Assembly: GCF_030846775.1 (NCBI RefSeq)
Contig: NZ_CP132910.1
Location: 4,839,001-4,903,000, forward strand
Origin: Geothrix sp. 21YS21S-2
Lineage (GTDB): Bacteria; Acidobacteriota; Holophagae; Holophagales; Holophagaceae
Direction of reading: 5' to 3'
DNA: 64,000 nucleotides
In this document: one piece after another, positions 1-64,000 of the stretch
Position numbering within the stretch: position 1 is the stretch's first letter
How the letters are laid out: the number at the start of each line of letters is the position of its first letter
Notes under the pieces: generated by a model
Told to the model about the DNA's origin: nothing
Database searches by the model: none
Seen by the model: the letters and a program-made list of their open reading frames with translations, nothing else
Position numbers and translations under genes: made by a program

Positions 1-1
1 C

Positions 2-556
2 GGCTTCGTCATGGCCGAGGGCGCGGGCGTGGTGGTGCTCGAGGAGTACGAGCTGGCCAAGGCCCGGGGCGCGAAGATCTACGCCGAGGTCTGCGGGTAC
101 GGCATGAGCGGGGACGCCCACCACATCACCAGCCCCAGCGAGGACGGCGACGGGCCCCGGCGCGTCATGGCCGCGGCCATCAAGGACGCCGGCATCGCCC
201 CGGAGCAGGTGGGGTACGCGAATGCCCACGGCACCTCGACCCCCGCCGGCGACCGCATCGAGTGCTCCGCCCTCAAGGGCGTCTTCGGAGCCCACGTCGC
301 CAGGCTCAAGGTGAGCTCCACCAAGTCCATGACCGGCCATCTCCTGGGCGCGGCGGGCGGGTTGGAGACCATCGTGGCGGCCCTCGTGGCCGGCACCGGG
401 AAGATCCCGCCCACCATCAACGTGGTGGACCAGGACCCCGACTGCGACCTGGACGTGACGGCCAACGTCGCCGGCACCTTCGACGGCGAATACGTCCTGA
501 ACAACAACTTCGGGTTCGGCGGCACCAACGGCTGCCTCGTCCTGCGGAAAATTTAG
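2..556 (+). CDS. fabF: Beta-ketoacyl-ACP synthase II (C-terminal part)
   Basis: Condensing enzyme of type II fatty acid synthesis, which elongates acyl-ACP with malonyl-ACP in the cytoplasm. The gene runs in from the left edge, so only about the last 184 residues are present and the active-site cysteine is off the window. The reading frame is open from base 2. The two catalytic histidine motifs of the thiolase fold are visible: [11 protein letters not shown] near residue 75 and [12 protein letters not shown] near residue 104, the latter also carrying the conserved lysine. The closing glycine-rich segment [10 protein letters not shown] is typical of FabF. FabB is less likely because the [12 protein letters not shown] form is the FabF one. 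Stop codon TAG at 554-556. Confidence 0.93.
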
Positions 557-624
557 CTTGCCAATGCCGGCGATTTGAAGGAATTTGATCCCATCAAGGT
601 GAAACCACACGTTGAGGGGGGCCC

Positions 625-1158
625 ATGTTCCACCTGTCCACCGGTAGGATCCTTGCGGCTGCTGCCATCCTCTGCGCCCCCCTCCGGGCGGGCGACTTCG
701 ACCACCTCTTCGACGTGGTCAAGGAGATCTGGCCCGAGCGCCTGGTGGCCATGGCCATCTGCGACAAGGACGCCAGCCAGTTCGAGCTCATCGACCTGGC
801 CGACACCGCCAAGGCCCGCAACATCTCCCTGCTGATCGTCGACCTGCGGGAGGAGAAGGACTACAACAAGACCCTGGCCAGCGCCATGAGCCGGAACCCC
901 GGGTTCATCTTCATCGTCGAGGGCGACCCCCTGCTGGGCGCCAAGGGCCGCCTCACCGCCCGGATGATCTACCGCGCCTCGGGCCGGGACGTCCCCACGG
1001 TGGGCCTGTCCCAGGGCCTGCTGCAGCTGGGCGCGGTGCTCACCGCGGGGCCGGGCGCCAAGGATCCCGTATACGTCAGCAAGGAGACTGCTGAGCGCAT
1101 GAAGCTCCCCCTCCCGGCCGGCGCCATCGATCCCACCGTGAAGAAAAAGGGCAAGTAG
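625..1158 (+). CDS. Exported protein of unknown function
   Basis: 177 residues. The first 22 or so form a signal peptide (hydrophobic [15 protein letters not shown]), so the mature protein is probably periplasmic. A GAGGGGGG ribosome-binding site lies just before the ATG at 625. The body alternates beta-strand-like and helical stretches ([33 protein letters not shown]), which recalls the Rossmann-like substrate-binding fold of ABC-transporter solute-binding proteins or YfiR-type periplasmic proteins, but I cannot assign a family. The C terminus is lysine-rich. It sits between fabF and uvrB with no shared function obvious; the gap to uvrB is 35 bp and carries that gene's own promoter-like box. 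Confidence 0.7.
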
Positions 1159-1182
1159 CGTTCGCCAATTGTTCGCCCCGTG

Positions 1183-1188
1183 TAGAAT
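1183..1188 (+). promoter_or_regulatory. TAGAAT -10 box directly before uvrB ATG
   Basis: TAGAAT is followed by five bases and then the uvrB ATG at 1194. A transcript from this box would start at or very near the ATG, giving a leaderless mRNA. There is no convincing Shine-Dalgarno sequence and no clear -35 box. The same arrangement recurs before pcrA, uvrC and tsaD. Confidence 0.5.
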
Positions 1189-1193
1189 GGGGC

Positions 1194-3200
1194 ATGGCCG
1201 CCGCGAAACCCTTCAAGCTCCATGCGCCCTATGAGCCCGCCGGCGACCAGCCGGAGGCCATCGAGCAGCTCGTGCGCGGCATCGAGGCCGGGGACCGCTG
1301 GTCCACCCTCCTGGGCGTCACGGGCAGCGGCAAGACCTACACCATGGCCTCCACCATCGCCCGGCTGCAGCGGCCGGCGCTGATCTTCGCGCCCAACAAG
1401 ACCCTGGCGGCCCAGCTGTTCTCGGAGTTCAAGCAGTTCTTCCCCGAGAACGCGGTGGAGTACTTCGTCAGCTACTACGACTACTACCAGCCCGAGGCCT
1501 ACGTCCCCGAGCGGGACCTGTTCATCGACAAGGACGCCAAGATCAACGAGGAGCTGGAGAAGCTGCGGCTCTCGGCCACCCGCAACCTGCTGGAGCGGCG
1601 GGACACCATCGTGGTGGCCTCGGTGTCCTGCATCTACGGCCTGGGCGACCCGAGCAGCTACATGAACCTCTCGGTGACGCTGCGCCGGGGCGGCACCCGC
1701 GACCGGGCCATGCTCCTGCGCGACCTGGTGGCCATCCAGTACGCCAGGAACCAGATGGCCTTCGAGCCGGGCGTGTTCCGGGTGCGGGGGGACGTGGTGG
1801 AGGTGTACCCCGCGTACGAGGACACCGCCTACCGCATCGAGCTCTTCGGCGACGAGATCGAGCGGCTCAGCCGCATCGACCCCCTGCGGGGCGTGGTGCT
1901 CGAGACCCTGGACGAGCTGACCATCTGGCCCAAGAGCCACTACGTCACGCCCGAGGACAAGCTGCTCCAGGCCATCCGCGAGATCAAGGCGGAACTGGAG
2001 GAGCGGGAGGCGTTCTTCCGGTCCGAGGGCCGCATCGTGGAGCTCCAGCGCCTGCACCAGCGCACCATCTACGACATCGAGATGATGAAGGAGATGGGCT
2101 ACTGCTCGGGCATCGAGAACTATTCCCGGTTCCTGGACGGGCGCAGCCCCGGCGAGCCGCCCCACACGCTCCTGGACTACTTCCCCGAGGACTTCGTCCT
2201 GTTCATGGACGAGAGCCACGTCGCCACCGGCCAGCTCCACGGCATGTTCCTGGGGGACCAGTCCCGCAAGCGCACCCTGGTGGACTACGGCTTCCGGCTC
2301 CCCGCGGCCCTGGACAACCGGCCCCTGCGCTTCGAGGAGTTCGAGGCCCGCGTCAGGCAGCTGGTCTTCGTGAGCGCCACCCCCGGCGACTACGAGCTCG
2401 CGCAGTCGGGCGGCGTGGTGGTGGAGCAGGTGGTGCGTCCCACGGGCCTGGTGGATCCCCTGGTGGAGGTGCGCCCCGTGGGCACCCAGGTGGACGACCT
2501 CCTGGAGGAGATCCGCAAGGTGGTGGCCAGGGACGAGCGGGTGCTGGTCACCGTGCTCACCAAGAAGCTGGCGGAGCAGCTCACGTCCTACTACCAGGAG
2601 CTGGGCATCAAGGCCGAGTACCTCCACAGCGAGATCGACACCCTGGAGCGGGTGGAGCTCCTGAAGAACCTCCGCCGGGGCGTGTTCGACGTGCTCATCG
2701 GCATCAACCTCCTGCGGGAGGGCCTGGATCTCCCCGAGGTGAGCCTCGTGGCGATCCTGGACGCGGACAAGGAGGGCTACCTGCGCAGCGCGCGGAGCCT
2801 CATCCAGACCATCGGCCGCGCCGCCCGCAACGTCAGCGGGAAGGCCATCCTCTACGGCGACCGCATGACCGATTCCATGGAGAGGGCCATCGGCGAGACC
2901 GGGCGCCGCCGCCAGAAGCAGCTGGACCACAACGCCCTGCACGGAATCACCCCCGAGACCACCAAGCGGCTCCTGGACGACGTCATGGGCGAGGCCCTGG
3001 CCCGGGAGTTCATCAACGTCCCCAAGGAGGACCGGGCCGCGGAGGAGCCGCTGCTCTACCTCACCGACAAGGAGTTCGAGCGGGAGGTGGCCAAGCTGGA
3101 GACGAAGATGAAGGCCTTCGCCGGCAAGATGGAGTTCGAGGAGGCGGCCAAGCTGCGGGACCGGATCCTGAAGGCGAGGCGGGAGCGGCTGGTCAGTTAG
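1194..3200 (+). CDS. uvrB: Excinuclease ABC subunit B
   Basis: DNA-damage recognition helicase of nucleotide excision repair; it receives DNA from UvrA and recruits UvrC. 668 residues, the usual family length. Walker [11 protein letters not shown] lies near residue 40, followed by the damage-probing beta-hairpin region [12 protein letters not shown] near residue 95. The helicase motif with DESHVA is near residue 340, motif [11 protein letters not shown] near residue 540, and a C-terminal UVR domain that binds UvrC ends the protein ([12 protein letters not shown]). The ATG at 1194 gives the standard N terminus and has no Shine-Dalgarno site. The last 8 bp overlap the convergent esterase gene. 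uvrC and pcrA, which act in the same pathway, lie elsewhere in this window; uvrA is not present. Confidence 0.98.
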
Positions 3201-4368
3201 AGGGTGTCTGCATCTTCCGGACGCTCTCAAGGCGGCCGAGGAAAACGGGCAGGTTCGGATCGGCGTATTTCTCCCCCAGGCGGCATGCCGATTGGCTGTT
3301 CTCCAGGGCCAAGGCGGGTTCCCCCGCGGCCTGGTAAGCCTCGGCGAGGGAATCGTAGGCGTTCGGGGATTCAGGATACAGCCGGATGATGTACTGAAAG
3401 AGGGAGATGGCTTCGTCCGTTTTCTTCCGCTGGAGGGCAGCGTAGGCTCTGCGGTTGAGCCTCCCTTCACTTGGCCGGCAAGGGAAACCGAAGGCTTCGG
3501 TCAGACGGCCGAATTGCCTCTCCATTTCGGCCACCCCGGGAATGCGATCCTCCGACAGGGCCCAGCCGTCGAACAGGTTCTCGAGCCCGTCGTAGATGGC
3601 CCGGGAGGGCGTCGACTGGTGGTTGTCGCGGGACATGTAGTCGAATTTCCATCGAAGAAGGGCGGGGGCCTTCAAGCCCAGGATGGTGGTGAAGGCCTGG
3701 ACGGACTTGGGGATTCCGTTGTTCTCCCGGCCATGGGTCAGGTAGAGGAACTTCCGGAATCCGGCACCTGGCGCGAAACCGCGCTCGGCCTTGGCGCCTT
3801 CCGCTTCGCTGTCCCACCACAGGCTCGGGCTGATGGCCAGGTAGGCGCCGAAGGCTTCCGGCTCCTCCATCAGGGTGTGGACCGCGAACAAGCCCCCGAA
3901 TGACCATCCGATCAGGATGGAATAGGGCTCCGTCCTGTAGGTGCTCTCCAGGTACGGTCGGAGTTCCTTGACCAGGAATTCCCGGAACCGGTCCGCGCCA
4001 CCGCTGGTGGGGAATTTCTCCTTCTCCTTGCTGGAGGGGGGCGTGAGGTCGCGGGTGCGGTCGGTGTTCTCGATGGCCACGACGATCATTGCGGGGGCCA
4101 TGCCCTGGCTTGCCAGGAACCTGGCGTCCGCCACCGTTTGCAGGAAAAGGGCGCTGCCATCCAGGAGGTAGATCACGGGGCAGCGGATCCGCCGGTCGGC
4201 GTAGTCCGGGGGCAGGGAGATCAGGAGGGTCCGGTCTTCCTTCAGGATGGCGGAATGGATCCTGGCCCGGGTCCCGATCGTGATGCTGTCCTCCTGCGCA
4301 CGCAGAGGGCCGGTGCCCGCCAGGAGGAGAACGGCGATCGCGACGTGAAGCAGGCGCTGGAAACGCAT
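3193..4368 (-). CDS. Exported alpha/beta-hydrolase esterase with C-terminal TPR
   Basis: 391 residues. A cleavable signal peptide ([20 protein letters not shown]) places it in the periplasm or outside. The body matches the putative-esterase family (IroE/Fes/esterase D type): a [10 protein letters not shown] strand, the nucleophile elbow IGWSFGG near residue 155, and a histidine candidate in SRDNHQSTP near residue 245. After about residue 300 there is a tetratricopeptide-like helical repeat ([36 protein letters not shown]). This esterase-plus-TPR layout is known for predicted esterases of unknown substrate. The gene converges on uvrB with an 8-bp 3' overlap. Its 5' flank is the 390-bp spacer that ends at the group II intron. 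Substrate not predictable. Confidence 0.85.
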
Positions 4369-4758
4369 GGTGGCAGCTCCCTTCCTCGTGGATCAGGACG
4401 CAGGGCATGGGTGGGTGAGGCTGGATGCGGAACGGGATTTGGGGATCACCGTAAAGGTAGCGCTCCCGGCCGGTCCTAACCGGGATCAGGGGCCATCCGC
4501 CCCGTCGTGGGGTGGAGGCGCATTTTCCCGTGGCCGGCCGGCCGTCCACCTGAGACGAAGCACCGGGGTCCAGGGCGTGAATCCAGTTCAAGTCCCAAGG
4601 GAGCCACCCCGGTCAGGGCGGTCATCCAGTTCCATCCCCGTGCATCCCCGGCCAAGTCAACGTTTGGTTGCCGCCGAAACAAGGGGGCAGGGCCATGGCC
4701 ACTCGCCCGGACCCACCCCGGCAGGAATCAGCCGGGGAGACACGGGGATACACGGGGA
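4369..4758. other. Gene-free spacer upstream of the intron
   Basis: About 390 bp between the start of the esterase gene and the 5' end of the group II intron. I see no convincing gene. It must hold the esterase promoter, but no clear -35/-10 pair stands out. Its right end carries an imperfect inverted repeat listed separately. Confidence 0.6.
4634..4749. repeat. Imperfect inverted repeat abutting the intron
   Basis: A 19-nt arm at 4634-4652 (ATCCCCGTGCATCCCCGGC) is mirrored at 4731-4749 with 17 of 19 positions matching. The right arm is followed by another copy of its ACACGGGGA unit, and the intron starts 9-10 bp later. The arms look like a dispersed palindromic repeat, and its hairpin may have been the intron's landing site. 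Confidence 0.6.
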
Positions 4759-5351
4759 GTGCGCCAGGCCAAGCCTGGGCGAGGAGGATGGATGACCTAA
4801 GACAGACTGAAACCTCGCAATGGAGCCCAGCGGGGAGGCAGCAAGCCCCGCCCGGCAAAGCTGGCCAGCAGCCGGAACCGAGTCTTGCGTGGGGAAGGGC
4901 GACCGACCTCGTGAAGCGTAGACAGGGAGTGCATGGGCCGTGTGATGGAGCCCCGAAAGCATCCAACCGTGGGAGTCGACGCCGTTCTCCGATCGGAAGA
5001 CAGCACCCGAAGGTCGCAAGGGCCTGACCGTAGGGTCCCACCGGGGTCATAGAGCAGGGCACGTGCACAGGGGTTCCCCAGGAACCTGGGAGATCCAGCC
5101 ATCTCCGCCAACAACCCAGTGGTGAGGGAAGCCACGTAAAACGAACCCAGGCTCGCCGGGGGGTGCCGCCCCCGGCGGGAGCGAACAGCCGGCACAGGGC
5201 GGTACCGCAAACTGAAGGAAACGAAGGAGCGCGGGAGGGGTGGCCGGAAGTCGGAGCAGCTCATAGTAGCGATGATCGCGGGGAACCGGGCCGCCGGGAC
5301 CCGCTGGAGCCAAGGAGCTGCCGGATCACGGAACCGTTGAAGGGAAAGATA

Positions 5352-6680
5352 ATGGGTGCAATGACATCCAACAGCGTCTCCACGAAACAACAACGGATCG
5401 CAGAACTGGCCAGGATCCACCCGGAGGTGGCTTTCACCTCCTTGGCCTACCACATGGACCTGGACTGGATGAAGGAAGCCTTCGGGCGCACCCGCAAGGA
5501 TGGGGCGACCGGGGTGGACGGCGTGACGGGCAAGGAATACGGGGAAAACCTGGAGTCCAACCTCCAGAGCCTCCTGAACCGGGCTAAGAACGGCGACACC
5601 TACAAGGCCCCTCCAGTCCGGAGAACCTACATCCCGAAAGGGGATGGCAGCCAACGCCCCCTGGGCATTCCCGCCTTCGAAGACAAGGTCCTGCAAAGGG
5701 CCGTGGTGATGGTGATGGAACCGCTCTATGAGCAGGACTTCCTGGACTGCTCCTACGGGTTCAGGCCCGGGCGCTCCGCGCACATGGCGCTGGAGGCGAT
5801 TTGGCAGGGGTTGATGGACATGGGGGGAGGCTGGGTGCTTGACGTGGATATCCGTAAGTATTTCGATACTTTGGACCACGGGAAGCTGCGGGAAATCCTT
5901 GACCTGCGGATGAAGGACGGCGTTCTGAGGCGCCTGATCGGCAAATGGCTCAACGCGGGCGTGCTGGAGAAAGGATGCATCACGCACCCGGAAACCGGCT
6001 CGCCCCAGGGCGGGGTGGTCAGTCCGATGCTCGCCAACATCTACCTCCACGAGGTGCTGGACGTGTGGTTTGAAAGGGAGGTCAAGCCCCGACTCCGGGG
6101 TCGGGCCTTCCTGGTGCGCTACGCGGACGACTTCGTGATGGGCTTTGCCCAGGAGGAGGATGCCAAGCGGGTTATGGAAGTCCTGCCCAAGCGGTTCGAG
6201 CGGTATGGCCTGACGATCCACCCGGATAAGACCCGGCTGGTGGAGTTCTGGAAGCCGAGGGAGCCCAGGGACCCCAATGGGGGACCAGGCCACTTCGACT
6301 TCCTGGGATTCACCCACTACTGGGCCACGGCCAAGAACGGCCGGTGGGTGGTGAAGCGGAAGACCGCGAAGAGCCGGATGAGTCGGGCGCTCACGAAGAT
6401 CGGGGAGTGGATGGCCAAACACCGCCACCTCCCGGTGCGCGAGCAATGGCGGACGATCAACCAGAAACTGGTCGGTCACTTCAGGTATTACGGGATCACG
6501 GGGAACTCCAGGGCCCTGGCGCACTTCCGCTATGAAGTTGGGCGAAGGTGGCGTGGATGGCTCAACCGGAGGTCCCAGCGGGCCCGCATGACCTGGGATC
6601 GCATGAACAAGCTTCTGGCTCGGTTCCCACTGGCCCCAGCCATCAGTTACGCATCGAAACTACGTCCTCAGCGACCGTGA
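5352..6680 (+). CDS. ltrA: Group II intron reverse transcriptase/maturase
   Basis: 442 residues. It reverse-transcribes the intron and assists its splicing. Reverse transcriptase blocks are intact: RPLGIPAFEDKVLQRAV, DFLDCSYGFRPGRSAH, VLDVDIRKYFDTLDH, GSPQGGVVSPMLANIYL, and the catalytic YADD at residues 257-260. A maturase (X/thumb) region follows with HFDFLGFTHYW and a basic C terminus (LNRRSQRARMTW). There is no HNH endonuclease after it. I chose the ATG at 5352, preceded by AAGGGA, because the 63 in-frame codons upstream belong to the folded intron RNA and look like nothing in the family. All catalytic residues are present, so the element may still be mobile. Confidence 0.96.
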   Translation: MGAMTSNSVSTKQQRIAELARIHPEVAFTSLAYHMDLDWMKEAFGRTRKDGATGVDGVTGKEYGENLESNLQSLLNRAKNGDTYKAPPVRRTYIPKGDGSQRPLGIPAFEDKVLQRAVVMVMEPLYEQDFLDCSYGFRPGRSAHMALEAIWQGLMDMGGGWVLDVDIRKYFDTLDHGKLREILDLRMKDGVLRRLIGKWLNAGVLEKGCITHPETGSPQGGVVSPMLANIYLHEVLDVWFEREVKPRLRGRAFLVRYADDFVMGFAQEEDAKRVMEVLPKRFERYGLTIHPDKTRLVEFWKPREPRDPNGGPGHFDFLGFTHYWATAKNGRWVVKRKTAKSRMSRALTKIGEWMAKHRHLPVREQWRTINQKLVGHFRYYGITGNSRALAHFRYEVGRRWRGWLNRRSQRARMTWDRMNKLLARFPLAPAISYASKLRPQRP

Positions 6681-6684
6681 CGAG

Positions 6685-6718
6685 GAGCCGGATGCGGTAG
6701 TCCCGCACGTCCGGATCT
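6685..6718 (+). ncRNA. Group II intron domain V
   Basis: A 34-nt hairpin opening with GAGCCGGATGCGG and closing with CCGCACGTCCGGATC. This is the catalytic domain V: the AGC triad lies in the lower stem (GAGCCG) and an AC bulge on the 3' side. It begins 5 nt after the reverse transcriptase stop codon, the normal spacing. Confidence 0.9.
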
Positions 6719-6826
6719 GAGGGGGGCCGGGGGCGCAAGCTCCCCGGCCTACCCGACTGGAAGGGGATGGGATCGGTCAAGCCGACCCCGGCCTTTGCGG
6801 CCTTTTCCTCGGATTGAAGACCAACC

Positions 6827-8287
6827 TCAGTCCATGCGGTAGTTCGGCGCTTCCTTCGTGATCATGACGTCGTGCGCGTGGCTCTCCCTGAGCCCCGCGC
6901 TGCTGATCTGCACGAAGGTGGCCTTGTCGTGGAACTCCGGGATGGTCCCGGCCCCCACCAGCCCCATGCCCGCCCGCAGCCCGCCGATGAGCTGGCCCAC
7001 CAGGTCGTTCATGCGGCCCTTGTAGGGCACCTGGCCCTCGATGCCCTCCGGCACCAGCTTGGCGTCGTCCTTGCCGTCCTGGAAGTAGCGGTCCTTGGAA
7101 CCGGCCTTCATGGCGCCCATGCTGCCCATGCCGCGGTAGGACTTGTAGGTGCGGCCGCTGTAGAAGATCGTTTCGCCGGGAGCCTCGTCGGTGCCCGCGA
7201 AGAGGCTGCCGATCATGACGCTGTCGGCGCCGGCGGCCAGGGCCTTGGCCACGTCGCCGGAGAACTTGATGCCGCCGTCGGCGATGCAGGGCACGCCGAA
7301 CTCGCGGCAGGCCCGGGAGGCCTCCAGGATGGCGGTGATCTGGGGCATGCCCGCCCCGGTGACGATGCGGGTGGTGCAGATGGAGCCGGGGCCGATGCCG
7401 ACCTTGACGGCGGACGCGCCGGCTTCGCACAGGTCCCGGGCGCCCTGGTAGGTGGCCACGTTGCCGGCGATGACCGGGGTGTCGGGCAGGGCCTGGCGCA
7501 GCATGCGCAGGGCGGCGAGGACGCCTTCGCTGTGGCCGTGGCTGCTGTCCAGGCACAGGACGTCCACCCGGGCCGCCACCAGGGCCTTGGCCCGGTTCAG
7601 CAGGTCGGGCCCCACGCCCACCGCCGCGCCCACGCGCAGCCGGCCCTGGGGGTCCTTGCAGGAGTTGGGGTACTCGGTGGACTTCTGGATGTCCTTGACG
7701 GTGATGAGCCCGCGCAGGGCTCCCTGATCGTCCACCACCAGGAGCTTTTCGATGCGGTGCTTCTGGAGGATGGCCCGGGCCTCCATGAGCGTGGTGCCCA
7801 CGGGCACGGTCACCAGGCGGTCCTTGGTCATGACCTCGCGCACCGGGAGCTCCCAGCGGGTCTCGAAGCGCAGGTCCCGGTTGGTGAGGATGCCCACCAG
7901 CTTGCCGTTCTCCACCACGGGCACGCCTGAGATGCGGTACTTGGCCATCATGGCCTCGGCCTCCCGGATGGGGGCGTCGGGGCGGATCACGATGGGGTCG
8001 GTGATCATGCCGCTCTCACTGCGCTTGACCTTGTCGACCTCCTCCGCCTGGCGTTCGATGGAGAGGTTCTTGTGGATGATCCCGATGCCGCCCTGCTGGG
8101 CCAGCGAGATGGCCAGCCGCCCCTCGGTGACGGTGTCCATGGCGGCGGACAGGAGGGGGATCCCCAGCTTCACGCCGGCGACCAGGGTGGAGCTGAGGTC
8201 CACCTGGTTGGGGTGGACGGTGGAGTGTCCGGGAACCAGGAGCACATCGTCGAACGTCAGCGCCTGGACAAGGGGCAAGGTGAGCAT
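6827..8287 (-). CDS. guaB: Inosine-5'-monophosphate dehydrogenase
   Basis: Oxidises IMP to XMP with NAD+, the committed step of guanine nucleotide synthesis, in the cytoplasm. 486 residues, the normal bacterial length. The N terminus [13 protein letters not shown] is diagnostic. Two CBS domains (about residues 95-205) sit inside the barrel, e.g. [20 protein letters not shown]. The catalytic loop [13 protein letters not shown] near residue 300 carries the nucleophilic cysteine, and the phosphate-binding [10 protein letters not shown] follows. I use the ATG at 8287, preceded by AGAGAGG, instead of a 41-codon upstream extension with no family resemblance. The palindromic repeat at 8411-8548 lies 120 bp upstream and separates it from rubrerythrin. 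Stop lies 70 bp from the intron end. Confidence 0.97.
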
Positions 8288-8410
8288 GGGGGCCTCTCTT
8301 CTGGAGTTCGCGGCAGCGGAACCTTGCAAGAAAGGATCGCATGGAATGGCCGTGACCGTGGTCTCAGAAAAAAACGGGAGACCCCCTGAAAAAAAATCGC
8401 TTTCATTCAT

Positions 8411-8548
8411 CTCGGCGAACCTCGGCCCCTCGGCTGCCTCGGCGATGCATTCTGTTTCAAGACCTTGCGGCGCATTTAAGCGATGCGCCGCAAGGTCTTA
8501 AGAAAGAAATGCATCGCCGAGGCAGCCGAGGGGCCGAGGTTCGCCGAG
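8411..8548. repeat. Nested perfect palindrome (40-bp arms, 17-bp inner hairpin)
   Basis: Outer arms 8411-8450 and 8509-8548 are exact reverse complements over 40 bases. The arms are built from CTCGGCGAACCTCGGC and CCTCGGCTGCCTCGGCGATG units. Inside lies a second perfect inverted repeat, 8459-8475 with 8483-8499, carrying AAGACCTTGCGGCGCAT around a 7-nt loop. The element fills the gap between guaB and rubrerythrin. The same CTCGGCG-type core occurs at 50850-50939, so this is a dispersed intergenic repeat family. It could form a cruciform or a very stable RNA hairpin after the rubrerythrin stop. Confidence 0.95.
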
Positions 8549-8560
8549 TAGAGAAGTCCC

Positions 8561-9139
8561 TTAGAACTTCTCGCCCACGGGTTCGAACCAGCCCTGGGGT
8601 TTCATGCAGACGGGGCAGGCCTTGGGAGCGGCCAGGCCCTCGTGGATGTGCCCGCATTCCATGCAGCGCCAGTAGATCTTCTCGCCGCGCTGGAAGACGG
8701 TGCCGTTGACCACGTGGTCGAGAAGGCGCTGGAACCGGTCCTCGTGCTCCTTCTCCACCTTGGAGATCCATTCGAAGGTGCGGGCCACGTCGTTGAAGCC
8801 CTCCTCCTTGGCGATGCGGGCGAACTCGGGGTAGAGGGCGGACCATTCCTCGTTCTCGCCGCTGACGGCGGCCCGGAGCTGGGCAGCGGTGTCGCCGGCG
8901 ACGGCGGGATAGGACGCGGTGATCTCGAGGGCCGAGGGGGCGAGCTTGGCCAGATGGGCGTAGAACAGGCGGGCGTGCTCCTGTTCGTTGCGGGCGGTCT
9001 CCTCGAAGACGGCGGCCACGTGCTCCAGGCCCTCGGTGCGGGCGATGCGGGCGGCGAAGGTATAGCGGTTGCGGGCCTGGCTCTCCCCGGCGAAGGCCTT
9101 GAGGAGGTTTTTGGCGGTCCTGCTGTCCTTGAATTCCAT
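8561..9139 (-). CDS. rbr: Rubrerythrin
   Basis: Non-haem di-iron peroxidase that reduces hydrogen peroxide in anaerobes. 192 residues. The four-helix ferritin-like domain holds the iron ligands in ESQARNRYTFAARIA, ETARNEQEHARLF and KEHEDRF. The C-terminal rubredoxin-like domain binds one iron through two cysteine pairs, WRCMECGHIHEG and KACPVCMKPQGWF. The start codon at 9139 follows GAGGG. A TAGACT -10-like box lies about 90 bp upstream (9228-9233, minus strand). It is divergent from nifJ, an oxygen-sensitive iron-sulphur enzyme, which fits a protective role in a cell that meets oxygen only occasionally. Confidence 0.95.
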   Translation of the reverse strand: MEFKDSRTAKNLLKAFAGESQARNRYTFAARIARTEGLEHVAAVFEETARNEQEHARLFYAHLAKLAPSALEITASYPAVAGDTAAQLRAAVSGENEEWSALYPEFARIAKEEGFNDVARTFEWISKVEKEHEDRFQRLLDHVVNGTVFQRGEKIYWRCMECGHIHEGLAAPKACPVCMKPQGWFEPVGEKF

Positions 9140-9299
9140 GGTGACCCTCGGTCAGTTGCGGCCCAAAAGGAATGAAAGACCCATTGCTTTCCGTCCCGAG
9201 GCCAGTGGGTTGATAGGCGGTGCCTCGAGTCTAGCCTCTTGGCGAACGGCCAGGGGGTGTAACCTGCGACACACCCGCCCCAAAAAAGACCCACCGCTC

Positions 9300-9328
9300 T
9301 TGATTATGGCCAATTTGAAGAATAAACT
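9300..9328 (+). promoter_or_regulatory. Probable sigma-70-type promoter of nifJ
   Basis: TTGATT (9300-9305), a 17-bp spacer and TAAACT (9323-9328). The start point would fall near 9335, leaving a leader of roughly 100 nt before nifJ. Confidence 0.5.
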
Positions 9329-9432
9329 CACCTTTGTGCGAAGCGGTATGTCCTGGCCCACAAGGCCCTGCTTCTCCAAGAGTCCCATATCCACGTCGGA
9401 CAAGTCTTAACGACACACGTAGGAGGAAGGCC

Positions 9433-12400
9433 ATGGCCGAACGACGCATGGTTACCGTAGACGGTAACGAGGCGACAGCATCCGTTGCGCATCGCTTGAA
9501 TGAAGTGATCGCGATCTACCCCATCACCCCCTCTTCCAACATGGGCGAGTGGTCGGACGAGTGGAGCGCCGCGGGCAGGAAGAACATCTGGAACACGGTT
9601 CCCGCCGTGGTCGAGATGCAGTCCGAAGGCGGAGCCGCCGGCGCGGTGCACGGCGCCATGCAGGCCGGCGCCCTCACCACGAGCTTCACGGCCTCCCAGG
9701 GCCTCCTGCTCTTCATCCCCAACATGTACAAGATCGCGGGCGAGCTCACGCCGTTCGTGCTCCACGTGACGGCCCGCACCCTGGCCGCCCACGCCCTGTC
9801 CATCTTCGGCGACCACGCCGACGTCATGGCCTGCCGGCAGACCGGCTTCGCCATGCTGAGCTCCGACTCGGTCCAGCAGGCCCACGACTTCGCCCTGATC
9901 TCCCAGGCCGCCACCCTGAAGAGCCGCGTGCCCTTCGTGCACTTCTTCGACGGATTCCGCACCTCCCACGAGGTCTCCAAGATCGAGATGCTGAACGACG
10001 ACGATCTCCGGAGCATGGTCACCGACGGCATGGTCGAGGACTACCGCAGCCGCTGCCTCACCCCCGACAAGCCGGTGGTCCGCGGCACGGCCCAGAACCC
10101 CGACACCTTCTTCCAGGCCCGCGAGGCCTGCAACGGCTTCTACAACGCCACCCCCGCCATCGTGCAGCAGGAGATGGACGCCTTCGGCGCGCTGACCGGC
10201 CGCAAGTACCACCTCTTCGACTACTACGGCCACCCCGAGGCCGAGCGCGTCATGATCATCATGGGCTCCGGCGGCGACACCGCCACGGAATACGTGGACT
10301 GGGCGCTGGCCAAGGGCGAGAAGATCGGCGTCCTCCAGGTCCGGCTGTTCAGGCCCTTCTCCATCAAGGACTTCGTCCACGCGCTGCCCAAGACCGTCAA
10401 GACCATCGCCGTCCTGGACCGCTGCAAGGAACCCGGCGCCATCGGCGATCCCCTCTACCTGGACGTGGTCACCGCCCTGCGCGAAGCCGCCGACGAGGGC
10501 CTCACCCACTTCGCGACGGCCCCCAAGGTCGTGGGCGGCCGCTACGGCCTCTCCTCCAAGGAGTTCAATCCCGCCTGCATCAAGGCCGTCTATGACGAGC
10601 TGGCCAAGGCCAACCCCAAGAACCACTTCACCGTGGGCATCATCGACGACGTCACCATGAGCAGCCTGCCCATGGACCTGGACTTCGACATCGAGCCCGA
10701 GGGCGTCAAGCGCGCCATGTTCTACGGCCTGGGTTCCGACGGCACCGTGGGCGCCAACAAGAACTCCATCAAGATCATCGCCGAGGAGACCCCCAACTAC
10801 GGCCAGGGCTACTTCGTCTACGACTCCAAGAAGGCCGGCGCCATCACCATCAGCCACCTGCGCTTCGGCCCCAAGCCCATCCGCAGCGCCTACCTGATCC
10901 GCAAGGCCAACTTCATCGCCTGCCACAACACGTCCTTCCTGGACAAGTACGACATGCTCACCGCGGCCGAGCCCGGCGCGACCTTCCTGCTGAACACCCC
11001 GTTCAGCAAGGACGAGGTCTGGGACTCCCTGCCCAAGGAAGTCCAGACGGCCATCGTCAGCAAGAAGCTGAAGTTCTACGTCATCGACGCCTTCGAGGTG
11101 GCCAAGGCCACGGGCATGGGCGTGCGCATCAACACCATCATGCAGACCTGCTTCTTCGCCATCTCCGGCGTGCTGCCCCGCGAGGAGGCCATCGCCCAGA
11201 TCAAGAAGGCCATCAAGAAGACCTACGGCAAGAAGGGCGAGGCCGTGGTCAAGAAGAACTTCGAGGCCGTGGACACCACCCTGGTCAACCTGCACCAGGT
11301 CAACGTCCCCGCCGAAGTCTCCGCCATCCGCGTCATGCCCCCCACCGTCAGCGCCGAGGCTCCGGACTTCGTCCAGCGCGTCACGGCCATCATGATGCAG
11401 GGCAACGGCGACCTGCTCCCGGTTTCCGCCTTCCCCGTGGACGGCACCTGGCCCTCCGGCACCACCAAGTGGGAAAAGCGCAACATCGCCCTGGACATCC
11501 CCGTGTGGGACGAGAAGATCTGCATCCAGTGCAACAAGTGCGCGCTGATCTGCCCCCACGCCGCCATCCGCCCCAAGGTCTACGAGCCCAGCTGCCTCTC
11601 GGGCGCGCCTGAGACCTTCAAGTCGGTGGACTACAAGGGCGCGGACTTCAAGGGCTCCAAGTACACCATCCAGGTGGCCCCCGAGGACTGCACCGGCTGC
11701 GGCATCTGCGTCGCGGTCTGCCCCGCCAAGGACAAGAGCAATCCCAAGCACAAGGCCATCGACATGACCCCGCAGGTTCCCCTGCGCGAGGCCGAGGCCG
11801 CTAACTTCAAGTTCTTCCTCGACCTGCCCGAGCCCGACCGCACCAACCTGAAGTACGACGTCAAGGGCAGCCAGTTCATGGAGCCCCTGTTCGAGTTCAG
11901 CGGCGCCTGCGCCGGCTGCGGCGAGACGCCCTACATCAAGCTCATGACCCAGATGTTCGGCGACCGCGCCATGATTGCCAACGCCACGGGCTGCTCCTCC
12001 ATCTACGGCGGCAACCTGCCCACCACGCCCTACACCGTCAACAAGGACGGCCGCGGTCCCGCCTGGGCCAACAGCCTGTTCGAGGACAACGCGGAGTTCG
12101 GCCTGGGCTACCGCCTGGCCCTGGACAAGCACAACCAGCAGGCCCTCGAGATGCTCCACCGCCTCGCCGGCTCCATCGGCGACGAGCTGGTGGCCGGCAT
12201 CGTGGCCGCCGACATGTCCACCGAGGCCGGCATCAAGGCCCAGCGCGAGCGGGTCGCCATCCTCAAGGACAAGCTGGCCTCCATCGCCACGCCCGAAGCC
12301 AAGCGCCTCGCCATCCTGGCCGACTACCTGGTCAAGAAGGCGGTCTGGATCGTGGGCGGCGACGGCTGGGCGTATGACATCGGCTACGGCGGTCTCGACC

Positions 12401-13005
12401 ACGTGCTGGCCTCCGGCCGCAACGTCAACATCCTGGTGCTCGACACCGAGGTGTACTCCAACACCGGCGGCCAGGCCTCCAAGTCCACCCCCATCGGCGC
12501 TTCCGCGAAGTTCGCCATGGCCGGCAAGTCCCTCCCCAAGAAGGACCTGGGCATGATCGCCATGAGCTACGGCAACGTCTACGTGGCCAAGGTGGCCATG
12601 GGCGCCAAGGACATGCAGGTCGCCAAGGCCTTCGTCGAGGCCGAGAGCTACGATGGTCCGTCCCTGATCATCGCCTACAGCCACTGCATCGCCCACGGGT
12701 TCGACCTGGTCCAGGGCTGCGAGCAGCAGAAGCTGGCCGTGGACTCCGGCCACTGGCCGCTGTTCCGCTTCGACCCCCGGCGCGTCGCCGAGGGCCAGGG
12801 CCCGCTCCAGATGGACAGCCCGGCCCCCAAGATCGACCTGGCCACCTACATCCTGAACGAGACCCGCTTCCGCATGGTCCAGCAGCAGAACCCCGAGCAC
12901 TTCAAGCACCTGCTCGCCATGGCCCAGCGCGAAGTCACCAACCGCTATGCCACGTATGAGAACCTCGCCAACCTGACCATGCCGGTCAAGACGGTGGTGG
13001 ACTAG
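9433..13005 (+). CDS. nifJ: Pyruvate:ferredoxin (flavodoxin) oxidoreductase
   Basis: Single-chain PFOR, 1190 residues, catalysing pyruvate + CoA to acetyl-CoA + CO2 with reduction of ferredoxin; central to anaerobic carbon metabolism. The N-terminal pyrimidine-binding domain starts with AIYPITPSSNMGEW. Two 4Fe-4S clusters follow: CIQCNKCALICPHAAI at about residue 697 and CTGCGICVAVCPAK at about residue 753. The C-terminal TPP domain has the cluster-ligand motif CAGCGETPY near 824 and GDGWAYDIGYGGLDHVLASG near residue 976, with EVYSNTGGQASKSTP. All cluster cysteines are intact. The ATG at 9433 has a very strong AGGAGGAAGG site. Next gene downstream is a dihydroorotate-dehydrogenase-like gene, separated by a long hairpin. 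Confidence 0.98.
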   Translation: MAERRMVTVDGNEATASVAHRLNEVIAIYPITPSSNMGEWSDEWSAAGRKNIWNTVPAVVEMQSEGGAAGAVHGAMQAGALTTSFTASQGLLLFIPNMYKIAGELTPFVLHVTARTLAAHALSIFGDHADVMACRQTGFAMLSSDSVQQAHDFALISQAATLKSRVPFVHFFDGFRTSHEVSKIEMLNDDDLRSMVTDGMVEDYRSRCLTPDKPVVRGTAQNPDTFFQAREACNGFYNATPAIVQQEMDAFGALTGRKYHLFDYYGHPEAERVMIIMGSGGDTATEYVDWALAKGEKIGVLQVRLFRPFSIKDFVHALPKTVKTIAVLDRCKEPGAIGDPLYLDVVTALREAADEGLTHFATAPKVVGGRYGLSSKEFNPACIKAVYDELAKANPKNHFTVGIIDDVTMSSLPMDLDFDIEPEGVKRAMFYGLGSDGTVGANKNSIKIIAEETPNYGQGYFVYDSKKAGAITISHLRFGPKPIRSAYLIRKANFIACHNTSFLDKYDMLTAAEPGATFLLNTPFSKDEVWDSLPKEVQTAIVSKKLKFYVIDAFEVAKATGMGVRINTIMQTCFFAISGVLPREEAIAQIKKAIKKTYGKKGEAVVKKNFEAVDTTLVNLHQVNVPAEVSAIRVMPPTVSAEAPDFVQRVTAIMMQGNGDLLPVSAFPVDGTWPSGTTKWEKRNIALDIPVWDEKICIQCNKCALICPHAAIRPKVYEPSCLSGAPETFKSVDYKGADFKGSKYTIQVAPEDCTGCGICVAVCPAKDKSNPKHKAIDMTPQVPLREAEAANFKFFLDLPEPDRTNLKYDVKGSQFMEPLFEFSGACAGCGETPYIKLMTQMFGDRAMIANATGCSSIYGGNLPTTPYTVNKDGRGPAWANSLFEDNAEFGLGYRLALDKHNQQALEMLHRLAGSIGDELVAGIVAADMSTEAGIKAQRERVAILKDKLASIATPEAKRLAILADYLVKKAVWIVGGDGWAYDIGYGGLDHVLASGRNVNILVLDTEVYSNTGGQASKSTPIGASAKFAMAGKSLPKKDLGMIAMSYGNVYVAKVAMGAKDMQVAKAFVEAESYDGPSLIIAYSHCIAHGFDLVQGCEQQKLAVDSGHWPLFRFDPRRVAEGQGPLQMDSPAPKIDLATYILNETRFRMVQQQNPEHFKHLLAMAQREVTNRYATYENLANLTMPVKTVVD

Positions 13006-13015
13006 AACCTGGTTG

Positions 13016-13073
13016 CACCGGCCGTCCCCGGCCGTCACCGATTATTTCCGGTGACGGCCCTGGACGGCCGGTG
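13016..13073 (+). terminator. 25-bp hairpin between nifJ and the next gene
   Basis: Arms 13016-13040 and 13049-13073 pair over 25 positions with two mismatches, around an AT-rich 8-nt loop (ATTATTTC). There is no T-run, so it is not a classical intrinsic terminator; it may stabilise the nifJ mRNA end or pause polymerase. A TAATCT box (13077-13082) directly after it could start transcription of the downstream gene. Confidence 0.6.
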
Positions 13074-13109
13074 ATCTAATCTGAAGCACGTTTCTTCTCG
13101 AGGTTCGGC

Positions 13110-14102
13110 ATGAACATGAAGACCACCTACCTTGGCTTGCAGCTGGACCACCCCATCATGGCCGGCGCGTCCCCCCTCGGGGCGGACCTGGACGCCGTGC
13201 GGAGGCTGGAGGACGCCGGCGCCGCCGCGATCACGCTGCCCTCGCTGTTCGAGGAGCAGATCACCCGCGAGGAGTCCGGCACCCTCTACGACCTGGACGG
13301 CCACGCGAACTCCTTCGCGGAGGCCACCTCCTACTTCCCCAGCGTCGACGAGATGACCCTGGGCCCCGAGAGCTACCTCAACCAGCTCCGGCGCGTCAAG
13401 GCGGCCGTGAAGGTCCCCGTCATCGGCTCGCTGAACGGCATCACCAACTCCGGCTGGCTGGACTACGCCCGCAAGATGGAGCAGGCCGGCGCCGACGCCC
13501 TCGAGCTCAACATCTACTACCTCGCCACCAACCCCTTCGAGACCGCCGACATGGTCGAGAAGCGCACGCTCGAGATCGTCCGCACCGTCAAGAGCAGCGT
13601 GAAGATCCCCGTGGCCGTCAAGCTCTCGCCCTTCTTCTCCAGCCTGGCCCACTTCGCCAAGGTGCTGGAAGGGACCGGCGTCGACGCCCTGGTGCTCTTC
13701 AACCGCTTCTACCAGCCCGACCTGGACATCGAGAACCTGGAGGTCGTCCCCGCCCTGCAGCTCTCCTCCAGTTCCACGCTGCGCATGCGCCTGCGCTGGC
13801 TGGCCCTGCTCTACAGCCACATCAGCATGCCCATGGCCGTCACCGGCGGCGTGCACACCGCGGAAGACGCCGTGAAGGCCACCATGGCCGGCGCGACGGG
13901 CATCCAGATGGTCTCGGCCACCCTCAAGCACGGCCCCGAGCGCATCACGGAAGTCCGCGACGGCCTCGCCGCGTGGATGGAAGAGCACGAGTACGAGTCC
14001 CTGGAGCAGATGCGGGGATCGCTGAGCCTCATGAAGTGCCCCAACCCCCAGGCTTTCGAACGCGCCAACTACATGCGCGTGCTGGCGGGCTGGAAGGCCT
14101 AG
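13110..14102 (+). CDS. Dihydroorotate-dehydrogenase-like FMN protein
   Basis: 330 residues, a TIM-barrel flavoprotein of the dihydroorotate dehydrogenase superfamily. The N terminus YLGLQLDHPIMAGASPLGADLDAVRRL and the strands VPVIGSLNGITNSGW, ADALELNIYYLATNPF and IPVAVKLSPFFSSL match the FMN-binding barrel. The C-terminal segment with MPMAVTGGVHTAEDAVKATMAG is the phosphate-binding part. The central substrate loop lacks the usual catalytic cysteine or serine motif as far as I can see, so a true pyrimidine-pathway role is doubtful. Genes of this type are often found next to pyruvate:ferredoxin oxidoreductase in anaerobes, as here, which suggests a ferredoxin- or PFOR-linked redox job. That is inference. 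Confidence 0.8.
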   Translation: MNMKTTYLGLQLDHPIMAGASPLGADLDAVRRLEDAGAAAITLPSLFEEQITREESGTLYDLDGHANSFAEATSYFPSVDEMTLGPESYLNQLRRVKAAVKVPVIGSLNGITNSGWLDYARKMEQAGADALELNIYYLATNPFETADMVEKRTLEIVRTVKSSVKIPVAVKLSPFFSSLAHFAKVLEGTGVDALVLFNRFYQPDLDIENLEVVPALQLSSSSTLRMRLRWLALLYSHISMPMAVTGGVHTAEDAVKATMAGATGIQMVSATLKHGPERITEVRDGLAAWMEEHEYESLEQMRGSLSLMKCPNPQAFERANYMRVLAGWKA

Positions 14103-14116
14103 CCTTCACCCGGAAC

Positions 14117-14149
14117 AGGAAAAGGGCCGGCATCGCCGGCCCTTTTCCT
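14117..14149. terminator. Bidirectional intrinsic terminator
   Basis: A perfect 15-bp inverted repeat, AGGAAAAGGGCCGGC / GCCGGCCCTTTTCCT around ATC. The GC stem is flanked by A4 and T4 runs, so it can work on both strands. It lies exactly between the convergent dihydroorotate-dehydrogenase-like and nitroreductase genes. Confidence 0.9.
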
Positions 14150-14161
14150 TTGCCTGGATTG

Positions 14162-14671
14162 CTACCACTTGTTCAGGTGGATCAGTTCCGGGCGGTACCT
14201 GTCCTCCGATTCGGGGGATTCCGCGGGATGGCCGATGGGGATCAGCGCGAAGGGGATCACCACCTCGGGCAGGTCGATGAGCTTGCGCAGGGGCTCGATG
14301 CGGTCCTCGCGGGGATGGACGCCCACCCACACGGCGCCCAGGCCCTTGGCATGGGCGGCCAGGAGCAGGTTCTGGGTGGCGGCGGCGCAGTCCTGGACCC
14401 ACATGCCGGGGTGCTTCTCCTGGCGGGGGTCGCCGCAGACCAGCACCGAGACGGGGGACTCGCTGAGCATGCCGGCGTAGGGGTGGAAGTCGGGGATCTT
14501 GTCCAGGATCTCCCGGTCCGTGATGATCAGGAAATGCCAGGGCTGTTCGTTGCCGGCGCTGGGAGCGTGCATGGCCGCCCGGATCAGTTCCCGCACGATG
14601 TCCAGGCTCACGGGCCGGGGCGTGAAGGCGCGGATGCTGCGTCGGGTGTTGAGGGCTTCTAAGGCGTCCAT
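14162..14671 (-). CDS. Nitroreductase family protein
   Basis: 169 residues, the short form of the FMN-dependent nitroreductase fold. N-terminal FMN-binding motif RRSIRAFTPRPV, then AAMHAPSAGNEQPWHFLI (phosphate and isoalloxazine contacts) and the C-terminal GLGAVWVGVHPRED. Such enzymes reduce nitro compounds, quinones or flavins with NAD(P)H; the physiological substrate cannot be told from sequence. A TATGAT -10-like box lies at 14701-14706 (minus strand), 30 bp before the start codon at 14671, which has a CTGGAG site. It is convergent with the dihydroorotate-dehydrogenase-like gene and follows the chemoreceptor gene in direction of transcription (54-bp gap). Confidence 0.9.
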   Translation of the reverse strand: MDALEALNTRRSIRAFTPRPVSLDIVRELIRAAMHAPSAGNEQPWHFLIITDREILDKIPDFHPYAGMLSESPVSVLVCGDPRQEKHPGMWVQDCAAATQNLLLAAHAKGLGAVWVGVHPREDRIEPLRKLIDLPEVVIPFALIPIGHPAESPESEDRYRPELIHLNKW

Positions 14672-14725
14672 CAGAACTCCAGAGGTGGGGAGGGAAGACC
14701 ATCATACGCCTCCGGCCCGGGATTT

Positions 14726-16345
14726 TCAGTCGATCTTGAAGCTCGCGATGGCCTCGGCCACCTCGTCGGCGACCTTGGCCAGGAATTCCGCGGTGCGGTT
14801 CACCTCCTCCACGGTCTGGGCCAGCTCGAGGGACGCGGCGGCGCTGCGCTCCGTGGCCCGGGCCGCCTCCTCCACCTGGCGGGCTACGTCGTCGGAGGCC
14901 CGCCCCTGCTCCTCGGTGGCCATGCCGATCTCCCGGCCCACGGAGGCGACGGCCTGGATGCTCTCCCGAAGGGACCGGAGCGTGGCTTCGGTGCGCTCCA
15001 CCGTGTTGACGCCGCGGGCCATGGCCTCCTCGGCCTGCCCGATGAGGCCGGCGATCTCCCGGGCCGCGCTGGCGCTGTGCTCGGCGAGCTTGCGCACCTC
15101 CTCGGCCACCACGGAGAACCCCCGGCCGTGGGCGCCGGCCTTGGCGGCCTCGATGGCCGCGTTCAGGGACAGGAGGTTGGTCTGGCGGGCCAGGTCCTGG
15201 ATGACCCGGACGGCCTGGACCATCTGCTGATTCGACTGGCGGATGGCCGCCATGGCCTCCCCGGTCTCCCGGCCCTGGGCCACCCCCTCCTCCACGGCCG
15301 CCACCATGGCGTCCGTGGCCTGGGCGTTGACCTGGACGTTCCGGGCCACCTGGTGGACGGAGGCGGCGAACTCCATGACCGCGGCGGAGGTGCGCTCCCC
15401 CGTGAGGCGCTGGGTCTCGGCGAACTGCGCGATCTCCCCGGAGGCACGGGCCATCTCCCCCGCCGTGGCCGACAGTTCGGTGGAGCCCGAGGCGACCCGG
15501 GCGCTGGTCTCCCGCAGGCCCCCGAAGTGCTGCTGGAAGAGCCGGACTAGGCCGTTGAAGTCCGCGGCCATGGTCCCGAACTCGTCCCTGCCCGACACCA
15601 GCACTCCCGAGCGGAAATCGTTGCCGGCCATGCGCCGGATGCCCTCGGAAACGTCCTTCAGGGGGCCGGTGATCTGGCGCACGTGGGTCCGGACGAGGCC
15701 CAGGGCCAGCGCCACGCCCGCGATCAGGAGGACCACCTGCACGGTGAGGATGGCGGAACTCAGGCGCTTCATGTCCGCGGTGCTGCGGGCGCGCACCTCC
15801 TCGCCATCGGCGATGATCGACCGGGCCAGCTCGCCCAGGGCCGCGCCCATGGGGCGGTCGATGCCCCGCAGGGACTGGTCCACGGTGCGGTAGGACCCGG
15901 GCACCGCCGGCTGGAACCTTGCGAGGCCGGCCCGGTAGGCCTCGCCCAGGCGCGCGTGCTCCTTCAGGGACCTCGCGGCCAGGGCGGGGTCCAGGCCGAG
16001 GGGGGGGAGGAGCCCCTCCAGGCGGGTGAGGCTGGCCCGGACCTCGGCCTCCTGTTTCTCGAAGTTGCCCCGGTACCGGGCCAGCAGCTCGGGATCGTGG
16101 CCCCGCAGGAGGATGTCCTTGAACTCCTGGACCTGGCCCTTGAACTGCGCCTGGGCGTCCCGGGCCAGATCCCCGGCCAGGGTGGCGCGGGAGGTGGCCG
16201 CCAGGGCGTTCCCGGACTGGGTCACGACGCGGTTGAGCGCGAGGAAGCCCGAGAGCCAGAGGCCGATGCCCATGGCGAGGAGGGTGGCCACCAGGACCTG
16301 GAGCTTGGCCTTGACCTTGAGGTTCCGCAGAACGCCTGAAGCCAT
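14726..16345 (-). CDS. Methyl-accepting chemotaxis protein
   Basis: 539 residues. One transmembrane segment near residues 15-38, a helical periplasmic domain of about 150 residues (four-helix-bundle type), a second membrane segment near 195-212 ([20 protein letters not shown]), a HAMP region, and a cytoplasmic signalling domain. The hairpin tip reads [36 protein letters not shown] in overlapping pieces and is fully conserved. No CheR-docking pentapeptide is seen at the C terminus. The start at 16345 follows GGGAGGCGAC. The ligand is unknown. It is divergent from the giant HD/NadD-like gene. No cytoplasmic che genes are in the window. Confidence 0.95.
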
Positions 16346-16387
16346 GTCGCCTCCCGGATGAACCCTGGGGGTCGGATCCCGCTGAAG

Positions 16388-16393
16388 AGTATA
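16388..16393 (-). promoter_or_regulatory. TATACT -10 box for the chemoreceptor gene
   Basis: TATACT on the minus strand, about 42 bp before the chemoreceptor start codon. No good -35 partner is visible at 17 bp. Confidence 0.4.
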
Positions 16394-16424
16394 GGTGCGC
16401 CCCCCGCGGCTTGCCCGGGAATGC

Positions 16425-16453
16425 TTGACAAGGGCCCCTCCGGAGGTTCGAAT
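16425..16453 (+). promoter_or_regulatory. Sigma-70-type promoter of the giant fusion gene
   Basis: A perfect TTGACA (16425-16430), a 17-bp spacer and TCGAAT (16448-16453, four of six consensus bases). The predicted start near 16460 leaves a short leader before the GTG at 16485. Confidence 0.6.
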
Positions 16454-16484
16454 TAGCCTCTGATCAGAAACCTGGGGGGGTCGG

Positions 16485-19400
16485 GTGTTCGATGCTGTCC
16501 TCTTGCGTCACGGCTGGACCGTGGCCCCCGCGTCCCTCGCACGGGCCGGGGCCGCGGAGGCGCCTCTGGACGAGGCCCTGAGGCTGGCCCTGGAGATCGC
16601 CCGGGAGGACGTGCCCGAGACCCTGGACGCCTGGCGCGAGGCCATGCAGGCCGAGGCCCGCCGGAGGCTCTACCCCCAGCGCTTCGGCACGGGCGAGGGC
16701 CGGATCCTGGGCGTGGCGGACGCGTTCTTCCCGCTGGCCGACGCGGCCCGGCTCCGGCTGCCGGCGCCGTCCAGCCTCTCCGCGCGGCTGCCCTTCCAGG
16801 CCCTGGCGGAAGCCGAACAGGCCCCGTGGCCTTCCGGGGAGCAGTACCGGCGGCTCCTGGGTCACCTGGAAGAGGAGGGGTTCCTGGTGGCCATGGCCAT
16901 GGCCCAGTTCTGGCGGGGCTTCTCCATCCAGGACCACGTGCTGGGCGTCACCGGCCTGGCCCTGTGGATCGGGCGGCAGCTGGCGAAGTCCATCCCCGTG
17001 GACCTGCCCCTCCTGCACGGCGGCGCCATCGGCCACGACGTGGGCAAGTTCGGCTGCGTGGGCGACGAGGCCAAGCGCATCCCGCGCCTCCACTACTACT
17101 ACACCCACCAGTACTACGCCTCCCGGGACCTGGGCGGCCTGGGCCACATCGCCACCAACCACTCCTGCTGGGACCTGGAGCTCATCCGCCTGCCCATCGA
17201 GACCCAGGTGCTCATCTACTGCGACTTCAGGGTCAAGGACGTCAAGGGGCCGGACGGGAAATGGCGCATGGAGGTCATCTCCCTCAAGGAGGCCTTCGAC
17301 ACCATCCTGGACAAGCTCGAGGACGTGGACGCGGAAAAGCGCCTGCGCTACCAGGCCGTGTACCGCAAGCTCCGCGACATGGAGGACTACGCCCTGAGCC
17401 TGGGCGTGGAACTGGACCCCCCGGGGTTCGAGGTGTCCCGGCGCCGCCGGCCCTGGCTCCCCCCCGGCCTGGACATCGTCGCCCTCATGGCGGGGAATCA
17501 GCGCCCCGACACCGTGGCCCTGGCCGCCGGCGGCCAGGTGCCGTCCACCGCGCGGCTCGTGGCCACGGCCCACAACATCGGCGTGATGGAGCGGCTGCGC
17601 GATCTCCCGGCCCTGCGCCGGCTCCTGGAGGAGGCCCGGAGCTTCAACGGCTGGCGGGACCTGCGCACGTACGTGGGCATCGTGGGCGACTACGCCCCGG
17701 CCTTCTCCGAGGAGCAGAAGGCCCTGGCCCTGGACTTCTTCCGGGAGCTGCTCAGCCACCCCGACGACGACATCCGCTACCAGGCCGCGTGCCGCATGGC
17801 CGACCTCCTCGCCCTCGGGGAGGTGGAGTGGCGCAAGGACCTGCCCGTGGGCGCCGCCCTGGAGGAGCGCCCCTGGGTGATGCCCCACGTGATCGCCGTG
17901 CTGGACCTGCTGGACCTGGCCCCGAAGGAGGCCGCCGAGGACATGGGCCCCGAGGAGCAGATCCTCTACGGCGTCCCCATCTTCCTTCGCCGGTTCTTCA
18001 GCCGCGCCAATCCGAAGCTGGCCGCGGAGGCCCTGCCCCAGGTGGTGGAGCGCCTCCTGGGCCGGGCCGCGGACCGCCGTCCCCTGTCGGCGCTGTACAC
18101 CTGCGAATCCTTCGAGCTGCTGGCCCGGGAGATGGACCCCGCGGGCCGCCTGAGGCTCCCCAAGCTCATCCGCACCTGGGGCTTCCACGAGGTGGCCAAC
18201 GTGCGCCTCATGGCGTGGCGCGTGCTCCACGTGCTGGCGAACTTCGGCCAGCAGGAGCCCGCCCTCCTGGAGGAGGTGGGGCACTGCGTGGACGCCCTGG
18301 GCGCCTACGCGAGACCCACGGCCACCGTGGCCGAGCTCTTCCTGCTGGAGCGCTGCGCGGCCCTGTCGGGGCGCGCTGTCCTGGCCGACCGCTGCCGGGA
18401 GATGCGCGGCAAGGGCCGCAGCCCCATCCGCGAGGTGATGCTGCGCAACCTCAAGGGCCAGACCGGCTGGGTGGAGAAGAAGGTCGCCTGCGACTTCCTG
18501 GTCTCCCTGGTGTCGGGCCCGGACTTCGACTCCCGGCTCGTGGGCGAGGTGGGCTTCCACCTGGCCAACCTGCTCAAGGTGAGCCGCGTGGAGGGCACCC
18601 GCTTCCACGCCGGGCGCTGCCTGGTGGGCCTCATCCCGCTGCTCACCGACACCCAGCGCAACGACCTCGCCATCGAGCTGCTGCGCTCCCTCCAGCTGGA
18701 CGGGGAAGGGGTGACGCGGTACCTCCCCCGGTTCCTGGGCCCGCTCCTGGCGAGCCTCCCCGCCCAGGAGCTGGACGAGCTCCTGGACGACATGGCCCTG
18801 GACGCGCGCAGGGGAGCGGAGGGCCTCCAGCAGCTCCTGGTCCAGGCCTCGACCTGGCTCATCCTGGCCCTGCCCCTGGAAGCGATGGGCCGCATCCTCC
18901 GCCTGGCGGGGCTCCTCCTGGGGGCCCTGGCCGACAGCCGGGTCTCGGTGGCCCACGAAGGCTACGCCCACGTGGCGGTGCTCCTGGACTGGCTGCGCGA
19001 GGCGCCCGATCCCCGCCTGGCCCCCATCCTCGCCCACGTCACCAAGAAGGTGCTGACCCTGGTCAAGCACCTCCCGGGGGAGCGGGCCCGGTTCTTCCTG
19101 GCCGCGGAGGCCCTGTCGAGCCTGGACAAGGCCCTTGCGGCCTGTCCCGTGGCCTTTCCCCGCGCCCCCCGGGTGGGCTTCCTGCCGGGGACCTTCGACC
19201 CCTTCACCTCCGCCCACGGGGAGATGGTGCACAAGGCGCTGGCCCATTGCGAGGAGGTGTTCGTCCAGGTGGACGACTTCTCCTGGCGCAAGCACGCCCA
19301 GCCCCGGTACGTCCGGGACGAGCTCGCCTGGATGGCCCTGTCGACCATCCCCGGGGCCTACATCTTCCCCTTCGATCCGCCCGTGAACATCGCCAACACG

Positions 19401-21263
19401 GAGAGCCTGGTGGAGCTCCAGGCCAAGCTCGGCCGGCGCCCCCTGCACCTGATCGTGGGCACCGACGTGCTGGAGGGGGCCTCGGCCTACCGCAGGCCGG
19501 CATCGCCCATCTGGGCCATCCCGCACCTCCTGATCACCCGCGAGGAGGCCAACTCAAGGCGCTGGGAGGGCATGCTGGAGCAGTTCACGGCCGGGGTGCA
19601 GGTCTTCCAGGTGGGCGCCCGCATGAAGACGGTCTCCAGCACCTCCCTGCGCGAGGCCTTCGACCGGCGCGGGGAGCTGGACCTGTACTGCGACCCGCTC
19701 GTGGCCCGGACCCTCCTGGAGCGCCGGCTCTACGTCAACTACCCCGCCCGCAAGGAGGAGATCTTCGAGTCCCAGTGGAAGCTGCGCTTCGCCCGGGAGG
19801 GAAGGGGGCTGCCCACGGGCCTGGTGCCGCTGGCGCAGCTGGACACGGTGCGCGCGGTGACGCGCTGGACGGGCCACAAGCCCCGCACCGCCGTCCTGCA
19901 GTCGCGGGAGACCGGGGAGGACCTGGCGGCCATCACCTGGGTGGCCGGCACCGCCGCGGCCCTGCCCGTGGCCCTGGAGGACGAATCCCTGGCGGGGCTG
20001 GCGGGAGGCCGGCTGATGGGTTCGGGAGCCCTGGTGGAAGCCGTGGGCTGCAGCCCCGGGGACACTTCCCTGGTGGACCTGGACCAGCTCCTCTCCCGCA
20101 TCATCGGCCAGTGGTTCAGCGAGGGCCTCCTCTTCGCCCTCATCGGCGTGCCGGAGCAGGGCGGGGAGCGGCTCTGGAAGCTCCTGCGCCACCACGGCGC
20201 GGGCTGGCTGGGGGACCACGCCGGCGGCGCGCGCGGGTTGCGCTGGGCCGGCATCGAGCTCACCCGGCCCCTGGTGATGATCCACGACCTGGAGCAGCTC
20301 CTCCAGCACCCCTACCTGGGCGCGGAGCCGGTGGAGGAGGTCATCCTGAAGCTCCGCAGGTCCCTGGCCGGGTTCTTCGCCGAGCGCATGCCCGGCAGCG
20401 GCCTCCTGCACATCCACGAGAAGGAGATCAAGCGCCAGCTTTCGGCCTGGACCCAGGAGCGGCTCGCCAAGGAGGGCCCCGGCTGGGTGGCCCTGGGCCT
20501 GGGGCGGCAGTTCTCCCGGGACACCATCGGCAACGTCCCCACCCTCTCCCTGGACATCGAGCGCTACCTCACCGGGCAGGGCTACGAGGCCGGCGTGGGC
20601 CCCTCCTACGGAAGCCCCAGCCTGGAGCGCCAGCTGACCACCGCGCGGGAACTGGGCCGCAACGCCATCCTCCTGGTCCCCTTCCTGGACAGCGCCGACC
20701 AGGTGATCCGGATCCAGGAGGCCTGCCGGAAGGTGAAGATCCGGCTGCGGGAGGTCTTCGTGGGCGCCACCAGCGCCTCCGTGAACGCCGCCCTGCACAT
20801 GGCCGGCGTGCCCCACCGCACCGGCCTGGTGGTGCCCCACTGGCGCGGCGTCGTGCGCGAAAGCGCCGTGATCCCCTTCGTGGGCGGCTGGACCATCCGG
20901 GACCGCCGCTCCATGGGCCTGTCGCTCACGCCGAGCCTGAACGACTGCCTCCCCTACCACAACCCGCACCCCCTCGGCCTCAGCTCCGAGGAGGCCCTGG
21001 ACTTCTCCCGGCTGGCCCTGGAGCAGTCCGCCCTCCTCTTCCAGGTCCTGGAGGACGCCTTCCGCGCCCACGAAGGCCGCCTCCTGAGCCTGGCCGACCT
21101 GGCCGCCGTGGTGCGCCACCCCCGGTGCCCGCCCTTCCCGAGGGGCTTCGTGCCGCCCCGGGACTGCGCTCCCAGCGAGTTCATCAGCCAGGACCTCGAG
21201 GCCCTGGCGCGGCTCCTTCCTGACGCCCACAAGGACCATCGGGCGGGATGGGGAAGACGGTGA
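16485..21263 (+). CDS. Giant HD-domain / HEAT-like / NadD-like nucleotidyltransferase fusion
   Basis: 1592 residues. An HD phosphohydrolase-like domain lies at about residues 120-240 (QDHVLGVTG, then GHDVGKFG as the HD pair). A long leucine-rich helical stretch, about 380-880, looks like HEAT or armadillo repeats. A nucleotidyltransferase domain at about 890-1090 has the HxGH-type motif in variant form ([17 protein letters not shown]) and a second motif SSTSLREA, as in NadD/CTP-transferases. The last 500 residues are unassigned; one part (residues about 1385-1480) includes a possible nucleotide- or sugar-phosphate-binding segment. The GTG start follows a G-rich site, downstream of a good promoter. 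Large cytidylyltransferase-like proteins with HD domains occur in some anaerobes such as Geobacter, but their function is not known to me. No signal peptide: cytoplasmic. Confidence 0.8.
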
Positions 21264-21519
21264 CGGGCCCTGCGAGGGTCCCGCGCGGCGGCGCCTGGAT
21301 TCAAGGCTCCTGACGGTCGCCCGGACGACATATCCGGTGGGGCAGGGAAGGCGGTGGCGCGACCTCCGCGTTGAATTCTTTTTGCCCAACGCCGGTCCCG
21401 CGCACGTTCGATGCATGGTGGGCCGGTGCATCGTTTCCTGTTCGTAAAACCGCCGAAAATCCCCCCTCCGCAGTTCCCCCGCCAAGCCTGTGTCCGGCCT
21501 CCCGGAATCCGGAGCCACT

Positions 21520-21534
21520 TTGACGGTCCGTCAA
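21520..21534. promoter_or_regulatory. Operator-like palindrome
   Basis: TTGACGG-T-CCGTCAA, a perfect dyad with 7-bp arms and a single central base. It lies about 135 bp upstream of the gdhA -35 box. The symmetry is typical of a dimeric repressor or activator site; the cognate regulator is not identifiable. Confidence 0.5.
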
Positions 21535-21668
21535 CCAAATAGGCGATCGAGCAAATAATCGATGAATCGGACCCTCCGTCCGCCCGGACCAATAGGGATG
21601 AATCATTTAATGCATTCAGGGGGCTTCGTGATGAATGTCACAGGATTTAGGAAGGGCCCAAATAGTTA

Positions 21669-21696
21669 TTGACCCAAAAAGGTACCTTCTGATAAT
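21669..21696 (+). promoter_or_regulatory. Sigma-70-type promoter of gdhA
   Basis: TTGACC (21669-21674), a 16-bp spacer and GATAAT (21691-21696). The start point near 21703 gives a leader of about 159 nt. The leader contains several GC-rich inverted segments, for example CCTCCTGGGAGG and CCCCGGACCGGGG, so attenuation or another RNA control is possible. Confidence 0.65.
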
Positions 21697-21861
21697 TGGG
21701 GCCGAGAACGCTGAGGTTCACAAAGTGTTCCCAGAGGCAGGCCTCCATTGGATCCAGCCTCCTGGGAGGTGTTTGTCCAGCCCCGGACCGGGGCCCGCAG
21801 AGCCGTACCTTCCTCCCTGTAATCCAACCACCCCCCCCGGGGCAACTCCAAGGAGTCATTT

Positions 21862-23235
21862 ATGACCTTCTCACTCACACTGCCCGTCTCCAGTGTCAGC
21901 CAGTACGTCCAGATCTTCTTCGACAGGCTCATCGCCAAGAACCCTGGAGAGAACGAGTTCCACCAGGCGGTGAAGGAGGTCGTGGAAACCCTGGTGCCCT
22001 GCCTGGAACGGCACCCCGAATACCTCAGCCACCGGATCCTCGAGCGCATCACCGAGCCGGACCGCATCATCCAGTTCCGCGTCACCTGGCAGGACGACAA
22101 GGGCGAGATCCAGGTCAACAAGGCCTACCGGGTGGAGTTCAACAACGCCATCGGGCCCTACAAGGGAGGCCTTCGCCTGCATCCGTCGGTGAACCTGGGC
22201 ATCCTGAAGTTCCTGGGCTTCGAGCAGATCCTCAAGAACAGCCTCACCACGGTGCCCATGGGCGGCGCCAAGGGCGGGTCGGACTTCGATCCCAAGGGCA
22301 AGTCGGACTGGGAGGTCATGCGCTTCTGCCAGGCCTTCATGAAGGAGCTCTTCCATCACATCGGCGCCAACATCGACGTGCCCGCGGGCGACATCGGCGT
22401 GGGCGGGCGCGAGATCGGCTACCTCTTCGGCGAATACAAGAAGCTCACCCACTCCTGGGAGGGCGTGCTCACCGGCAAGGGCCTGGCGTGGGGCGGCTCC
22501 CTGATCCGGCCGGAAGCCACCGGCTACGGCGCCACCTATTTCGCGGAGGAGATGCTCAATACCCGCGGCGACAGCCTGAAGGGCAAGATCTGCGCCGTGT
22601 CGGGCTCGGGCAACGTGGCCCAGTACACCATCCAGAAGGTGAACCAGTTCGGCGGCAAGGTCATCACCCTTTCCGACAGCAACGGCACGATCGTGGACAA
22701 GAACGGCATCGACGCCGACAAGCTGGCCTACGTCCTCGACCTCAAGAACAACCGCCGCGGCCGCATCCAGGAGTACGCCGACAAGTTCAAGTGCGAGTAC
22801 TTCGAAGGCATGCGCCCCTGGTTCGTGAAGTGCGACGTGGCCTTCCCCAGCGCCACCCAGAACGAGCTGAACAAGGAAGAGGCCCAGATGCTCGTGGACC
22901 ACGGCTGCTTCGTGGTCTCCGAGGGCGCCAACATGCCGAGCACCCCCGACGCCGTCGAGGTTTTCCTCAAGCACAAGATCCTCTACGGGCCCGGCAAGGC
23001 CGCCAATGCCGGCGGCGTGGCCACCTCCGGCCTGGAGATGGCGCAGAACGCCTGCTTCTCCAACTGGAGCACCCAGGAGGTGGACGCCAGGCTCCACAAC
23101 ATCATGAAGGGCATCCACAAGACCTGCGTCGACACCGCCAGGGAGTACGGCGACCCCGGCAACTATGTGCTCGGCGCCAATATCGGCGGCTTCATCAAGG
23201 TGGCCAACTCCATGATCGACCAGGGCCTCGTCTAG
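21862..23235 (+). CDS. gdhA: NADP-type glutamate dehydrogenase
   Basis: 457 residues, a hexameric glutamate dehydrogenase of the bacterial biosynthetic type: 2-oxoglutarate + ammonia + NAD(P)H to glutamate. The substrate-binding segment KGGLRLHPSVN and the catalytic lysine motif VPMGGAKGGSDFDPKGKSD lie near residues 105-155. The dinucleotide-binding motif CAVSGSGNVAQYT is near residue 250. Length and the N-terminal helical region match the NADP-dependent GdhA branch more than the NAD-dependent short form, but coenzyme preference is inferred. Start ATG at 21862 follows AAGGAG. A dedicated promoter and an operator-like palindrome lie upstream, so expression is probably regulated, perhaps by nitrogen supply. 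Confidence 0.96.
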   Translation: MTFSLTLPVSSVSQYVQIFFDRLIAKNPGENEFHQAVKEVVETLVPCLERHPEYLSHRILERITEPDRIIQFRVTWQDDKGEIQVNKAYRVEFNNAIGPYKGGLRLHPSVNLGILKFLGFEQILKNSLTTVPMGGAKGGSDFDPKGKSDWEVMRFCQAFMKELFHHIGANIDVPAGDIGVGGREIGYLFGEYKKLTHSWEGVLTGKGLAWGGSLIRPEATGYGATYFAEEMLNTRGDSLKGKICAVSGSGNVAQYTIQKVNQFGGKVITLSDSNGTIVDKNGIDADKLAYVLDLKNNRRGRIQEYADKFKCEYFEGMRPWFVKCDVAFPSATQNELNKEEAQMLVDHGCFVVSEGANMPSTPDAVEVFLKHKILYGPGKAANAGGVATSGLEMAQNACFSNWSTQEVDARLHNIMKGIHKTCVDTAREYGDPGNYVLGANIGGFIKVANSMIDQGLV

Positions 23236-23308
23236 GCTTTTAGCGAACAAGCTGGCCGGCGGGGACGTCTCGTATCCGCCGGCCATCCTGACGCTTCCCG
23301 GCCTGTGC

Positions 23309-23314
23309 TATGCT
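23309..23314 (+). promoter_or_regulatory. Extended -10 box (TGCTATGCT)
   Basis: TATGCT preceded by TG one base away, an extended -10 element. CTGACG at 23288-23293 may serve as a weak -35 with a 15-bp spacer. It rules out the ATG at 23310, which lies inside the box, as start of the next gene. Confidence 0.5.
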
Positions 23315-23354
23315 CATCGGCAAAATCACAGAAACATGGCTGCGGGAGCGGGAC

Positions 23355-24572
23355 ATGAAGCTCTTCGGGAACGAACGCGTGGTGCTGGCGGATGATCCGG
23401 CCACCGCGGAGCGTCTGGGATGGACCGTGCGCAGGCGGTCCGCCCCGGCACCGGAGATCGTCCTGGCGCCGGTGGCCGGCGACCCCCGGCGGGAACCCTG
23501 GATCGCCCAGGGGCGGGTCCCCCCCGGCGGGGGTGCCGGCATCCTCTGGAAAGGGCATGGGCGGGACTGGACCTACCTCCGGGAGGCGCCCGGCGTGGAC
23601 CGGTACCTGCGGGCCCTGGCCAGGCCGCCCAGGGTGCGCGACTTCACCGTGGGCATCTCGGGGCTGGGCCGGGTGGGGGGCCTCGCCGCCTCCGCGCTTT
23701 CGGCCGCGGCCACCGCCCACACCCGCATCGGCACCCTCCTGCTCCACGACTGCGATGCCGGCAACCTCGAGCGCATGGTTCAGGAGCTGGGCTCCGTGGC
23801 CAGCTGGAGGGGAAACTCCCCGCTGCCCCGGGTCGAGGCCGCGGGCCTTCCGGAGATGATGCGGCACTGCGACGCGTTCCTGTTCGCCGCGGCCAGCGCG
23901 GTGCCCCCTCTGGGCACCCCGGGGGACGTGCGCCTTCCCCAGTTCCAGCCCAACCGGGCCTGCCTGCAGGGGGCCCTGGACGCGGCCAACGCGGAGGGCT
24001 ACGCGGGCCTCTTCCTGATGGTCTCCGACCCCGTGGAGGTCCTGGCCCAGACCGCGTTCCACGACAGCAACGCCCCCGGTGGGGCCTGGCTGGGCACGGG
24101 GCTCGCCCCGGAGCGCCTGGGAGGCCTGGCCCTGGGCGTGATGTGGGGCCGGGCCATGGCCGAGGCCGCGGCCGTGGGCCAGCGGGAGCGCGTGGCCCGC
24201 ACGGGCGTGCCCTACGGACCCCATTCCGCCGAGGTGCTGGTCTTCGACGACCCCGCCGCACCGGACCCGGCCCTCTGCGAGGCCATGACCCGCACGGCGC
24301 GCACCGGCAACTACCGGGTGCGGGACCTGGGCTTCCTCCCGTACATCGGGCCGGCCCTCTCCTCCATCGTGCTCACGCTCCCCGAGCTCCTCGCGGGCAA
24401 GGAGGTGCTGGCCAGCAGCTTCGTGGACGGCGTCTACTTCGGCGCGCCCTGCAGGCTCCGATGGGGCCTTTCGCCCACGCGAAGGCGCATCGCCCCGGAG
24501 GTCCGCGGGCAGCTGGAGGACCTCCACCTGCTGCTGCGGAACCGGATGTCGGGCCTGGGGATCGCCTTCTAG
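23355..24572 (+). CDS. Lactate/malate-dehydrogenase-like protein
   Basis: 405 residues from the ATG at 23355, preceded by GGAGCGGGAC. After a divergent N-terminal 90 residues there is a Rossmann fold with FTVGISGLGRVGGLAASAL, then LLLHDCDAGNLERMVQEL (the acidic residue after beta-2 that binds NAD), CDAFLFAAASAVP and the VSDPVEVLAQTAF segment that in LDH/MDH carries the conserved asparagine (here VSDP in place of VTNP). A histidine candidate lies in PYGPHSAEV. The order of motifs is that of the LDH/MDH superfamily, but the protein is longer, and the key VTNPVD motif and the arginine loop are altered. Whether it is an active 2-hydroxyacid dehydrogenase is uncertain. No partner genes are evident. 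Confidence 0.7.
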   Translation: MKLFGNERVVLADDPATAERLGWTVRRRSAPAPEIVLAPVAGDPRREPWIAQGRVPPGGGAGILWKGHGRDWTYLREAPGVDRYLRALARPPRVRDFTVGISGLGRVGGLAASALSAAATAHTRIGTLLLHDCDAGNLERMVQELGSVASWRGNSPLPRVEAAGLPEMMRHCDAFLFAAASAVPPLGTPGDVRLPQFQPNRACLQGALDAANAEGYAGLFLMVSDPVEVLAQTAFHDSNAPGGAWLGTGLAPERLGGLALGVMWGRAMAEAAAVGQRERVARTGVPYGPHSAEVLVFDDPAAPDPALCEAMTRTARTGNYRVRDLGFLPYIGPALSSIVLTLPELLAGKEVLASSFVDGVYFGAPCRLRWGLSPTRRRIAPEVRGQLEDLHLLLRNRMSGLGIAF

Positions 24573-24584
24573 CGCCGCCGGGCG

Positions 24585-26420
24585 CTAGTTGATGGTGAAC
24601 ACCTCCACGGTGTACGCGTGCCAGTCGAAGGCGGTGCCGTTCTTCACGGGGCGCACCCAGATGCGGGCGCCTCCGTAGGAGCCGGCGGCGGGGGGCGCCA
24701 GAAGGGTGGCCCACTGGGCGTGGTCCACCGGGGCCTGGAACGTGAACAGGCGGGTGGCGCCGTTCCAGGTCACGGACTCCACCACGGTCTGGAGATCCCC
24801 GGTGAAGTCCAGGGTCACCGTCATGGGGGAGAAGGCGGGCCCGGCGAAGGGCGTCTGGTAGCTGATTCCCAGGGTTCCGGAACCGGCCGCGGGGCCGTCG
24901 GAGTAGGCCTTGGTGATGACGGCAACGGGGAGCCGTTCGGGCGCCAGGATCAGCTGGTGGACCTGCCAGGAGCCGGAGACCGTGTCCCAGGCGAGGTTGG
25001 CGTATCCGGCCGCGGGGAGCCTGGCGGCATTGGCGGCGGCGAGGGTGTCCACCAGGTCCTGCACCACGCTGCTGGCGCCTGACGGAAGGCCGAAGTACCA
25101 CCAGCTGAAGGGGCTGGCGGTGCCCTGTTCGTAGGCCCAGGTGCGGGCGCCGGGGTCGTCCGGGCCGTTCACGATGCCGCCGGCCATGGGCAGGTGGGTC
25201 AGGGCGGGCCACCCGAAGGTGAGTCCCGTGGCGGTGGCGGAGGTGACGAAGCCCTCGTCATGGGCGTTGTTGACGTTGACCGCCGTGGCCGTGGTGCCGG
25301 CGCTGTCCAGCTGCACGTCCACGCGGACCCCGCGCCAGATGTTCCGGAGGGGGGCGGTGCCCGTGCCCATGGCCACGGTGCTGTGGAAGGTCCACACCGT
25401 GCCTGCATCCACCTTCACGGTCTGGCCCAGCCAGCGCTCCCGCAGGGTGCTGGCGGCGACGTTCTTCGTGAACACGGTGAAGGAGCTGCCGGCGAGGTCG
25501 ACGCGGCGCACGAGGCCCTCGGGGGTTCTCGCGGGGAGGGTGGCCGCGTCGGCGGCGTACCACACGCGCCGGGCGTAGAGGCTCCCGTCGGCGTTGAGGT
25601 TCGAGGCCACCAGCGCGTAGGCGCCGGCCTTGAGGCCCGCCAGGGTGCCGGCGGCCTTGGCGTCGGCGTCCAGGTAGATGGTGCCGGCGTCCACCCCGTA
25701 GGTGAAGGAGGCGCCCCGGGCGTCGGTGAGGGTGAACCCGGTGGCGGTGGCGGCGGTCACCTTCCCCAGCTTGCGGGCGAACTGCAGGTCCTGGATGTTC
25801 GCGGGCAGGGCCTTGTGGCGCACCTGGAGGTTGAGGATGACCTTCTGCACGCCGCCGATGGTCTCCTGGACGATGGAGAGGGGATGGGCGAGGTCGAAGT
25901 CGGCCTGCAGGCTGGCCGTGGCGCCCGCGGCCACCGTCAGGGACGGGTCGATGACCACGTTGATCTGGCCCTTGCCGGAGGGGTCGATGACGGTGATGTC
26001 GGCGGCGGGAATGGCGGTCCCGCCGTCGTCCACGAGGATCATGGAGGCGGGCGTGGTGTCGATGGTGAGCTGGAGCCGGTCGTAGGTGCCCGCGGCCACG
26101 GGGACCTTGCCCAGGAGCTCGGCCACGCTGGCGAGATCCACGAGGTTCACCATGCCCGAGGCGGGGTTGGCCGGGTCCGCGGCCCACACCTGGGTCCAGG
26201 CCTGGTCGGCCTGGTTGCGCAGGCTCGCGGTCTTGAGCACCACCGACACCTGCTGCCAGGAATCGGAGGGGGCGTCGGTGACGGCGAGGTTCAGGCTGCC
26301 GGTGCCCGCGGCGTGGGCGGGCCGGGTCCCGCTGGCGGTGCCGCCGCACGCGGCCAGGATGCCGAGTGCCGCCAGGGCGGTCAGGAGGACCCCGGATCGG
26401 AAGGAACGGGAAACGTTCAT
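24585..26420 (-). CDS. DUF4382-type lipoprotein
   Basis: 611 residues. The N terminus is a lipoprotein signal (LLTALAALGILAACGG, cysteine near residue 25). The next 150 residues (LNLAVTDAPSDSWQQVSVVL ... TYDRLQLTID) match the DUF4382 domain, a beta-rich extracytoplasmic domain. The middle contains repeated GFTLTDARGASFTYGVDAGT-like beta modules as in DUF5666. The last 200 residues are unassigned. Start at ATG 26420, which has GGAG upstream; an in-frame extension to 26642 was rejected because it runs through the tRNA gene and carries no homology. The gene is divergent from tRNA-Leu and from the giant Ig-repeat lipoprotein. Role unknown; cell-surface or periplasmic. Confidence 0.82.
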   Translation of the reverse strand: MNVSRSFRSGVLLTALAALGILAACGGTASGTRPAHAAGTGSLNLAVTDAPSDSWQQVSVVLKTASLRNQADQAWTQVWAADPANPASGMVNLVDLASVAELLGKVPVAAGTYDRLQLTIDTTPASMILVDDGGTAIPAADITVIDPSGKGQINVVIDPSLTVAAGATASLQADFDLAHPLSIVQETIGGVQKVILNLQVRHKALPANIQDLQFARKLGKVTAATATGFTLTDARGASFTYGVDAGTIYLDADAKAAGTLAGLKAGAYALVASNLNADGSLYARRVWYAADAATLPARTPEGLVRRVDLAGSSFTVFTKNVAASTLRERWLGQTVKVDAGTVWTFHSTVAMGTGTAPLRNIWRGVRVDVQLDSAGTTATAVNVNNAHDEGFVTSATATGLTFGWPALTHLPMAGGIVNGPDDPGARTWAYEQGTASPFSWWYFGLPSGASSVVQDLVDTLAAANAARLPAAGYANLAWDTVSGSWQVHQLILAPERLPVAVITKAYSDGPAAGSGTLGISYQTPFAGPAFSPMTVTLDFTGDLQTVVESVTWNGATRLFTFQAPVDHAQWATLLAPPAAGSYGGARIWVRPVKNGTAFDWHAYTVEVFTIN

Positions 26421-26570
26421 CGGATACTCCACTGGAAGAAGGGGGAACATCCATGTTCCAGAGTGGACAGTGCCAAAGGATGACTCCTGGAGAAGGCACG
26501 GTAAAGGGTACGGAACGGATTTTTCCCCCGGGTGCAGCGTGCGGGATGGTCCGGACCCCGCCCGCCCCGG

Positions 26571-26576
26571 TAGACT
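26571..26576 (+). promoter_or_regulatory. TAGACT -10 box of tRNA-Leu
   Basis: TAGACT 14 bp before the mature tRNA 5' end, a spacing that suits a short 5' leader removed by RNase P. The -35 region is GC-rich and not convincing. Confidence 0.5.
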
Positions 26577-26590
26577 GGAACCCAAGCAGG

Positions 26591-26676
26591 GCCCCCATGG
26601 CGGAATGGCAGACGCTGGCGACTTAAAATCGCCCTCCAGCAATGGAATCCCGGTTCGACCCCGGGTGGGGGCACCA
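26591..26676 (+). tRNA. tRNA-Leu (anticodon TAA)
   Basis: 86 nt with encoded CCA. Acceptor stem GCCCCCA pairs with TGGGGGC, discriminator A. Anticodon stem GGCGA/TCGCC encloses loop CTTAAAA with anticodon TAA at 26634-26636. The T arm is CCCGG-TTCGACC-CCGGG. The long variable arm of a class II tRNA fits leucine. It reads UUA codons, which are very rare in this GC-rich window. Confidence 0.96.
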
Positions 26677-26779
26677 TGCCCGCGGCTGGAACCGGCAACG
26701 CGGGAGGGACCTCCGGACGAGTCCTTGCAAAGAGGAGAATTAGATCAACTTTTCCGGCCGTGCCACCGATAGGTTCCTC

Positions 26780-26797
26780 AGCGGGCTTTTGCCCGCT
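26780..26797 (+). promoter_or_regulatory. Hairpin in the leader of the Ig-repeat lipoprotein gene
   Basis: AGCGGGC-TTTT-GCCCGCT, a perfect 7-bp stem ending 8 bp before the GGAG ribosome-binding site of the next gene. There is no T-run after it, so it is more likely a leader structure than a terminator. Confidence 0.45.
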
Positions 26798-26817
26798 CGG
26801 TGCTCCGGAGACTCGGA

Positions 26818-29800
26818 ATGGAAAACCACCACGGTTCTGGGGGCAACCTGTCTGGATACTTCCGGAACGGAGGGCTCTGCCTCCTCCTGGCCCTGGCCCT
26901 CGCATGCGGCGGCGGGGGAGGTGGCGGAGGAACGACCGCTCCGGCGGCGCCCGCGGTCCCCGCCATCGGCTCCTTCGTTCCCAGCCCGGCGACGGTCGTG
27001 CCCGGGCAGGCCTCCACCCTCTCCTGGACCGTGAGCGGGGCCACCTCGGTGATCATCGATCACGGCGTGGGCGCCGTCCCGGGCACCTCCGCAACCGTCA
27101 GCCCCGCCTCCACCACCGTGTACACCCTCACGGCCGCCAACGCCTCCGGCACATCCACCGCCGCCGCCACCGTCACCGTGGTCCCCCCCGCGGGCATCGC
27201 CAGTTTCACGGCGGCCAGGAGCATCCTCACCGCGGGCGCGGCCACGACCCTCACGCCCGTGTTCACGGCGGCCACCGGAGCCGCCATCGACCAGGGCGTG
27301 GGCGCCGTGACCTCGGGCACGCCCGTCACCGTGGCGCCCGCCGCCACCACCACCTACACGCTCTCCGTGCAGGGCGCGGGCGGCACGGTCACCTCGGCGG
27401 TGACGGTCACGGTGGTGGCGGCCCCCGCCATCGCCGCCTTCACGGCGGTCCCCGGCGCCGTCCTGCCGGGGGGCGCGGGCCAGCTGTCGGCGGTCTACGC
27501 CGGAGGGACCGGGACCGTCGACCACGGCCTCGGCGCCCTGCCCAGCGGCGGCACCCTGGCCACCGGGGCCCTGGCGGCCACCACGGACTTCCGCCTCACC
27601 GTCACCAACGCGGCCGGCGACGCCGCCACGGCCCTGGCCACGGTGGCCGTGGGACCCGGCGTGGCGATCACCTCCTTCGCCGCCTCCCCGTCCACGATCA
27701 CCGCAGGCGCCGGAACCGTCCTCACCCCCGGCTTCGTGAACGCCGCCTCCGCGGCCATCGACCCGGGCGTGGGCGCCGTGGCCAGCGGCACCGGCTATCC
27801 GGTGACCCCTTCGGCCACCACCACCTACACCCTGTCGGCCACCGGCCTCGGAGGCCCCGTCACCCGGTCCCTGGCGGTCACCGTGGTCCCCCCCGCGGCG
27901 GTCGCGTCCTTCACCTCGGCGGTCCCGCGCGTCGTGGCCGGCACCGCCACCACCCTCACCCCCGTCTTCTCCGGCGGCTCGGGCAGCATCGACCACGGCG
28001 TGGGCGCCGTCGCCAGCGGCGCGCCGGTCCCCACGGGCGGCCTCGCGGCGGCGACGACCTTCACCCTCACGGTGACCAACCCGGCCGGGGACGCCGTCAC
28101 GGCCACGGCGGCCGTCGGGGTGGACTGCCAGGTCACCTATCTGGCGGGAGCCGGCGGTTCCATCCTCGGCGCCGGGACCCAGACGGTGGCGCCCGGCGGG
28201 ACCTGCTCGGCCGTGACGGCGGTGCCGGCCGCGGGCTGGCACTTCACCCAGTGGAGCGACGGGTCCGCGGCCAACCCCCGGACGGATGCGGCCGTGGCCG
28301 GGAACCTCACGGTGACGGCTGGATTCGGCATAAACGCCTATGCTCTCGCCTATGCGGCCGGCGCCAACGGGAGCCTCTCCGGCGTCCCGGCCCAGACGGT
28401 CGCCTACGGCGCCAGCGGAACCCCCGTGACGGCGGTGCCGGCCACGGGTTGGCACTTCGCCCAGTGGAGCGACGGGTCCGCGGCCAACCCCCGGACCGAC
28501 TCCGCGGTGGCCGGTGACGTCTCGGTCACGGCCTCATTCGTCATCAACGCCTATTCGCTGGCCTACGCGGCGGGGGCCAACGGCTCGCTCGCCGGCGCCG
28601 CCTCCCAGACCGTCAACCACGGCGCCTCGGGCTCCGCCGTCACGGCGGTGCCGGCCCCGGGCTTCCACTTCACCCAGTGGAGCGACGGCTCCGCCGCCAA
28701 TCCCCGCACCGACGCCGCGGTGGCCGGCAACCTCGCCGTGTCGGCCGGGTTCGCCGTCGACACCTGGACCCTGGCCTATGCCGCCGGAGCCAACGGCTCC
28801 ATCTCGGGCTCCGCGTCCCAGACCGTGGACCAGGGGTCCTCCGGCTCCGCCGTCACGGCCGTGCCCGCCACCGGCTACGCCTTCGTGCAGTGGAGCGACG
28901 GTTCCGTGGCCAACCCGCGCACCGATGCCGCGGTGGCGGGGAACCTCTCCGTCACCGCCTCCTTCGCCATCCGGACCTTCACGGCCACGTTCGCCGCCGG
29001 CACCGGCGGGTCCTTGGGCGGCAGCACCTCCCAGACCGTGGCCTACGGCGGCAGCGCCACGGCGGTGACCGCCATCCCGGGCGGGGGCTACTCCTTCCTG
29101 AACTGGACGGGCCCGGGCGGCTTCGCCTCCACCGCGGCCAATCCCCTGACGGTCGCGAACGTGACGTCCGACCTGGCCATCACGGCCAACTTCACGACGC
29201 TGTTCGTGGTCCAGTTCGCCGCGGGCTCCAACGGGTCCCTGACCGGATCCACGAGCCAGGCCATCGCCTCGGGGGGGAGCGCCAGCGCCGTCACCGCCGT
29301 CCCGGCCGCGGGCTACGCCTTCCTCAACTGGACCGGGACCGGCGGCTTCGCGACGACCTCCGCCAACCCCCTCATCCTCGGCAACGTCACCGCGAACATG
29401 ACGGTCACGGCGAACTTCTCGCGCCTCCCGGTCATCAACAACTTCCATGCGCTCGCGTCCACCATCGGCCGAGGGCAGCAGGCCAACATGGCCTGGAACG
29501 CCATGGCCTTCACCACCAGCGCAAGCATCGACAACGGCGTGGGCCCGGTCGCCATCACGACGAGCATGGCCCAGACGTACCCGATGGTCACCACCACCTA
29601 CACGCTCACCGCCGTCAACGCGGTGGGGACCTCCACGGCCTCGGTGACCTTCACGGTCATCCCGCCGCCGGCCATCACCTCCTTCACCGCCAGCCCCGTG
29701 GACCTGGCGCCGGGGCAGGCCACCACCCTCTCCTGGGCCGCCACGGACGCCGCCAGCTACAGCATCGATCACGGCGTGGGCGCCGTCGCCGGGACCTCGG

Positions 29801-31767
29801 TGTCCGTCGTGCCGCCCACGGGCTCCACCACCTACCGGCTCACGGCGACCAGCGCCTACGGCTCCACCTCCGCCACCGTGACCGTGAGCTCGGGTCCCCC
29901 GGTCAACCTGGCCTACGGGGTCAATCCGGCGGTCTTCACCCGGAACGCGGCCATCACCCCCGACAGTCCCGCCAATGGGGGCGGGCCGATCACGTCGTAC
30001 ACCGTCGCGCCGGCCCTCCCCGCGGGTCTCGCGCTCGACCCGTCCACGGGCGTGATCAGCGGGACGCCCCAGTCCGCCAACGTGGCCACCTCGTACGTCG
30101 TGCGCGGAACCAACAGCTACGGTTCCTGCCAGGCGACCCTGATCCTCACGGTCAACGACGCGGCCCCGGCCTTCTCCTACCCGGCGTGGGCGCACGACTT
30201 CCAGCTGAACGCCCCGATCGCCGCCCTGGCCCCCGTGAACACGGGCGGGAGCTCCACGTCCTGGAGCATCAGCCCGCCGCTCCCTGCCGGCCTGGCCCTC
30301 GACCCCGCCACCGGCCGGATCTCGGGCACCCCCACGGCCACGGCATCCTCCCAGGCGTACACCGTCAGCGCGGCCAATTCGGGCGGCACCGGCAGCGCCT
30401 CCGTCACCCTGTCGGTGGCCGTGGGCGCGCCCATCATCACGGTCCAGCCCGCCGGGCAGATCCTGTCGCCCGGCGATCTCCCCTCCCTGGGCGTCACCGC
30501 CTCGGGGACCGGGCCGCTCTCCTACCAGTGGTACCGCAACGGCACCGCCATCGGGGGCGCGGGCGCCGGCACCTACGCGCCCCCGGCCTTCCAGGCCGCG
30601 GATGACGGGACGATCTACACCGTCTCGGTGAGCGACACGTTCGGCAACACCACAGCAAGCACCCCCGCCACGCTCTCGCTGCTCCATGACCTCACCGCCT
30701 GGCTCACGGCCAACCCCGACGTGGCCGCGGCCATCAAGTGGCAGTTCAAGAGCGCGGATCCGGCCAACTACTACCTCGCCCCCGACGACACCTCCAAGAT
30801 CGCCTGGGCCGCCTGGAGCCCCGGCCAGAAGGCGGATCTCGAGCAGGCCTACCTGGACGCCGCCGCCTGGTACTCCCAGGGCATGCCGGCCGTGACGATG
30901 GTCCCGGGGGGGCCCGGCCTCACGGACCAGCCCGTGAACCTCCACCCCTCCGTGGCCAACGACCTCAGCACCACCTTCGAGCAGGTCTCGCCCGCCTACA
31001 TGTGGAAGCTCTACACGGCCCACGTGGCCTTCTCCCTCCTGCTGGAGACCTCCCGTCAGGTCCCCTGGAGCGTCAAGGACTACCCCGCGCCCAACCTGGC
31101 CTGGATCTTCGACAGCGCCACCATGGCCTGGCTCACGCCGCCCAACACGAACGTCTACTGGATGGGCACCTACGAGAGCGCCTGGGTGCCCTCCCTCCGG
31201 GCCAACAACCGCCCCCGCACCTCCTTCGCGGATCCCAGGTGGACCTTCCGCTGGCTCCGCGAGGCCGGGATCCTGGGCTCCACGCGGCTCGCCACCATCG
31301 GCGGCACCCTGGACTGGATGCGCCAGAACATGACCCACTTCTTCGGCGGGGACACGTTCGGCAACGACGCCGCCGTATGGCAGTACCGCGGCTGGTCGCC
31401 CATCTCCGCCATCGTCTACGGCACCACCGACCTCAACAACCCGGGCTACGGGCTGCGCCACTGGACGGCGGGGTGCCACGGCAGCACGGGCTTCGTGCAT
31501 TCGGCCCTGCGGGTGGTGAACATCCCCGTCCAGCCCGTCTGGGTCACCGGCCACGAGCTGATGTACTTCATGAGCGAGGACCTCTACATGGACCACGGGG
31601 ACGATCCCTACAACCAGGTGGTGAAGGCCTCGGGCGCGCCCAGCCTCGGCCTGCTGATCGACTCGGCCACCTGGCGGCAGCGCTTCGGCTCAGACGAGAC
31701 CGTGAACATCCTGGATCCCAATGATCCGGCCAAGATCTGGATCGGCTACGCGGCCTCCCAGTTCTAG
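26818..31767 (+). CDS. Giant Ig/B-repeat surface lipoprotein with transglutaminase-like C terminus
   Basis: 1649 residues from the ATG at 26818 (GGAG 8 bp upstream; an in-frame GTG at 26800 has no ribosome-binding site). The lipobox is LALAC followed by a poly-glycine linker. Then come five Ig-like modules of about 78 residues sharing a SIDHGVGAV core, six InlB-B-like repeats (four with QWSDGSAANPRTD, two with LNWTG), two more Ig-like modules, two putative-Ig (He_PIG type) modules with LPAGLALDPSTGVISGTP, and one further Ig module. The last 360 residues differ: GCHGSTGFVHSALRVVNIPV (Cys1553), GHELMYF (His1579) and MDHGDD (Asp1592) resemble the Cys-His-Asp triad of transglutaminase-like enzymes. 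Probably an outer-surface protein binding or processing polymers or proteins. GC-rich codon use is like the neighbours. Confidence 0.82.
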   Translation: MENHHGSGGNLSGYFRNGGLCLLLALALACGGGGGGGGTTAPAAPAVPAIGSFVPSPATVVPGQASTLSWTVSGATSVIIDHGVGAVPGTSATVSPASTTVYTLTAANASGTSTAAATVTVVPPAGIASFTAARSILTAGAATTLTPVFTAATGAAIDQGVGAVTSGTPVTVAPAATTTYTLSVQGAGGTVTSAVTVTVVAAPAIAAFTAVPGAVLPGGAGQLSAVYAGGTGTVDHGLGALPSGGTLATGALAATTDFRLTVTNAAGDAATALATVAVGPGVAITSFAASPSTITAGAGTVLTPGFVNAASAAIDPGVGAVASGTGYPVTPSATTTYTLSATGLGGPVTRSLAVTVVPPAAVASFTSAVPRVVAGTATTLTPVFSGGSGSIDHGVGAVASGAPVPTGGLAAATTFTLTVTNPAGDAVTATAAVGVDCQVTYLAGAGGSILGAGTQTVAPGGTCSAVTAVPAAGWHFTQWSDGSAANPRTDAAVAGNLTVTAGFGINAYALAYAAGANGSLSGVPAQTVAYGASGTPVTAVPATGWHFAQWSDGSAANPRTDSAVAGDVSVTASFVINAYSLAYAAGANGSLAGAASQTVNHGASGSAVTAVPAPGFHFTQWSDGSAANPRTDAAVAGNLAVSAGFAVDTWTLAYAAGANGSISGSASQTVDQGSSGSAVTAVPATGYAFVQWSDGSVANPRTDAAVAGNLSVTASFAIRTFTATFAAGTGGSLGGSTSQTVAYGGSATAVTAIPGGGYSFLNWTGPGGFASTAANPLTVANVTSDLAITANFTTLFVVQFAAGSNGSLTGSTSQAIASGGSASAVTAVPAAGYAFLNWTGTGGFATTSANPLILGNVTANMTVTANFSRLPVINNFHALASTIGRGQQANMAWNAMAFTTSASIDNGVGPVAITTSMAQTYPMVTTTYTLTAVNAVGTSTASVTFTVIPPPAITSFTASPVDLAPGQATTLSWAATDAASYSIDHGVGAVAGTSVSVVPPTGSTTYRLTATSAYGSTSATVTVSSGPPVNLAYGVNPAVFTRNAAITPDSPANGGGPITSYTVAPALPAGLALDPSTGVISGTPQSANVATSYVVRGTNSYGSCQATLILTVNDAAPAFSYPAWAHDFQLNAPIAALAPVNTGGSSTSWSISPPLPAGLALDPATGRISGTPTATASSQAYTVSAANSGGTGSASVTLSVAVGAPIITVQPAGQILSPGDLPSLGVTASGTGPLSYQWYRNGTAIGGAGAGTYAPPAFQAADDGTIYTVSVSDTFGNTTASTPATLSLLHDLTAWLTANPDVAAAIKWQFKSADPANYYLAPDDTSKIAWAAWSPGQKADLEQAYLDAAAWYSQGMPAVTMVPGGPGLTDQPVNLHPSVANDLSTTFEQVSPAYMWKLYTAHVAFSLLLETSRQVPWSVKDYPAPNLAWIFDSATMAWLTPPNTNVYWMGTYESAWVPSLRANNRPRTSFADPRWTFRWLREAGILGSTRLATIGGTLDWMRQNMTHFFGGDTFGNDAAVWQYRGWSPISAIVYGTTDLNNPGYGLRHWTAGCHGSTGFVHSALRVVNIPVQPVWVTGHELMYFMSEDLYMDHGDDPYNQVVKASGAPSLGLLIDSATWRQRFGSDETVNILDPNDPAKIWIGYAASQF

Positions 31768-31770
31768 GGA

Positions 31771-31776
31771 TAGAAT
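31771..31776 (+). promoter_or_regulatory. TAGAAT -10 box
   Basis: TAGAAT 29 bp before the ATG of the next gene and 3 bp after the stop codon of the Ig-repeat gene. No good -35 box. Confidence 0.4.
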
Positions 31777-31805
31777 CTAGGGGTTTCGCTTGCCTGGGGG
31801 TTTGA

Positions 31806-32633
31806 ATGAAATATCCGGTTTCCTGGATCCTGGGGCTCTCCCTGGCCGCCGCGGTCGGCGCCCGTGCGGAGGAGCCTCCCAAACCCATCCAGGACAACTC
31901 GTTCCTGGTGGAGGAGGCCTACAACCAGGAAGCCGGCGTGGTCCAGCACATCAGCACCTTCAGCCGGAACCGGGTGACGAAGGACTGGCTCTACACCTTC
32001 ACCCAGGAGTGGCCGGTCCCGGAGATCACCCACCAGCTGAGCTACACCCTGCCGTACCAGCGGATCCAGGACTCCCCCGACGGGCGCAGCGCCCTGGGGG
32101 ACGTGCTCCTCAACTACCGGTACCAGCTCCTCGGGGACGGGGACGCGCCGGTGGCCGTGGCCCCGCGCTTCTCCCTGGTGCTGCCCACCGGCGACCAGCG
32201 GCAGCTGCGCGGCAACGGGGCCATCGGCTACCAGGTCCTCCTGCCCGTGAGCGTGGTGCTCGCCAGGTCCCTGGTCACCCACTGGAACCTGGGCGCCACC
32301 TGGACTCCCGGCGCGAAGAACGCCGCGGGTGACAAGGCCGACATCACCACCTGGACCATGGGCCAGAGCTTCATCTGGCTCGCCCACCCCAACGCCAACG
32401 CCATGCTGGAATTCGCGTTCTCCAGCGGGGAGACCGTGGCCGGACCCGGACTCAAGGGCAGGACGGACGCCTTTTTCATCAGTCCCGGCGTGCGCTTCGC
32501 CCTCAATTTCAAGAGCGGCCTCCAGATCGTGCCGGGGCTGGCCTTCCCCATCGGCGTGGGGCCCAGCAAGGGGGACAAGTCCGTGTTCTTCTACCTGAGC
32601 TTCGAGGCCCCCATGTGGACCCCCCGCAAGTAG
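31806..32633 (+). CDS. Outer-membrane-protein-like exported protein
   Basis: 275 residues with a signal peptide (WILGLSLAAAVGARAEE). The mature part is rich in alternating beta strands with aromatic ends (LYTFTQEWPVPEITHQLSYTL, LGDVLLNYRYQLL, APRFSLVLPTG, GYQVLLPVSVVL, FFYLSFEAPMW) and finishes on an aromatic-rich strand. This pattern is that of a small outer-membrane beta-barrel, close to the MetA-pathway-of-phenol-degradation family (a porin-like family). LVLPTGD is a recurring motif in that family. The gene has its own -10 box and a G-rich ribosome-binding site, and lies 27 bp upstream of pcrA. No substrate can be inferred. Confidence 0.75.
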   Translation: MKYPVSWILGLSLAAAVGARAEEPPKPIQDNSFLVEEAYNQEAGVVQHISTFSRNRVTKDWLYTFTQEWPVPEITHQLSYTLPYQRIQDSPDGRSALGDVLLNYRYQLLGDGDAPVAVAPRFSLVLPTGDQRQLRGNGAIGYQVLLPVSVVLARSLVTHWNLGATWTPGAKNAAGDKADITTWTMGQSFIWLAHPNANAMLEFAFSSGETVAGPGLKGRTDAFFISPGVRFALNFKSGLQIVPGLAFPIGVGPSKGDKSVFFYLSFEAPMWTPRK

Positions 32634-32648
32634 GACCCCATTCGTTGC

Positions 32649-32654
32649 TAGACT
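32649..32654 (+). promoter_or_regulatory. TAGACT box directly before pcrA ATG
   Basis: TAGACT, six bases, then the pcrA ATG at 32661. No Shine-Dalgarno sequence. Same leaderless layout as uvrB and uvrC. Confidence 0.5.
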
Positions 32655-32660
32655 CGTGGG

Positions 32661-34940
32661 ATGCCCGAGTATCCCCCCGACCATCCCCTGCTCCGCAACC
32701 TCAACGACCCCCAGAAGGAGGCCGTCACCCACGTGGACGGCCCCCTCCTGATCCTGGCCGGGGCCGGTTCGGGGAAGACCACCGTGATCACGCGGCGCAT
32801 CGCCTGGCTCATCGAGGAGGTGGGGGTGCGCCCCGCCTCCATCCTGGCCATGACGTTCACCAACAAGGCCGCGGGCGAGATGGCCGAGCGCGTGCAGCGC
32901 ATGGTCCACGTGCCCGCCGAGCAGCTCTGGGTGAGCACCTTCCACAGCTTCTGCACCCGCATCCTCCGCCGCGAGGGGGACCGCACGCCCGTGGGCCGCG
33001 ACTTCGTGATCTTCGACCCCTCCGACCAGCGGAGCCTCGTCAAGCAGGTGCTGGCGGACCTGAAGCTCCCCGAGAAGCAGTTCCACCCCAAGAAGGTCCT
33101 GGAGGTGATCTCCGACTTCAAGAACCGGTGCCTGCTCCCCGAGGAGGCCATGGACGAGGCGATGGACCCGTGGACCCGGAAGGTGCTGGAGGCCTACCGG
33201 GGCTACCAGAACGGCCTGAAGAGCCACAAGGCCTGCGATTTCGACGATCTCCTGCTGCACACGGAACGGTTCCTGCGGGACCCGGCCGTCCAGACGATTT
33301 ATGCCGAGCGGTTCCGCTACATCCTGGTGGACGAGTACCAGGACACGAACAGGGCCCAGTACCTGATGGTCCAGCACCTGGCGAGGCAGCACCGGAACCT
33401 CTGCGTCGTCGGGGACGAAGACCAGAGCATCTATAAATGGCGCGGGGCCGACATCAAGAACATCCTCGATTTCCAGGCCGACTTCCCCAACGCCGTGCAG
33501 ATCAAGCTGGAGCAGAACTACCGGTCCACCCAGCTGATCCTGGACGCCGCCAGCACCGTCATCGCCAACAACACCCAGCGCCTGGGCAAGACCCTCTGGA
33601 CGGACCTGGGCCTGGGGGAGCGCATCACCTTCAAGCTCCTGGACGAGGGGCGGCTGGAGGCCGAGTACGTGGTGGACCGCATCCGGCAGGAGCGCCACCG
33701 CTTCCCCAACGCCCGCATGGCGGTGCTCTACCGCGCCAACTGGCAGTCCCGGCAGCTGGAGGAGGCCCTGCGGGCCCAGAACATGCCTTACAAGCTCGTG
33801 GGCGGCGTGAAGTTCTACGAGCGCCAGGAGGTCAAGGACCTGCTGGCCTACCTGCGGCTGGTCTGCAATCCCTTCGACCTCGTGAGCTTCCGGCGCTCGG
33901 TGAATTCCCCCACCCGGGGCGTGGGCGCCACGACCCTGGCCCGCATCGAGGCCGCCATTCCCGACGGCGGCACCGCGCTCCAGGCCACCGTGGCCCTCCT
34001 GCGCTCCGGGGAGCTCAAGGGCCGCGCCCAGCGGGAGCTGGGGCGGTACGTGGACCTCTTCCGGCGGGCCGCGGACGAGGCGAATTCCCTGAGCCTCTCG
34101 GGCCTCGTGCGCTGGGTCCTGGTGGAATCAGGCTACGTGCAGATGCTGGAGGAGGAGGCCACCCTGGAGGCCGAGACCCGCCTGCGCAACCTGGAGGAAT
34201 TCGTCTCCGCCGCGGCCGAGGCCGAGACCCTGGGGCTGCGCCTGGCGGAGTTCCTGGACCGGGTGACCCTGGCGTCGGATTCCGACGAGCTGGAGGAGGC
34301 CTCGCTGCTGTCCCTCATGACCATCCACTGCGCCAAGGGGCTGGAATTCCCGGTCGTGTTCCTCGTGGGCCTCGAGGAGGACGTCTTTCCCAACCGCAAC
34401 GCCCGCGAGGCCGAGGACGGCCTGGAGGAGGAGCGCCGGCTCTTCTACGTGGCCATCACCCGCGCCCAGACCAAGCTCTACCTCACCGCCGCGCGCCGGC
34501 GCCGGGCCATGGGCCAGGAGATGCTGGGCATGCCCAGCCGCTTCCTGCGCGAACTGCCCGAGGAGGGCCTGGAGACGCCCATCCGGTGGGGCACGGAGCT
34601 GTACCGGTCCGGCCAGGGCAACTTCCCGTCCCAGCGCCCCGCCTCGGGCGGCGGCAGCAGCGTGGCCTCGGAGCTGGGGCGCATCCGCAGCTTCTTCAGC
34701 CAGGCGCGTCTTCCGGAGCCGCCCGCGCCGGAGGCCGAAGACGGGGCCCCGCCCGAGGAGCCGCCCCACCCTCCCGCGGGGAGCTGGCCCAAGGGCACCC
34801 GGGTGCTGAGCCCCCGGTTCGGCCGGGGGGTCATCACCGCAGCCTCGGGCAGCGGCGACATGCTGACCTACACCATCCGGTTCCAGGAGGGCGAGAAGCG
34901 CATCGTCGCGCGGTTCGGGATGCTGGAAAGGGAGCCGTAG
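32661..34940 (+). CDS. pcrA: UvrD/PcrA-family ATP-dependent DNA helicase
   Basis: Superfamily 1A 3'-5' helicase acting in nucleotide excision and mismatch repair and in clearing RNA polymerase or replication blocks. 759 residues. Walker A LAGAGSGKTTV near residue 35, Walker B VDEYQDTNRAQYL near residue 225, motif III GDEDQSIYKWRGADI, motif IV EQNYRSTQ, motif V MTIHCAKGLEFPVVFLVG near residue 555, and motif VI EERRLFYVAITRAQ near residue 595. The C-terminal 50 residues (VLSPRFGRGVITAASGSGD and so on) form the Tudor-like RNA-polymerase-binding domain typical of PcrA/UvrD. The following gene starts immediately after the stop codon (TAGATG), so the two are probably co-transcribed. Confidence 0.96.
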   Translation: MPEYPPDHPLLRNLNDPQKEAVTHVDGPLLILAGAGSGKTTVITRRIAWLIEEVGVRPASILAMTFTNKAAGEMAERVQRMVHVPAEQLWVSTFHSFCTRILRREGDRTPVGRDFVIFDPSDQRSLVKQVLADLKLPEKQFHPKKVLEVISDFKNRCLLPEEAMDEAMDPWTRKVLEAYRGYQNGLKSHKACDFDDLLLHTERFLRDPAVQTIYAERFRYILVDEYQDTNRAQYLMVQHLARQHRNLCVVGDEDQSIYKWRGADIKNILDFQADFPNAVQIKLEQNYRSTQLILDAASTVIANNTQRLGKTLWTDLGLGERITFKLLDEGRLEAEYVVDRIRQERHRFPNARMAVLYRANWQSRQLEEALRAQNMPYKLVGGVKFYERQEVKDLLAYLRLVCNPFDLVSFRRSVNSPTRGVGATTLARIEAAIPDGGTALQATVALLRSGELKGRAQRELGRYVDLFRRAADEANSLSLSGLVRWVLVESGYVQMLEEEATLEAETRLRNLEEFVSAAAEAETLGLRLAEFLDRVTLASDSDELEEASLLSLMTIHCAKGLEFPVVFLVGLEEDVFPNRNAREAEDGLEEERRLFYVAITRAQTKLYLTAARRRRAMGQEMLGMPSRFLRELPEEGLETPIRWGTELYRSGQGNFPSQRPASGGGSSVASELGRIRSFFSQARLPEPPAPEAEDGAPPEEPPHPPAGSWPKGTRVLSPRFGRGVITAASGSGDMLTYTIRFQEGEKRIVARFGMLEREP

Positions 34941-35453
34941 ATGTTCAAGCCGCTGATTCTTGCGGTCCTGGCGACCTTCGCCCTCATGGGGCAGGACACC
35001 GTCGTGGTGCTGATCCACCATGCCGAAAAGGGCGCCAGGTCCTCCAACGCGCACCTGTCCTCCCGGGGGCTCCGCCGCGCCGGGGACCTGGTGGACGAAC
35101 TCGCCGCCTTCAAGCCCGCGGCGATCTTCGCCACGGAGGTTTGGCGCACCCAGCAGACCGTGGCGCCCCTTGCCGACAGGCTCGGGCTCAAGGCGGAGAT
35201 CCGCGCCCGGGGCGAGGAGGCCGCGGTGGGCCAGGAGGTCCTGGAGAACTGGAAGGGCCGGACCGTGGTCATCTGCGGCCATTCCGATACCCTGGCCACC
35301 CTGGCGGGGGCCCTGGGGTTCCGTGGCTTCTTCCCCGAAGTGCGGGCCTATGACCGCCTCTGGGTCCTCACCGTTCCAGGCGGGCCCGGTCCGGTGACCC
35401 TCGAGGAGCGCACGCAGAAGTCGGTCGCACGGCCCTGGTCCCGTGGGTTATAG
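34941..35453 (+). CDS. SixA-like histidine-phosphatase-family protein with altered RHG motif
   Basis: 170 residues. The first 18 residues look like a signal peptide or anchor (LILAVLATFALMGQD), so it may be periplasmic. The fold is the histidine phosphatase (phosphoglycerate-mutase-like) one: strand VVVLIHHAEKG, helix LSSRGLRRAGDLVDEL, IFATEVWRTQQTVAPLADRLG, and the second catalytic histidine in VICGHSDTLATLAGAL (His114). The canonical arginine-histidine pair (RHAEK) here reads HHAEK, with His26 in the arginine place and His27 as nucleophile. Loss of that phosphate-binding arginine is unusual and may reduce or change activity. Directly downstream of pcrA with no gap; stop codon overlaps the -10 box of the next gene. 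Confidence 0.85.
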   Translation: MFKPLILAVLATFALMGQDTVVVLIHHAEKGARSSNAHLSSRGLRRAGDLVDELAAFKPAAIFATEVWRTQQTVAPLADRLGLKAEIRARGEEAAVGQEVLENWKGRTVVICGHSDTLATLAGALGFRGFFPEVRAYDRLWVLTVPGGPGPVTLEERTQKSVARPWSRGL

Positions 35454-35454
35454 T
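35449..35454 (+). promoter_or_regulatory. TATAGT -10 box of the CheY-EAL gene
   Basis: TATAGT about 42 bp before the GTG at 35497. It overlaps the stop codon of the SixA-like gene. Confidence 0.5.
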
Positions 35455-35496
35455 TGGACGGATTCCCTTCCCCGTCCACTTCCAGAGGACCTTCGC

Positions 35497-36726
35497 GTGC
35501 CCGACCTCCTTCCGGCGTCCGTGTCTTCCCCCTTCGCTGGGCGACGGGTCATGGTCGTGGAGGACAGCGCCACCCAGCGGGTCCACCTGGCCGGCCTGAT
35601 CCGGGAGCTCGGGGGAGCCGCCCCCCTCGAGGCCGCCAACGGGCTGGAGGCCCTGGCCCAGCTGGAGCGGGAGCCGCTCATCGACCTGATCCTCACCGAC
35701 CTGGAGATGCCGGTCATGGACGGCGTGGCCTTCATCGGGGAAATGGCCTCCCGGGGCTACCGTCCCGAGCTGGTCATCGTCAGCTCCCAGGAGCAGAACA
35801 TCCTGCGCTCCGTCCGCCTCATGGCCGTGACCTTCGGCCTGTCGGTGGCGGGCTTCGTGCAGAAGCCCGTCTTCCGCGAGGACCTGCTGAAGGTCCTTTC
35901 GGGCCCGCCCTTCCTGGGCCGGTCCGCGCCGGTGCCGGCCGTCCAGGGCGCCATCGGCCTGGACGAGATCCGCAAGGGACTCCGGGACGGCGAATTCCTC
36001 TGCTTCTTCCAGCCCCAGCTGACCTTCCAGGGAGCGCACCTGAAGGGCGTGGAGGCGCTCCTCCGGTGGCGCCACCCGCAGTCCGGGCTGCTGGGCCCAG
36101 GCGCCTTCCTGACCCAGGCGGAGACGGACACGGAGCTCATGTCCGGGCTCACCCTCCACGTGCTTGAATTCGTGGCGAGGCAATGGCAGGGATGGAACGC
36201 CCGCGGCCTCAAGCTGGAAGTCGCCGTGAACCTTTCCGCCCAGTCCCTGAGCGAGCCCGCCTTCGCGGACCGCCTCATGGAGAAGGTTTCGGACCTGGAC
36301 ATGCCACCCAGGTTCCTGGTCTTCGAGATGACCGAATCGGCCTCGGTTTCGAACCTGGGCCACACCCTCGCCAACCTGAACCGCCTGCGCATGCGAGGCT
36401 TCGGCCTGAGCATCGACGACTTCGGCACCGGCTTCGCCACCTTCGAGCAGCTCGAGCGGATTCCCTTCACCGAGCTCAAGATCGACCAGTCCATCACCCG
36501 CGGCCTCCCCGGCTCCGAGCGCCACACCATCCTCGCGAGGAACATGCTCCAGATGGCCAAGGACCTGCACCTCACCTCGGTGGCCGAGGGCATCGAGACC
36601 CAGGAGACGTGGGACGCGCTCAAGGCCCTGGGCTGCGACCGGGGCCAGGGCTACTTCCTGGGCCGGCCCATGCCGGGGGCGCAGCTCAAGGACTGGGTCC
36701 TGGCGGGTAGGTCCCACCTGAAGTAG
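35497..36726 (+). CDS. Response regulator with EAL cyclic-di-GMP phosphodiesterase domain
   Basis: 409 residues. An N-terminal CheY-like receiver (VMVVEDSATQRVHLAGLI, phospho-acceptor Asp68 in LTDLEMPVMDG, lysine in FVQKPVF) is fused to a full EAL domain that hydrolyses cyclic di-GMP. All signature residues are present: EALLRW from residue 186, NLSAQSL, FEMTES, SIDDFGTGF, KIDQSI, AEGIET and QGYFLGRPM. The enzyme should therefore be active and controlled by phosphorylation from a histidine kinase not adjacent. The GTG at 35497 has AGAGGA seven bases upstream; a GTG at 35443 lies upstream of the -10 box and was rejected. Convergent with fhs, 3 bp apart. Confidence 0.95.
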   Translation: MPDLLPASVSSPFAGRRVMVVEDSATQRVHLAGLIRELGGAAPLEAANGLEALAQLEREPLIDLILTDLEMPVMDGVAFIGEMASRGYRPELVIVSSQEQNILRSVRLMAVTFGLSVAGFVQKPVFREDLLKVLSGPPFLGRSAPVPAVQGAIGLDEIRKGLRDGEFLCFFQPQLTFQGAHLKGVEALLRWRHPQSGLLGPGAFLTQAETDTELMSGLTLHVLEFVARQWQGWNARGLKLEVAVNLSAQSLSEPAFADRLMEKVSDLDMPPRFLVFEMTESASVSNLGHTLANLNRLRMRGFGLSIDDFGTGFATFEQLERIPFTELKIDQSITRGLPGSERHTILARNMLQMAKDLHLTSVAEGIETQETWDALKALGCDRGQGYFLGRPMPGAQLKDWVLAGRSHLK

Positions 36727-36729
36727 CCT

Positions 36730-38412
36730 TCAGGACAGGCCGGTGATGTTCCCGTCCTCGTCGATGTCGATGAGTTCGGCCGCGGGGACCTTGGGGAGGC
36801 CGGGCATCGTCATGATGTCCCCGGTCAGGACCACCACGAAGCCCGCGCCCGCCGACACCCGCACGTCCCGCACGGCGAGGGTGAAGCCCTCGGGCCGGCC
36901 CCGGAGCAGAGGGTCCGTGGAGAAGGAGTACTGGGTCTTGGCCAGGCACACCGGGAGGTGGCCGAAACCCGCGGCCTCCAGGTCGGCGAAGGCCTTCTGG
37001 ACCTTGGCGTCGCCCTTGATGTCCTTGGCGCCGTAGATCCGGCGGGCCACGGCGCGGACCTTCTCCCAGAGGGGGAGCTCCGCGGGGTAGGTGAAGGCCA
37101 GGGCGGGGCGGGGCCCTCGGGTGAGGGCCAGGACCTCCCCGGCCAGGTCCACCGCGCCTTCGCCGCCCCGGGCCCAGTGGTCGGCGCGCACGGCCTTCAC
37201 GCCCAGTGCGGCGCAGGCCTCCTCGATGGCCCCGGTCTCCTCGGGGGTGTCGGCGGTGAAGTGGTTGATGGCCACCACCACGGGCAGGCCCCAGGCCTGG
37301 ATGTTCTCGAGGTGCTTGACGAGGTTGGGCAGACCCCGGCGCACGGCCCCCGCGTCGGGGCGCGCCAGGTCGGCCTTGGCCACGCCGCCGTGCATCTTGA
37401 GGGCGCGCACCGTGGCCACCAGCACCACGACGTCGGGCACCAGGCCCGACTGCCGGCACATGATGTCCAGGAACTTCTCGGCGCCCAGGTCCGCGCCGAA
37501 GCCCGCCTCGGTGACGACGAAATCCGCCAGGCCCATGGCCATCCGGGTGGCGATGAGGCTGTTGCAGCCGTGGGCGATGTTGGCGAAGGGGCCTCCGTGC
37601 ACCAGGGCGGGGTTGTTCTCCAGGGTCTGGACGAGGTTGGGCTTGACGGCGTCCTTGAGGAGGGCGGCCATGGCGCCGTGGACCTTCAGCTGGGAGGCCA
37701 GCACGGGCTTGCGGTCCCTGGTGTAGGCCACGATCATGCGGCCCAGGCGCTCCTTGACCTCGTGAAGGGACTCGGAGAGGCAGAACACCGCCATGACCTC
37801 GGAGGCCACGGTGATGTCGTAGCCGGTCTCCCGCGGGGCGCCGTTGGCCGTGCCCCCGAGGCCCACCACGATCTGGCGGAGGGCCCGGTCGTTCATGTCC
37901 ACCACCCGCCGCCACACGACCCGCCCGGGGTCGATGTCCAGGGCGTTGCCGGAGACGAGGTGGTTGTCGATGACGGCCGAGAGCAGGTTGTGGGCCACGC
38001 CGATGGCGTGGAAGTCCCCCGTGAAGTGCAGGTTGATGTCCTCCATGGGCACCACCTGAGCGTAGCCGCCCCCGGCGGCGCCGCCCTTGATGCCGAAGCA
38101 GGGGCCCAGGGAGGGCTCGCGGATGCAGAGCATCGCCTTCTTCCCCAGGCGGGCCAGGGCGTCGGTGAGGCCGATGGTGGTGGTGGTCTTCCCCTCGCCC
38201 GCGGGGGTGGGGGTGATGGCGGTGACCAGGACCAGCCTGCCCTGGGGGCCGCCACGGAGGCGCCGGTAGAGGTCCAGGGAGATCTTCGCCTTGGTGCGGC
38301 CGTGGGGCTCCAGGTCGGGTTCGGGAATGCCGAGCTTCGCGGCGATCTCCCCGATGGGCAGCATGGCGGCGTGGCGGGCGATGTCGATGTCGGCGGGGAC
38401 GGGGCTGTGCAT
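36730..38412 (-). CDS. fhs: Formate-tetrahydrofolate ligase
   Basis: ATP-dependent formation of 10-formyl-tetrahydrofolate from formate; in anaerobes it feeds one-carbon units to purines or the methyl branch of acetyl-CoA metabolism. 560 residues, the family length. The P-loop [16 protein letters not shown] is near residue 65; ATP and folate contacts include [27 protein letters not shown] and [23 protein letters not shown]. The start at 38412 has GAGGT. The 30-bp gap to the tgpA-like gene upstream is strikingly AT-rich (TAAAATTTTTT) for this genome and may be a promoter. No other one-carbon genes lie nearby. Confidence 0.97.
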
Positions 38413-38442
38413 AAAAAAATTACCTCGATTGAAAAAATTTTA

Positions 38443-40419
38443 TCATGCCCGCGCCTTCCGTCTCCAGGCCTTGGCCTCCTCCCTGGCGAGGCGGGCCAGG
38501 GCGCCGGCCTCTCCGCCGCCGTAGGCCACGGCGTCGGCCTCCCGCGCCAGGGCCTCCAGGTGGGCCGAGCGATCGGGGCGCTGCGCTCCCAGGCGCGAGA
38601 GCCAGACCCGGGCCGTCTCGCCCGGGGCCGGGAGCCGTTCCCGGCCCGCCGCGCGCAGCAGGGGCCCAAGCTGGGGGAGCCGGCCGGGGCTTCCGGGTCC
38701 GCCCGGGGCCCGGGGCAGCAGGGCCCGCGCCGCCCAGGCCAGGGCCGCCAGGGCGGCCACCGCGGCGGTGAAGGCGAGCCCGGCGCGCAGGGGTTCCCGC
38801 AGCCTGTCCGGTGCCATGCCGCCCACCTTGGCCTGGAGCCATTCGAGGCCGGCCACCTGATCCTCGTCCGAGAACCGCACCACGTTGCGGTCCCAGGCGA
38901 AACGCGCGGAGTCCGCCAGGCGCGCCATGGCCGACATGAACGAACCCGAGCCCAGGGCCGAAGGCGGCGCGGCCGGGGTGGGATCCTCGGTCCTCCAGGC
39001 CCGCAGGTCCGGATCGTAGTACTCCACCCAGCTGTGGGCCTCGTTCCGGGTCACGAGGTAGTAGCCGCCCCCCCCGATCCAGGTCCCCAGCCGGTAGCCG
39101 TTGACCACCCGCGCCGGGACCCCGCGGCGGCGGAGCATCACGGCCAGCGCGGAGGCGAAGTACTCGCAGTGCCCGGCCCGGGTGCGCTCCAGGAAGTCCG
39201 CCAGGGGGTTGGCGGCCCCGCCCGAGGGGTTGTCCAGGGTGTAGCGGAAGGTGCGCAGGGCGCTGGAGAGCCGCGCCGCCAGCTCGCGCGGGGGGAGGTC
39301 TCCCGGGGCCGTGGCCAGGCTCCACCGCAGGGCGCTCCCGGTGTCCCCGCCCGCGCGGGTGAGGAAGTCGCGCCGGGCCCCGCCGGGGAGCCGCTCCGGC
39401 TCGCCTTCCTGGGGCACGACCGAGAGCTTGAGGGGCAGGATGCGGCGCATGGGGAACCACCACCGCACCGAGGCGCCCGGCCCGGCCCGGAGGCGCTCCC
39501 CTTCGGGCGGGAACAGGATGGTGCGGCCGTAGGGGAGGGGGATGACGGGCAGCGGGCTGGGGCTGATGAACGCCTCGGCGGAGAGGGCCGCCCCGCCATG
39601 CCCGGCCTCGTTCCACAGGGCCGAGGGATTGCGGGGCGTGGCCTCGGAGACCTCCCACCGCTGCCCGTCCAGCTCCTCCAGGACCACGGCCCGCAGGAGC
39701 GCGAAGGCCCGTTCGAAGCCGGGCTGCCCCGGACCGGGGACGATTCGCAGGGCCACCTCGCCCCCGCCCTGGATGGGCCCCCCGCCCGCGAGGTCCAGGA
39801 CGTCGCTGAGCCCGGCGCGTCCCCCCGCGAGCCCATGGACGCCCAGGGGCAGGCCCCGCACGCCCATGCGCAGCCGCGGCAGCACCACGAAGAACCCGGC
39901 CGCCATGACGACGACCGCCGCCAGCCAGGCAGGAGCCTTTCGGAAGGGCGCCGGGTGGACGGGTCCGTGGCGCAGGAGGGCGGACTTCTCCCAGTTGAGC
40001 TGCATGAGGAACAGCGCGCTGCCCGAGACCCACACCAGGGCCCACACCAGGAAATCCAGCTCGGAGGTGGAGACGGCGGTGGTGAGGAACACGAGGAAGC
40101 CCATGAGCAGGAGCTGGCGCCGCTGCGCATCCTCCCGGGGCAGGCACAGCCGTACGCCGCAGAGGGCGAAGAGGGTGTTCACGACGGTGGGCAGCACCCC
40201 GGTGCGCGCCGCCACGTGGACGAGGAACACGGCCAGGGCAGCGATCTCCAGCAGGCGCCGGAAGCGGTACAGGGAGCCGCCGCGCCATTCCACGAGGGCC
40301 GCTCCCGCCAGGGGCACGGCCATGGCGGTGATCTCCGCGGGGCTGTAGGCGCCGGTGCTGGCGACGGCCCCCCAGGCCATCCATGGGGGGAGGTGGTCCA
40401 GCCAGCTCCCCGTCTTCAC
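38443..40419 (-). CDS. TgpA-like membrane transglutaminase
   Basis: 658 residues. Five or six N-terminal membrane segments (residues about 10-190), a large periplasmic transglutaminase-like domain, one membrane segment near residue 545 and a short cytoplasmic tail of about 100 residues. This is the DUF3488/TgpA architecture. The catalytic triad is complete: Cys418 in RAGHCEYFASALAVMLRRRG, His462 in EAHSWVEYY and Asp479 in TEDPTP. The start is a GTG that overlaps the anmK stop codon (GTGA), so translation is probably coupled. In Pseudomonas TgpA is essential and thought to act in the cell envelope. AnmK next door recycles peptidoglycan, which supports a cell-wall role, but the partner MoxR/DUF58 genes often seen with this family are absent. 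Confidence 0.92.
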   Translation of the reverse strand: MKTGSWLDHLPPWMAWGAVASTGAYSPAEITAMAVPLAGAALVEWRGGSLYRFRRLLEIAALAVFLVHVAARTGVLPTVVNTLFALCGVRLCLPREDAQRRQLLLMGFLVFLTTAVSTSELDFLVWALVWVSGSALFLMQLNWEKSALLRHGPVHPAPFRKAPAWLAAVVVMAAGFFVVLPRLRMGVRGLPLGVHGLAGGRAGLSDVLDLAGGGPIQGGGEVALRIVPGPGQPGFERAFALLRAVVLEELDGQRWEVSEATPRNPSALWNEAGHGGAALSAEAFISPSPLPVIPLPYGRTILFPPEGERLRAGPGASVRWWFPMRRILPLKLSVVPQEGEPERLPGGARRDFLTRAGGDTGSALRWSLATAPGDLPPRELAARLSSALRTFRYTLDNPSGGAANPLADFLERTRAGHCEYFASALAVMLRRRGVPARVVNGYRLGTWIGGGGYYLVTRNEAHSWVEYYDPDLRAWRTEDPTPAAPPSALGSGSFMSAMARLADSARFAWDRNVVRFSDEDQVAGLEWLQAKVGGMAPDRLREPLRAGLAFTAAVAALAALAWAARALLPRAPGGPGSPGRLPQLGPLLRAAGRERLPAPGETARVWLSRLGAQRPDRSAHLEALAREADAVAYGGGEAGALARLAREEAKAWRRKARA

Positions 40420-41543
40420 CCGGGCACCCAGCTGCCCAGGATCGCGGGCCGGGAGGCCCCCGTGACCTCGGCGAGGTTCCCCGGGACGCCCGCGGCGCTG
40501 GCGGCGCCCAGAAGGGCCCAGCTCACCGCCTCCCTGGCGCCGGAGGGGAACTGCAGGTCGTCCTGGATGCGGAAGCCCGGAAGCCGTCCGGCGAGTTCCC
40601 GGCGCACGCGGCCGTGGAGGGCGCCGCCCCCGGACAGCAGGATCGGGGTGCCCGCGGGCATGGGGGGCGCCCAGGCCCGCAACTCCCGGGCGCAGGCCTC
40701 GGCGGTGAAGGCCGCCAGGGTGCCCATGCGGGAAGGGAGGGGGAGGTGCTCCAGGGAGCGCCGCTCCGAGTCCAGCCAGGCCGCGCCGAAGACCTCGCGC
40801 CCCGTGGACTTGGGCGGGGGGATGCGGAAGTGGGGATGGGCCAGCCAGGCTTCCAGGAGCGAGTCCTCCACGAAGCCCGAGGCCGAGGCCCCGGCGGGGT
40901 CGTAGGGCTTCCCGAGCCAGAGCGTGGCCGCCAGGTCCAGGAGCGTCATGGCGGGCCCCAGGTCCCAGGCCCGCACCTTCGCGCCGTCCCACACCGTGGC
41001 GTTGGCGATGCCGCCCAGGTTGAGCGCGATCCAGGGTTCCCTGCGCCCGTGGAGCCAGAGCTCGGTGAGGGGCACCAGGGGCGCTCCCTGGCCGCCCAGG
41101 GCCATGTCCCGCCGGCGCAGGTCCCAGACGACCGGACACTGGAGCTTCTCCGCCAGCACGTAGGGATCCGCCAGCTGGAGGGTCGCCCCGCGCACCGGGT
41201 GGTGCTGCACCGTCTGGCCGTGGAGCGAGGCCAGGTGGGGCTTCACGCCCAGGGACCGGGACAGCTGGAAGGCCGCGCGCGCGTGATGGTCGCCCAGGTC
41301 CCGCTGGAGGATGCAGAGCGCGCCCGGCCTGAGATTGTCGTTGGCGGCGGCCATGACGGTCTCCCGCAGGGCGGGCGGGTAGGGCTCGTGCAGGTGCCCC
41401 ACGAGGTCGAGGAAGGGGCTGCCGTCCTTGAATCCGGCCGGGTCCACCCGCGCCACCACCGCGTCCACGCCGTCCGCGCTGGTGCCGGACATGAGGCCGA
41501 GGACCATCCAGGGGCCCGGCGGGAGGGAGGAGGCGCTGATCAT
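40416..41543 (-). CDS. anmK: Anhydro-N-acetylmuramic acid kinase
   Basis: Phosphorylates and opens 1,6-anhydro-MurNAc during peptidoglycan recycling, giving MurNAc-6-phosphate. 375 residues. N-terminal phosphate-binding loop VLGLMSGTSADGVDAVVARVD, then SLHGQTVQHHP, NLGGIANATVW and DLGPAMTLLDL, and a C-terminal adenosine-binding segment GTPILLSGGGALHGRVRREL. All belong to the AnmK branch of the sugar kinase/actin fold. Overlaps the tgpA-like gene by 4 bp. Divergent from the zinc-ribbon membrane protein gene. No Shine-Dalgarno at good spacing is visible; a CATACT box lies 9 bp before the ATG. MurQ, the usual next enzyme, is not in the window. Confidence 0.95.
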   Translation of the reverse strand: MISASSLPPGPWMVLGLMSGTSADGVDAVVARVDPAGFKDGSPFLDLVGHLHEPYPPALRETVMAAANDNLRPGALCILQRDLGDHHARAAFQLSRSLGVKPHLASLHGQTVQHHPVRGATLQLADPYVLAEKLQCPVVWDLRRRDMALGGQGAPLVPLTELWLHGRREPWIALNLGGIANATVWDGAKVRAWDLGPAMTLLDLAATLWLGKPYDPAGASASGFVEDSLLEAWLAHPHFRIPPPKSTGREVFGAAWLDSERRSLEHLPLPSRMGTLAAFTAEACARELRAWAPPMPAGTPILLSGGGALHGRVRRELAGRLPGFRIQDDLQFPSGAREAVSWALLGAASAAGVPGNLAEVTGASRPAILGSWVPG

Positions 41544-41593
41544 CTCCCGGACAGTATGCCAGTGGAGTTAAGCTGTAGGGCGAGAGGTACGCC

Positions 41594-42271
41594 ATGCAGA
41601 CGCTCATGCTCACGGAACAGGCCGCCTTCCTTCGCAGGAGGGACGAATCGTCCGGCGGGGGGGGGATGGGCTGTTTCGTAATGCTCCTGGTCATCGGCAT
41701 CGTCGTGTGGCTCGTGATGCGCGGCCGGCGCGACCGCCAGGAGCAGCTGGGCGCGGCGCACCGCCCCATGGGCTCCGGGCCCGTGGAGGGCTTCACCTTC
41801 GCCAATCCCTACCCCAAGTGCCCCACCTGCGGCGCCGCGGGCGACAAGATGAAGCAGCATTACGACGGCCTGCGCAAGGTGACCTGGACCTGCGGCTACT
41901 GCGGAGGCACCGCCGGCGTGCAGGAGCTCAAGGACGAGGAGCTGCCCCCCGGCGCCCGCCAGCGGCTGGGCCTGGACGCGCCCCAGGGCCTGGCGCCGGG
42001 CCAGCCGGGCTACTACCCCAACCAGGGCGGCGGCGGCATGGGCGGCCTGCTCACCGGGATGATGATCGGCAGCATGATGGGCGGCGGCCACCACGACCGC
42101 GACCGGGACGGCTGGAGCGGGGACGGCGGCTCCTCCTCGGGCGGCGACTGGGGCGATTCGGGGGGTTCCTCCTCCTCGGGGGGCGACTGGGGCGACTCGG
42201 GCGGCTCCTCGGATTCCGGCGGCGACTGGGGCGATTCGGGCGGCGGGGACTCCGGCGGGAGCGACTTCTGA
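41594..42271 (+). CDS. Membrane protein with zinc ribbon and Gly/Ser/Trp repeat tail
   Basis: 225 residues. A short N terminus, then one membrane segment (GCFVMLLVIGIVVWLVM, residues about 25-42), a zinc-ribbon-like pair (KCPTCGAAGDKM ... WTCGYCGGTAG, residues about 75-110), a linker, and a low-complexity tail in which SSGGDWGDSGGS occurs three times and the chain ends GGSDF. Tails of this kind occur in YgcG/TPM-associated and other small membrane proteins, but I recognise no family here. The ATG at 41594 has GAGAGG upstream. It is divergent from anmK. The tail DNA is correspondingly repetitive (42120-42260). Function unknown. Confidence 0.75.
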   Translation: MQTLMLTEQAAFLRRRDESSGGGGMGCFVMLLVIGIVVWLVMRGRRDRQEQLGAAHRPMGSGPVEGFTFANPYPKCPTCGAAGDKMKQHYDGLRKVTWTCGYCGGTAGVQELKDEELPPGARQRLGLDAPQGLAPGQPGYYPNQGGGGMGGLLTGMMIGSMMGGGHHDRDRDGWSGDGGSSSGGDWGDSGGSSSSGGDWGDSGGSSDSGGDWGDSGGGDSGGSDF

Positions 42272-42361
42272 ACCCATAGCAAGGGTTCGTACGGGCAGGC
42301 GTCTGCGAAGGCGCTCGTCCCCGGTTTGTACGAAATCTCAACAACCCCGCAGCTCTGCCTG

Positions 42362-42367
42362 TAAAAT
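42362..42367 (+). promoter_or_regulatory. TAAAAT -10 box of the hybrid kinase gene
   Basis: TAAAAT 27 bp before the GTG start of the hybrid histidine kinase, in a locally AT-rich stretch. Confidence 0.45.
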
Positions 42368-42394
42368 GTATTATGTGGATTTAATGGAGTTGCG

Positions 42395-45300
42395 GTGTTC
42401 GGAATCCTTTCAAGGTACAAGGTCGGGTTCTGGGCCTCCCTCTGCCTCCTCACCGCGCTGGCGTCCCTGGCGGGGCACTATGCCGGGCTTCCCGCCCTGG
42501 CCGGCTTCGGCCGGGACCTGCGTCCGATGGCCCCCGCCGCCGGGTGGCTCGCGGCGCTCATTGGCGGCGGCGTGTTCCTTGCCGGCAGCGGGCGCCGCCG
42601 GCTGATCCTGCGCGGGCTCATGATCGCGGCGGGCCTGGCGGTGGGGGCGCCGCTCCTCTACGGCGTCCTCGTCCTTCGCGCGCCCGGCAACACCCTCCTG
42701 GCCCGGATCGGGTACCTTGCCGCGTGCTTCTCGCTGGCGGCGGCCGCAGGCCACCGGTCCGCGCGCTGGAGGCACCGGCAGGCAGCGGCCCTGGCGGCCC
42801 TGGTGCCCCTGGTGGCGGGGTCCCTGCTCCTGTTCGGCTATGCCGCGGGGATGCCGCTGCTGTTCGAGACGGAGGCTTCGGCCACCTCCCTGCCCGCGGC
42901 GCTCACGCTCTTCTTCCTCGGCCACGCCCTCCTGGCCCTGGCCGGGAACGACACCTTCCCCATGACCCTCTTCCACCTGGACCGGGTGGAACTGGCCGCC
43001 TCCACCAGCCTCTGGCTGAAGCGCCTGCCCGTGCTGAGCTTCATGGTCCTGGCCAGCCTGGGCGGGGCGGGGGGGGCCCTGTGGATGCGGGGGCAGGTGA
43101 CGGCCCACCGGCGCTCCGCCAAGGACCAGCTGGCGGCGGCGGCGGACCTGAAGGCCGCGGCCCTGGACCGCTGGATGGAGGAGCGCCTCGCGGACGCGGA
43201 GGTGATCCGGAAGGGCGGCATCCTCCAGGAGAGCCTGGCCCAGAGGCTCCAGCGGGGCCCCGGGCCCGGGGACGGCGCCATCCGGACCTGGATGGCCACC
43301 CTGCGCGCGCAGTGCGGCTACCGCTGCGTGGCGCTGTGCGATCCCGCGGGGCGCGTGGTGACCGGGGACGGTCCGTTCCGGCCGGCGCCCGGCACGCTGC
43401 AGAAGGCCCTGGACACCGGCGAAGTGTGCCTGGAGGACCTGCACCAGGACGAAGGCGGCGGCGAGTGGCGCTTCGGCCTCTGGATCCCGGTGCTGGACGC
43501 CGGCGGCACCCCGGCCGGGGCCGTGAACCTGGCCATGGGCGCCGGGCAATTCTTCGGGCCGTTCCTGGCGCAGTGGCCGGTCATGGGGCCCCGGGGCGAG
43601 GCGTTCCTGGTGGAACCCGGCAGGGGGCTCCTGGGTTCGGTTCCCGCCGACGCGCTGGGCGTGTTCCTGGAGGCGGCCTCCAGGGGAAGCAGGCAGGACT
43701 TCCCGGTCGGCGCCGGGAGCCTGCGCAACCGGGCCTTCGGCGCGGTTAGGCCCCTGCGCCGGGCGCCCTGGTCCCTGGCCGTGCGGATCCGGGAGGCCGA
43801 CCTCGTCGAGCAGCTGCGGCCCCGGTTCTGGGGCACGGCCATGGGGACGCTGGGCAGCGTCCTGCTGCTGGCCATGGCCACGGGCTTCCTGGTGCGGCGC
43901 CAGGGGGGCATCCGCATCCGGGAGCAGCTGGCCATGGAGCGGGAGCGCAAGGCCCTGGCCGAGCGATCCAAGGTCCTGATGCGCGAGGCCAACGACCTCA
44001 TCCTGCTGCTGGACCCGGATGGGCGGATCCTGGAGGCCAACGAGCGCGCCCAGGCCAGCTACGGCTGCACGGCGGAGGAGCTGCTGGGCCGGAACGCCGC
44101 GGACCTGAGGGCCCCGGAGGCCGCGGCGGGTTTCCAGTCCAAGTGGGAGTGGCTGAAGGCCGAAGGCTCCGGCGTCTGGGAGACCTGGCACCGGCGCAAG
44201 GACGGCACGGTGTTTCCCGTGGAGATCAGCAGCCGCGTCGTCTCCCAGGGCGGCGGAACCTACGTGCTCTCCTTCCTCCGGGACATCTCCGAGCGCCACG
44301 CCCAGGCCCGGGAGATCCGCCACCTCACCCAGCTGTACGCCGCCCTGGGCCAGGTGGGCCAGGCCGTGGTGTGGACCCGGGACCGGGCCGGGCTGTTCCA
44401 GCGCGTGTGCTCGGTCCTGGTGGAATTCGGCCGCATGGGCACCGCCTGGATCGGCGTCGTGGACCGCGCCACGGGCGAAGTGACGGTGGCGGGCCGGAGC
44501 GGAAGGGAGACCGGCCTGGGCCGGTTCAGGCGGGAAGGAGGGCGGGACGCCCTGGCCGAGGTGGTCCGGGAGGGCCGGCCCAGCATCCTGGAGGACGAGG
44601 CGGACTCCGCCGCGGCCTTCCCCATCGCCCAGGCCGGCGTGGTCACCCACATCCTGGGCGTCGTGGCCACGGACCGGGGCTTCTTCGGGGCCGGGGAGGT
44701 GGAACTGCTCGAAGAGACGGCCCTGGACCTGGCCTTCGCCCTGGACAAGCTGGACGAGGAGGCCCGCCGCGCACGGGCCGAGGAGCAGCTGCGCACCGCG
44801 GAGGAATTCGCGGAGAACCTCATCCAGACCGCCAGCGCCATCGTCGTGTGCCTGGACGAGACGGGCCGCGTCGTGGTGCTCAACGAGGCCGCCACCGCCA
44901 TCACCGGGTACACCCGGGAGGAGCTGCTGGGCCGCAACTGGTTCGAGGTTCTCGTGCCCAGGGAGCGGTATCCCGAGGTGTGGGACGTCTTCAGGGACCT
45001 CCTGGCCGGGGGGGGCGTACCCCGGCACTTCGAGAACACCATCCTCGCCAAGGACGGCACGGAGAAGGTCATCAGCTGGCAGAACAGCGAGGTGCGCAGG
45101 GGCGGACGCATCACGGGAACCATCTCCTTCGGCGTGGAGATCACCCAGCAGCGCCTGGCCGCGGAGGAACAGAAGCGCCTTGAGGCCCAGCTGCAGCAGA
45201 GCCAGAAGATGGAAAGCCTGGGGAGCCTTGCCGGCGGCGTCGCCCACGACCTCAACAACGTGCTGGGGGCCATCCTCAGCCTGGCCTCGGCCCACCGCGA

Positions 45301-46276
45301 GGACGGCGGGCTGCCCCCGGCCCTGGCCCGCGCCCTGACCACCATCGTCACCGCCTGCCTGCGGGGGCGGGGGGTCATCAAGAGCCTCCTCTATTTCGCC
45401 CGCAAGGGCCTGGAGGAGGAGCGCCCCCTGGACCTCAACGCCCTGGTGGCCGATCTCACCCAGCTGCTGGCCCACACGACGCTCAAGCGGGTCAAGCCGG
45501 TCATGGCCCTGGAGGAGGGCCTGCCGGCCGTGATGGGGGACGCCGGCGCCCTCAGCCACGCCGTCATGAACCTCTGCGTCAACGCCGTGGACGCCATGGA
45601 GCGCGGCGGGACGCTCACCCTGCGCACGCGGCGGGAGCCGGGCGGCGGCGTGAGCCTCGCCGTGGAGGACACCGGCGAGGGCATGGCCCCCGAGGTCCTT
45701 CAGAAAGCCATGGAGCCCTTCTTCACCACCAAGCCCCTGGGCAAGGGCACCGGCCTGGGGCTCAGCATGGTCTTCGGCACCATGAAGGCCCATGGAGGCG
45801 CCCTGGAGCTGAGGAGCGGCCCCGGGCTGGGGACGGTGGCCACGCTCCGGTTCCCGGCCTCCAGGATCCTGGAGGCGCTTCCGGAATCGGTCCAGGCCGC
45901 CGCCGCGCCGAAGGGGGGCCGGCCCCTGTCCATCCTCCTGGTGGACGACGACGAGCTGATCCGGGAGGCCGTGGGACCCATGCTGGAAGTGCTCGGGCAC
46001 CAGGTGCGCCTGGCCCCCGGCGGCCAGGAGGCGCTGACCCTGCTGGAACAGGGCCTGGAGGTGGACCTGGTGATCCTGGACATGAACATGCCCGGCCTCA
46101 CCGGCGCCGAGACCCTGCCCAGGATCCTGGCGCTGCGCCCCGGCCAGCGGGTGGTCATGGCCAGCGGCTACAGCGACCAGGACGTGGCCCGGCTCGCCGA
46201 GGGCCGCCCCGGGGTGCGCAGCCTGCGCAAGCCTTTCAGCCTCTCGGAGTTCAAGGCCCTCCTCGACGCCTGGTGA
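42395..46276 (+). CDS. Hybrid histidine kinase (membrane, PAS-GAF-PAS-HK-REC)
   Basis: 1293 residues. The N terminus holds about six membrane segments in residues 5-190 (MASE-like), then a further one near 215, an extracytoplasmic sensor (about 235-485) and a membrane segment near 490-505. Cytoplasmic domains follow: PAS (NDLILLLDPDGRILEANERA, about 530), GAF (about 645-790), PAS (AIVVCLDETGRVVVLNEAAT, about 815), the dimerisation helix with phospho-histidine His951 in GGVAHDLNNVLG, an ATPase domain (NLCVNAVDAM, VEDTGEGM, GTGLGLSMVFG) and a C-terminal receiver with Asp1229 in LVILDMNMPG. All catalytic residues are present. No response regulator is adjacent; the CheY-EAL protein 6 kb away is a possible partner only. 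GTG start with GGAG. Confidence 0.93.
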   Translation: MFGILSRYKVGFWASLCLLTALASLAGHYAGLPALAGFGRDLRPMAPAAGWLAALIGGGVFLAGSGRRRLILRGLMIAAGLAVGAPLLYGVLVLRAPGNTLLARIGYLAACFSLAAAAGHRSARWRHRQAAALAALVPLVAGSLLLFGYAAGMPLLFETEASATSLPAALTLFFLGHALLALAGNDTFPMTLFHLDRVELAASTSLWLKRLPVLSFMVLASLGGAGGALWMRGQVTAHRRSAKDQLAAAADLKAAALDRWMEERLADAEVIRKGGILQESLAQRLQRGPGPGDGAIRTWMATLRAQCGYRCVALCDPAGRVVTGDGPFRPAPGTLQKALDTGEVCLEDLHQDEGGGEWRFGLWIPVLDAGGTPAGAVNLAMGAGQFFGPFLAQWPVMGPRGEAFLVEPGRGLLGSVPADALGVFLEAASRGSRQDFPVGAGSLRNRAFGAVRPLRRAPWSLAVRIREADLVEQLRPRFWGTAMGTLGSVLLLAMATGFLVRRQGGIRIREQLAMERERKALAERSKVLMREANDLILLLDPDGRILEANERAQASYGCTAEELLGRNAADLRAPEAAAGFQSKWEWLKAEGSGVWETWHRRKDGTVFPVEISSRVVSQGGGTYVLSFLRDISERHAQAREIRHLTQLYAALGQVGQAVVWTRDRAGLFQRVCSVLVEFGRMGTAWIGVVDRATGEVTVAGRSGRETGLGRFRREGGRDALAEVVREGRPSILEDEADSAAAFPIAQAGVVTHILGVVATDRGFFGAGEVELLEETALDLAFALDKLDEEARRARAEEQLRTAEEFAENLIQTASAIVVCLDETGRVVVLNEAATAITGYTREELLGRNWFEVLVPRERYPEVWDVFRDLLAGGGVPRHFENTILAKDGTEKVISWQNSEVRRGGRITGTISFGVEITQQRLAAEEQKRLEAQLQQSQKMESLGSLAGGVAHDLNNVLGAILSLASAHREDGGLPPALARALTTIVTACLRGRGVIKSLLYFARKGLEEERPLDLNALVADLTQLLAHTTLKRVKPVMALEEGLPAVMGDAGALSHAVMNLCVNAVDAMERGGTLTLRTRREPGGGVSLAVEDTGEGMAPEVLQKAMEPFFTTKPLGKGTGLGLSMVFGTMKAHGGALELRSGPGLGTVATLRFPASRILEALPESVQAAAAPKGGRPLSILLVDDDELIREAVGPMLEVLGHQVRLAPGGQEALTLLEQGLEVDLVILDMNMPGLTGAETLPRILALRPGQRVVMASGYSDQDVARLAEGRPGVRSLRKPFSLSEFKALLDAW

Positions 46277-46279
46277 CCG

Positions 46280-46558
46280 TCAGAGGACCCGCGGCACCAC
46301 GAACAGCCCGCGGTAGGACTCCGGCGCGTTGGCCAGCGCCTCGGCCTGGGTGAAGCCCTCCCTGGGGACGTCCTCCCGGCGGGGCAGGGGCCGGTCCAGG
46401 CTGGCGGGCTCCACCCCGTCCAGGTCCAGGGCGTCCAGGCTCTGGGCGTGGCTCAGCAACTGGGCCATGTCCCTGCGCAGCGGCTCGATCTCCTCCTCCC
46501 GGAGGCTGAGGCGGGTCAGGGCGGCGCAGCGGAGCACGTCCTCGCGGGTGACCTCCAT
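46280..46558 (-). CDS. gatC: Asp-tRNA(Asn)/Glu-tRNA(Gln) amidotransferase subunit C
   Basis: 92 residues, the usual size. GatC stabilises the GatCAB complex that converts misacylated Glu-tRNA(Gln) or Asp-tRNA(Asn) to the amide form. Diagnostic start EVTREDVLRCAALTRLSLRE and the C-terminal DVPREGFTQAEALANAPES. It starts 2 bp after the tsaD stop codon, with GGGGGCC as weak ribosome-binding site, so it is translated from the tsaD message. gatA and gatB are not beside it, although gatC often leads a gatCAB operon. It converges on the hybrid kinase gene with only 3 bp between the stop codons. Confidence 0.93.
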   Translation of the reverse strand: MEVTREDVLRCAALTRLSLREEEIEPLRRDMAQLLSHAQSLDALDLDGVEPASLDRPLPRREDVPREGFTQAEALANAPESYRGLFVVPRVL

Positions 46559-46560
46559 GG

Positions 46561-47583
46561 CTAGGCCCCCAGCGGCAGGTTGGGGTCGGCGTTGAAGGGC
46601 CAGGGGTCCGCCGCGGGCTCCAGGATCGCGCCGGCCGCGGCGATCATGGCGCCGTTGTCCGTGCAGAACCTCGGTTCCGGAATGGCCAGCACCAGGCCCA
46701 GCCTTTCCGCCAGGACCTTGGCCTGGGACCGGAGTTCCGAATTGCAGGCCACGCCTCCGGAGACGATGAGGGCGCGGGCCCCGGTCTCGTCCCGGAAGGC
46801 GGGGATGGGCTTCAGGAGCCAGGCCGCCACGGTCTCCTGGAGGGTGCGGCACAGGGCCCGCACCCGGGGGTCGTCCACGCCCGCGGCGTCCAGGCCCGCT
46901 TCGCCGTGGATGCGGATCTTCACGGCGGTCTTGAGGCCGGAGAAGCTCCAGCCGGCCTTGCCGTCCCGGAACTTGGGCGGAGTGAAGGGGGCCGCGGCGC
47001 GGTCGGCGGTCTTCGCGCAGGTGTCCACGATGGGCCCGCCCGGGTAGCCCAGGTTCAGCATGCGCGCGGTCTTGTCGAAGGCCTCCCCCGCCGCGTCGTC
47101 GCGGGTCTTCTGGAGGAGCTCCAGGTGGGACCAGTCCCGGGCGAGGTAGAGGTGGGTGTGCCCGCCGGACACCAGGAGCGCCAGGGCGGGGAAGGGCAGG
47201 TCCGGCACGGCGAAGCGCGCCGCGTTCAGGTGGCCCAGGAGGTGGTGCACCCCCACCCAGGGGATGCCCTCCCGCCAGGCCATGGCCTTGCTGGCCGAGA
47301 AGGTGGTGAGCAGGGACCCCACGAGACCCGGCCCCTGGGTCACCGCGATACGGTCCATGGCCGAAAGCGGCAGACCCGCCTTGTCCAGGCACCCCGCGAT
47401 CACCCCCCGCAGCTGCAGGAGGTGCTCCCGCGCCGCCAGTTCGGGCACCACGCCCCCGTAGGGGCCGTGGAGCTCGTCCTGGCTCTTGCGGGTCATGGCC
47501 AGGAGGACGGGGCCCTCCGGCGTTTCTCGCACCACGGCCGCGGAGCAGTCGTCACAGGAGGATTCGAGTCCGAGTACCAGCAT
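46561..47583 (-). CDS. tsaD: tRNA N6-adenosine threonylcarbamoyltransferase
   Basis: Transfers the threonylcarbamoyl group to A37 of ANN-reading tRNAs (t6A), an essential modification. 340 residues. The N terminus VLGLESSCDDCSAAVV, the metal-binding HHLLGHLNAARF (His-X4-His variant near residue 113), FPALALLVSGGHTHLYL and the late VSGGVACNSELR / FCTDNGAMIAAAG are the Kae1/TsaD signatures. The start at 47583 has no Shine-Dalgarno; a TACAAT box ends 6 bp upstream, suggesting a leaderless transcript. It is followed by gatC, so two translation-fidelity genes share one message. Confidence 0.96.
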   Translation of the reverse strand: MLVLGLESSCDDCSAAVVRETPEGPVLLAMTRKSQDELHGPYGGVVPELAAREHLLQLRGVIAGCLDKAGLPLSAMDRIAVTQGPGLVGSLLTTFSASKAMAWREGIPWVGVHHLLGHLNAARFAVPDLPFPALALLVSGGHTHLYLARDWSHLELLQKTRDDAAGEAFDKTARMLNLGYPGGPIVDTCAKTADRAAAPFTPPKFRDGKAGWSFSGLKTAVKIRIHGEAGLDAAGVDDPRVRALCRTLQETVAAWLLKPIPAFRDETGARALIVSGGVACNSELRSQAKVLAERLGLVLAIPEPRFCTDNGAMIAAAGAILEPAADPWPFNADPNLPLGA

Positions 47584-47589
47584 CCCGAG

Positions 47590-47595
47590 ATTGTA
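47590..47595 (-). promoter_or_regulatory. TACAAT box directly before tsaD ATG
   Basis: TACAAT on the minus strand, six bases, then the tsaD ATG. TTGAGG 19 bp further upstream could be a -35 box. Best-scoring member of the leaderless set. Confidence 0.55.
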
Positions 47596-47616
47596 CCGGA
47601 ATCGGACCCGGGATCC

Positions 47617-48447
47617 TCAAAACCCGCCCGGGGGGACGCCAGGGTTGGGCTGGGACGTCGAGGAGGTGGAACTGGAGGAGGAAGAGGAGGTCGTGGTCGA
47701 AGTCGAGGTCGAGGTCGAGGAGGTGGAGGAACCGGGGTCCCCGTTCTTCCCATGGAGGACCATCACCATCCCCAAGGGGAGGTTGCGTTCCGCGTGGCCC
47801 TGGGGCTCGGGCAGGAGGCCCTGGGGTTCGGGCAGGAGGTCCTTGGTTTCGGGCACCCCGACCCCGTGCCCCGCCGGCTTGGGGGGCCCCGATACGATGC
47901 CGACCATCCGGCCGTCGCTGTAGTTCACGAAGGAGAAGGTCGCCGGTCCCCCGGGGTTGGTTCCCCTGGCGCCGCCGGAGGCCACCATGCCGTGCGGCAG
48001 GACCTCGGTTTCCCAGGTCCAGTAGACGAACGTCCCCACGGCTCCCGGCCCCGCGGTGGATCCCGCGGACGCCTCCGTGACGGCCAGGCCCACCGTCTGC
48101 ATGGTGTCGAACCCGGCCCGGCCCGTGAATTCGATGGCCTCGCCGGGGCCCAGGACCGTGCTCTTGACGTTTGGAACCCCTGCGCCCAGGTACAGGACCG
48201 GAGCCGGGGTCCTGGCCTTGCGGCCGATCATTTCGGCGCTGTCCCTCCGGATGGCCTTGACCGGTTGCTGGGTGGAGGGATCATGCTGGAAGTGCCCGAA
48301 CCCGGCAAGTTCGACGTGGAAGTTCCGGTCGGTCTGGTTGATCAGGGCGGCGAAGGTGGAGTCCTGGGCCTGGGCGTGGCTGAGGGCGCCCAGGACCAGG
48401 GAGATGAACCCCAGGTTGCGGTACGTGAGGAACGAACGGCCTGTCAT
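47617..48447 (-). CDS. Exported protein with Ser/Thr-rich C-terminal tail
   Basis: 276 residues from the ATG at 48447 (AGGA nine bases upstream); an in-frame ATG at 48477 would add ten residues before the signal peptide. The signal peptide ends near SHAQAQD. The mature part has beta-rich character (FAALINQTDRNFHVELAGFG, TAGPGAVGTFVYWTWETEV, FSFVNYSDGRMVGIVSG) and no cysteine pairs. A duplicated LLPEPQG motif precedes a tail of about 30 serines and threonines, then PNPGVPPGGF. The tail is encoded by a GAGGTC-like codon repeat on the plus strand. I recognise no family. The stop lies 33 bp from the tsaD start codon, in the same direction. Confidence 0.7.
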   Translation of the reverse strand: MTGRSFLTYRNLGFISLVLGALSHAQAQDSTFAALINQTDRNFHVELAGFGHFQHDPSTQQPVKAIRRDSAEMIGRKARTPAPVLYLGAGVPNVKSTVLGPGEAIEFTGRAGFDTMQTVGLAVTEASAGSTAGPGAVGTFVYWTWETEVLPHGMVASGGARGTNPGGPATFSFVNYSDGRMVGIVSGPPKPAGHGVGVPETKDLLPEPQGLLPEPQGHAERNLPLGMVMVLHGKNGDPGSSTSSTSTSTSTTTSSSSSSSTSSTSQPNPGVPPGGF

Positions 48448-48527
48448 TTGTTCAAATCCTATGTTTTTCAAGCACATGACGGAATGTCGCGTGCATCCTC
48501 AGGTGCGGGGATGATTATGAAGGTTTC

Positions 48528-48887
48528 TTATCGCCACCGCTCCGGCGGGTGGAAGCGCCACCGCCACCCCGACCAGCTCACCCGCTGGAACGTCACCCGG
48601 AAGGGCCAGGGCACCTGCTCCAGGAAGCCCCGGAGGGCCTTCTGGAGGCGGAGGCGCTGGGCGAAGGTGAGGGCCGCGTCCCCCCCCACCCAGGCCCCCG
48701 GGGCGCGGGCCTTCACTTCCACCAGGCGCAATTCGTCGGCCCGGGCCACCAGGAGGTCCATCTCGAACCTGCCGGCCTTCAGGTTCCGGGCCACGGGGTC
48801 CCAGCCCCGAAGCCACAGGAGCCAGAGGGTGCCGCGTTCGCACCAGCGCCCGTACCGCTGGGCGGCGCGGCCCCGGGAAGCGTCCAT
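48528..48887 (-). CDS. yraN: UPF0102 (YraN) family protein
   Basis: 119 residues, endonuclease-like fold of the UPF0102 family. RGRAAQRYGRWCERGTLWLL, ARNLKAGRFEMDLLVARADELRLVEVKAR contains the conserved E-M-D-L ... V-E-V-K residues that form a restriction-endonuclease-like active site. The family's cell role is not settled; it is often linked to DNA uptake or processing. Divergent from uvrC with 48 bp between the start codons. The start at 48887 has no strong ribosome-binding site. Confidence 0.88.
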   Translation of the reverse strand: MDASRGRAAQRYGRWCERGTLWLLWLRGWDPVARNLKAGRFEMDLLVARADELRLVEVKARAPGAWVGGDAALTFAQRLRLQKALRGFLEQVPWPFRVTFQRVSWSGWRWRFHPPERWR

Positions 48888-48924
48888 GGGGGAGCTGTGC
48901 TCCGCGCGGCGCCGGGGTTCCCGC

Positions 48925-48930
48925 TAGAAT
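48925..48930 (+). promoter_or_regulatory. TAGAAT box directly before uvrC ATG
   Basis: TAGAAT, five bases (TCCCC), then the uvrC ATG at 48936, with no Shine-Dalgarno at all. Identical box and spacing to uvrB. Confidence 0.55.
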
Positions 48931-48935
48931 TCCCC

Positions 48936-50759
48936 ATGGCCAGCACCCGCTCGAACGCCGACCGCAGCCCCTTTCTCCAGCGCAAGCTGGCGGACCTGCC
49001 CACGCGCCCCGGCGTCTACCTCTACCGGGACAAGGAGGCCAACCTCCTCTACGTGGGCAAGGCCAAGGTCCTCCGCAACCGCGTGAAGAGCTACTTCCAG
49101 GCCAAGCACCTGGACGCCAAGACCCGGCGCCTGGTGAGCCGCATCTGGGACCTGGAGTTCATCGTCTGCGAGACGGAGCTGGAGGCCCTGGTCCTGGAGA
49201 ACAACCTCATCCGGGAGCACCGCCCGCCCTACAACATCATGCTCCGGGACGACAAGAGCTACCCCTACGTGAAGCTCACCTGGAAGGACCCCTTCCCCCA
49301 GGTGTTCGTCACGCGGAAGGTGAAGAAGGACGGCTCGCTCTACTTCGGCCCCTTCTTCCCGGCGTCCACCGCCTACCGCACCGCGGAGCTGGCCTACCGC
49401 TTCTTCCAGATCCGGGACTGCGACATCGACATCGACGGCAAGCGGGGCCGGGCCTGCATGAAGTACCAGCTGCACCGCTGCACCGCCCCCTGCATCGCCG
49501 CCGTGACCCAGGAGGCCTACCGCGAGCAGGCCAAGGAGGCGCGCCTGTTCCTGGAGGGCAAGCGGGACGAGCTCAAGGGCCGCCTGGAGGCGGCCATGTG
49601 GCGGGCTGCGGAGCACAGCGCCTTCGAGCAGGCCGCGAACTACCGGGACACGCTGAACCAGGTGGACGCCTGGTTCAACCGCCAGAAGGCGGCCACCGTG
49701 GACCAGGAGGACACCGACTACTTCGGCAGCGCCGTGCTGGACGGCAGGGCCTGCGTGCACCGCCTGGAGATGCGGGAGGGGCGCATGGTTGGCCGCCGGG
49801 AGTACGTGCTGGAGGACGTGGAGGCCTTCGACGGCCAGGTCCTGGCCGAGGTGCTCAAGCGCATCTACACCGAGGAGCCGGTGCCCGCGCGGATCCTGGT
49901 GGAAGTGGAGCCCGAGGACGCCGAGCTGCTGCGCGAATGGCTGGGCACCATGCGCGGCGCCAAGCCGCACCTGGCCGTCCCCCAGCGGGGCGAGAAGGTG
50001 GACCTCCTGACCATGGCCCAGGAAAACGCCCGCCTGGCCCTGGAGCGCAAGTTCGAGCCCGCGCGGCTCAACCAGGCCGTGCTGGAGGGCCTGCAGGCCT
50101 TCCTGGGCCTGGCCCACCTGCCCAGGCGCATGGAGTGCTTCGACATCAGCCACGGGCAGGGCCGCGAAGTGGTGGCGTCCTGCGTCGTCTTCACCGACGG
50201 CGTGCCCGACCGCAAGAACTACCGCCGCTTCAAGGTCAGCAATGAGCAGAACGACGACTTCGCCAACATGGCCGAGGTGGTGGGCCGCCGCTACCAGCGC
50301 CTGAAGGCCGAAGGAAAGGACCTCCCCGACCTCGTCCTCATCGACGGCGGCCTGGGCCAGCTCCACGCCGCCGAGAGCGCCCTTTCGGCCCTGGGCCTGG
50401 ACCAGCTGGAGCGCGCCTCCCTGGCCAAGAAGGAGGAGCTGGTGTACCGCCCCGGCAGCTCCGAGCCCCTGCGCATCCCCAGGACCAGCCCCGTCCTCCA
50501 GCTCCTCCAGCGCATCCGCGACGAGGCCCACCGCTTCGCCATCACCTACCACCGCGCCCTGCGCGCCAAGCGCACGATCCAGACGGAACTGACCACCATC
50601 CCCGGCGTGGGCGCCGCCACCGCGAAGAAGCTGCTGCAGGCCTTCGGGAGCGTGACCGCGGTTCGCGAGGCGGAGGAGGCGGCCCTGGTGGAGAAGGCGG
50701 GGCGGGCGGCGGCAAACAAGGTGATGGCGTGGCGGGCGGTGCCGGCAAAGGAACCGTAG
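48936..50759 (+). CDS. uvrC: Excinuclease ABC subunit C
   Basis: Dual-incision nuclease of nucleotide excision repair. 607 residues. The N-terminal GIY-YIG nuclease domain (GVYLYRDKEANLLYVGKA) makes the 3' cut. A zinc-binding-like cysteine region (RDCDIDIDGKRGRACMKYQLHRC in overlapping parts) follows, then a UVR domain near residue 225 (EHSAFEQAANYRDTLN). The RNase H-like domain (MECFDISHGQGREVVASCVVF and VLIDGGLGQL) makes the 5' cut. Tandem helix-hairpin-helix motifs (IPGVGAATAKKLLQAFGS) end the protein. I start at 48936; an upstream in-frame extension overlaps yraN on the opposite strand and has no homology. Confidence 0.97.
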   Translation: MASTRSNADRSPFLQRKLADLPTRPGVYLYRDKEANLLYVGKAKVLRNRVKSYFQAKHLDAKTRRLVSRIWDLEFIVCETELEALVLENNLIREHRPPYNIMLRDDKSYPYVKLTWKDPFPQVFVTRKVKKDGSLYFGPFFPASTAYRTAELAYRFFQIRDCDIDIDGKRGRACMKYQLHRCTAPCIAAVTQEAYREQAKEARLFLEGKRDELKGRLEAAMWRAAEHSAFEQAANYRDTLNQVDAWFNRQKAATVDQEDTDYFGSAVLDGRACVHRLEMREGRMVGRREYVLEDVEAFDGQVLAEVLKRIYTEEPVPARILVEVEPEDAELLREWLGTMRGAKPHLAVPQRGEKVDLLTMAQENARLALERKFEPARLNQAVLEGLQAFLGLAHLPRRMECFDISHGQGREVVASCVVFTDGVPDRKNYRRFKVSNEQNDDFANMAEVVGRRYQRLKAEGKDLPDLVLIDGGLGQLHAAESALSALGLDQLERASLAKKEELVYRPGSSEPLRIPRTSPVLQLLQRIRDEAHRFAITYHRALRAKRTIQTELTTIPGVGAATAKKLLQAFGSVTAVREAEEAALVEKAGRAAANKVMAWRAVPAKEP

Positions 50760-50772
50760 GTCTAGTGTGAGT

Positions 50773-51016
50773 GGGTGGGCCGGCCCTTCGGATGAATGCG
50801 CCGACCCATCACGCAATGGCAAGAACCTGTGGTCGGGCAAGAAAATGCCCATCGCCGAGGACGCCGGGGTGCCGAGGTTCGCCGAGGGAAATGGACCTTC
50901 CTCTCGGCGTACCTCGGCTCCCCGGCGTCCTCGGCGATGATTTTTTTCAATGGAATTCACAGCCTAGGTTCAATGCGTGGTGGGTAGAGGCAATCATCCG
51001 AAGGCCCGGCCCACCC
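50773..51016. repeat. Large nested imperfect palindrome between uvrC and the chemoreceptor
   Basis: Outer arms 50773-50795 and 50994-51016 pair over 23 nt with one mismatch and continue imperfectly inward (ACCCATCACGCAATG with CAATGCGTGGTGGGT). Inner arms 50850-50886 and 50903-50939 pair over 37 nt with two mismatches and are made of the same CATCGCCGAGG / GTTCGCCGAGG units as the element at 8411-8548. It lies between convergent genes and may act as a bidirectional terminator. Confidence 0.88.
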
Positions 51017-51029
51017 GGTCAAACGAGGA

Positions 51030-52616
51030 TCACGCCAGCTGGAACCGTTCCGTCAGCCGCCGCAGCTCCGAGGCCAGCGCCGCCAGCTCCTCCACGGTCT
51101 TCGCGGTCTCGCCCATGGTGGCCACCAGCTGCGTCGTGGCGGAGCCGTGGCGCTCGGTGAGGGCGCCGATGGAGCCCAGGTGGTCCAGGAGGCGCTCGGA
51201 GGAGGTGGCCTGGCGGTCCATGGCGGCGGCGATGTCCCGCACCTGGCCGCCGTTCTCCTGGATGTGGCCCTGGATGCGGCCGAGGCCCTCGTTGACCTGG
51301 CCCACGGCCTGGATGCCCTCGTCCACGCGCTGGGAGCTCTCGGCCACCAGGGCGGTGATCTCCTTGGCGGCCACGGCGCTGCGCTCGGCGAGCTTGCGCA
51401 CCTCCTCGGCGACGACGGCGAAGCCCTTGCCCTGGGCGCCGGCCTTGGCGGCCTCGATGGCGGCGTTGAGGCTCAGGAGGTTGGTCTGGCGGGCGATGTC
51501 GGCGATGACCGTGGTGATCCGGCCCACGTTGCGGGAACTTTCGAGGATGCCCCCCATGGCGCGGTCCGAGTCCGCGGCGCTGCCTCGGGCCGTGTCGGCG
51601 GCGGTCTCCGAGGCCGAGGCCAGGTTCTGGAGCCGGGCGGTGCCGGTCTGGACGGCGCCGGTGAGGGCCCGCATGTCCTGGACCAGGCCGGTGCCCGCCT
51701 CCATGATCGACCTCTGTTCGTTGGACGAGACGCCGATCTCGTCCGTGGCGCCCTTGACCTCGGAAACGGTGGCGCTCAGCTCCATGGCGGAGGAGGCCAC
51801 GCGGTGGCTCACTTCGGAGATCGTGCGGATGTGCTCCCCGAGGTCGTCGATGACGGCGTTCAGCGCGCGGCCGGTATCCCCCAGTTCGCCCCCTCCGGGC
51901 TCCGGGCAGCGGGTGGCGAGGTTCCCGGTCCTCAGGGCCTCCATGGCGGTGAGCAGGCCCGCGGCCTGCCTGCGAACGGCGTTCCCGAGCACCCGGGTGA
52001 AGGTGAGGCCCAGGGCGAGGGCGGCGGTGAGGCCGGCCAGGATCAGGTACTGACCGGTCCGGCTCCCCGCGAGGTCCCTGCGCACCAGGTCCTCGCCGTC
52101 GGTCTGGAGGCGAGCGATGAGCTTGAGGAGGAGGTTGTAGCCCTCCCTCCGGTAGGTGGTGTTGGCCTCGATGAGGGTGGGGAGCTCGTCGAGGGTGGCC
52201 TTGCGGGCCCTTTCCAGCACCGGGGGAAACGACTCCATGTACTTCCGCATGCCGGCGGTGATCCTGGCGGCGTCCTCCCGGTCCTGGCCCGTCCATGGGA
52301 GGGCGTCCATCTCGGCCAGGGACCTGGCGAGATCGGCCTCCACCTCCTTGAGGCGCTTGACCCGGTTCTCCAGATAGTCCGCGTTCCGGGCCGCGCCGAC
52401 CAGGGAGACGTGGATCACCCTGAGCACGTCTGAGTCGTGGAGGACCCGCGCGGCCACGGAACTCTTGGGGAGCCCGGATCCCAGGGCCACCTGGTCCGTG
52501 CGCAGCCGCTCGAGGCTGGCGGCGCCCAGCACGGCCACCAGGGCCAGGAGCGCCAGCTGGGTGCCCAGCAGGAACAGGAACTGGCCGCGGAGGTTGAGGG
52601 ATCGCAGGAATGCCAT
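51030..52616 (-). CDS. Methyl-accepting chemotaxis protein
   Basis: 528 residues. Membrane segment near residues 12-33, a helical periplasmic sensor domain (about 35-185), second segment near 188-210, HAMP, and a full cytoplasmic signalling domain with the conserved tip [20 protein letters not shown]. No CheR-docking tail. The start follows GGAGGCACC and lies only 12 bp after the stop codon of the DUF4010 gene upstream, so it looks like the last gene of the phosphate-related run. This suggests a receptor for the compound handled by that locus. It resembles the receptor at 14726-16345 in layout, but the sensor domain differs. Confidence 0.95.
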
Positions 52617-52628
52617 GGTGCCTCCGGA

Positions 52629-53948
52629 TCAAAGACCTAGGAGCGCATAGGCAAGGGAGAGGACGATGAGCCCCGCCATGCCCGAGGCCGCGAGGTTGGC
52701 GGTGCGCCGGGTGCCGAAGAGATACGTGTAGAAGACCTTCAACAGGTTGTTGCTGGCGGTGGCGATGATGATGGCCTGGAGGATCTGCCCGCTGCCGATG
52801 CCCAGGTTGCCCTGCAGGACGGTGACCACGAAGGGCGTGATGTCCGAGCAGCCCACGATGAAGGACATGGCGCGAAGGCCCATCTCCTTGAAAAGGATCA
52901 GGGCGTACTTGGTGGCGAAGGAGACCGTCACGAACATGAAGGCGAAAAAGAGCGCGGAATTGATCTCCAGGGGATTCCGGTGGAGAGCCTCCTCGCCGGA
53001 TTCCACGGCGGGGGCGGCCTCCGTGCCGTCCTCGGCGGCCTTGGGCGGGGCCTCCGGGCGCACGTCCCGGTTGAGCCAGAGGCCGTACCCGGCCGACAGC
53101 AGGGCCAGGATCAACAGGGCCGGGGCCACGCGGATGGCGTCCCGTGTGCGGAAGATGGCCACCAGGACCAGGACCCGCAGGTACATCATCGCCACCGCCA
53201 CGAGGATCGCCGCGGCGGCCTGATGGTCCCGGCCCGGGTGCTGCCTGGAGCGCTTGGCGAGCACCAGGACGGCCACGGTGCTGGAATACACGCCGCCCAG
53301 CAGGCCCGTGAGGAGCAGCCCCCTGCGGGGATAGAGGTAGGTCTGCAGCACGTAGCCCAGGTAGGAGATGGTGGTGGTGACCACCACGGCCATCCACACC
53401 TGCCGGGGCGTGAGCGGCAGCACCGCGAAGAGCCGGCCCAGGTAGCCCGTGGGGGGCACCACGGCGGGGATCAGCGGCAGCACGACGCCGGCGATGGCCA
53501 GGAACTTGCAGGCCGTGACCACTTCTCCGGTCTCCAGGCGGTCCGTGAACTTCCGGATCCGGCCCTTGGAGTGAAGCACGAACAGGATGGACACGGCGAT
53601 CAGCACCACGTACCAGTGGGGCTGGAGGAGCGTGATGGGACCCAGGGTGTAGGTGAGCAGGGCGATGAGCACCCCGATCAGGCCGGGGCTCTTCTTCTGG
53701 CGGACCTTGTTGTTGTAGTAGACCAGGAGGAACGGAACGATGGCGGCCAGGCCCATGATGAAGACGTAGGGGCCGACGGTGGGCATCTGGTAGAGGAGGA
53801 AGCCCAGCATGCCGAAGAACACGAAGGTGCGCACGGTGCCGAAGGTGTCGAACTTGTTCTCGCCCTCGTAGTAGTCCCGCAGCCCGATCCCGATGAGGAA
53901 GCTGGCGGCGAGGGTGAGCAGGAACGAGGCTACGAGGGGGGGGATCAT
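52629..53948 (-). CDS. MgtC/SapB-DUF4010 membrane protein (paralogue 1)
   Basis: 439 residues, about 11-13 membrane segments. The N-terminal third (FLIGIGLRDYYEGENKFDTFGTVRTF, FGMLGFLLY) is MgtC/SapB-like. The remainder (TGEVVTACKFLAIAGVVLPLIP, VVVTTTISYLGYVLQTYLYP, GVYSSTVAVLVLAKRS, TASNNLLKVFYTYLFG) matches DUF4010. A charged cytoplasmic loop of about 40 residues lies near 310-345. MgtC-type proteins influence magnesium and phosphate balance; the function of DUF4010 is unknown. Highly similar throughout to the gene at 54694, pointing to a tandem duplication with one gene inserted between. The ATG at 53948 is preceded by AAGGAG. Confidence 0.9.
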   Translation of the reverse strand: MIPPLVASFLLTLAASFLIGIGLRDYYEGENKFDTFGTVRTFVFFGMLGFLLYQMPTVGPYVFIMGLAAIVPFLLVYYNNKVRQKKSPGLIGVLIALLTYTLGPITLLQPHWYVVLIAVSILFVLHSKGRIRKFTDRLETGEVVTACKFLAIAGVVLPLIPAVVPPTGYLGRLFAVLPLTPRQVWMAVVVTTTISYLGYVLQTYLYPRRGLLLTGLLGGVYSSTVAVLVLAKRSRQHPGRDHQAAAAILVAVAMMYLRVLVLVAIFRTRDAIRVAPALLILALLSAGYGLWLNRDVRPEAPPKAAEDGTEAAPAVESGEEALHRNPLEINSALFFAFMFVTVSFATKYALILFKEMGLRAMSFIVGCSDITPFVVTVLQGNLGIGSGQILQAIIIATASNNLLKVFYTYLFGTRRTANLAASGMAGLIVLSLAYALLGL

Positions 53949-53975
53949 GGGCGACTCCTTGCGGCGGTACGTGAC

Positions 53976-54005
53976 GGGGCGCGGAGGGTCTCCCCCCCGC
54001 GCCCC
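53976..54005 (-). other. GC-rich hairpin upstream of DUF4010 paralogue 1
   Basis: GGGGCGCGG and CCGCGCCCC form a 9-bp stem in the 64-bp gap between the 212-residue gene and paralogue 1. No T-run follows, so it may be an mRNA-processing or stability element. Confidence 0.4.
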
Positions 54006-54012
54006 GCGGAGC

Positions 54013-54651
54013 CTACTCCATCCCGACGACCTTCTTGGCGGCCTTCAGGTAGTTGGTGTTGGGCATGGCGGCGATGCCCATGCCCTCGACGACCTTCTTC
54101 ATGCCCTCGTAGTTCTCGCTCTCGGCGCAGGCGGATTCCACCAGGGCGCCGTTGAACCAGACCTGGGCGTACTCGCAGATGATCCCCTCGATGGTGAAGC
54201 CGTAGCGCATCTTCTCGACGCTCACGGGGCACAGGGCAGGGTGCCTGCGGGCGAAGGCGACGAACTCGTCCAGGGTGTAGGTGTCCTGTTCGAGGGCGGT
54301 GTCGACCTTCAGGTGGGAGAGGATGGTGGCCAGGTCCTCGCGCTTGACGGGGAACTGGAACTTGCCGCGGGGCTGGAAGATCTCGTAGCCCTCGGGGGTC
54401 TCGCCGACCTTGGTCTTGATGTCCAGGAGCCCGTCGCGCACCTTGACGTTGGCCTCGTTGGTGAGGGTGGAGAGGAAGTAGGTCTCCGCGGGCATCTTGC
54501 GGGCCTGGAACAGGACGGTCTTGCCGTTCCAGATGTTGCCCTTGACCAGGTCGATGACCCCGTGCCCGAAGACGCGGAACTCGGCGCGGGGGATGATCTT
54601 GGCGGCGTCCTCGGTGGAGGTGGCGGTGTTCTTGGCGAAGGGATCGGCCAT
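54013..54651 (-). CDS. Uncharacterised 212-residue protein, possibly CYTH-like
   Basis: 212 residues, no signal peptide or membrane segment, so cytoplasmic. I recognise no family with confidence. The pattern is faintly that of the CYTH/triphosphate-tunnel fold: an early AEFRVFG strand, NVKVRDGLLDIKTKVG (as in the basic V-K-x-R-D-G-x-L-D-x-K strand), and late VEKMRYGFTIEGIICEYAQV followed by a helix EGMKKVVEGMGI, the usual last CYTH helix. The ExExK metal motif is absent, so it would be a divergent or non-catalytic member. It sits between the two DUF4010 paralogues, 42 bp after one and 64 bp before the other, with an AAAGGAG site. Confidence 0.6.
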   Translation of the reverse strand: MADPFAKNTATSTEDAAKIIPRAEFRVFGHGVIDLVKGNIWNGKTVLFQARKMPAETYFLSTLTNEANVKVRDGLLDIKTKVGETPEGYEIFQPRGKFQFPVKREDLATILSHLKVDTALEQDTYTLDEFVAFARRHPALCPVSVEKMRYGFTIEGIICEYAQVWFNGALVESACAESENYEGMKKVVEGMGIAAMPNTNYLKAAKKVVGME

Positions 54652-54693
54652 GGTGTGGCTCCTTTGGGAAAGGTCGGAAGGGAGGGCCGGAGG

Positions 54694-55974
54694 CTAGAAC
54701 GCCACGGCGACGTAGAGGAAGGAGAGGACGGCGGCGCCGCCCATGCCCGCGGCCACCAGGGTGGCGGCGCGGCGGTTGCCGAAGAGGTAGGCGTAGACGG
54801 CCTTCATGAGGTTGTTGCTGGCCGTGGCCACCAGGATCGCCTGGAGGACCTGCGGCTGGGAGATGCCCAGGTTGCCCTGGAGGATGGAGACGATGAAGGG
54901 CACGATGTCCGAGGCGCCCACCAGGAAGCTGAGCATGCGCAGCCCCAGGTCCTTGAAGTAGATGAGGACGAACTTCGTGACCACGGTGACGACCACGAAC
55001 ATGAGGGCGAAGAGGAGGGCGGCGTTGATCTCCAGCGGGTTGCGTTCCTTGAGCTCGACCTCGGCCTCCGGGACGTCCTCGGGCGCGGGCCCGCCCCGGA
55101 CCCACCAGGCGTAGGCGGCCACAAGGATCGAGAGCGCCAGGAAGGGCACCGTCAGGCGCAGGGCGCCCGCGGGCATGAAGGCCGCCACCAGGATGAGGAT
55201 CCGGAGATACATGGTGGGGGTGGAGAGGAGGATGGCCGCGGCGGTCTCCCGGGCCTCCCCGGGCAGGTTCCGGGTCCGCTTGGAGAGCACGAGCGTGGTC
55301 ATGGTGCTGGAGTAGAGCCCGCCGATGATCCCGGTGAGCAGCATGCCCTTCTTGGGGTAGAGGTAGGTCTGGAGGACATAGCCGGCATAGGAGATGGCGG
55401 TGGTGACCACCACGGCCATCCAGATCTGCCTTGGCGTGACCGGCAGGATGGTGAAGACCCTGGCGGCCCAGCCTTCCACGGGGATCGTGGCCGGTATGAG
55501 CGGCAGGATGACCCCGGTGATGGCCAGGAACTTGCACGCCGTGACCACCTCGCCCGTCTCCAGGCGGTCCGTGAACTTGCGGATGCGCCCCTTGGAGTGG
55601 AGCACCAGGAGGATCGTCACGCCCAGGGCCGCCAGGAACCAGTGCGGCTCATGGATGGCAACCGGGCCGATGCTGTAGGTGAGCATGGCGATGAGCACCC
55701 CGATGAGGCCGGGGCTGCCGTGCTGGGTGACCTTGTTCCGGTAGTAGACCACCAGGAAGGCCCCCAGGACCGCCATCCCCATGAGGAAGGCGAAGGGTCC
55801 CAGGGCCGGGATGCGGTAGACCACGAAGCCCAGCATGCCGATGAAGATGAAGGTGCGGACGGTGCCGAAGGTGTCGTACTTGCCCTCCCCTTCGTAGTAC
55901 TCCCGCAGGCCGATGCCGATCAGGGTGCTCATGGCAAGGGTGAGGAGGAAGGGGATGATCTGGGGTGGCAGCAA
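54694..55974 (-). CDS. MgtC/SapB-DUF4010 membrane protein (paralogue 2)
   Basis: 426 residues, about 11-13 membrane segments, same architecture as the gene at 52629: LIGIGLREYYEGEGKYDTFG, IRKFTDRLETGEVVTACKFL, VVVTTAISYAGYVLQTYLYP, and TASNNLMKAVYAYLFGN. I place the start at a TTG at 55974, with AGAGGT a few bases upstream, because this aligns exactly with the start of its paralogue (the upstream 37 codons of the open frame are unrelated). The gap to the upstream gene is 35 bp. Probably inner-membrane; the transported or sensed ion is unknown. Confidence 0.88.
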   Translation of the reverse strand: MLPPQIIPFLLTLAMSTLIGIGLREYYEGEGKYDTFGTVRTFIFIGMLGFVVYRIPALGPFAFLMGMAVLGAFLVVYYRNKVTQHGSPGLIGVLIAMLTYSIGPVAIHEPHWFLAALGVTILLVLHSKGRIRKFTDRLETGEVVTACKFLAITGVILPLIPATIPVEGWAARVFTILPVTPRQIWMAVVVTTAISYAGYVLQTYLYPKKGMLLTGIIGGLYSSTMTTLVLSKRTRNLPGEARETAAAILLSTPTMYLRILILVAAFMPAGALRLTVPFLALSILVAAYAWWVRGGPAPEDVPEAEVELKERNPLEINAALLFALMFVVVTVVTKFVLIYFKDLGLRMLSFLVGASDIVPFIVSILQGNLGISQPQVLQAILVATASNNLMKAVYAYLFGNRRAATLVAAGMGGAAVLSFLYVAVAF

Positions 55975-56009
55975 TGGGACCTCTTGAAGTAAGGGCGGCA
56001 GGGCCGGTC

Positions 56010-56705
56010 TCAGTGCCTGGACTGGACCGTGTCCCTGAACATGTAGAGATAGAGAAGGGCGATCCCCAGACCCGCGACGAGCCACAGGAGGGACCGGCTG
56101 GAAGGCACCGCCTCCAGGACCATGGAGGTGGAATCGCCCTGCTTGAGGGCGGCGGCCTGCAGGAGCGCCGTCTGGCGGCCGTCGGCCCTTCCCAGGCGGA
56201 CGCGGGGTTCCGCTTCCTTCTTGGTGGGCTTGGGCAGGGCCTCCTTGATGGCCTGGAACCGGTAGCCGGCGGGCAGGACCACCTCGAGGCTGAAGGCGGT
56301 GATGGGATCATCGTAGGTATTGACGAAGGCGGCGCGCACGACCCGGCTGGAGCCGGGCATCTTGGCCTTTTCGCCCTCGGCGACGGCTTCGGGCGAGAAC
56401 AGGCCGGTGGCCGTGTAGGTGAAGGAGCAGGTCCAGACGCCAGGTTCCGGCGGCAGGACGACCTTCACGAGCGCACCGCGGGATTCCAGGCCGAGTGCCT
56501 TCGGGCCGCTCGCGAGGAGGAACCCGGAGGCCTTGAGGCCCACGGGGATCTCAACGGTCTCGTTCGCCGCGCCGGCGATCACCAGCGTGGTGGTTGCCCG
56601 GCCCGCGCCGTCCGGGGAGAGTTCCACCCGGGTGGCGTAGGACTGGATCTCGGCCGCTGAAAGGGCGGCGCCCAGGAGGAGGAGGGGAAGCAGGAGCCGG
56701 CTCAT
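56010..56705 (-). CDS. Periplasmic protein with C-terminal membrane anchor
   Basis: 231 residues. A signal peptide (LLLPLLLLGAALSAAEI), a beta-rich periplasmic domain of about 170 residues (ATRVELSPDGAGRATTTLVI, VWTCSFTYTATGLF, ITAFSLEVVLPAGYRF) and a C-terminal membrane segment (LLWLVAGLGIALLYLYMF) with a short cytoplasmic tail. No family recognised. The ATG overlaps the stop codon of the SLC13 gene (ATGA), which indicates translational coupling. It may be a periplasmic partner of that transporter, an inference from the overlap alone. Confidence 0.75.
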   Translation of the reverse strand: MSRLLLPLLLLGAALSAAEIQSYATRVELSPDGAGRATTTLVIAGAANETVEIPVGLKASGFLLASGPKALGLESRGALVKVVLPPEPGVWTCSFTYTATGLFSPEAVAEGEKAKMPGSSRVVRAAFVNTYDDPITAFSLEVVLPAGYRFQAIKEALPKPTKKEAEPRVRLGRADGRQTALLQAAALKQGDSTSMVLEAVPSSRSLLWLVAGLGIALLYLYMFRDTVQSRH

Positions 56706-58267
56706 TTAGGCATCGCCCAGAAGGAAGGCGTGATGCCGAGCCAGTGGAACCAGGTGGCCGCCGAGATGACCAGCAGCACCATGCCCACCGTGCACGTGAT
56801 CATGCCGAACTTGAAGTTGTCCATCACGGTGTACTGGTTCGTGGAGAAGAGGATCACGTTGGGCTTGCCGCTGATGGGCAGGCCCACCACCCAGTCGATG
56901 CAGAGCGCGGCGGGCAGGGCCATGGACACGGGATCCCAGCCCAGGGCCTTGGACATCGTGATGATGATCGGGATGAGGATGATGGTGCGCACCGTCTTGG
57001 AGGTGGTGAGCAGGTGGCTGTACATCATCACGCCGGTGATGAGGGTGAAGGCCGCGCCGAAGGGGATGGACTTCAGGTTCATGCCTCCGAACAGCGTCCT
57101 GACGCCCCATTCCGCCGCCCCGGTGTCCTCCAGGGCGAGGCCGCCGGCATAGGCGCCCGCGGAGAAGATGAGGAGGTGCCAGGGGATGTCCGCCTCGCTC
57201 CACTGGAGCACCCCGTAGCGGGGGAAGAGCACGAGCACCGCGCCGATCAGGGCCGCGAAGGGCGCGCTGATCTCCACGCCGAACCAGCGCATGTGGAATA
57301 TGTCGGTCATCCAGAGGAAGAGCACCACGCCGAAGATGACCATGGCCTTCTTCTCCTGGAAGCTGAACGCGCCCATGGAGCGGTGCTGCTCCTCCACCAG
57401 GGCCAGGCCGCCCTCGACCTTGGGGGTCTGGTCCCCGGCCGCGATGGGGAAGATGAACCTCTGCCCCACGAACCACATGATAAGCATGGTGAGGATGGCG
57501 ATGGGAGCCCCGGCGATCATCCAGTCCATGTAGTAGACCCGGTGGCCGGTCATGCTCTGGATGAAGGCCACCGCCACCAGGTTGGCCGAGGAGCCGGTCA
57601 TGGTGACGGAGGTGAGCACCGAGATGCCCGCCAGGTTGAGCAGAAGCAGGTTCTTGCCGAAGTTGTTGGGGGTCTGCTCGGTGGAGCCGTAGATGGTGCC
57701 CACCACGATGATCAGGGGCAGGGTCATGACGCAGCGCGCCGCCGTGGCCGGGATCAGGGGGGACAGGGCCAGCTGGAGGATGACGAAGGCCAGCAGGGCC
57801 CAGGAGGCCTTCCGGCCGAACTTGACGATGAGCCACAGCGCCATGCGCTTGGCCAGGCGGGTCTTCACCAGCATGGAGCTGAGGATGAAGGCCAGCAGGT
57901 TGAGCCAGATCACTTCCATGCCCAGCACGTCCATGATCGGCTTGGCCGGGGAGGTGCGCGTGACCAGGAGCAGGAACATGAGGATCAGGGACGTGACGTA
58001 GGTGGGGAAGGGCTCGGTCACCCACCACACCAGGGCCAGCGCGAAGCAGGCCGTGCCCGTCTGGGCCGCGCCGCTCAGGCCGGCGCCCGCGGGGAGGTAG
58101 TACACGAGGAGGAAGAGCAGGATGCCCCCCGGGAATCCCAGGTAGCGCATCCATTTCTCGGTGGGGCTCTGGGCCTCTCTCGTCTTGGAGGAGAGGACCA
58201 TCTTCTCCATGTCCAGGAGGGCCTGGAGGGAGTGGGCGGGAGTCGCCGCGGGTGCTTCAGCTGCCAT
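56702..58267 (-). CDS. SLC13/DASS-type anion transporter
   Basis: 521 residues with about 11-12 membrane segments. Two signature loops of the DASS family are visible: TMTGSSANLVAVAF near residue 225 (SNT-type motif) and LPISGKPNVILFSTNQ near residue 465 (second SNT-type motif). Family members are sodium-driven importers of sulfate, di- and tricarboxylates or, in yeast and plants, phosphate. The neighbourhood of phosphate-hydrolysing enzymes favours phosphate, but sulfate or dicarboxylate cannot be excluded from sequence. It starts 50 bp after the CYTH gene, past a GC hairpin; weak ribosome-binding site AGGCAGAG. Confidence 0.9.
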   Translation of the reverse strand: MAAEAPAATPAHSLQALLDMEKMVLSSKTREAQSPTEKWMRYLGFPGGILLFLLVYYLPAGAGLSGAAQTGTACFALALVWWVTEPFPTYVTSLILMFLLLVTRTSPAKPIMDVLGMEVIWLNLLAFILSSMLVKTRLAKRMALWLIVKFGRKASWALLAFVILQLALSPLIPATAARCVMTLPLIIVVGTIYGSTEQTPNNFGKNLLLLNLAGISVLTSVTMTGSSANLVAVAFIQSMTGHRVYYMDWMIAGAPIAILTMLIMWFVGQRFIFPIAAGDQTPKVEGGLALVEEQHRSMGAFSFQEKKAMVIFGVVLFLWMTDIFHMRWFGVEISAPFAALIGAVLVLFPRYGVLQWSEADIPWHLLIFSAGAYAGGLALEDTGAAEWGVRTLFGGMNLKSIPFGAAFTLITGVMMYSHLLTTSKTVRTIILIPIIITMSKALGWDPVSMALPAALCIDWVVGLPISGKPNVILFSTNQYTVMDNFKFGMITCTVGMVLLVISAATWFHWLGITPSFWAMPK

Positions 58268-58287
58268 CGCTCTGCCTGAAAAGGCGA

Positions 58288-58307
58288 GCCGCCCCCCTGG
58301 GGGCGGC
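58288..58307 (-). terminator. GC hairpin between the CYTH and SLC13 genes
   Basis: GCCGCCCC and GGGGCGGC form an 8-bp stem around a 4-nt loop. On the minus strand it is followed after five bases by TTTT, so it may be a weak terminator reducing transcription into the SLC13 gene. Confidence 0.5.
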
Positions 58308-58317
58308 CCGCGGTTGA

Positions 58318-58791
58318 TTACGCCTTGTTCCAGGTATTGTAAGGGTTCTTAAGCAGGTTGGAGTTGAAATAGCGGGGGTCGCTGGAGACTTCGGGGCCCA
58401 CCCAGGCGGGGAGGGTGATGGCCTCGTCCTCGGAGGCCAGCTCGATCTCGGCCACCACCAGGCCCTCGTTGAGGCCGTGGAAGACGTCGATCTCCCAGGT
58501 CTTGCCGAAGTGCACCTCCTTGTGGCGGTGCTTGTCGATCAGGGGCTGCTCGCAGAGGTTGTCCAGCAGCAGGGCGGCGTCCTCGACCGGGATGGAATAC
58601 TCGAATTCCGAGCGGGTTACGCCGGTGGTGATGCCCTTGATGGTGAGCTTGGCGCGGGTGCCTTCGATGCGCACGCGCACCACCCGCTCCTTCTGCGAAT
58701 TGAGGTAGCCCTGCTTGAAGTGGATGCCTTCGCCCTGGGGGACCCACGCGTCGAGCTTCACCTGGTACTTGCGTTCGATTTCCTTGGCCAC
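58318..58791 (-). CDS. CYTH-domain triphosphate tunnel metalloenzyme
   Basis: 157 residues. The GTG at 58791 has a perfect AGGAGG site; an upstream ATG would add 13 residues without homology. The protein starts MAKEIERKYQVK, containing the diagnostic ExExK metal motif (Glu4, Glu6, Lys8). Basic strands VVRVRIEGTRAKLTIKG and the acidic EYSIPVED, WEIDVF and VAEIELASEDE follow in the order of the eight-stranded tunnel, and the C-terminal SSDPRYFNSNLLKNPY is typical of the CYTH subgroup that includes the Nitrosomonas and Clostridium tripolyphosphatases. The likely reaction is hydrolysis of tripolyphosphate or another triphosphate with magnesium or manganese in the cytoplasm. Second gene after the porin. 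Confidence 0.93.
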   Translation of the reverse strand: MAKEIERKYQVKLDAWVPQGEGIHFKQGYLNSQKERVVRVRIEGTRAKLTIKGITTGVTRSEFEYSIPVEDAALLLDNLCEQPLIDKHRHKEVHFGKTWEIDVFHGLNEGLVVAEIELASEDEAITLPAWVGPEVSSDPRYFNSNLLKNPYNTWNKA

Positions 58792-58840
58792 GGGGCCTCC
58801 TGATTCAAAGTGCGGGTTGGAGTGTTTCACGGCGGACAGT

Positions 58841-58880
58841 CCTTCCGGAAGGGCCCTGGGTGCGGGCCCTATCCGGAAGG
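58841..58880 (-). other. Long hairpin between porin and CYTH genes
   Basis: CCTTCCGGAAGGGCCC at 58841-58856 pairs with 58864-58880 (16 bp with one bulged base, 7-nt loop). No T-run on either side. It follows the porin stop codon by about 10 bp and may protect the porin mRNA or partly terminate. Confidence 0.6.
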
Positions 58881-58890
58881 GCGCGGTGGT

Positions 58891-60216
58891 CTAGAAATTG
58901 ACCTGGAGCCGGATGGTCGTGATGGAGAAGTCGTCGTTGACGATGCCGCCGTAGACGCCCTTGGGCTTGGCGTTCTCGTTGTTGTCGACCTTGGTGTAGT
59001 CGGCCATCCAGCGGATGTTCTTGTTGGTGTACCAGGTCAGGCCCAGGGACATGTTCTTGGCCTGGCCGCCCTTGACGGCGTCGATGGCGGTGAGGTCGTC
59101 CTGGTTCATCTTGCTGTAGCGGGCCACCACTTCGAGGGCACCCATCTTGCTGCTGGGGGTGACCTTGCCGAACAGGCCGTCCTGGGCGCTGTAGGAGCGC
59201 CGGCCGCCGAAGATGTAGGACACCTGGCCGTAGTAGGTGGAGAAGGTGTGGTCGACGACGCTGGCGGCGAGGGCGGCGGCGGTGGTGCCGAAGGCGTCCC
59301 GGCGCTTGACCTTGGTCTGCTGGTACTCGCTCTGCCAGGAGAAGGCGTTCCACACGCCCGCGAACTCGGCGCCGGTCTGGGTGTAGTTCTTGACGTTGGC
59401 GACCTTGGCGTTCAGGAACTTGGCCTTGCTGATCTTGCCGGCCTCGGGCCTGCCGGAGAAGTCGATGGCATAGGCCTCGCCCGCCACGGGCACCAGGGTG
59501 GTGGTGCTGTAGTCGGCGATGGGGGTGCGGGTGTTCATGGCCACGCCGAAGTGGATGGCCTTGGACTCGTTGACGAGGATGGGGGCCACGCTGACCCGGC
59601 CGGCATAGCCCCAGCCGTGGTCGGAGCCGTTGGTGTCGGCGGTGTTGGTGTCGTCGATGGCCTGGCCGAAGAAGTTGGCCTTGGCCTGCCAGCGCTCGCC
59701 CCACTTGGCGACGGCGACGCCCACGTGCCGGTCGGGGGTCCAGATGTCGCTGTAGGAGCGCTCGGTGAACCAGATGGCGTTGGAGGAGGAGAGGGTGTCG
59801 AAGCCGAAGGGCGCCTTGAACTGGCCCACCTGGATCAGGGTGTCCTTGAAGCCCTGGTAGCCGACCCACATGTCCTTGACGGAGGCACCGCCTTCGGCGA
59901 AATCGTAGTCGCCTTCGGCGACCCAGTCCTTGCCGAAGCCGGCCTTGAAGCTGATGCGGCCGCGGCGCAGCTGGGTGCCGTTGGCCAGGCGGTTCTTGTT
60001 GCCGTCGAAGAAGACCGAGTCCAGGTGGAAGCGGCCGCCGAACTTGACGTAGAAGCCGCCGTCCTTGGACTCGTCGGACTTCTTGGCCTCGAGTTTGGTG
60101 AGCTTCTCGACCTTCTTCTCGAGATCGGCGATGCGCTTGTCGGCGTCGGTGGGAGCCTGGGCGGCGAGGGGGCCCGCCAGGATGGCGAGGGCCAAGGGCG
60201 TGACGAAGAACTTCAT
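58891..60216 (-). CDS. OprP/OprO-type (phosphate-selective) porin
   Basis: 441 residues. Signal peptide (FFVTPLALAILAGPLAAQA), a short coiled coil (KRIADLEKKVEKLTKLEAKK) as in trimeric porins, and a beta-barrel rich in aromatic strand ends. The segment GGRFHLDSVFFDGN, RRGRISFKAGFGKDWVAEGDYDF, MWVGYQGFKDTLIQVGQFKAPFG and the terminal phenylalanine (RLQVNF) match the phosphate-selective porin O/P family, whose prototypes pass orthophosphate (OprP) and polyphosphate (OprO). The start at 60216 follows GGAGG. A sigma-54-type promoter lies about 90 bp upstream. Anion selectivity is inferred from the family. Confidence 0.92.
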   Translation of the reverse strand: MKFFVTPLALAILAGPLAAQAPTDADKRIADLEKKVEKLTKLEAKKSDESKDGGFYVKFGGRFHLDSVFFDGNKNRLANGTQLRRGRISFKAGFGKDWVAEGDYDFAEGGASVKDMWVGYQGFKDTLIQVGQFKAPFGFDTLSSSNAIWFTERSYSDIWTPDRHVGVAVAKWGERWQAKANFFGQAIDDTNTADTNGSDHGWGYAGRVSVAPILVNESKAIHFGVAMNTRTPIADYSTTTLVPVAGEAYAIDFSGRPEAGKISKAKFLNAKVANVKNYTQTGAEFAGVWNAFSWQSEYQQTKVKRRDAFGTTAAALAASVVDHTFSTYYGQVSYIFGGRRSYSAQDGLFGKVTPSSKMGALEVVARYSKMNQDDLTAIDAVKGGQAKNMSLGLTWYTNKNIRWMADYTKVDNNENAKPKGVYGGIVNDDFSITTIRLQVNF

Positions 60217-60304
60217 GTGAACCTCCAGCGGTAGGTCATGGGGGGCGCGCGGGCGCGCCGGCTTTGTTGAAGACGAGGGTTTCCCAGAGGGAATGGACCT
60301 GAAT

Positions 60305-60320
60305 TGGAAGATGCGTGCCA
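60305..60320 (-). promoter_or_regulatory. Sigma-54-type promoter of the porin gene
   Basis: On the minus strand: perfect -24 TGGCAC, five bases, then TTCCA (-12 consensus TTGCW, one mismatch in the GC). It is the only -24-type box in the 225-bp spacer between adk and the porin, whose upstream half is AT-rich. Confidence 0.55.
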
Positions 60321-60441
60321 AGTTTGAAATTGATGATAAGTCAAATATTTACAGGCATTGAGTATTGAGGAGGGGGGATCCGTCCGGGACGTCCGTGCGG
60401 AAATCCGCGCAGAACCCCTGCGGGAATGCGCACGGGGCGGC

Positions 60442-61095
60442 TCAGCCCACCTGCGCGGTCAGGGCGCCGACGATGGTCTTCACGATGGCGGCCGTGTCCA
60501 GCTCCCGCACCGTGACCAGCAGGCCGGTGCGGTCGTAATGGCCCACGAGGGGGTTGGTCTGCTGCCGGTAGACCTCCAGGCGGCGGGTGATGGCCTCGGG
60601 GGTCTCGTCCTCGCGCTGGATGACCTTGCATCCGCACGCGCGGCAGGTGCCGTCCGGGGCGGGCGGGTTCGATTTCAGGTTGTAGATCGCGTTGCAGTCC
60701 GGGTTGGAGCAGGTGCGGCGGGTGCAGAGGCGATCCAGGATCACCTCCTCGGGGACCACCAGGTTCACCACCATGTGCAGGGGCAGGTCCAGGCCCTTGA
60801 GGAGCAGGCCCAGCGACACGGCCTGGGGGATGGTGCGGGGGAAGCCGTCCATGATGAAGCCCTCTCCGGGCCGTTCCTGGAAGCGCTGCTCGACCATGCC
60901 CATGATGAGGCGGTCGGGGACGAGGTCGCCCCGCTGCATGTAGCCCTGGGCCTGAAGGCCGAGGGGGGTTCCGGCCTTCACGGCCGCCCTGAGGAGATCT
61001 CCGGTCGATATCTGCACGGAGCCGTCGTAGGCCGTGAGCTGCTTGGCCACGGTGCCCTTGCCGGCGCCGGGCGCACCCAGCAATACGATGCGCAT
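60442..61095 (-). CDS. adk: Adenylate kinase (zinc-type)
   Basis: 217 residues; catalyses ATP + AMP to 2 ADP. P-loop GAPGAGKGTVAK at the N terminus, the NMP-binding STGDLLRAAVKAGTPLG and the DGFPRTIPQA motif. The LID contains a Cys4 zinc site (RTCSNPDCNAIYNL ... GTCRACGCKV). Adenylate kinase is usually found with secY and ribosomal genes; here it sits directly after an exported pyrophosphatase. With strong AAGGAGG. An intrinsic terminator lies between the two, so adk may have read-through or separate expression. Whether it is the only adk of the cell cannot be told. Confidence 0.96.
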   Translation of the reverse strand: MRIVLLGAPGAGKGTVAKQLTAYDGSVQISTGDLLRAAVKAGTPLGLQAQGYMQRGDLVPDRLIMGMVEQRFQERPGEGFIMDGFPRTIPQAVSLGLLLKGLDLPLHMVVNLVVPEEVILDRLCTRRTCSNPDCNAIYNLKSNPPAPDGTCRACGCKVIQREDETPEAITRRLEVYRQQTNPLVGHYDRTGLLVTVRELDTAAIVKTIVGALTAQVG

Positions 61096-61120
61096 GGTTT
61101 GTGCCTCCTTGATGTTCGAG

Positions 61121-61146
61121 AAAAAGGGGGGGGCGGCGCCCCCCCC
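61121..61146 (-). terminator. Intrinsic terminator between pyrophosphatase and adk
   Basis: Eight G pair with eight C around a CGCCG loop, followed on the minus strand by TTTTT. It begins 8 bp after the pyrophosphatase stop codon and ends 25 bp before the adk start. Confidence 0.85.
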
Positions 61147-61153
61147 GGTCGTG

Positions 61154-61930
61154 TCATTCGCCCAGGTTCTTCGCGCCGGGCCAGCGGTACAGGCTGGGAT
61201 TGCCGTCCTTGTCCAGGGGGCGCCGGTCGGCGTCCGTGGTCACGGAGTTCTCGTAGTCCAGGATTGCGTCGCCCAGGAAGCGGATCGCCTCGGCCCGCTC
61301 CTTGAAGCCCGTGGAGGCCATCATCAGCTTGCCTTCCTTGTCCCTGCCCTTGTAGGACGTGAACCAGGTCTGGAGGATGGTGGTCACGCCGGGGAACTTG
61401 GCGTCCAGGTCGGCGATGCTCTTGCAGTTCCAGAAGGGCGAACCCTCCATGGCCACCACCAGCTTGTTGTCCACCTCGCCGGTGTCGGTGAGGACCAGGA
61501 TGCCCAGGGTGCGGGCCTTGACCACGGAGCCGGTGGGGACCGACTGGCCCAGGATCAGCACGTCGATGGGATCGCCGTCGCCGCCCTTGCTCTTGAGCAG
61601 GACGGAGCGGGGCACCGCCCCGTAGTTGCAGGGGTAGCCCAGGTACTGCACGTACCGGGGGGCCCCGTTCTTCTGTTCGATGGCGATGAGGCCGGTCTTG
61701 ATGTCGGTCTCGAATTTGGCCGTGGTGCCGGCGGGGATCTCGACGACGCAGTTGATGGTGCCGTCGACGTTGATGGGGTCGTAGCCGGTGAGGAAGTTCT
61801 TCCGGCCCTTGAGGACGTGGGCCTGGGCCGTGACGTCGGCGGGCTGCAGCGCCGGCAGGGGCGTGGCCGAGGCCGCCAGGCAGAGCAGGATCCCGGGGAG
61901 GAGGATGCGGGGGGAGAAAAGGGTCTTCAT
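61154..61930 (-). CDS. Exported family I inorganic pyrophosphatase
   Basis: 258 residues. Soluble pyrophosphatases are normally about 175-180 residues and cytoplasmic; this one begins with a signal peptide (FSPRILLPGILLCLAASATPL), so it should act in the periplasm. The family I core is complete: KFETDIKTGLIAIEQ (first substrate strand), YLGYPCNYGAVP, the signature DGDPIDVLILG with three metal-binding aspartates, ARTLGILVLTDTGEVDNKLV and the C-terminal WF/K segment. The ATG at 61930 has AGGAG ten bases upstream. It lies in a row with two other exported proteins, 42 bp after the preceding gene, and is followed by a terminator. Confidence 0.93.
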   Translation of the reverse strand: MKTLFSPRILLPGILLCLAASATPLPALQPADVTAQAHVLKGRKNFLTGYDPINVDGTINCVVEIPAGTTAKFETDIKTGLIAIEQKNGAPRYVQYLGYPCNYGAVPRSVLLKSKGGDGDPIDVLILGQSVPTGSVVKARTLGILVLTDTGEVDNKLVVAMEGSPFWNCKSIADLDAKFPGVTTILQTWFTSYKGRDKEGKLMMASTGFKERAEAIRFLGDAILDYENSVTTDADRRPLDKDGNPSLYRWPGAKNLGE

Positions 61931-61972
61931 GTGTTCCAAGCTCCTATTCGATGGGCCAATGGGGCGCGAGAC

Positions 61973-62749
61973 TTATGACGGATCGTCGTTGTGGGCGGCC
62001 TTGGCCTTCTTGGCCTTGGTCTTGGGCTTCTCGGCCTCGGGGGCGGACGCCGCGGCGACGGCCAGGATGATGTGGGGGCGGCTCTTCTTGGCGGGGTCGT
62101 CATAGGCCAGCTTGGGGCTCTTCATGAGCTCCTCGCGGACGGTTTCGGGGGCGTATTCGAGCAGGTAGTAGGTGGGGCCCCAGGGGGTCTTGCCGGGGTC
62201 CACGACTTCCTGGATCAGCCGGGCCGCGTTGGCCATCTGCTCCGGGGTGCGGTCCGGGTTGTGCTTGGAGTAGCGGCCGGACTTGTTGTTGATGGTGAAG
62301 CTCTTGGTGGCCTTGTCGTAGTTGATCTCGCCGCTGATGCGGCTGGGGCCGCCCGCGATGGCGGAGACGTGGCCGTAGTTCTCGGTGGTGCCGGGCTTGC
62401 GCTTGGACTGGTCCTCGGGGCGGAAGAAGCCCTTGGCGTAGGTGCGGCCCAGGGGATGGGCGGCTTCCTGGATGATGCCCACGCGGCCTTCGGCGTCGAT
62501 CACCCAGTTGTACGGGGCGTTCTTGGCGTCCAGGATGGCGGGGTAGTCCTTGGTGGCCACCTGGAGGTAGGGGTTTATGAGCACCTTGCCGTTCTTGTCG
62601 GCCTCGTAGTGCTTGATGTAGGCGGGCTGGGACAGGTAGCCGTACAGCGCGTCGAGCTTGTCGGGCCCGGCCTGGGCGAAGCCGGGAAGGGCGAGGCAGG
62701 CCGCGAGGGCGCCCAGCGTGAAACTGCGGGAGAGGTTTCGCATCGTCAT
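61973..62749 (-). CDS. Exported protein of unknown function, Lys/Ala-rich tail
   Basis: 258 residues, start at 62749 with GGAG upstream (the second ATG six bases later is possible). A signal peptide (FTLGALAACLALPGFAQAGPD) is followed by a mature domain of about 190 residues with aromatic and basic motifs (YGYLSQPAYIKHYEADKNGKVLINPYLQVATKDY in pieces, RVGIIQEAAHPLGRTYAKGFFRP, GHVSAIAGGPSRISGEINYD, KSGRYSKHNPDRTPEQ) and a lysine/alanine tail. I know no family. The many basic residues could bind polyanions. It lies between the exported CYTH-like protein (30-bp gap) and the pyrophosphatase (42-bp gap), so probably co-transcribed with both. Confidence 0.75.
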   Translation of the reverse strand: MTMRNLSRSFTLGALAACLALPGFAQAGPDKLDALYGYLSQPAYIKHYEADKNGKVLINPYLQVATKDYPAILDAKNAPYNWVIDAEGRVGIIQEAAHPLGRTYAKGFFRPEDQSKRKPGTTENYGHVSAIAGGPSRISGEINYDKATKSFTINNKSGRYSKHNPDRTPEQMANAARLIQEVVDPGKTPWGPTYYLLEYAPETVREELMKSPKLAYDDPAKKSRPHIILAVAAASAPEAEKPKTKAKKAKAAHNDDPS

Positions 62750-62778
62750 GGATCTCCGGAAAGGGGTGGGAATGGACT

Positions 62779-63738
62779 TCAGTGGGTGAGGGGCCTGTTC
62801 ATGAGCTTGCGCACCTTGGAACCGCCCCATTTCTCGGCCTGGGGCATGGCCAGGTCGCCCAGCTCGCCGAGGATGACCTTCTGGTAGAACTGCTCGCTGG
62901 CCTCGTGGAGCGCGGGGCTGTCGTAGTAGTCGATGTCGCCGTAGCCGAGGGAGACGTCGTAGAGGTAGGGGGCCTCGCCGGGCTTCGTGGACCACCCCTC
63001 GAAGGAGAAGCCGCAGTCGTCGGTGCCGGCCAGTTCCACCGAGCCCGGCTTCACGCGCACGGAGTAGGCCCGGTTGCCCACGAGTTTCGTGTCCGCCGGG
63101 ATGCCGAGGGTGGCCAGTTCGGGCATGTACTTGGCGAAATCGCCAAGGGTGAGCTTGCCCAGGCTGTCCAGGGTGACGCTGAAGGAGGCGCCCTTCTCGA
63201 CGTAGCCGTCCAGCATTCCGCCGGCGCCGGGGCCGGCGTTCTCCTCGGCCTCGACCTTCACCTTGTCCACGCCCACGACCTTCAGGGGCGTCGCCAGGGC
63301 GAGGTTGGCATCGGGATTGACGGCCTTGATGGTGAGACCCACCTGGAATTCCGCGACGCCCTTCTTGAACTTCTGGGTGATGCGCACCAGGTAGCCCTTC
63401 TTCCAGAGGTCCTGGCCGGGCGTGTCGAAGTACTCCTTGTAGGCGTTCTCGATCTTGAGGGGATTGTCGCCCTTCTCGGTGACCTTGAAGCCGTGCTTGG
63501 CGCCTGCGGCCTTGACCCGGTTCCAGACCGTCGCGAAGACTTCGGCAGGGGAGCCCTTGAGCTTGGCGGGGTCGAGGAGGAACTTCACCTCCCGCCCGTT
63601 CACGTTTTCCAGCCTGGGTGCGGGATACTTCTCGATGGTGCGCAGATGGAGAGCCTTGGCCTGTCCGGGTGCGGCCGCCCAGCCTCCGGTGGCCACGGTG
63701 CCCGCGACCAGCAGAACTGCCACGATGTTCCTGATCAT
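62779..63738 (-). CDS. Exported CYTH-like protein
   Basis: 319 residues. A signal peptide (NIVAVLLVAGTVATGGWAAAP) predicts export. The mature protein shows the CYTH order: GREVKFLLD (an ExK remnant of ExExK), then EYFDTPGQDLWKKGYLVRIT, which is the Y-F-D-T-P ... L-R-x-R segment of CYTH enzymes, FQVGLTIKAV (the L-T-x-K strand), a middle insert, and NRAYSVRVKPGSVELA with PYLYDVSLGYGDIDYYDS near the end. CYTH proteins are normally cytoplasmic, so a secreted one is unusual. It would be expected to bind or cleave triphosphates or polyphosphate in the periplasm. First gene after a strong sigma-54 promoter; GGAGAG ribosome-binding site. Confidence 0.75.
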   Translation of the reverse strand: MIRNIVAVLLVAGTVATGGWAAAPGQAKALHLRTIEKYPAPRLENVNGREVKFLLDPAKLKGSPAEVFATVWNRVKAAGAKHGFKVTEKGDNPLKIENAYKEYFDTPGQDLWKKGYLVRITQKFKKGVAEFQVGLTIKAVNPDANLALATPLKVVGVDKVKVEAEENAGPGAGGMLDGYVEKGASFSVTLDSLGKLTLGDFAKYMPELATLGIPADTKLVGNRAYSVRVKPGSVELAGTDDCGFSFEGWSTKPGEAPYLYDVSLGYGDIDYYDSPALHEASEQFYQKVILGELGDLAMPQAEKWGGSKVRKLMNRPLTH

Positions 63739-63787
63739 GTTCGTCTCTCCTTGGATGAGTGAGTACGCGTTGGGATGCCCCTATTGG

Positions 63788-63803
63788 AGCAAACCCCGCG
63801 CCA
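63788..63803 (-). promoter_or_regulatory. Sigma-54-type promoter of the exported CYTH-like operon
   Basis: TGGCGC-GGGGT-TTGCT on the minus strand: GG and GC are exactly ten bases apart and 14 of the consensus positions fit. The transcript would begin about 50 bp downstream of the inverted repeat and 40 bp before the start codon at 63738. Confidence 0.75.
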
Positions 63804-63807
63804 GTTT

Positions 63808-63852
63808 CCGCGGTGTGATTATTTGTTGATTCTGGATGAGATCACACCGCGG
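63808..63852. promoter_or_regulatory. Perfect 12-bp inverted repeat beside the sigma-54 promoter
   Basis: CCGCGGTGTGAT at 63808-63819 is mirrored exactly by ATCACACCGCGG at 63841-63852, with a 21-bp AT-rich spacer, about two helical turns. The promoter-proximal arm ends 4 bp from the -24 box. Likely binding sites for the regulator encoded next door. Confidence 0.7.
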
Positions 63853-63913
63853 CTCCACCCCGCAGGAGGGCGCCGGTGTGCGAAATTCCGCAAGGCGGGG
63901 TGCGAAGACCCGC

Positions 63914-64000
63914 TCAGTAGCGGTTGAGGCTGAGACCCAGGATCTTCAGGCGGTCGTAGAGGGTGCGCCTGGCCAGCCCGAGGATCTGGGCGGCTTCGGC
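63914..64000 (-). CDS. Fis-type DNA-binding domain of a sigma-54-dependent regulator (C-terminal end)
   Basis: Only the last 28 residues are inside the window. They read AEAAQILGLARRTLYDRLK and then ILGLSLNRY, the helix-turn-helix of Fis-type activators of the NtrC family (the usual A-A-x-x-L-G-I-x-R-x-T-L-Y-x-K pattern). The stop codon lies 175 bp upstream of the exported CYTH-like gene and faces the same direction. A matching sigma-54 promoter and a symmetric site are in that gap, which makes this the probable activator of the locus. The receiver or sensor and the AAA+ domain lie outside. Confidence 0.8.
   Translation of the reverse strand, partial: AEAAQILGLARRTLYDRLKILGLSLNRY

Follow-up and report, generated by a model that had tools for sequence, protein, structure and literature searches.

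A divergent tunnel-fold protein that travels with CYTH proteins and anion transporters in bacteria

Geothrix sp. 21YS21S-2 encodes a 212-amino acid protein which is predicted to adopt the tunnel fold of the CYTH/TTM enzymes and whose gene travels, in many bacterial groups, with an enzyme that cuts phosphate chains and with an anion transporter. Fold and gene company together suggest an undescribed module for the handling of phosphate or phosphate chains; a literature search, judged mainly on titles and abstract openings, returned no description of this gene set. The window, i.e., the whole stretch of DNA that was analysed, comprises 64,000 nucleotides, and the locus within it consists of the following features.

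51030-52616, minus strand: methyl-accepting chemotaxis protein, ending the cluster
52629-53948, minus strand: DUF4010 membrane protein a (PF13194, E 2.8e-47)
54013-54651, minus strand: divergent tunnel-fold protein of 212 amino acids, as predicted from the ORF, AlphaFold2 and Foldseek/VIA
54694-55974, minus strand: DUF4010 membrane protein b (PF13194, E 5e-52), with the start set by composition; the longest ORF extends to 56085
56010-56705, minus strand: small exported or membrane-anchored protein without known function
56702-58267, minus strand: DASS/SLC13 anion symporter (PF00939, E 2.3e-58)
58318-58785, minus strand: canonical CYTH protein with an EIERK motif (PF01928, E 1.7e-12); the longest form of the ORF extends to 58830
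58891-60216, minus strand: OprO/OprP-type phosphate-selective porin (PF07396, E 3.2e-49)
between the porin and the exported pyrophosphatase, minus strand: adenylate kinase, named from its sequence
61154-61939, minus strand: exported inorganic pyrophosphatase (PF00719, E 4.1e-29), the export call being a hydrophobic N-terminus read by eye
61973-62749, minus strand: exported protein without known function, travelling with the pyrophosphatase and the exported CYTH-like protein
62779-63738, minus strand: secreted CYTH-like tunnel-fold protein, as predicted by AlphaFold2 (pLDDT 90.0)

The segment 54013-54651 is filled by an intact ORF of 212 codons, and a good ribosome site, AAAGGAG, is located seven bases ahead of the ATG; no promoter was found in a consensus scan. 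An earlier sequence-only reading of this DNA, which gave no strand, had quoted two motif strings from the product; both are present, with NVKVRDGLLDIK corresponding to residues 68-79 and VEKMRYGF to residues 145-152. The gene is indeed situated between two ORFs matching DUF4010. With 63 loci encoding the protein, and with 11 of 41 related genomes carrying it, the ORF is beyond chance; it is real and conserved across phyla.

The guess of a CYTH-type fold is borne out by structure prediction. The AlphaFold2 model, calculated from an alignment of 48 rows (A1), has a mean pLDDT of 93.8 and a pTM of 0.87 and contains eight long strands in tunnel order. When the model was compared with the PDB by Foldseek, the first 11 rows were all CYTH/TTM proteins (E 3.3e-6 to 2.6e-5), and VIA-align gave a Z of 12.1 to 1yem_A (rmsd 3.7, 150 aligned), 12.0 to 7ns9, the Sulfolobus TTM (rmsd 4.2, 161 aligned), and 12.0 to 5a64_A, the mouse thiamine triphosphatase (rmsd 3.6, 174 aligned). 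The next tunnel-like folds, namely Mediator subunits, Cet1 and VTC, follow at a VIA Z of about 8. With a beta-tunnel obtained and CYTH/TTM proteins as best matches, the CYTH/TTM (triphosphate-tunnel) fold of the protein is confirmed as a high-confidence prediction.

In profile-profile comparison, by contrast, no significant score was reached. Using hhalign, the family showed no significant similarity to the CYTH neighbour, the secreted CYTH-like protein or a wide CYTH set (built from 27 of the 30 CYTH loci that were fetched and from every fourth row of alignment A2); a global alignment with the wide set appears sensible at several motifs, which is no evidence on its own. Pfam gave no match of any kind to the protein even at E 10, an SPX domain included, and no CYTH match to seven of its relatives. 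NCBIfam and PDB sequence searches did not recognise the protein, a PHROGs search gave nothing noteworthy, and a profile search of the PDB found only 1yem (E 0.39), the sole sequence hint of CYTH, and an unrelated chain (E 0.66). The family, which is missing from Pfam and NCBIfam, represents a variant of the tunnel fold. That it belongs to CYTH proper (PF01928) was considered and rejected, given the missing Pfam match and the lost ExExK.

Residue conservation was counted over the 48 alignment rows of the family. E24, R26, K79, E177 and Y201 are invariant (48/48), R72, E56 and E90 are found in 47 rows, R22, K147 and E160 in 46, E179 in 43, and K97 and R149 in 42. The ExExK motif is described as the hallmark of CYTH proteins (excerpt of PMC8233210). 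Its place is taken, in a topology-based alignment, by R22-x-E24-x-R26, i.e., RxExR, and the first Glu is replaced by Arg in 46 of the 48 rows. A late ExE-like pair is formed by E177 and E179, with a register set by topology and motif likeness; in the HMMER alignment of the family to 1yem, the ExE motif would fall five residues earlier. The sequence-only reading, which saw the CYTH order without its metal motif, is thus half right: the ExExK is altered, but E24 and the ExE-like pair are conserved, and a metal-free protein is unproven. The TTMs have an invariant Glu for metal site 1 and, as site 2, an acidic patch, which in Vtc4 is basic (excerpt of PMC4641920). Two of the four corresponding places look basic in the 212-amino acid protein (R22, R95/K97) in the tentative topology alignment, and in its metal-site residues the protein may tentatively be placed between TTM and Vtc4.

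Compared with the CYTH/TTM enzymes (PF01928: NeuTTM, ygiF, AtTTM3, SaTTM), the tunnel protein shares the predicted eight-stranded tunnel, the order of its strands, basic residues, closing helices and, as tentatively placed, an ExE-like pair, but it is without Pfam match, carries RxExR for ExExK and lacks detectable profile similarity. With VTC, i.e., the Vtc4 polyphosphate polymerase, it has the tunnel fold in common at a Z of 7.7 to a 9umg chain, well under the CYTH rows, and the basic character of some acidic-patch positions as tentatively aligned; it differs in keeping E24 and E179 acidic and in having no fused SPX or membrane part. AtTTM1 and AtTTM2 (CYTH cluster 7) are likewise tunnel proteins without ExExK (excerpt of PMC8233210); they are also without ExE and carry a kinase domain, whereas the bacterial protein keeps its ExE-like pair.

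The conserved ExE-like pair would fit catalysis as well as binding. A catalytic oligophosphatase, acting on PPPi, short polyP or PPi in series with the CYTH protein and freeing Pi from imported chains, is a serious possibility, though short of a probable one: E24, E177, E179, K79, R72 and K147 are conserved, and the plant proteins TTM1/2, without ExExK and ExE, still prefer pyrophosphate (excerpt of PMC8233210), but the Arg at the first Glu of the motif speaks against it, as does AtTTM3, in which mutation of Glu-2 or Glu-4 strongly lowers activity (excerpt of PMC4641920). It would, moreover, be redundant as a second hydrolase beside CYTH.

The setting is phosphate-related, in agreement with the sequence-only reading. 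The best solved relative of the canonical CYTH neighbour is 2fbl, NE1496 of Nitrosomonas (E 1.5e-14), which we take to be NeuTTM. NeuTTM is a specific tripolyphosphatase (excerpt of PMC3440374), and the neighbour is probably a tripolyphosphatase as well. The model of the secreted CYTH-like protein is matched by Foldseek at E 7e-8 and by VIA at a Z of 12.1 to 6yp4 and 11.8 to ygiF, and together with it the locus holds three tunnel-fold proteins, the number supposed in the sequence-only reading. No PDB chain was found with the porin by phmmer, and library searches with the 61973-62749 product gave as sole match a sub-cut-off NCBIfam entry (score 34.1 versus 220). A terminator-like G+C-rich hairpin with a T run (61126-61146, minus strand) follows the exported pyrophosphatase gene; it parts the exported group from the remainder, so that there are maybe two transcription units.

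The 63 loci encoding the tunnel protein were collected by a peptide-pattern scan and comprise close relatives only (61-95% identity); all neighbour counts describe these loci and a range of six genes. Gene maps were drawn from a composition-based gene caller and BLAST clusters, not from annotation, with families named by Pfam; many loci are MAG contigs, and organism labels are possibly wrong. One locus (L076) is truncated, and L021, L023 and L028 were kept outside the immediate-neighbour count and the tree by a string filter. The commonest gene order is CYTH, tunnel protein, DASS. CYTH is found near 42 of the tunnel genes, DASS near 40, LysR near 32, a PPX1-type exopolyphosphatase near 17, TctC near 13, DUF4010 near 11, the porin and DUF47 near 10 each, the exported pyrophosphatase near 9, TctA near 8, and PiT and SulP near 7 each; the family of the small exported or anchored protein is present near 13. 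In 28 of 29 immediate pairs, CYTH and tunnel protein genes are separated by at most 56 bases. At least one of DASS, TctA, TctC, PiT and SulP is present in 55 of the 63 loci; of the eight without, some are short contigs, while L065 and L067 have no contig end close to the tunnel gene. On a Citrobacter freundii plasmid the set is annotated in RefSeq as LysR, CYTH domain-containing protein, hypothetical protein (the tunnel protein) and SLC13 family permease; this DNA gave no match to E. coli genomes. A methyl-accepting chemotaxis protein gene recurs in 4 of the 63 loci. In nine Pseudomonadota loci (L060:10274-11722, L074:10304-11779 and seven more) DASS is followed by a protein of 480-500 amino acids with membrane segments, for which Pfam gave no match. 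SulP is found at L024:8906-10870 and in six more loci; the L024 protein, the single member scanned, has a STAS domain and, at its C-terminus, a domain for binding cyclic nucleotides.

The CYTH protein and the anion transporter are, from these counts, the general partners, and the pairing with DUF4010 is local. The sequence-only reading had proposed a metal-free sensor paired with the DUF4010 membrane proteins, and the tunnel gene is in fact flanked on both sides by DUF4010 genes, in the window as in several loci of Holophagaceae, and adjoins one in L145 and L146 as well. With most relatives lacking a DUF4010 gene within six genes and with the ExE-like pair retained, a DUF4010-specific sensor of this kind is nevertheless very improbable. 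An MgtC-family gene (L135:6742-7215, minus strand; PF02308, E 1e-34) adjoins a distant tunnel protein and may parallel the DUF4010 genes of the Geothrix locus.

The PPX1-type exopolyphosphatase (identified by 2qb6, E 7.8e-33) is present without CYTH in 13 loci and with CYTH in four, CYTH alone in 38; many spirochaete loci have it in place of CYTH. One short-chain phosphatase seems here to take the place of another, although the pattern follows clades. Other Acidobacteriota operons (L132, L133, L136) contain, in this order, porin, tunnel protein, CYTH, DASS, DUF47 and PiT, the Pfam run being done on representatives of these families; L132 has one extra small ORF after the porin, and in L138 the same genes are present in different order. 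In L131, on a Cupriavidus plasmid, and in L134, a single ORF encodes an N-terminal tunnel domain and a C-terminal Ppx/GppA domain (E 8.5e-47 and 2.2e-53, resp.), and in L139 a single ORF matches both by BLAST. Each fusion is adjoined by a CYTH-like gene, called in L131 and L134 from Pfam scores below the curated cut-off and in L139 by BLAST to L131. Being fused to or beside phosphoanhydride hydrolases would again be in keeping with a catalytic oligophosphatase.

Inorganic phosphate chemistry is favoured by most lines of evidence, the nearest solved relative of the CYTH neighbour among them. The transported anion is maybe not phosphate, since the window DASS has SLC13 carboxylate/sulfate carriers as its nearest solved structures and TctABC is, to judge from its name, a system for tricarboxylates. 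Carboxylate uptake is the usual setting of DASS and TctABC accompanied by a LysR gene, and a module importing an organic polyanion, e.g., a tricarboxylate, to which the tunnel proteins would bind, could draw on this set, on the SLC13 relatives and on the crystallization of AtTTM3 with citrate (excerpt of PMC4641920). PiT, DUF47, the phosphate porin, PPX1, the pyrophosphatase and the Ppx fusion are not known to take part in the uptake of carboxylates, and they make this explanation improbable.

The explanation we tentatively prefer, without giving it an even chance, is that the tunnel protein is a divergent oligophosphate-binding member of a mobile module for the acquisition of phosphate or short-chain phosphate (PPi, PPPi, short polyP) and is linked to transport, with an enzymatic role not far behind in likelihood. 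The exported pyrophosphatase and the exported CYTH-like protein would prepare the substrate outside. The basic tunnel of the 212-amino acid protein, taken to be cytoplasmic, would bind inorganic oligophosphate and, with its partly rebuilt metal site, would act as a binder or slow processor and be no copy of the CYTH triphosphatase. It would report or pass its ligand to the co-encoded anion transporter, and CYTH, or the PPX1-type exopolyphosphatase where CYTH is missing, would remove the ligand.

The transporter Pho91 is of the DASS type. In the SPX-DASS transporters Pho87, Pho90 and Pho91, a polyphosphate-binding cytoplasmic module is coupled to a sodium-phosphate carrier, and PPi acts on Pho91 through the SPX domain (excerpt of PMC6449605); it is on this model that we take the tunnel protein to link oligophosphate to transport. 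It differs from them as a separate gene of another fold and in a transporter class that varies between clades, a switching that speaks against a single, fixed protein contact. An undescribed bacterial counterpart of the eukaryotic SPX-transporter arrangement, in which a tunnel-fold oligophosphate receptor has spread between phyla, plugs into the unrelated transporter families DASS, TctABC, PiT or SulP and adjusts the uptake of phosphate to PPi or short polyP levels, would be a rather unlikely extension. The reason for which CYTH triphosphatases are kept by bacteria, and the importance of free PPPi in cells, are described as an open question (excerpt of PMC3440374), for which a CYTH and a rebuilt tunnel protein tied to transporters and a phosphate porin provide a concrete genetic setting.

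The frequency of the tunnel protein is low in the phylum sample (11 of 247 genomes). The genome of the window has one copy; a second copy, of 23-36% identity and beside the porin, is often found in Holophagaceae. In a tree of 60 rows (59 loci and the window), phyla are interleaved, e.g., with rows of Gemmatimonadota, Chloroflexota and Pseudomonadota lying among Holophagaceae and with Spirochaetota inside one starred group of 35 rows; from this, the gene appears to move horizontally, a reading to be taken with care as many of the labels are from MAGs. Spread across phyla is supported by named strains encoding the protein, e.g., Alkalispirochaeta alkalica DSM 8900, Turicimonas muris YL45 and Cardiobacterium valvarum, and Turicimonas, Parasutterella and Citrobacter are examples of culturable hosts of the module.

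Follow-up and report, generated by a model that had tools for sequence, protein, structure and literature searches.

A conserved sigma-54 enhancer-promoter module beside a two-component system points to a regulon of exported phosphohydrolase genes in Holophagaceae

A standard NtrC/sigma-54 enhancer very probably drives a pyrophosphate/polyphosphate operon of Geothrix sp. 21YS21S-2 together with two unlinked genes coding for exported phosphohydrolases, and a perfect 12-bp inverted repeat found beside the operon promoter is, in our judgement equally firmly, not the conserved activator site of this system. The operon lies in the window, which is the whole 64,000-nucleotide stretch of DNA that we analysed. 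On the minus strand, the genes for a histidine kinase and a response regulator are followed by an intergenic region and by an exported gene starting at 63738. The features of this region and of the two unlinked loci are given in Table 1.

Table 1. Coordinates of the regulatory elements and genes. Positions are those of the window unless a locus or the genome is named.
Feature	Position	Strand	Remarks
PAS-PAS histidine kinase	L009:10256-11833		Precedes the regulator gene
NtrC-type response regulator gene, 3' end	63914-64000	minus	449 aa; complete at L009:8914-10263
Distal enhancer palindrome (predicted) AGCGGGTCTTCGCA	63901-63914	minus	111 bp before the sigma-54 site
Proximal enhancer palindrome (predicted) TGCGGAATTTCGCA	63879-63892	minus	89 bp start to start before the sigma-54 site
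12-bp inverted repeat, distal arm ATCACACCGCGG	63841-63852	minus	Perfect arm
AT-rich IHF-like element AATCAACAAATAA	63819-63831	minus	8/9 specified IHF consensus positions; between the repeat arms
12-bp inverted repeat, promoter-proximal arm CCGCGGTGTGAT	63808-63819	minus	Perfect arm
Sigma-54 -24/-12 promoter (predicted) TGGCGCGGGGTTTGCT	63803-63788	minus	11/12 specified consensus positions; GG-N10-GC spacing
First target gene, exported 319-aa protein, predicted CYTH/triphosphate-tunnel fold	62779-63738	minus	
Exported 258-aa protein	61973-62749	minus	
Exported family I inorganic pyrophosphatase	61154-61939	minus	PF00719, E 4e-29
Adenylate kinase	60442-61095	minus	At this locus only in the window's genus
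OprO/OprP-type phosphate-selective porin	58891-60321	minus	
CYTH-domain protein without evident signal sequence	58318-58830	minus	
DASS-type (PF00939) anion symporter	56702-58267	minus	
Exported DHH/DHHA2 (family II type) pyrophosphatase	L058:7729-8787; genome 4224728-4225786	minus	Own enhancer pair and sigma-54 site
Exported metallophosphoesterase, aBig_2 and calcineurin-like phosphoesterase	L059:9364-10896; genome 226363-227895	plus	Same module

The initial annotation had proposed a near-consensus sigma-54 promoter with exact spacing upstream of the exported gene, and scoring against the consensus (a GG-N10-GC core with TGGCACG-N4-TTGCW) confirmed it. We observed a sigma-54 element upstream of the exported CYTH-like gene at 12 loci, including that of the window, and the element is retained at most of the orthologous loci. 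Judged by its conservation across genomes, the predicted promoter is real and conserved.

Further upstream lies a conserved unit of tandem 14-bp palindromes (TGCGR-N4-YCGCA) that are 21-22 bp apart throughout, the distal one usually beginning with AGCG. This pair was found at 26 promoters from 16 genomes, although the independent cases are fewer than 26 since several of these genomes are near-identical. At 21 of the 26 promoters, the proximal palindrome starts 88-90 bp before TGGC. The remaining five show distances of 78, 101, 101, 76 and 67 bp; the promoter at 67 bp has an additional site at 88 bp, and the one at 76 bp has an imperfect -12 element. Spacing shifts of 11-12 and 22 bp correspond approximately to whole helical turns; the distances of 78, 101 and 101 bp are about one turn off. 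The background rate of such palindrome sites is 0.37 per 180 bp.

Relative to the predicted start, the two palindromes of the window are centred at approximately 108 and 130 bp upstream; the last base of the regulator's stop codon (63916-63914) falls within the distal one. The palindromes of the orthologues likewise lie just past the regulator's stop codon, and where an extra gene separates regulator and target (L028) they stay with the promoter. Such enhancer sites are described in a review as lying 100-150 bp upstream, with looping that is often aided by IHF (PMC7057263). The initial annotation had placed an activator site unusually close to the promoter, a view that our results do not support, as the conserved pair sits at the usual enhancer distance. 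Four other loci (L037, L038, L039 and L040) have no module directly ahead of the exported CYTH-like gene. In these, we observed a conserved sigma-54-like site (TGGCATGTT.. TGCA) in the stretch that separates this gene from the exported gene after it; the site lies 100-101 bp past a CGCAC/GTGCG dyad and may be a further promoter of this regulon.

The regulator gene that ends just upstream had been described as NtrC-family-like, and its product proved to contain the full set of receiver (PF00072), sigma-54 AAA+ (PF00158) and Fis HTH (PF02954) domains, and GAFTGA was read in its translation. Orthologues of the exported gene occur in 15 further genomes of the family, nearly all of which have the histidine kinase-regulator pair upstream of the orthologue. 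A further scan of genome contigs revealed only relatives of the kind already found. To relate the regulator to the palindromes, 77 family genomes were scanned for a combined pattern consisting of a palindrome, a gap of 60-90 and a sigma-54 core. The pattern was present in 15 of the 17 genomes with an orthologous regulator versus none of the 60 genomes without it (Fisher p 4e-14, a value that is only a guide because the genomes share ancestry), and a reversed control pattern had no match in the 77 genomes. Being strict, the pattern failed to detect the promoter of the window itself (TTTCGC) and that of G066, and the window genome and G068 were counted via their other sites. In G069, a genome that is 81% complete and has the regulator, the 60 bp left on the contig contain no palindromes, and the target gene is likewise absent from them. 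This co-occurrence supports the binding of the palindromes by this regulator, short of proof. Upstream of the histidine kinase region and outside the window, overlapping ORFs at L009:16082-16908 (minus strand) resembled, on visual inspection, a frameshifted IS630-like transposase.

The operon downstream of the promoter codes for several proteins linked to phosphate compounds (Table 1). The N-terminus of its family I pyrophosphatase reads as hydrophobic and signal-like. In another genus of the family, the porin gene is preceded by a separate enhancer/sigma-54 module of its own, with a distance of exactly 89 bp. The 258-aa protein is without a Pfam match, and showed a weak similarity to XopV/AopV over 70 residues (E 1e-8, 35 bits versus a cutoff of 220). 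Furthermore, the module occurs twice more in the window genome, at unlinked positions and both times at 88 bp. One of these copies precedes the gene for the DHH/DHHA2 pyrophosphatase, an enzyme of another type than the family I pyrophosphatase of the operon. The other precedes the metallophosphoesterase gene, which is followed by a gene for a hybrid histidine kinase. The arrangement is retained at the G066 orthologue of the pyrophosphatase gene and at the matching module of G068. That the targets are repeatedly exported phosphohydrolases suggests that the regulon serves to exploit pyrophosphate/polyphosphate or related compounds from outside the cell.

The first target protein was found in this family only among 396 genomes of the phylum. 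Its AlphaFold2 model (pLDDT 86) gave 32 Foldseek matches at E <=0.001, all of which are CYTH/TTM proteins, and a second aligner returned Z values of approximately 12. The earlier label "CYTH-like" is thus right as far as the predicted model goes, and the protein is predicted to have a CYTH/triphosphate-tunnel fold. A PDB sequence search using the alignment of the exported protein returned nothing significant. This predicted fold is shared with triphosphate tunnel metalloenzymes such as E. coli YgiF and Arabidopsis TTM3. Unlike these, the target protein is exported, has no Pfam match and shares approximately 11-18% identity with the top structures. Its ExExK motif is also altered (G48-x-E50-x-K52), as a nearly invariant Gly48 stands in place of the first Glu while E50 and K52 are invariant, which makes catalysis uncertain.

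We propose that the palindromes at 63914-63901 and 63892-63879, which are two helical turns apart, most likely hold dimers of the adjacent NtrC-type regulator, with both dyads facing the same side of the helix. The DNA between the palindromes and the promoter would loop over the AT-rich, IHF-like stretch. This element is kept as AATCAATAGATAG in G067 and G068, and the pooled IHF score exceeds that of all 500 shuffles; on reading the sequence, a clear AT-rich/IHF-like element was absent from the two unlinked promoters of the window genome. Presumably in response to an inducer, the regulator would turn on the operon for extracytoplasmic pyrophosphate/polyphosphate handling and would also activate the two unlinked genes for exported phosphohydrolases. 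The 12-bp repeat lies in the loop region with its arms flanking the AT-rich stretch and is probably dispensable for activation. As this is the textbook anatomy of an NtrC-type enhancer, activation from a close site without looping is not needed.

The proposed arrangement resembles that of NtrC/NifA-type sigma-54 promoters such as glnAp2 and nifH, at which dyads also lie 100-150 bp upstream (PMC7057263). An AT-rich/IHF-like element between enhancer and promoter and an activator of the receiver-AAA+-Fis type are further points in common. Unlike in these systems, the palindrome here is TGCGG-N5-CGCA, the spacing is nearly fixed at 89 bp and the targets are phosphohydrolase genes instead of nitrogen genes. 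The Pho regulon (PhoB/PhoR) includes phosphate-selective porins (OprO/OprP) and exported phosphohydrolases. The gene kinds are thus alike, namely a phosphate-selective porin and exported phosphohydrolases, but the Pho regulon uses a PhoB-type regulator with sigma-70, whereas here a predicted sigma-54 promoter is paired with an NtrC-type regulator.

We found no paper on this regulon, nor on sigma-54 in Holophagaceae, in the open-access literature. On balance, we lean towards viewing the system as a two-component sigma-54 regulon that has not been described before, is limited within our sample to a single family of acidobacteria and is dedicated to extracytoplasmic pyrophosphate/polyphosphate breakdown. 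It would combine an exported triphosphate-tunnel protein, two unrelated exported pyrophosphatases and a metallophosphoesterase with a near-fixed helical phasing of enhancer and promoter. The use of external polyphosphate/pyrophosphate by bacteria is poorly known, and this regulon offers a sensor with its regulator, a DNA code by which the targets can be located and a few exported enzymes, including a candidate exported triphosphate-tunnel protein. With its near-fixed enhancer spacing, it also lends itself, as a clean natural data set, to the study of helical phasing at sigma-54 promoters.

The perfect 12-bp inverted repeat lies between the regulator gene and the exported gene, 4 bp upstream of the sigma-54 promoter, and has a 21-nt spacer, as originally described. 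When this intergenic region was subjected to 20000 mononucleotide shuffles, a perfect repeat of such size appeared in 5 of them. The 64-kb window contains four such repeats (arms of at least 12, spacer of 3-45) versus 0.48 expected from a Markov simulation, so that finding one somewhere in the window is unremarkable. The repeat stands out locally, though not against the genome as a whole, and was chosen after the fact.

When spacers of 15-30 bp were allowed, the repeat was absent from the other 76 of the 77 family genomes. It is missing at the orthologous promoters of G067 and G068, where the exported protein is 87% identical, and an exact-match search found no second copy of its half-site in the 5.25-Mb genome. 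Furthermore, its arms do not match the conserved enhancer palindrome. The initial annotation had read the repeat as a site for the NtrC-type activator, to be expected upstream of orthologues as well; we rejected it as the regulator's site because it is unconserved and its half-site does not recur. Other identities were discarded as well: an intrinsic terminator (the T-run is absent and none was called on that strand), a multicopy element (it occurs at one genomic place only) and a CRP-like TGTGA-N6-TCACA site, since the arms are 21 bp apart.

It is quite improbable that the repeat is instead a species-specific operator, at which a repressor or a second activator bound to both arms would block or tune the sigma-54 RNA polymerase. 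The local rarity of perfect 12-bp arms in so short an intergenic region would fit such a site, as would their position, since they flank the conserved AT-rich element and one of them abuts the -24 element. However, the lack of any further exact half-site in the genome, the absence of the repeat in all relatives and the difference between its arms and the conserved palindrome argue against this explanation.

We consider it somewhat less improbable, while still unlikely, that the repeat acts at the RNA level, forming a 12-bp hairpin at the 3' terminus of the mRNA for histidine kinase and regulator, where it would end or stabilise the transcript and prevent run-on into the target operon. The repeat is located just downstream of the regulator's stop codon, and folding on the regulator's strand is strong (MFE of the region -47.2 kcal/mol, z -2.6). 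On the other hand, no T-run follows it, the loop would be 21 nt long, terminator calling returned nothing on that strand and the repeat is missing from relatives in which the gene order is the same.

Among these roles, neutrality is most likely, judging from the comparison with relatives. The repeat probably has no function and arose either by chance or by a single template switch that copied the distal arm over the proximal arm. The distal arm shares 9/12 and 8/12 bases with the two closest relatives, while the proximal arm shares far fewer (6/12 and 3/12), as would be expected if it had been rewritten. In an alignment of the three closest sequences, the relatives' own arm positions are not complementary to each other (5/12 and 4/12). 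The number of such repeats in the window also fits a neutral origin. However, this comparison supports the polarity of the rewriting weakly because no more than two relatives are sufficiently close. Most likely, the palindrome is of recent origin and specific to this lineage, and the simplest reading of the two relatives compared is that its proximal arm was rewritten recently, perhaps via a template switch. The case cautions against taking every perfect palindrome beside a promoter for the site that controls it. The three other repeats of this class in the window, likewise perfect and with arms of 12 bp or more, were observed at positions 8459-8499, 13016-13073 and 14117-14149.
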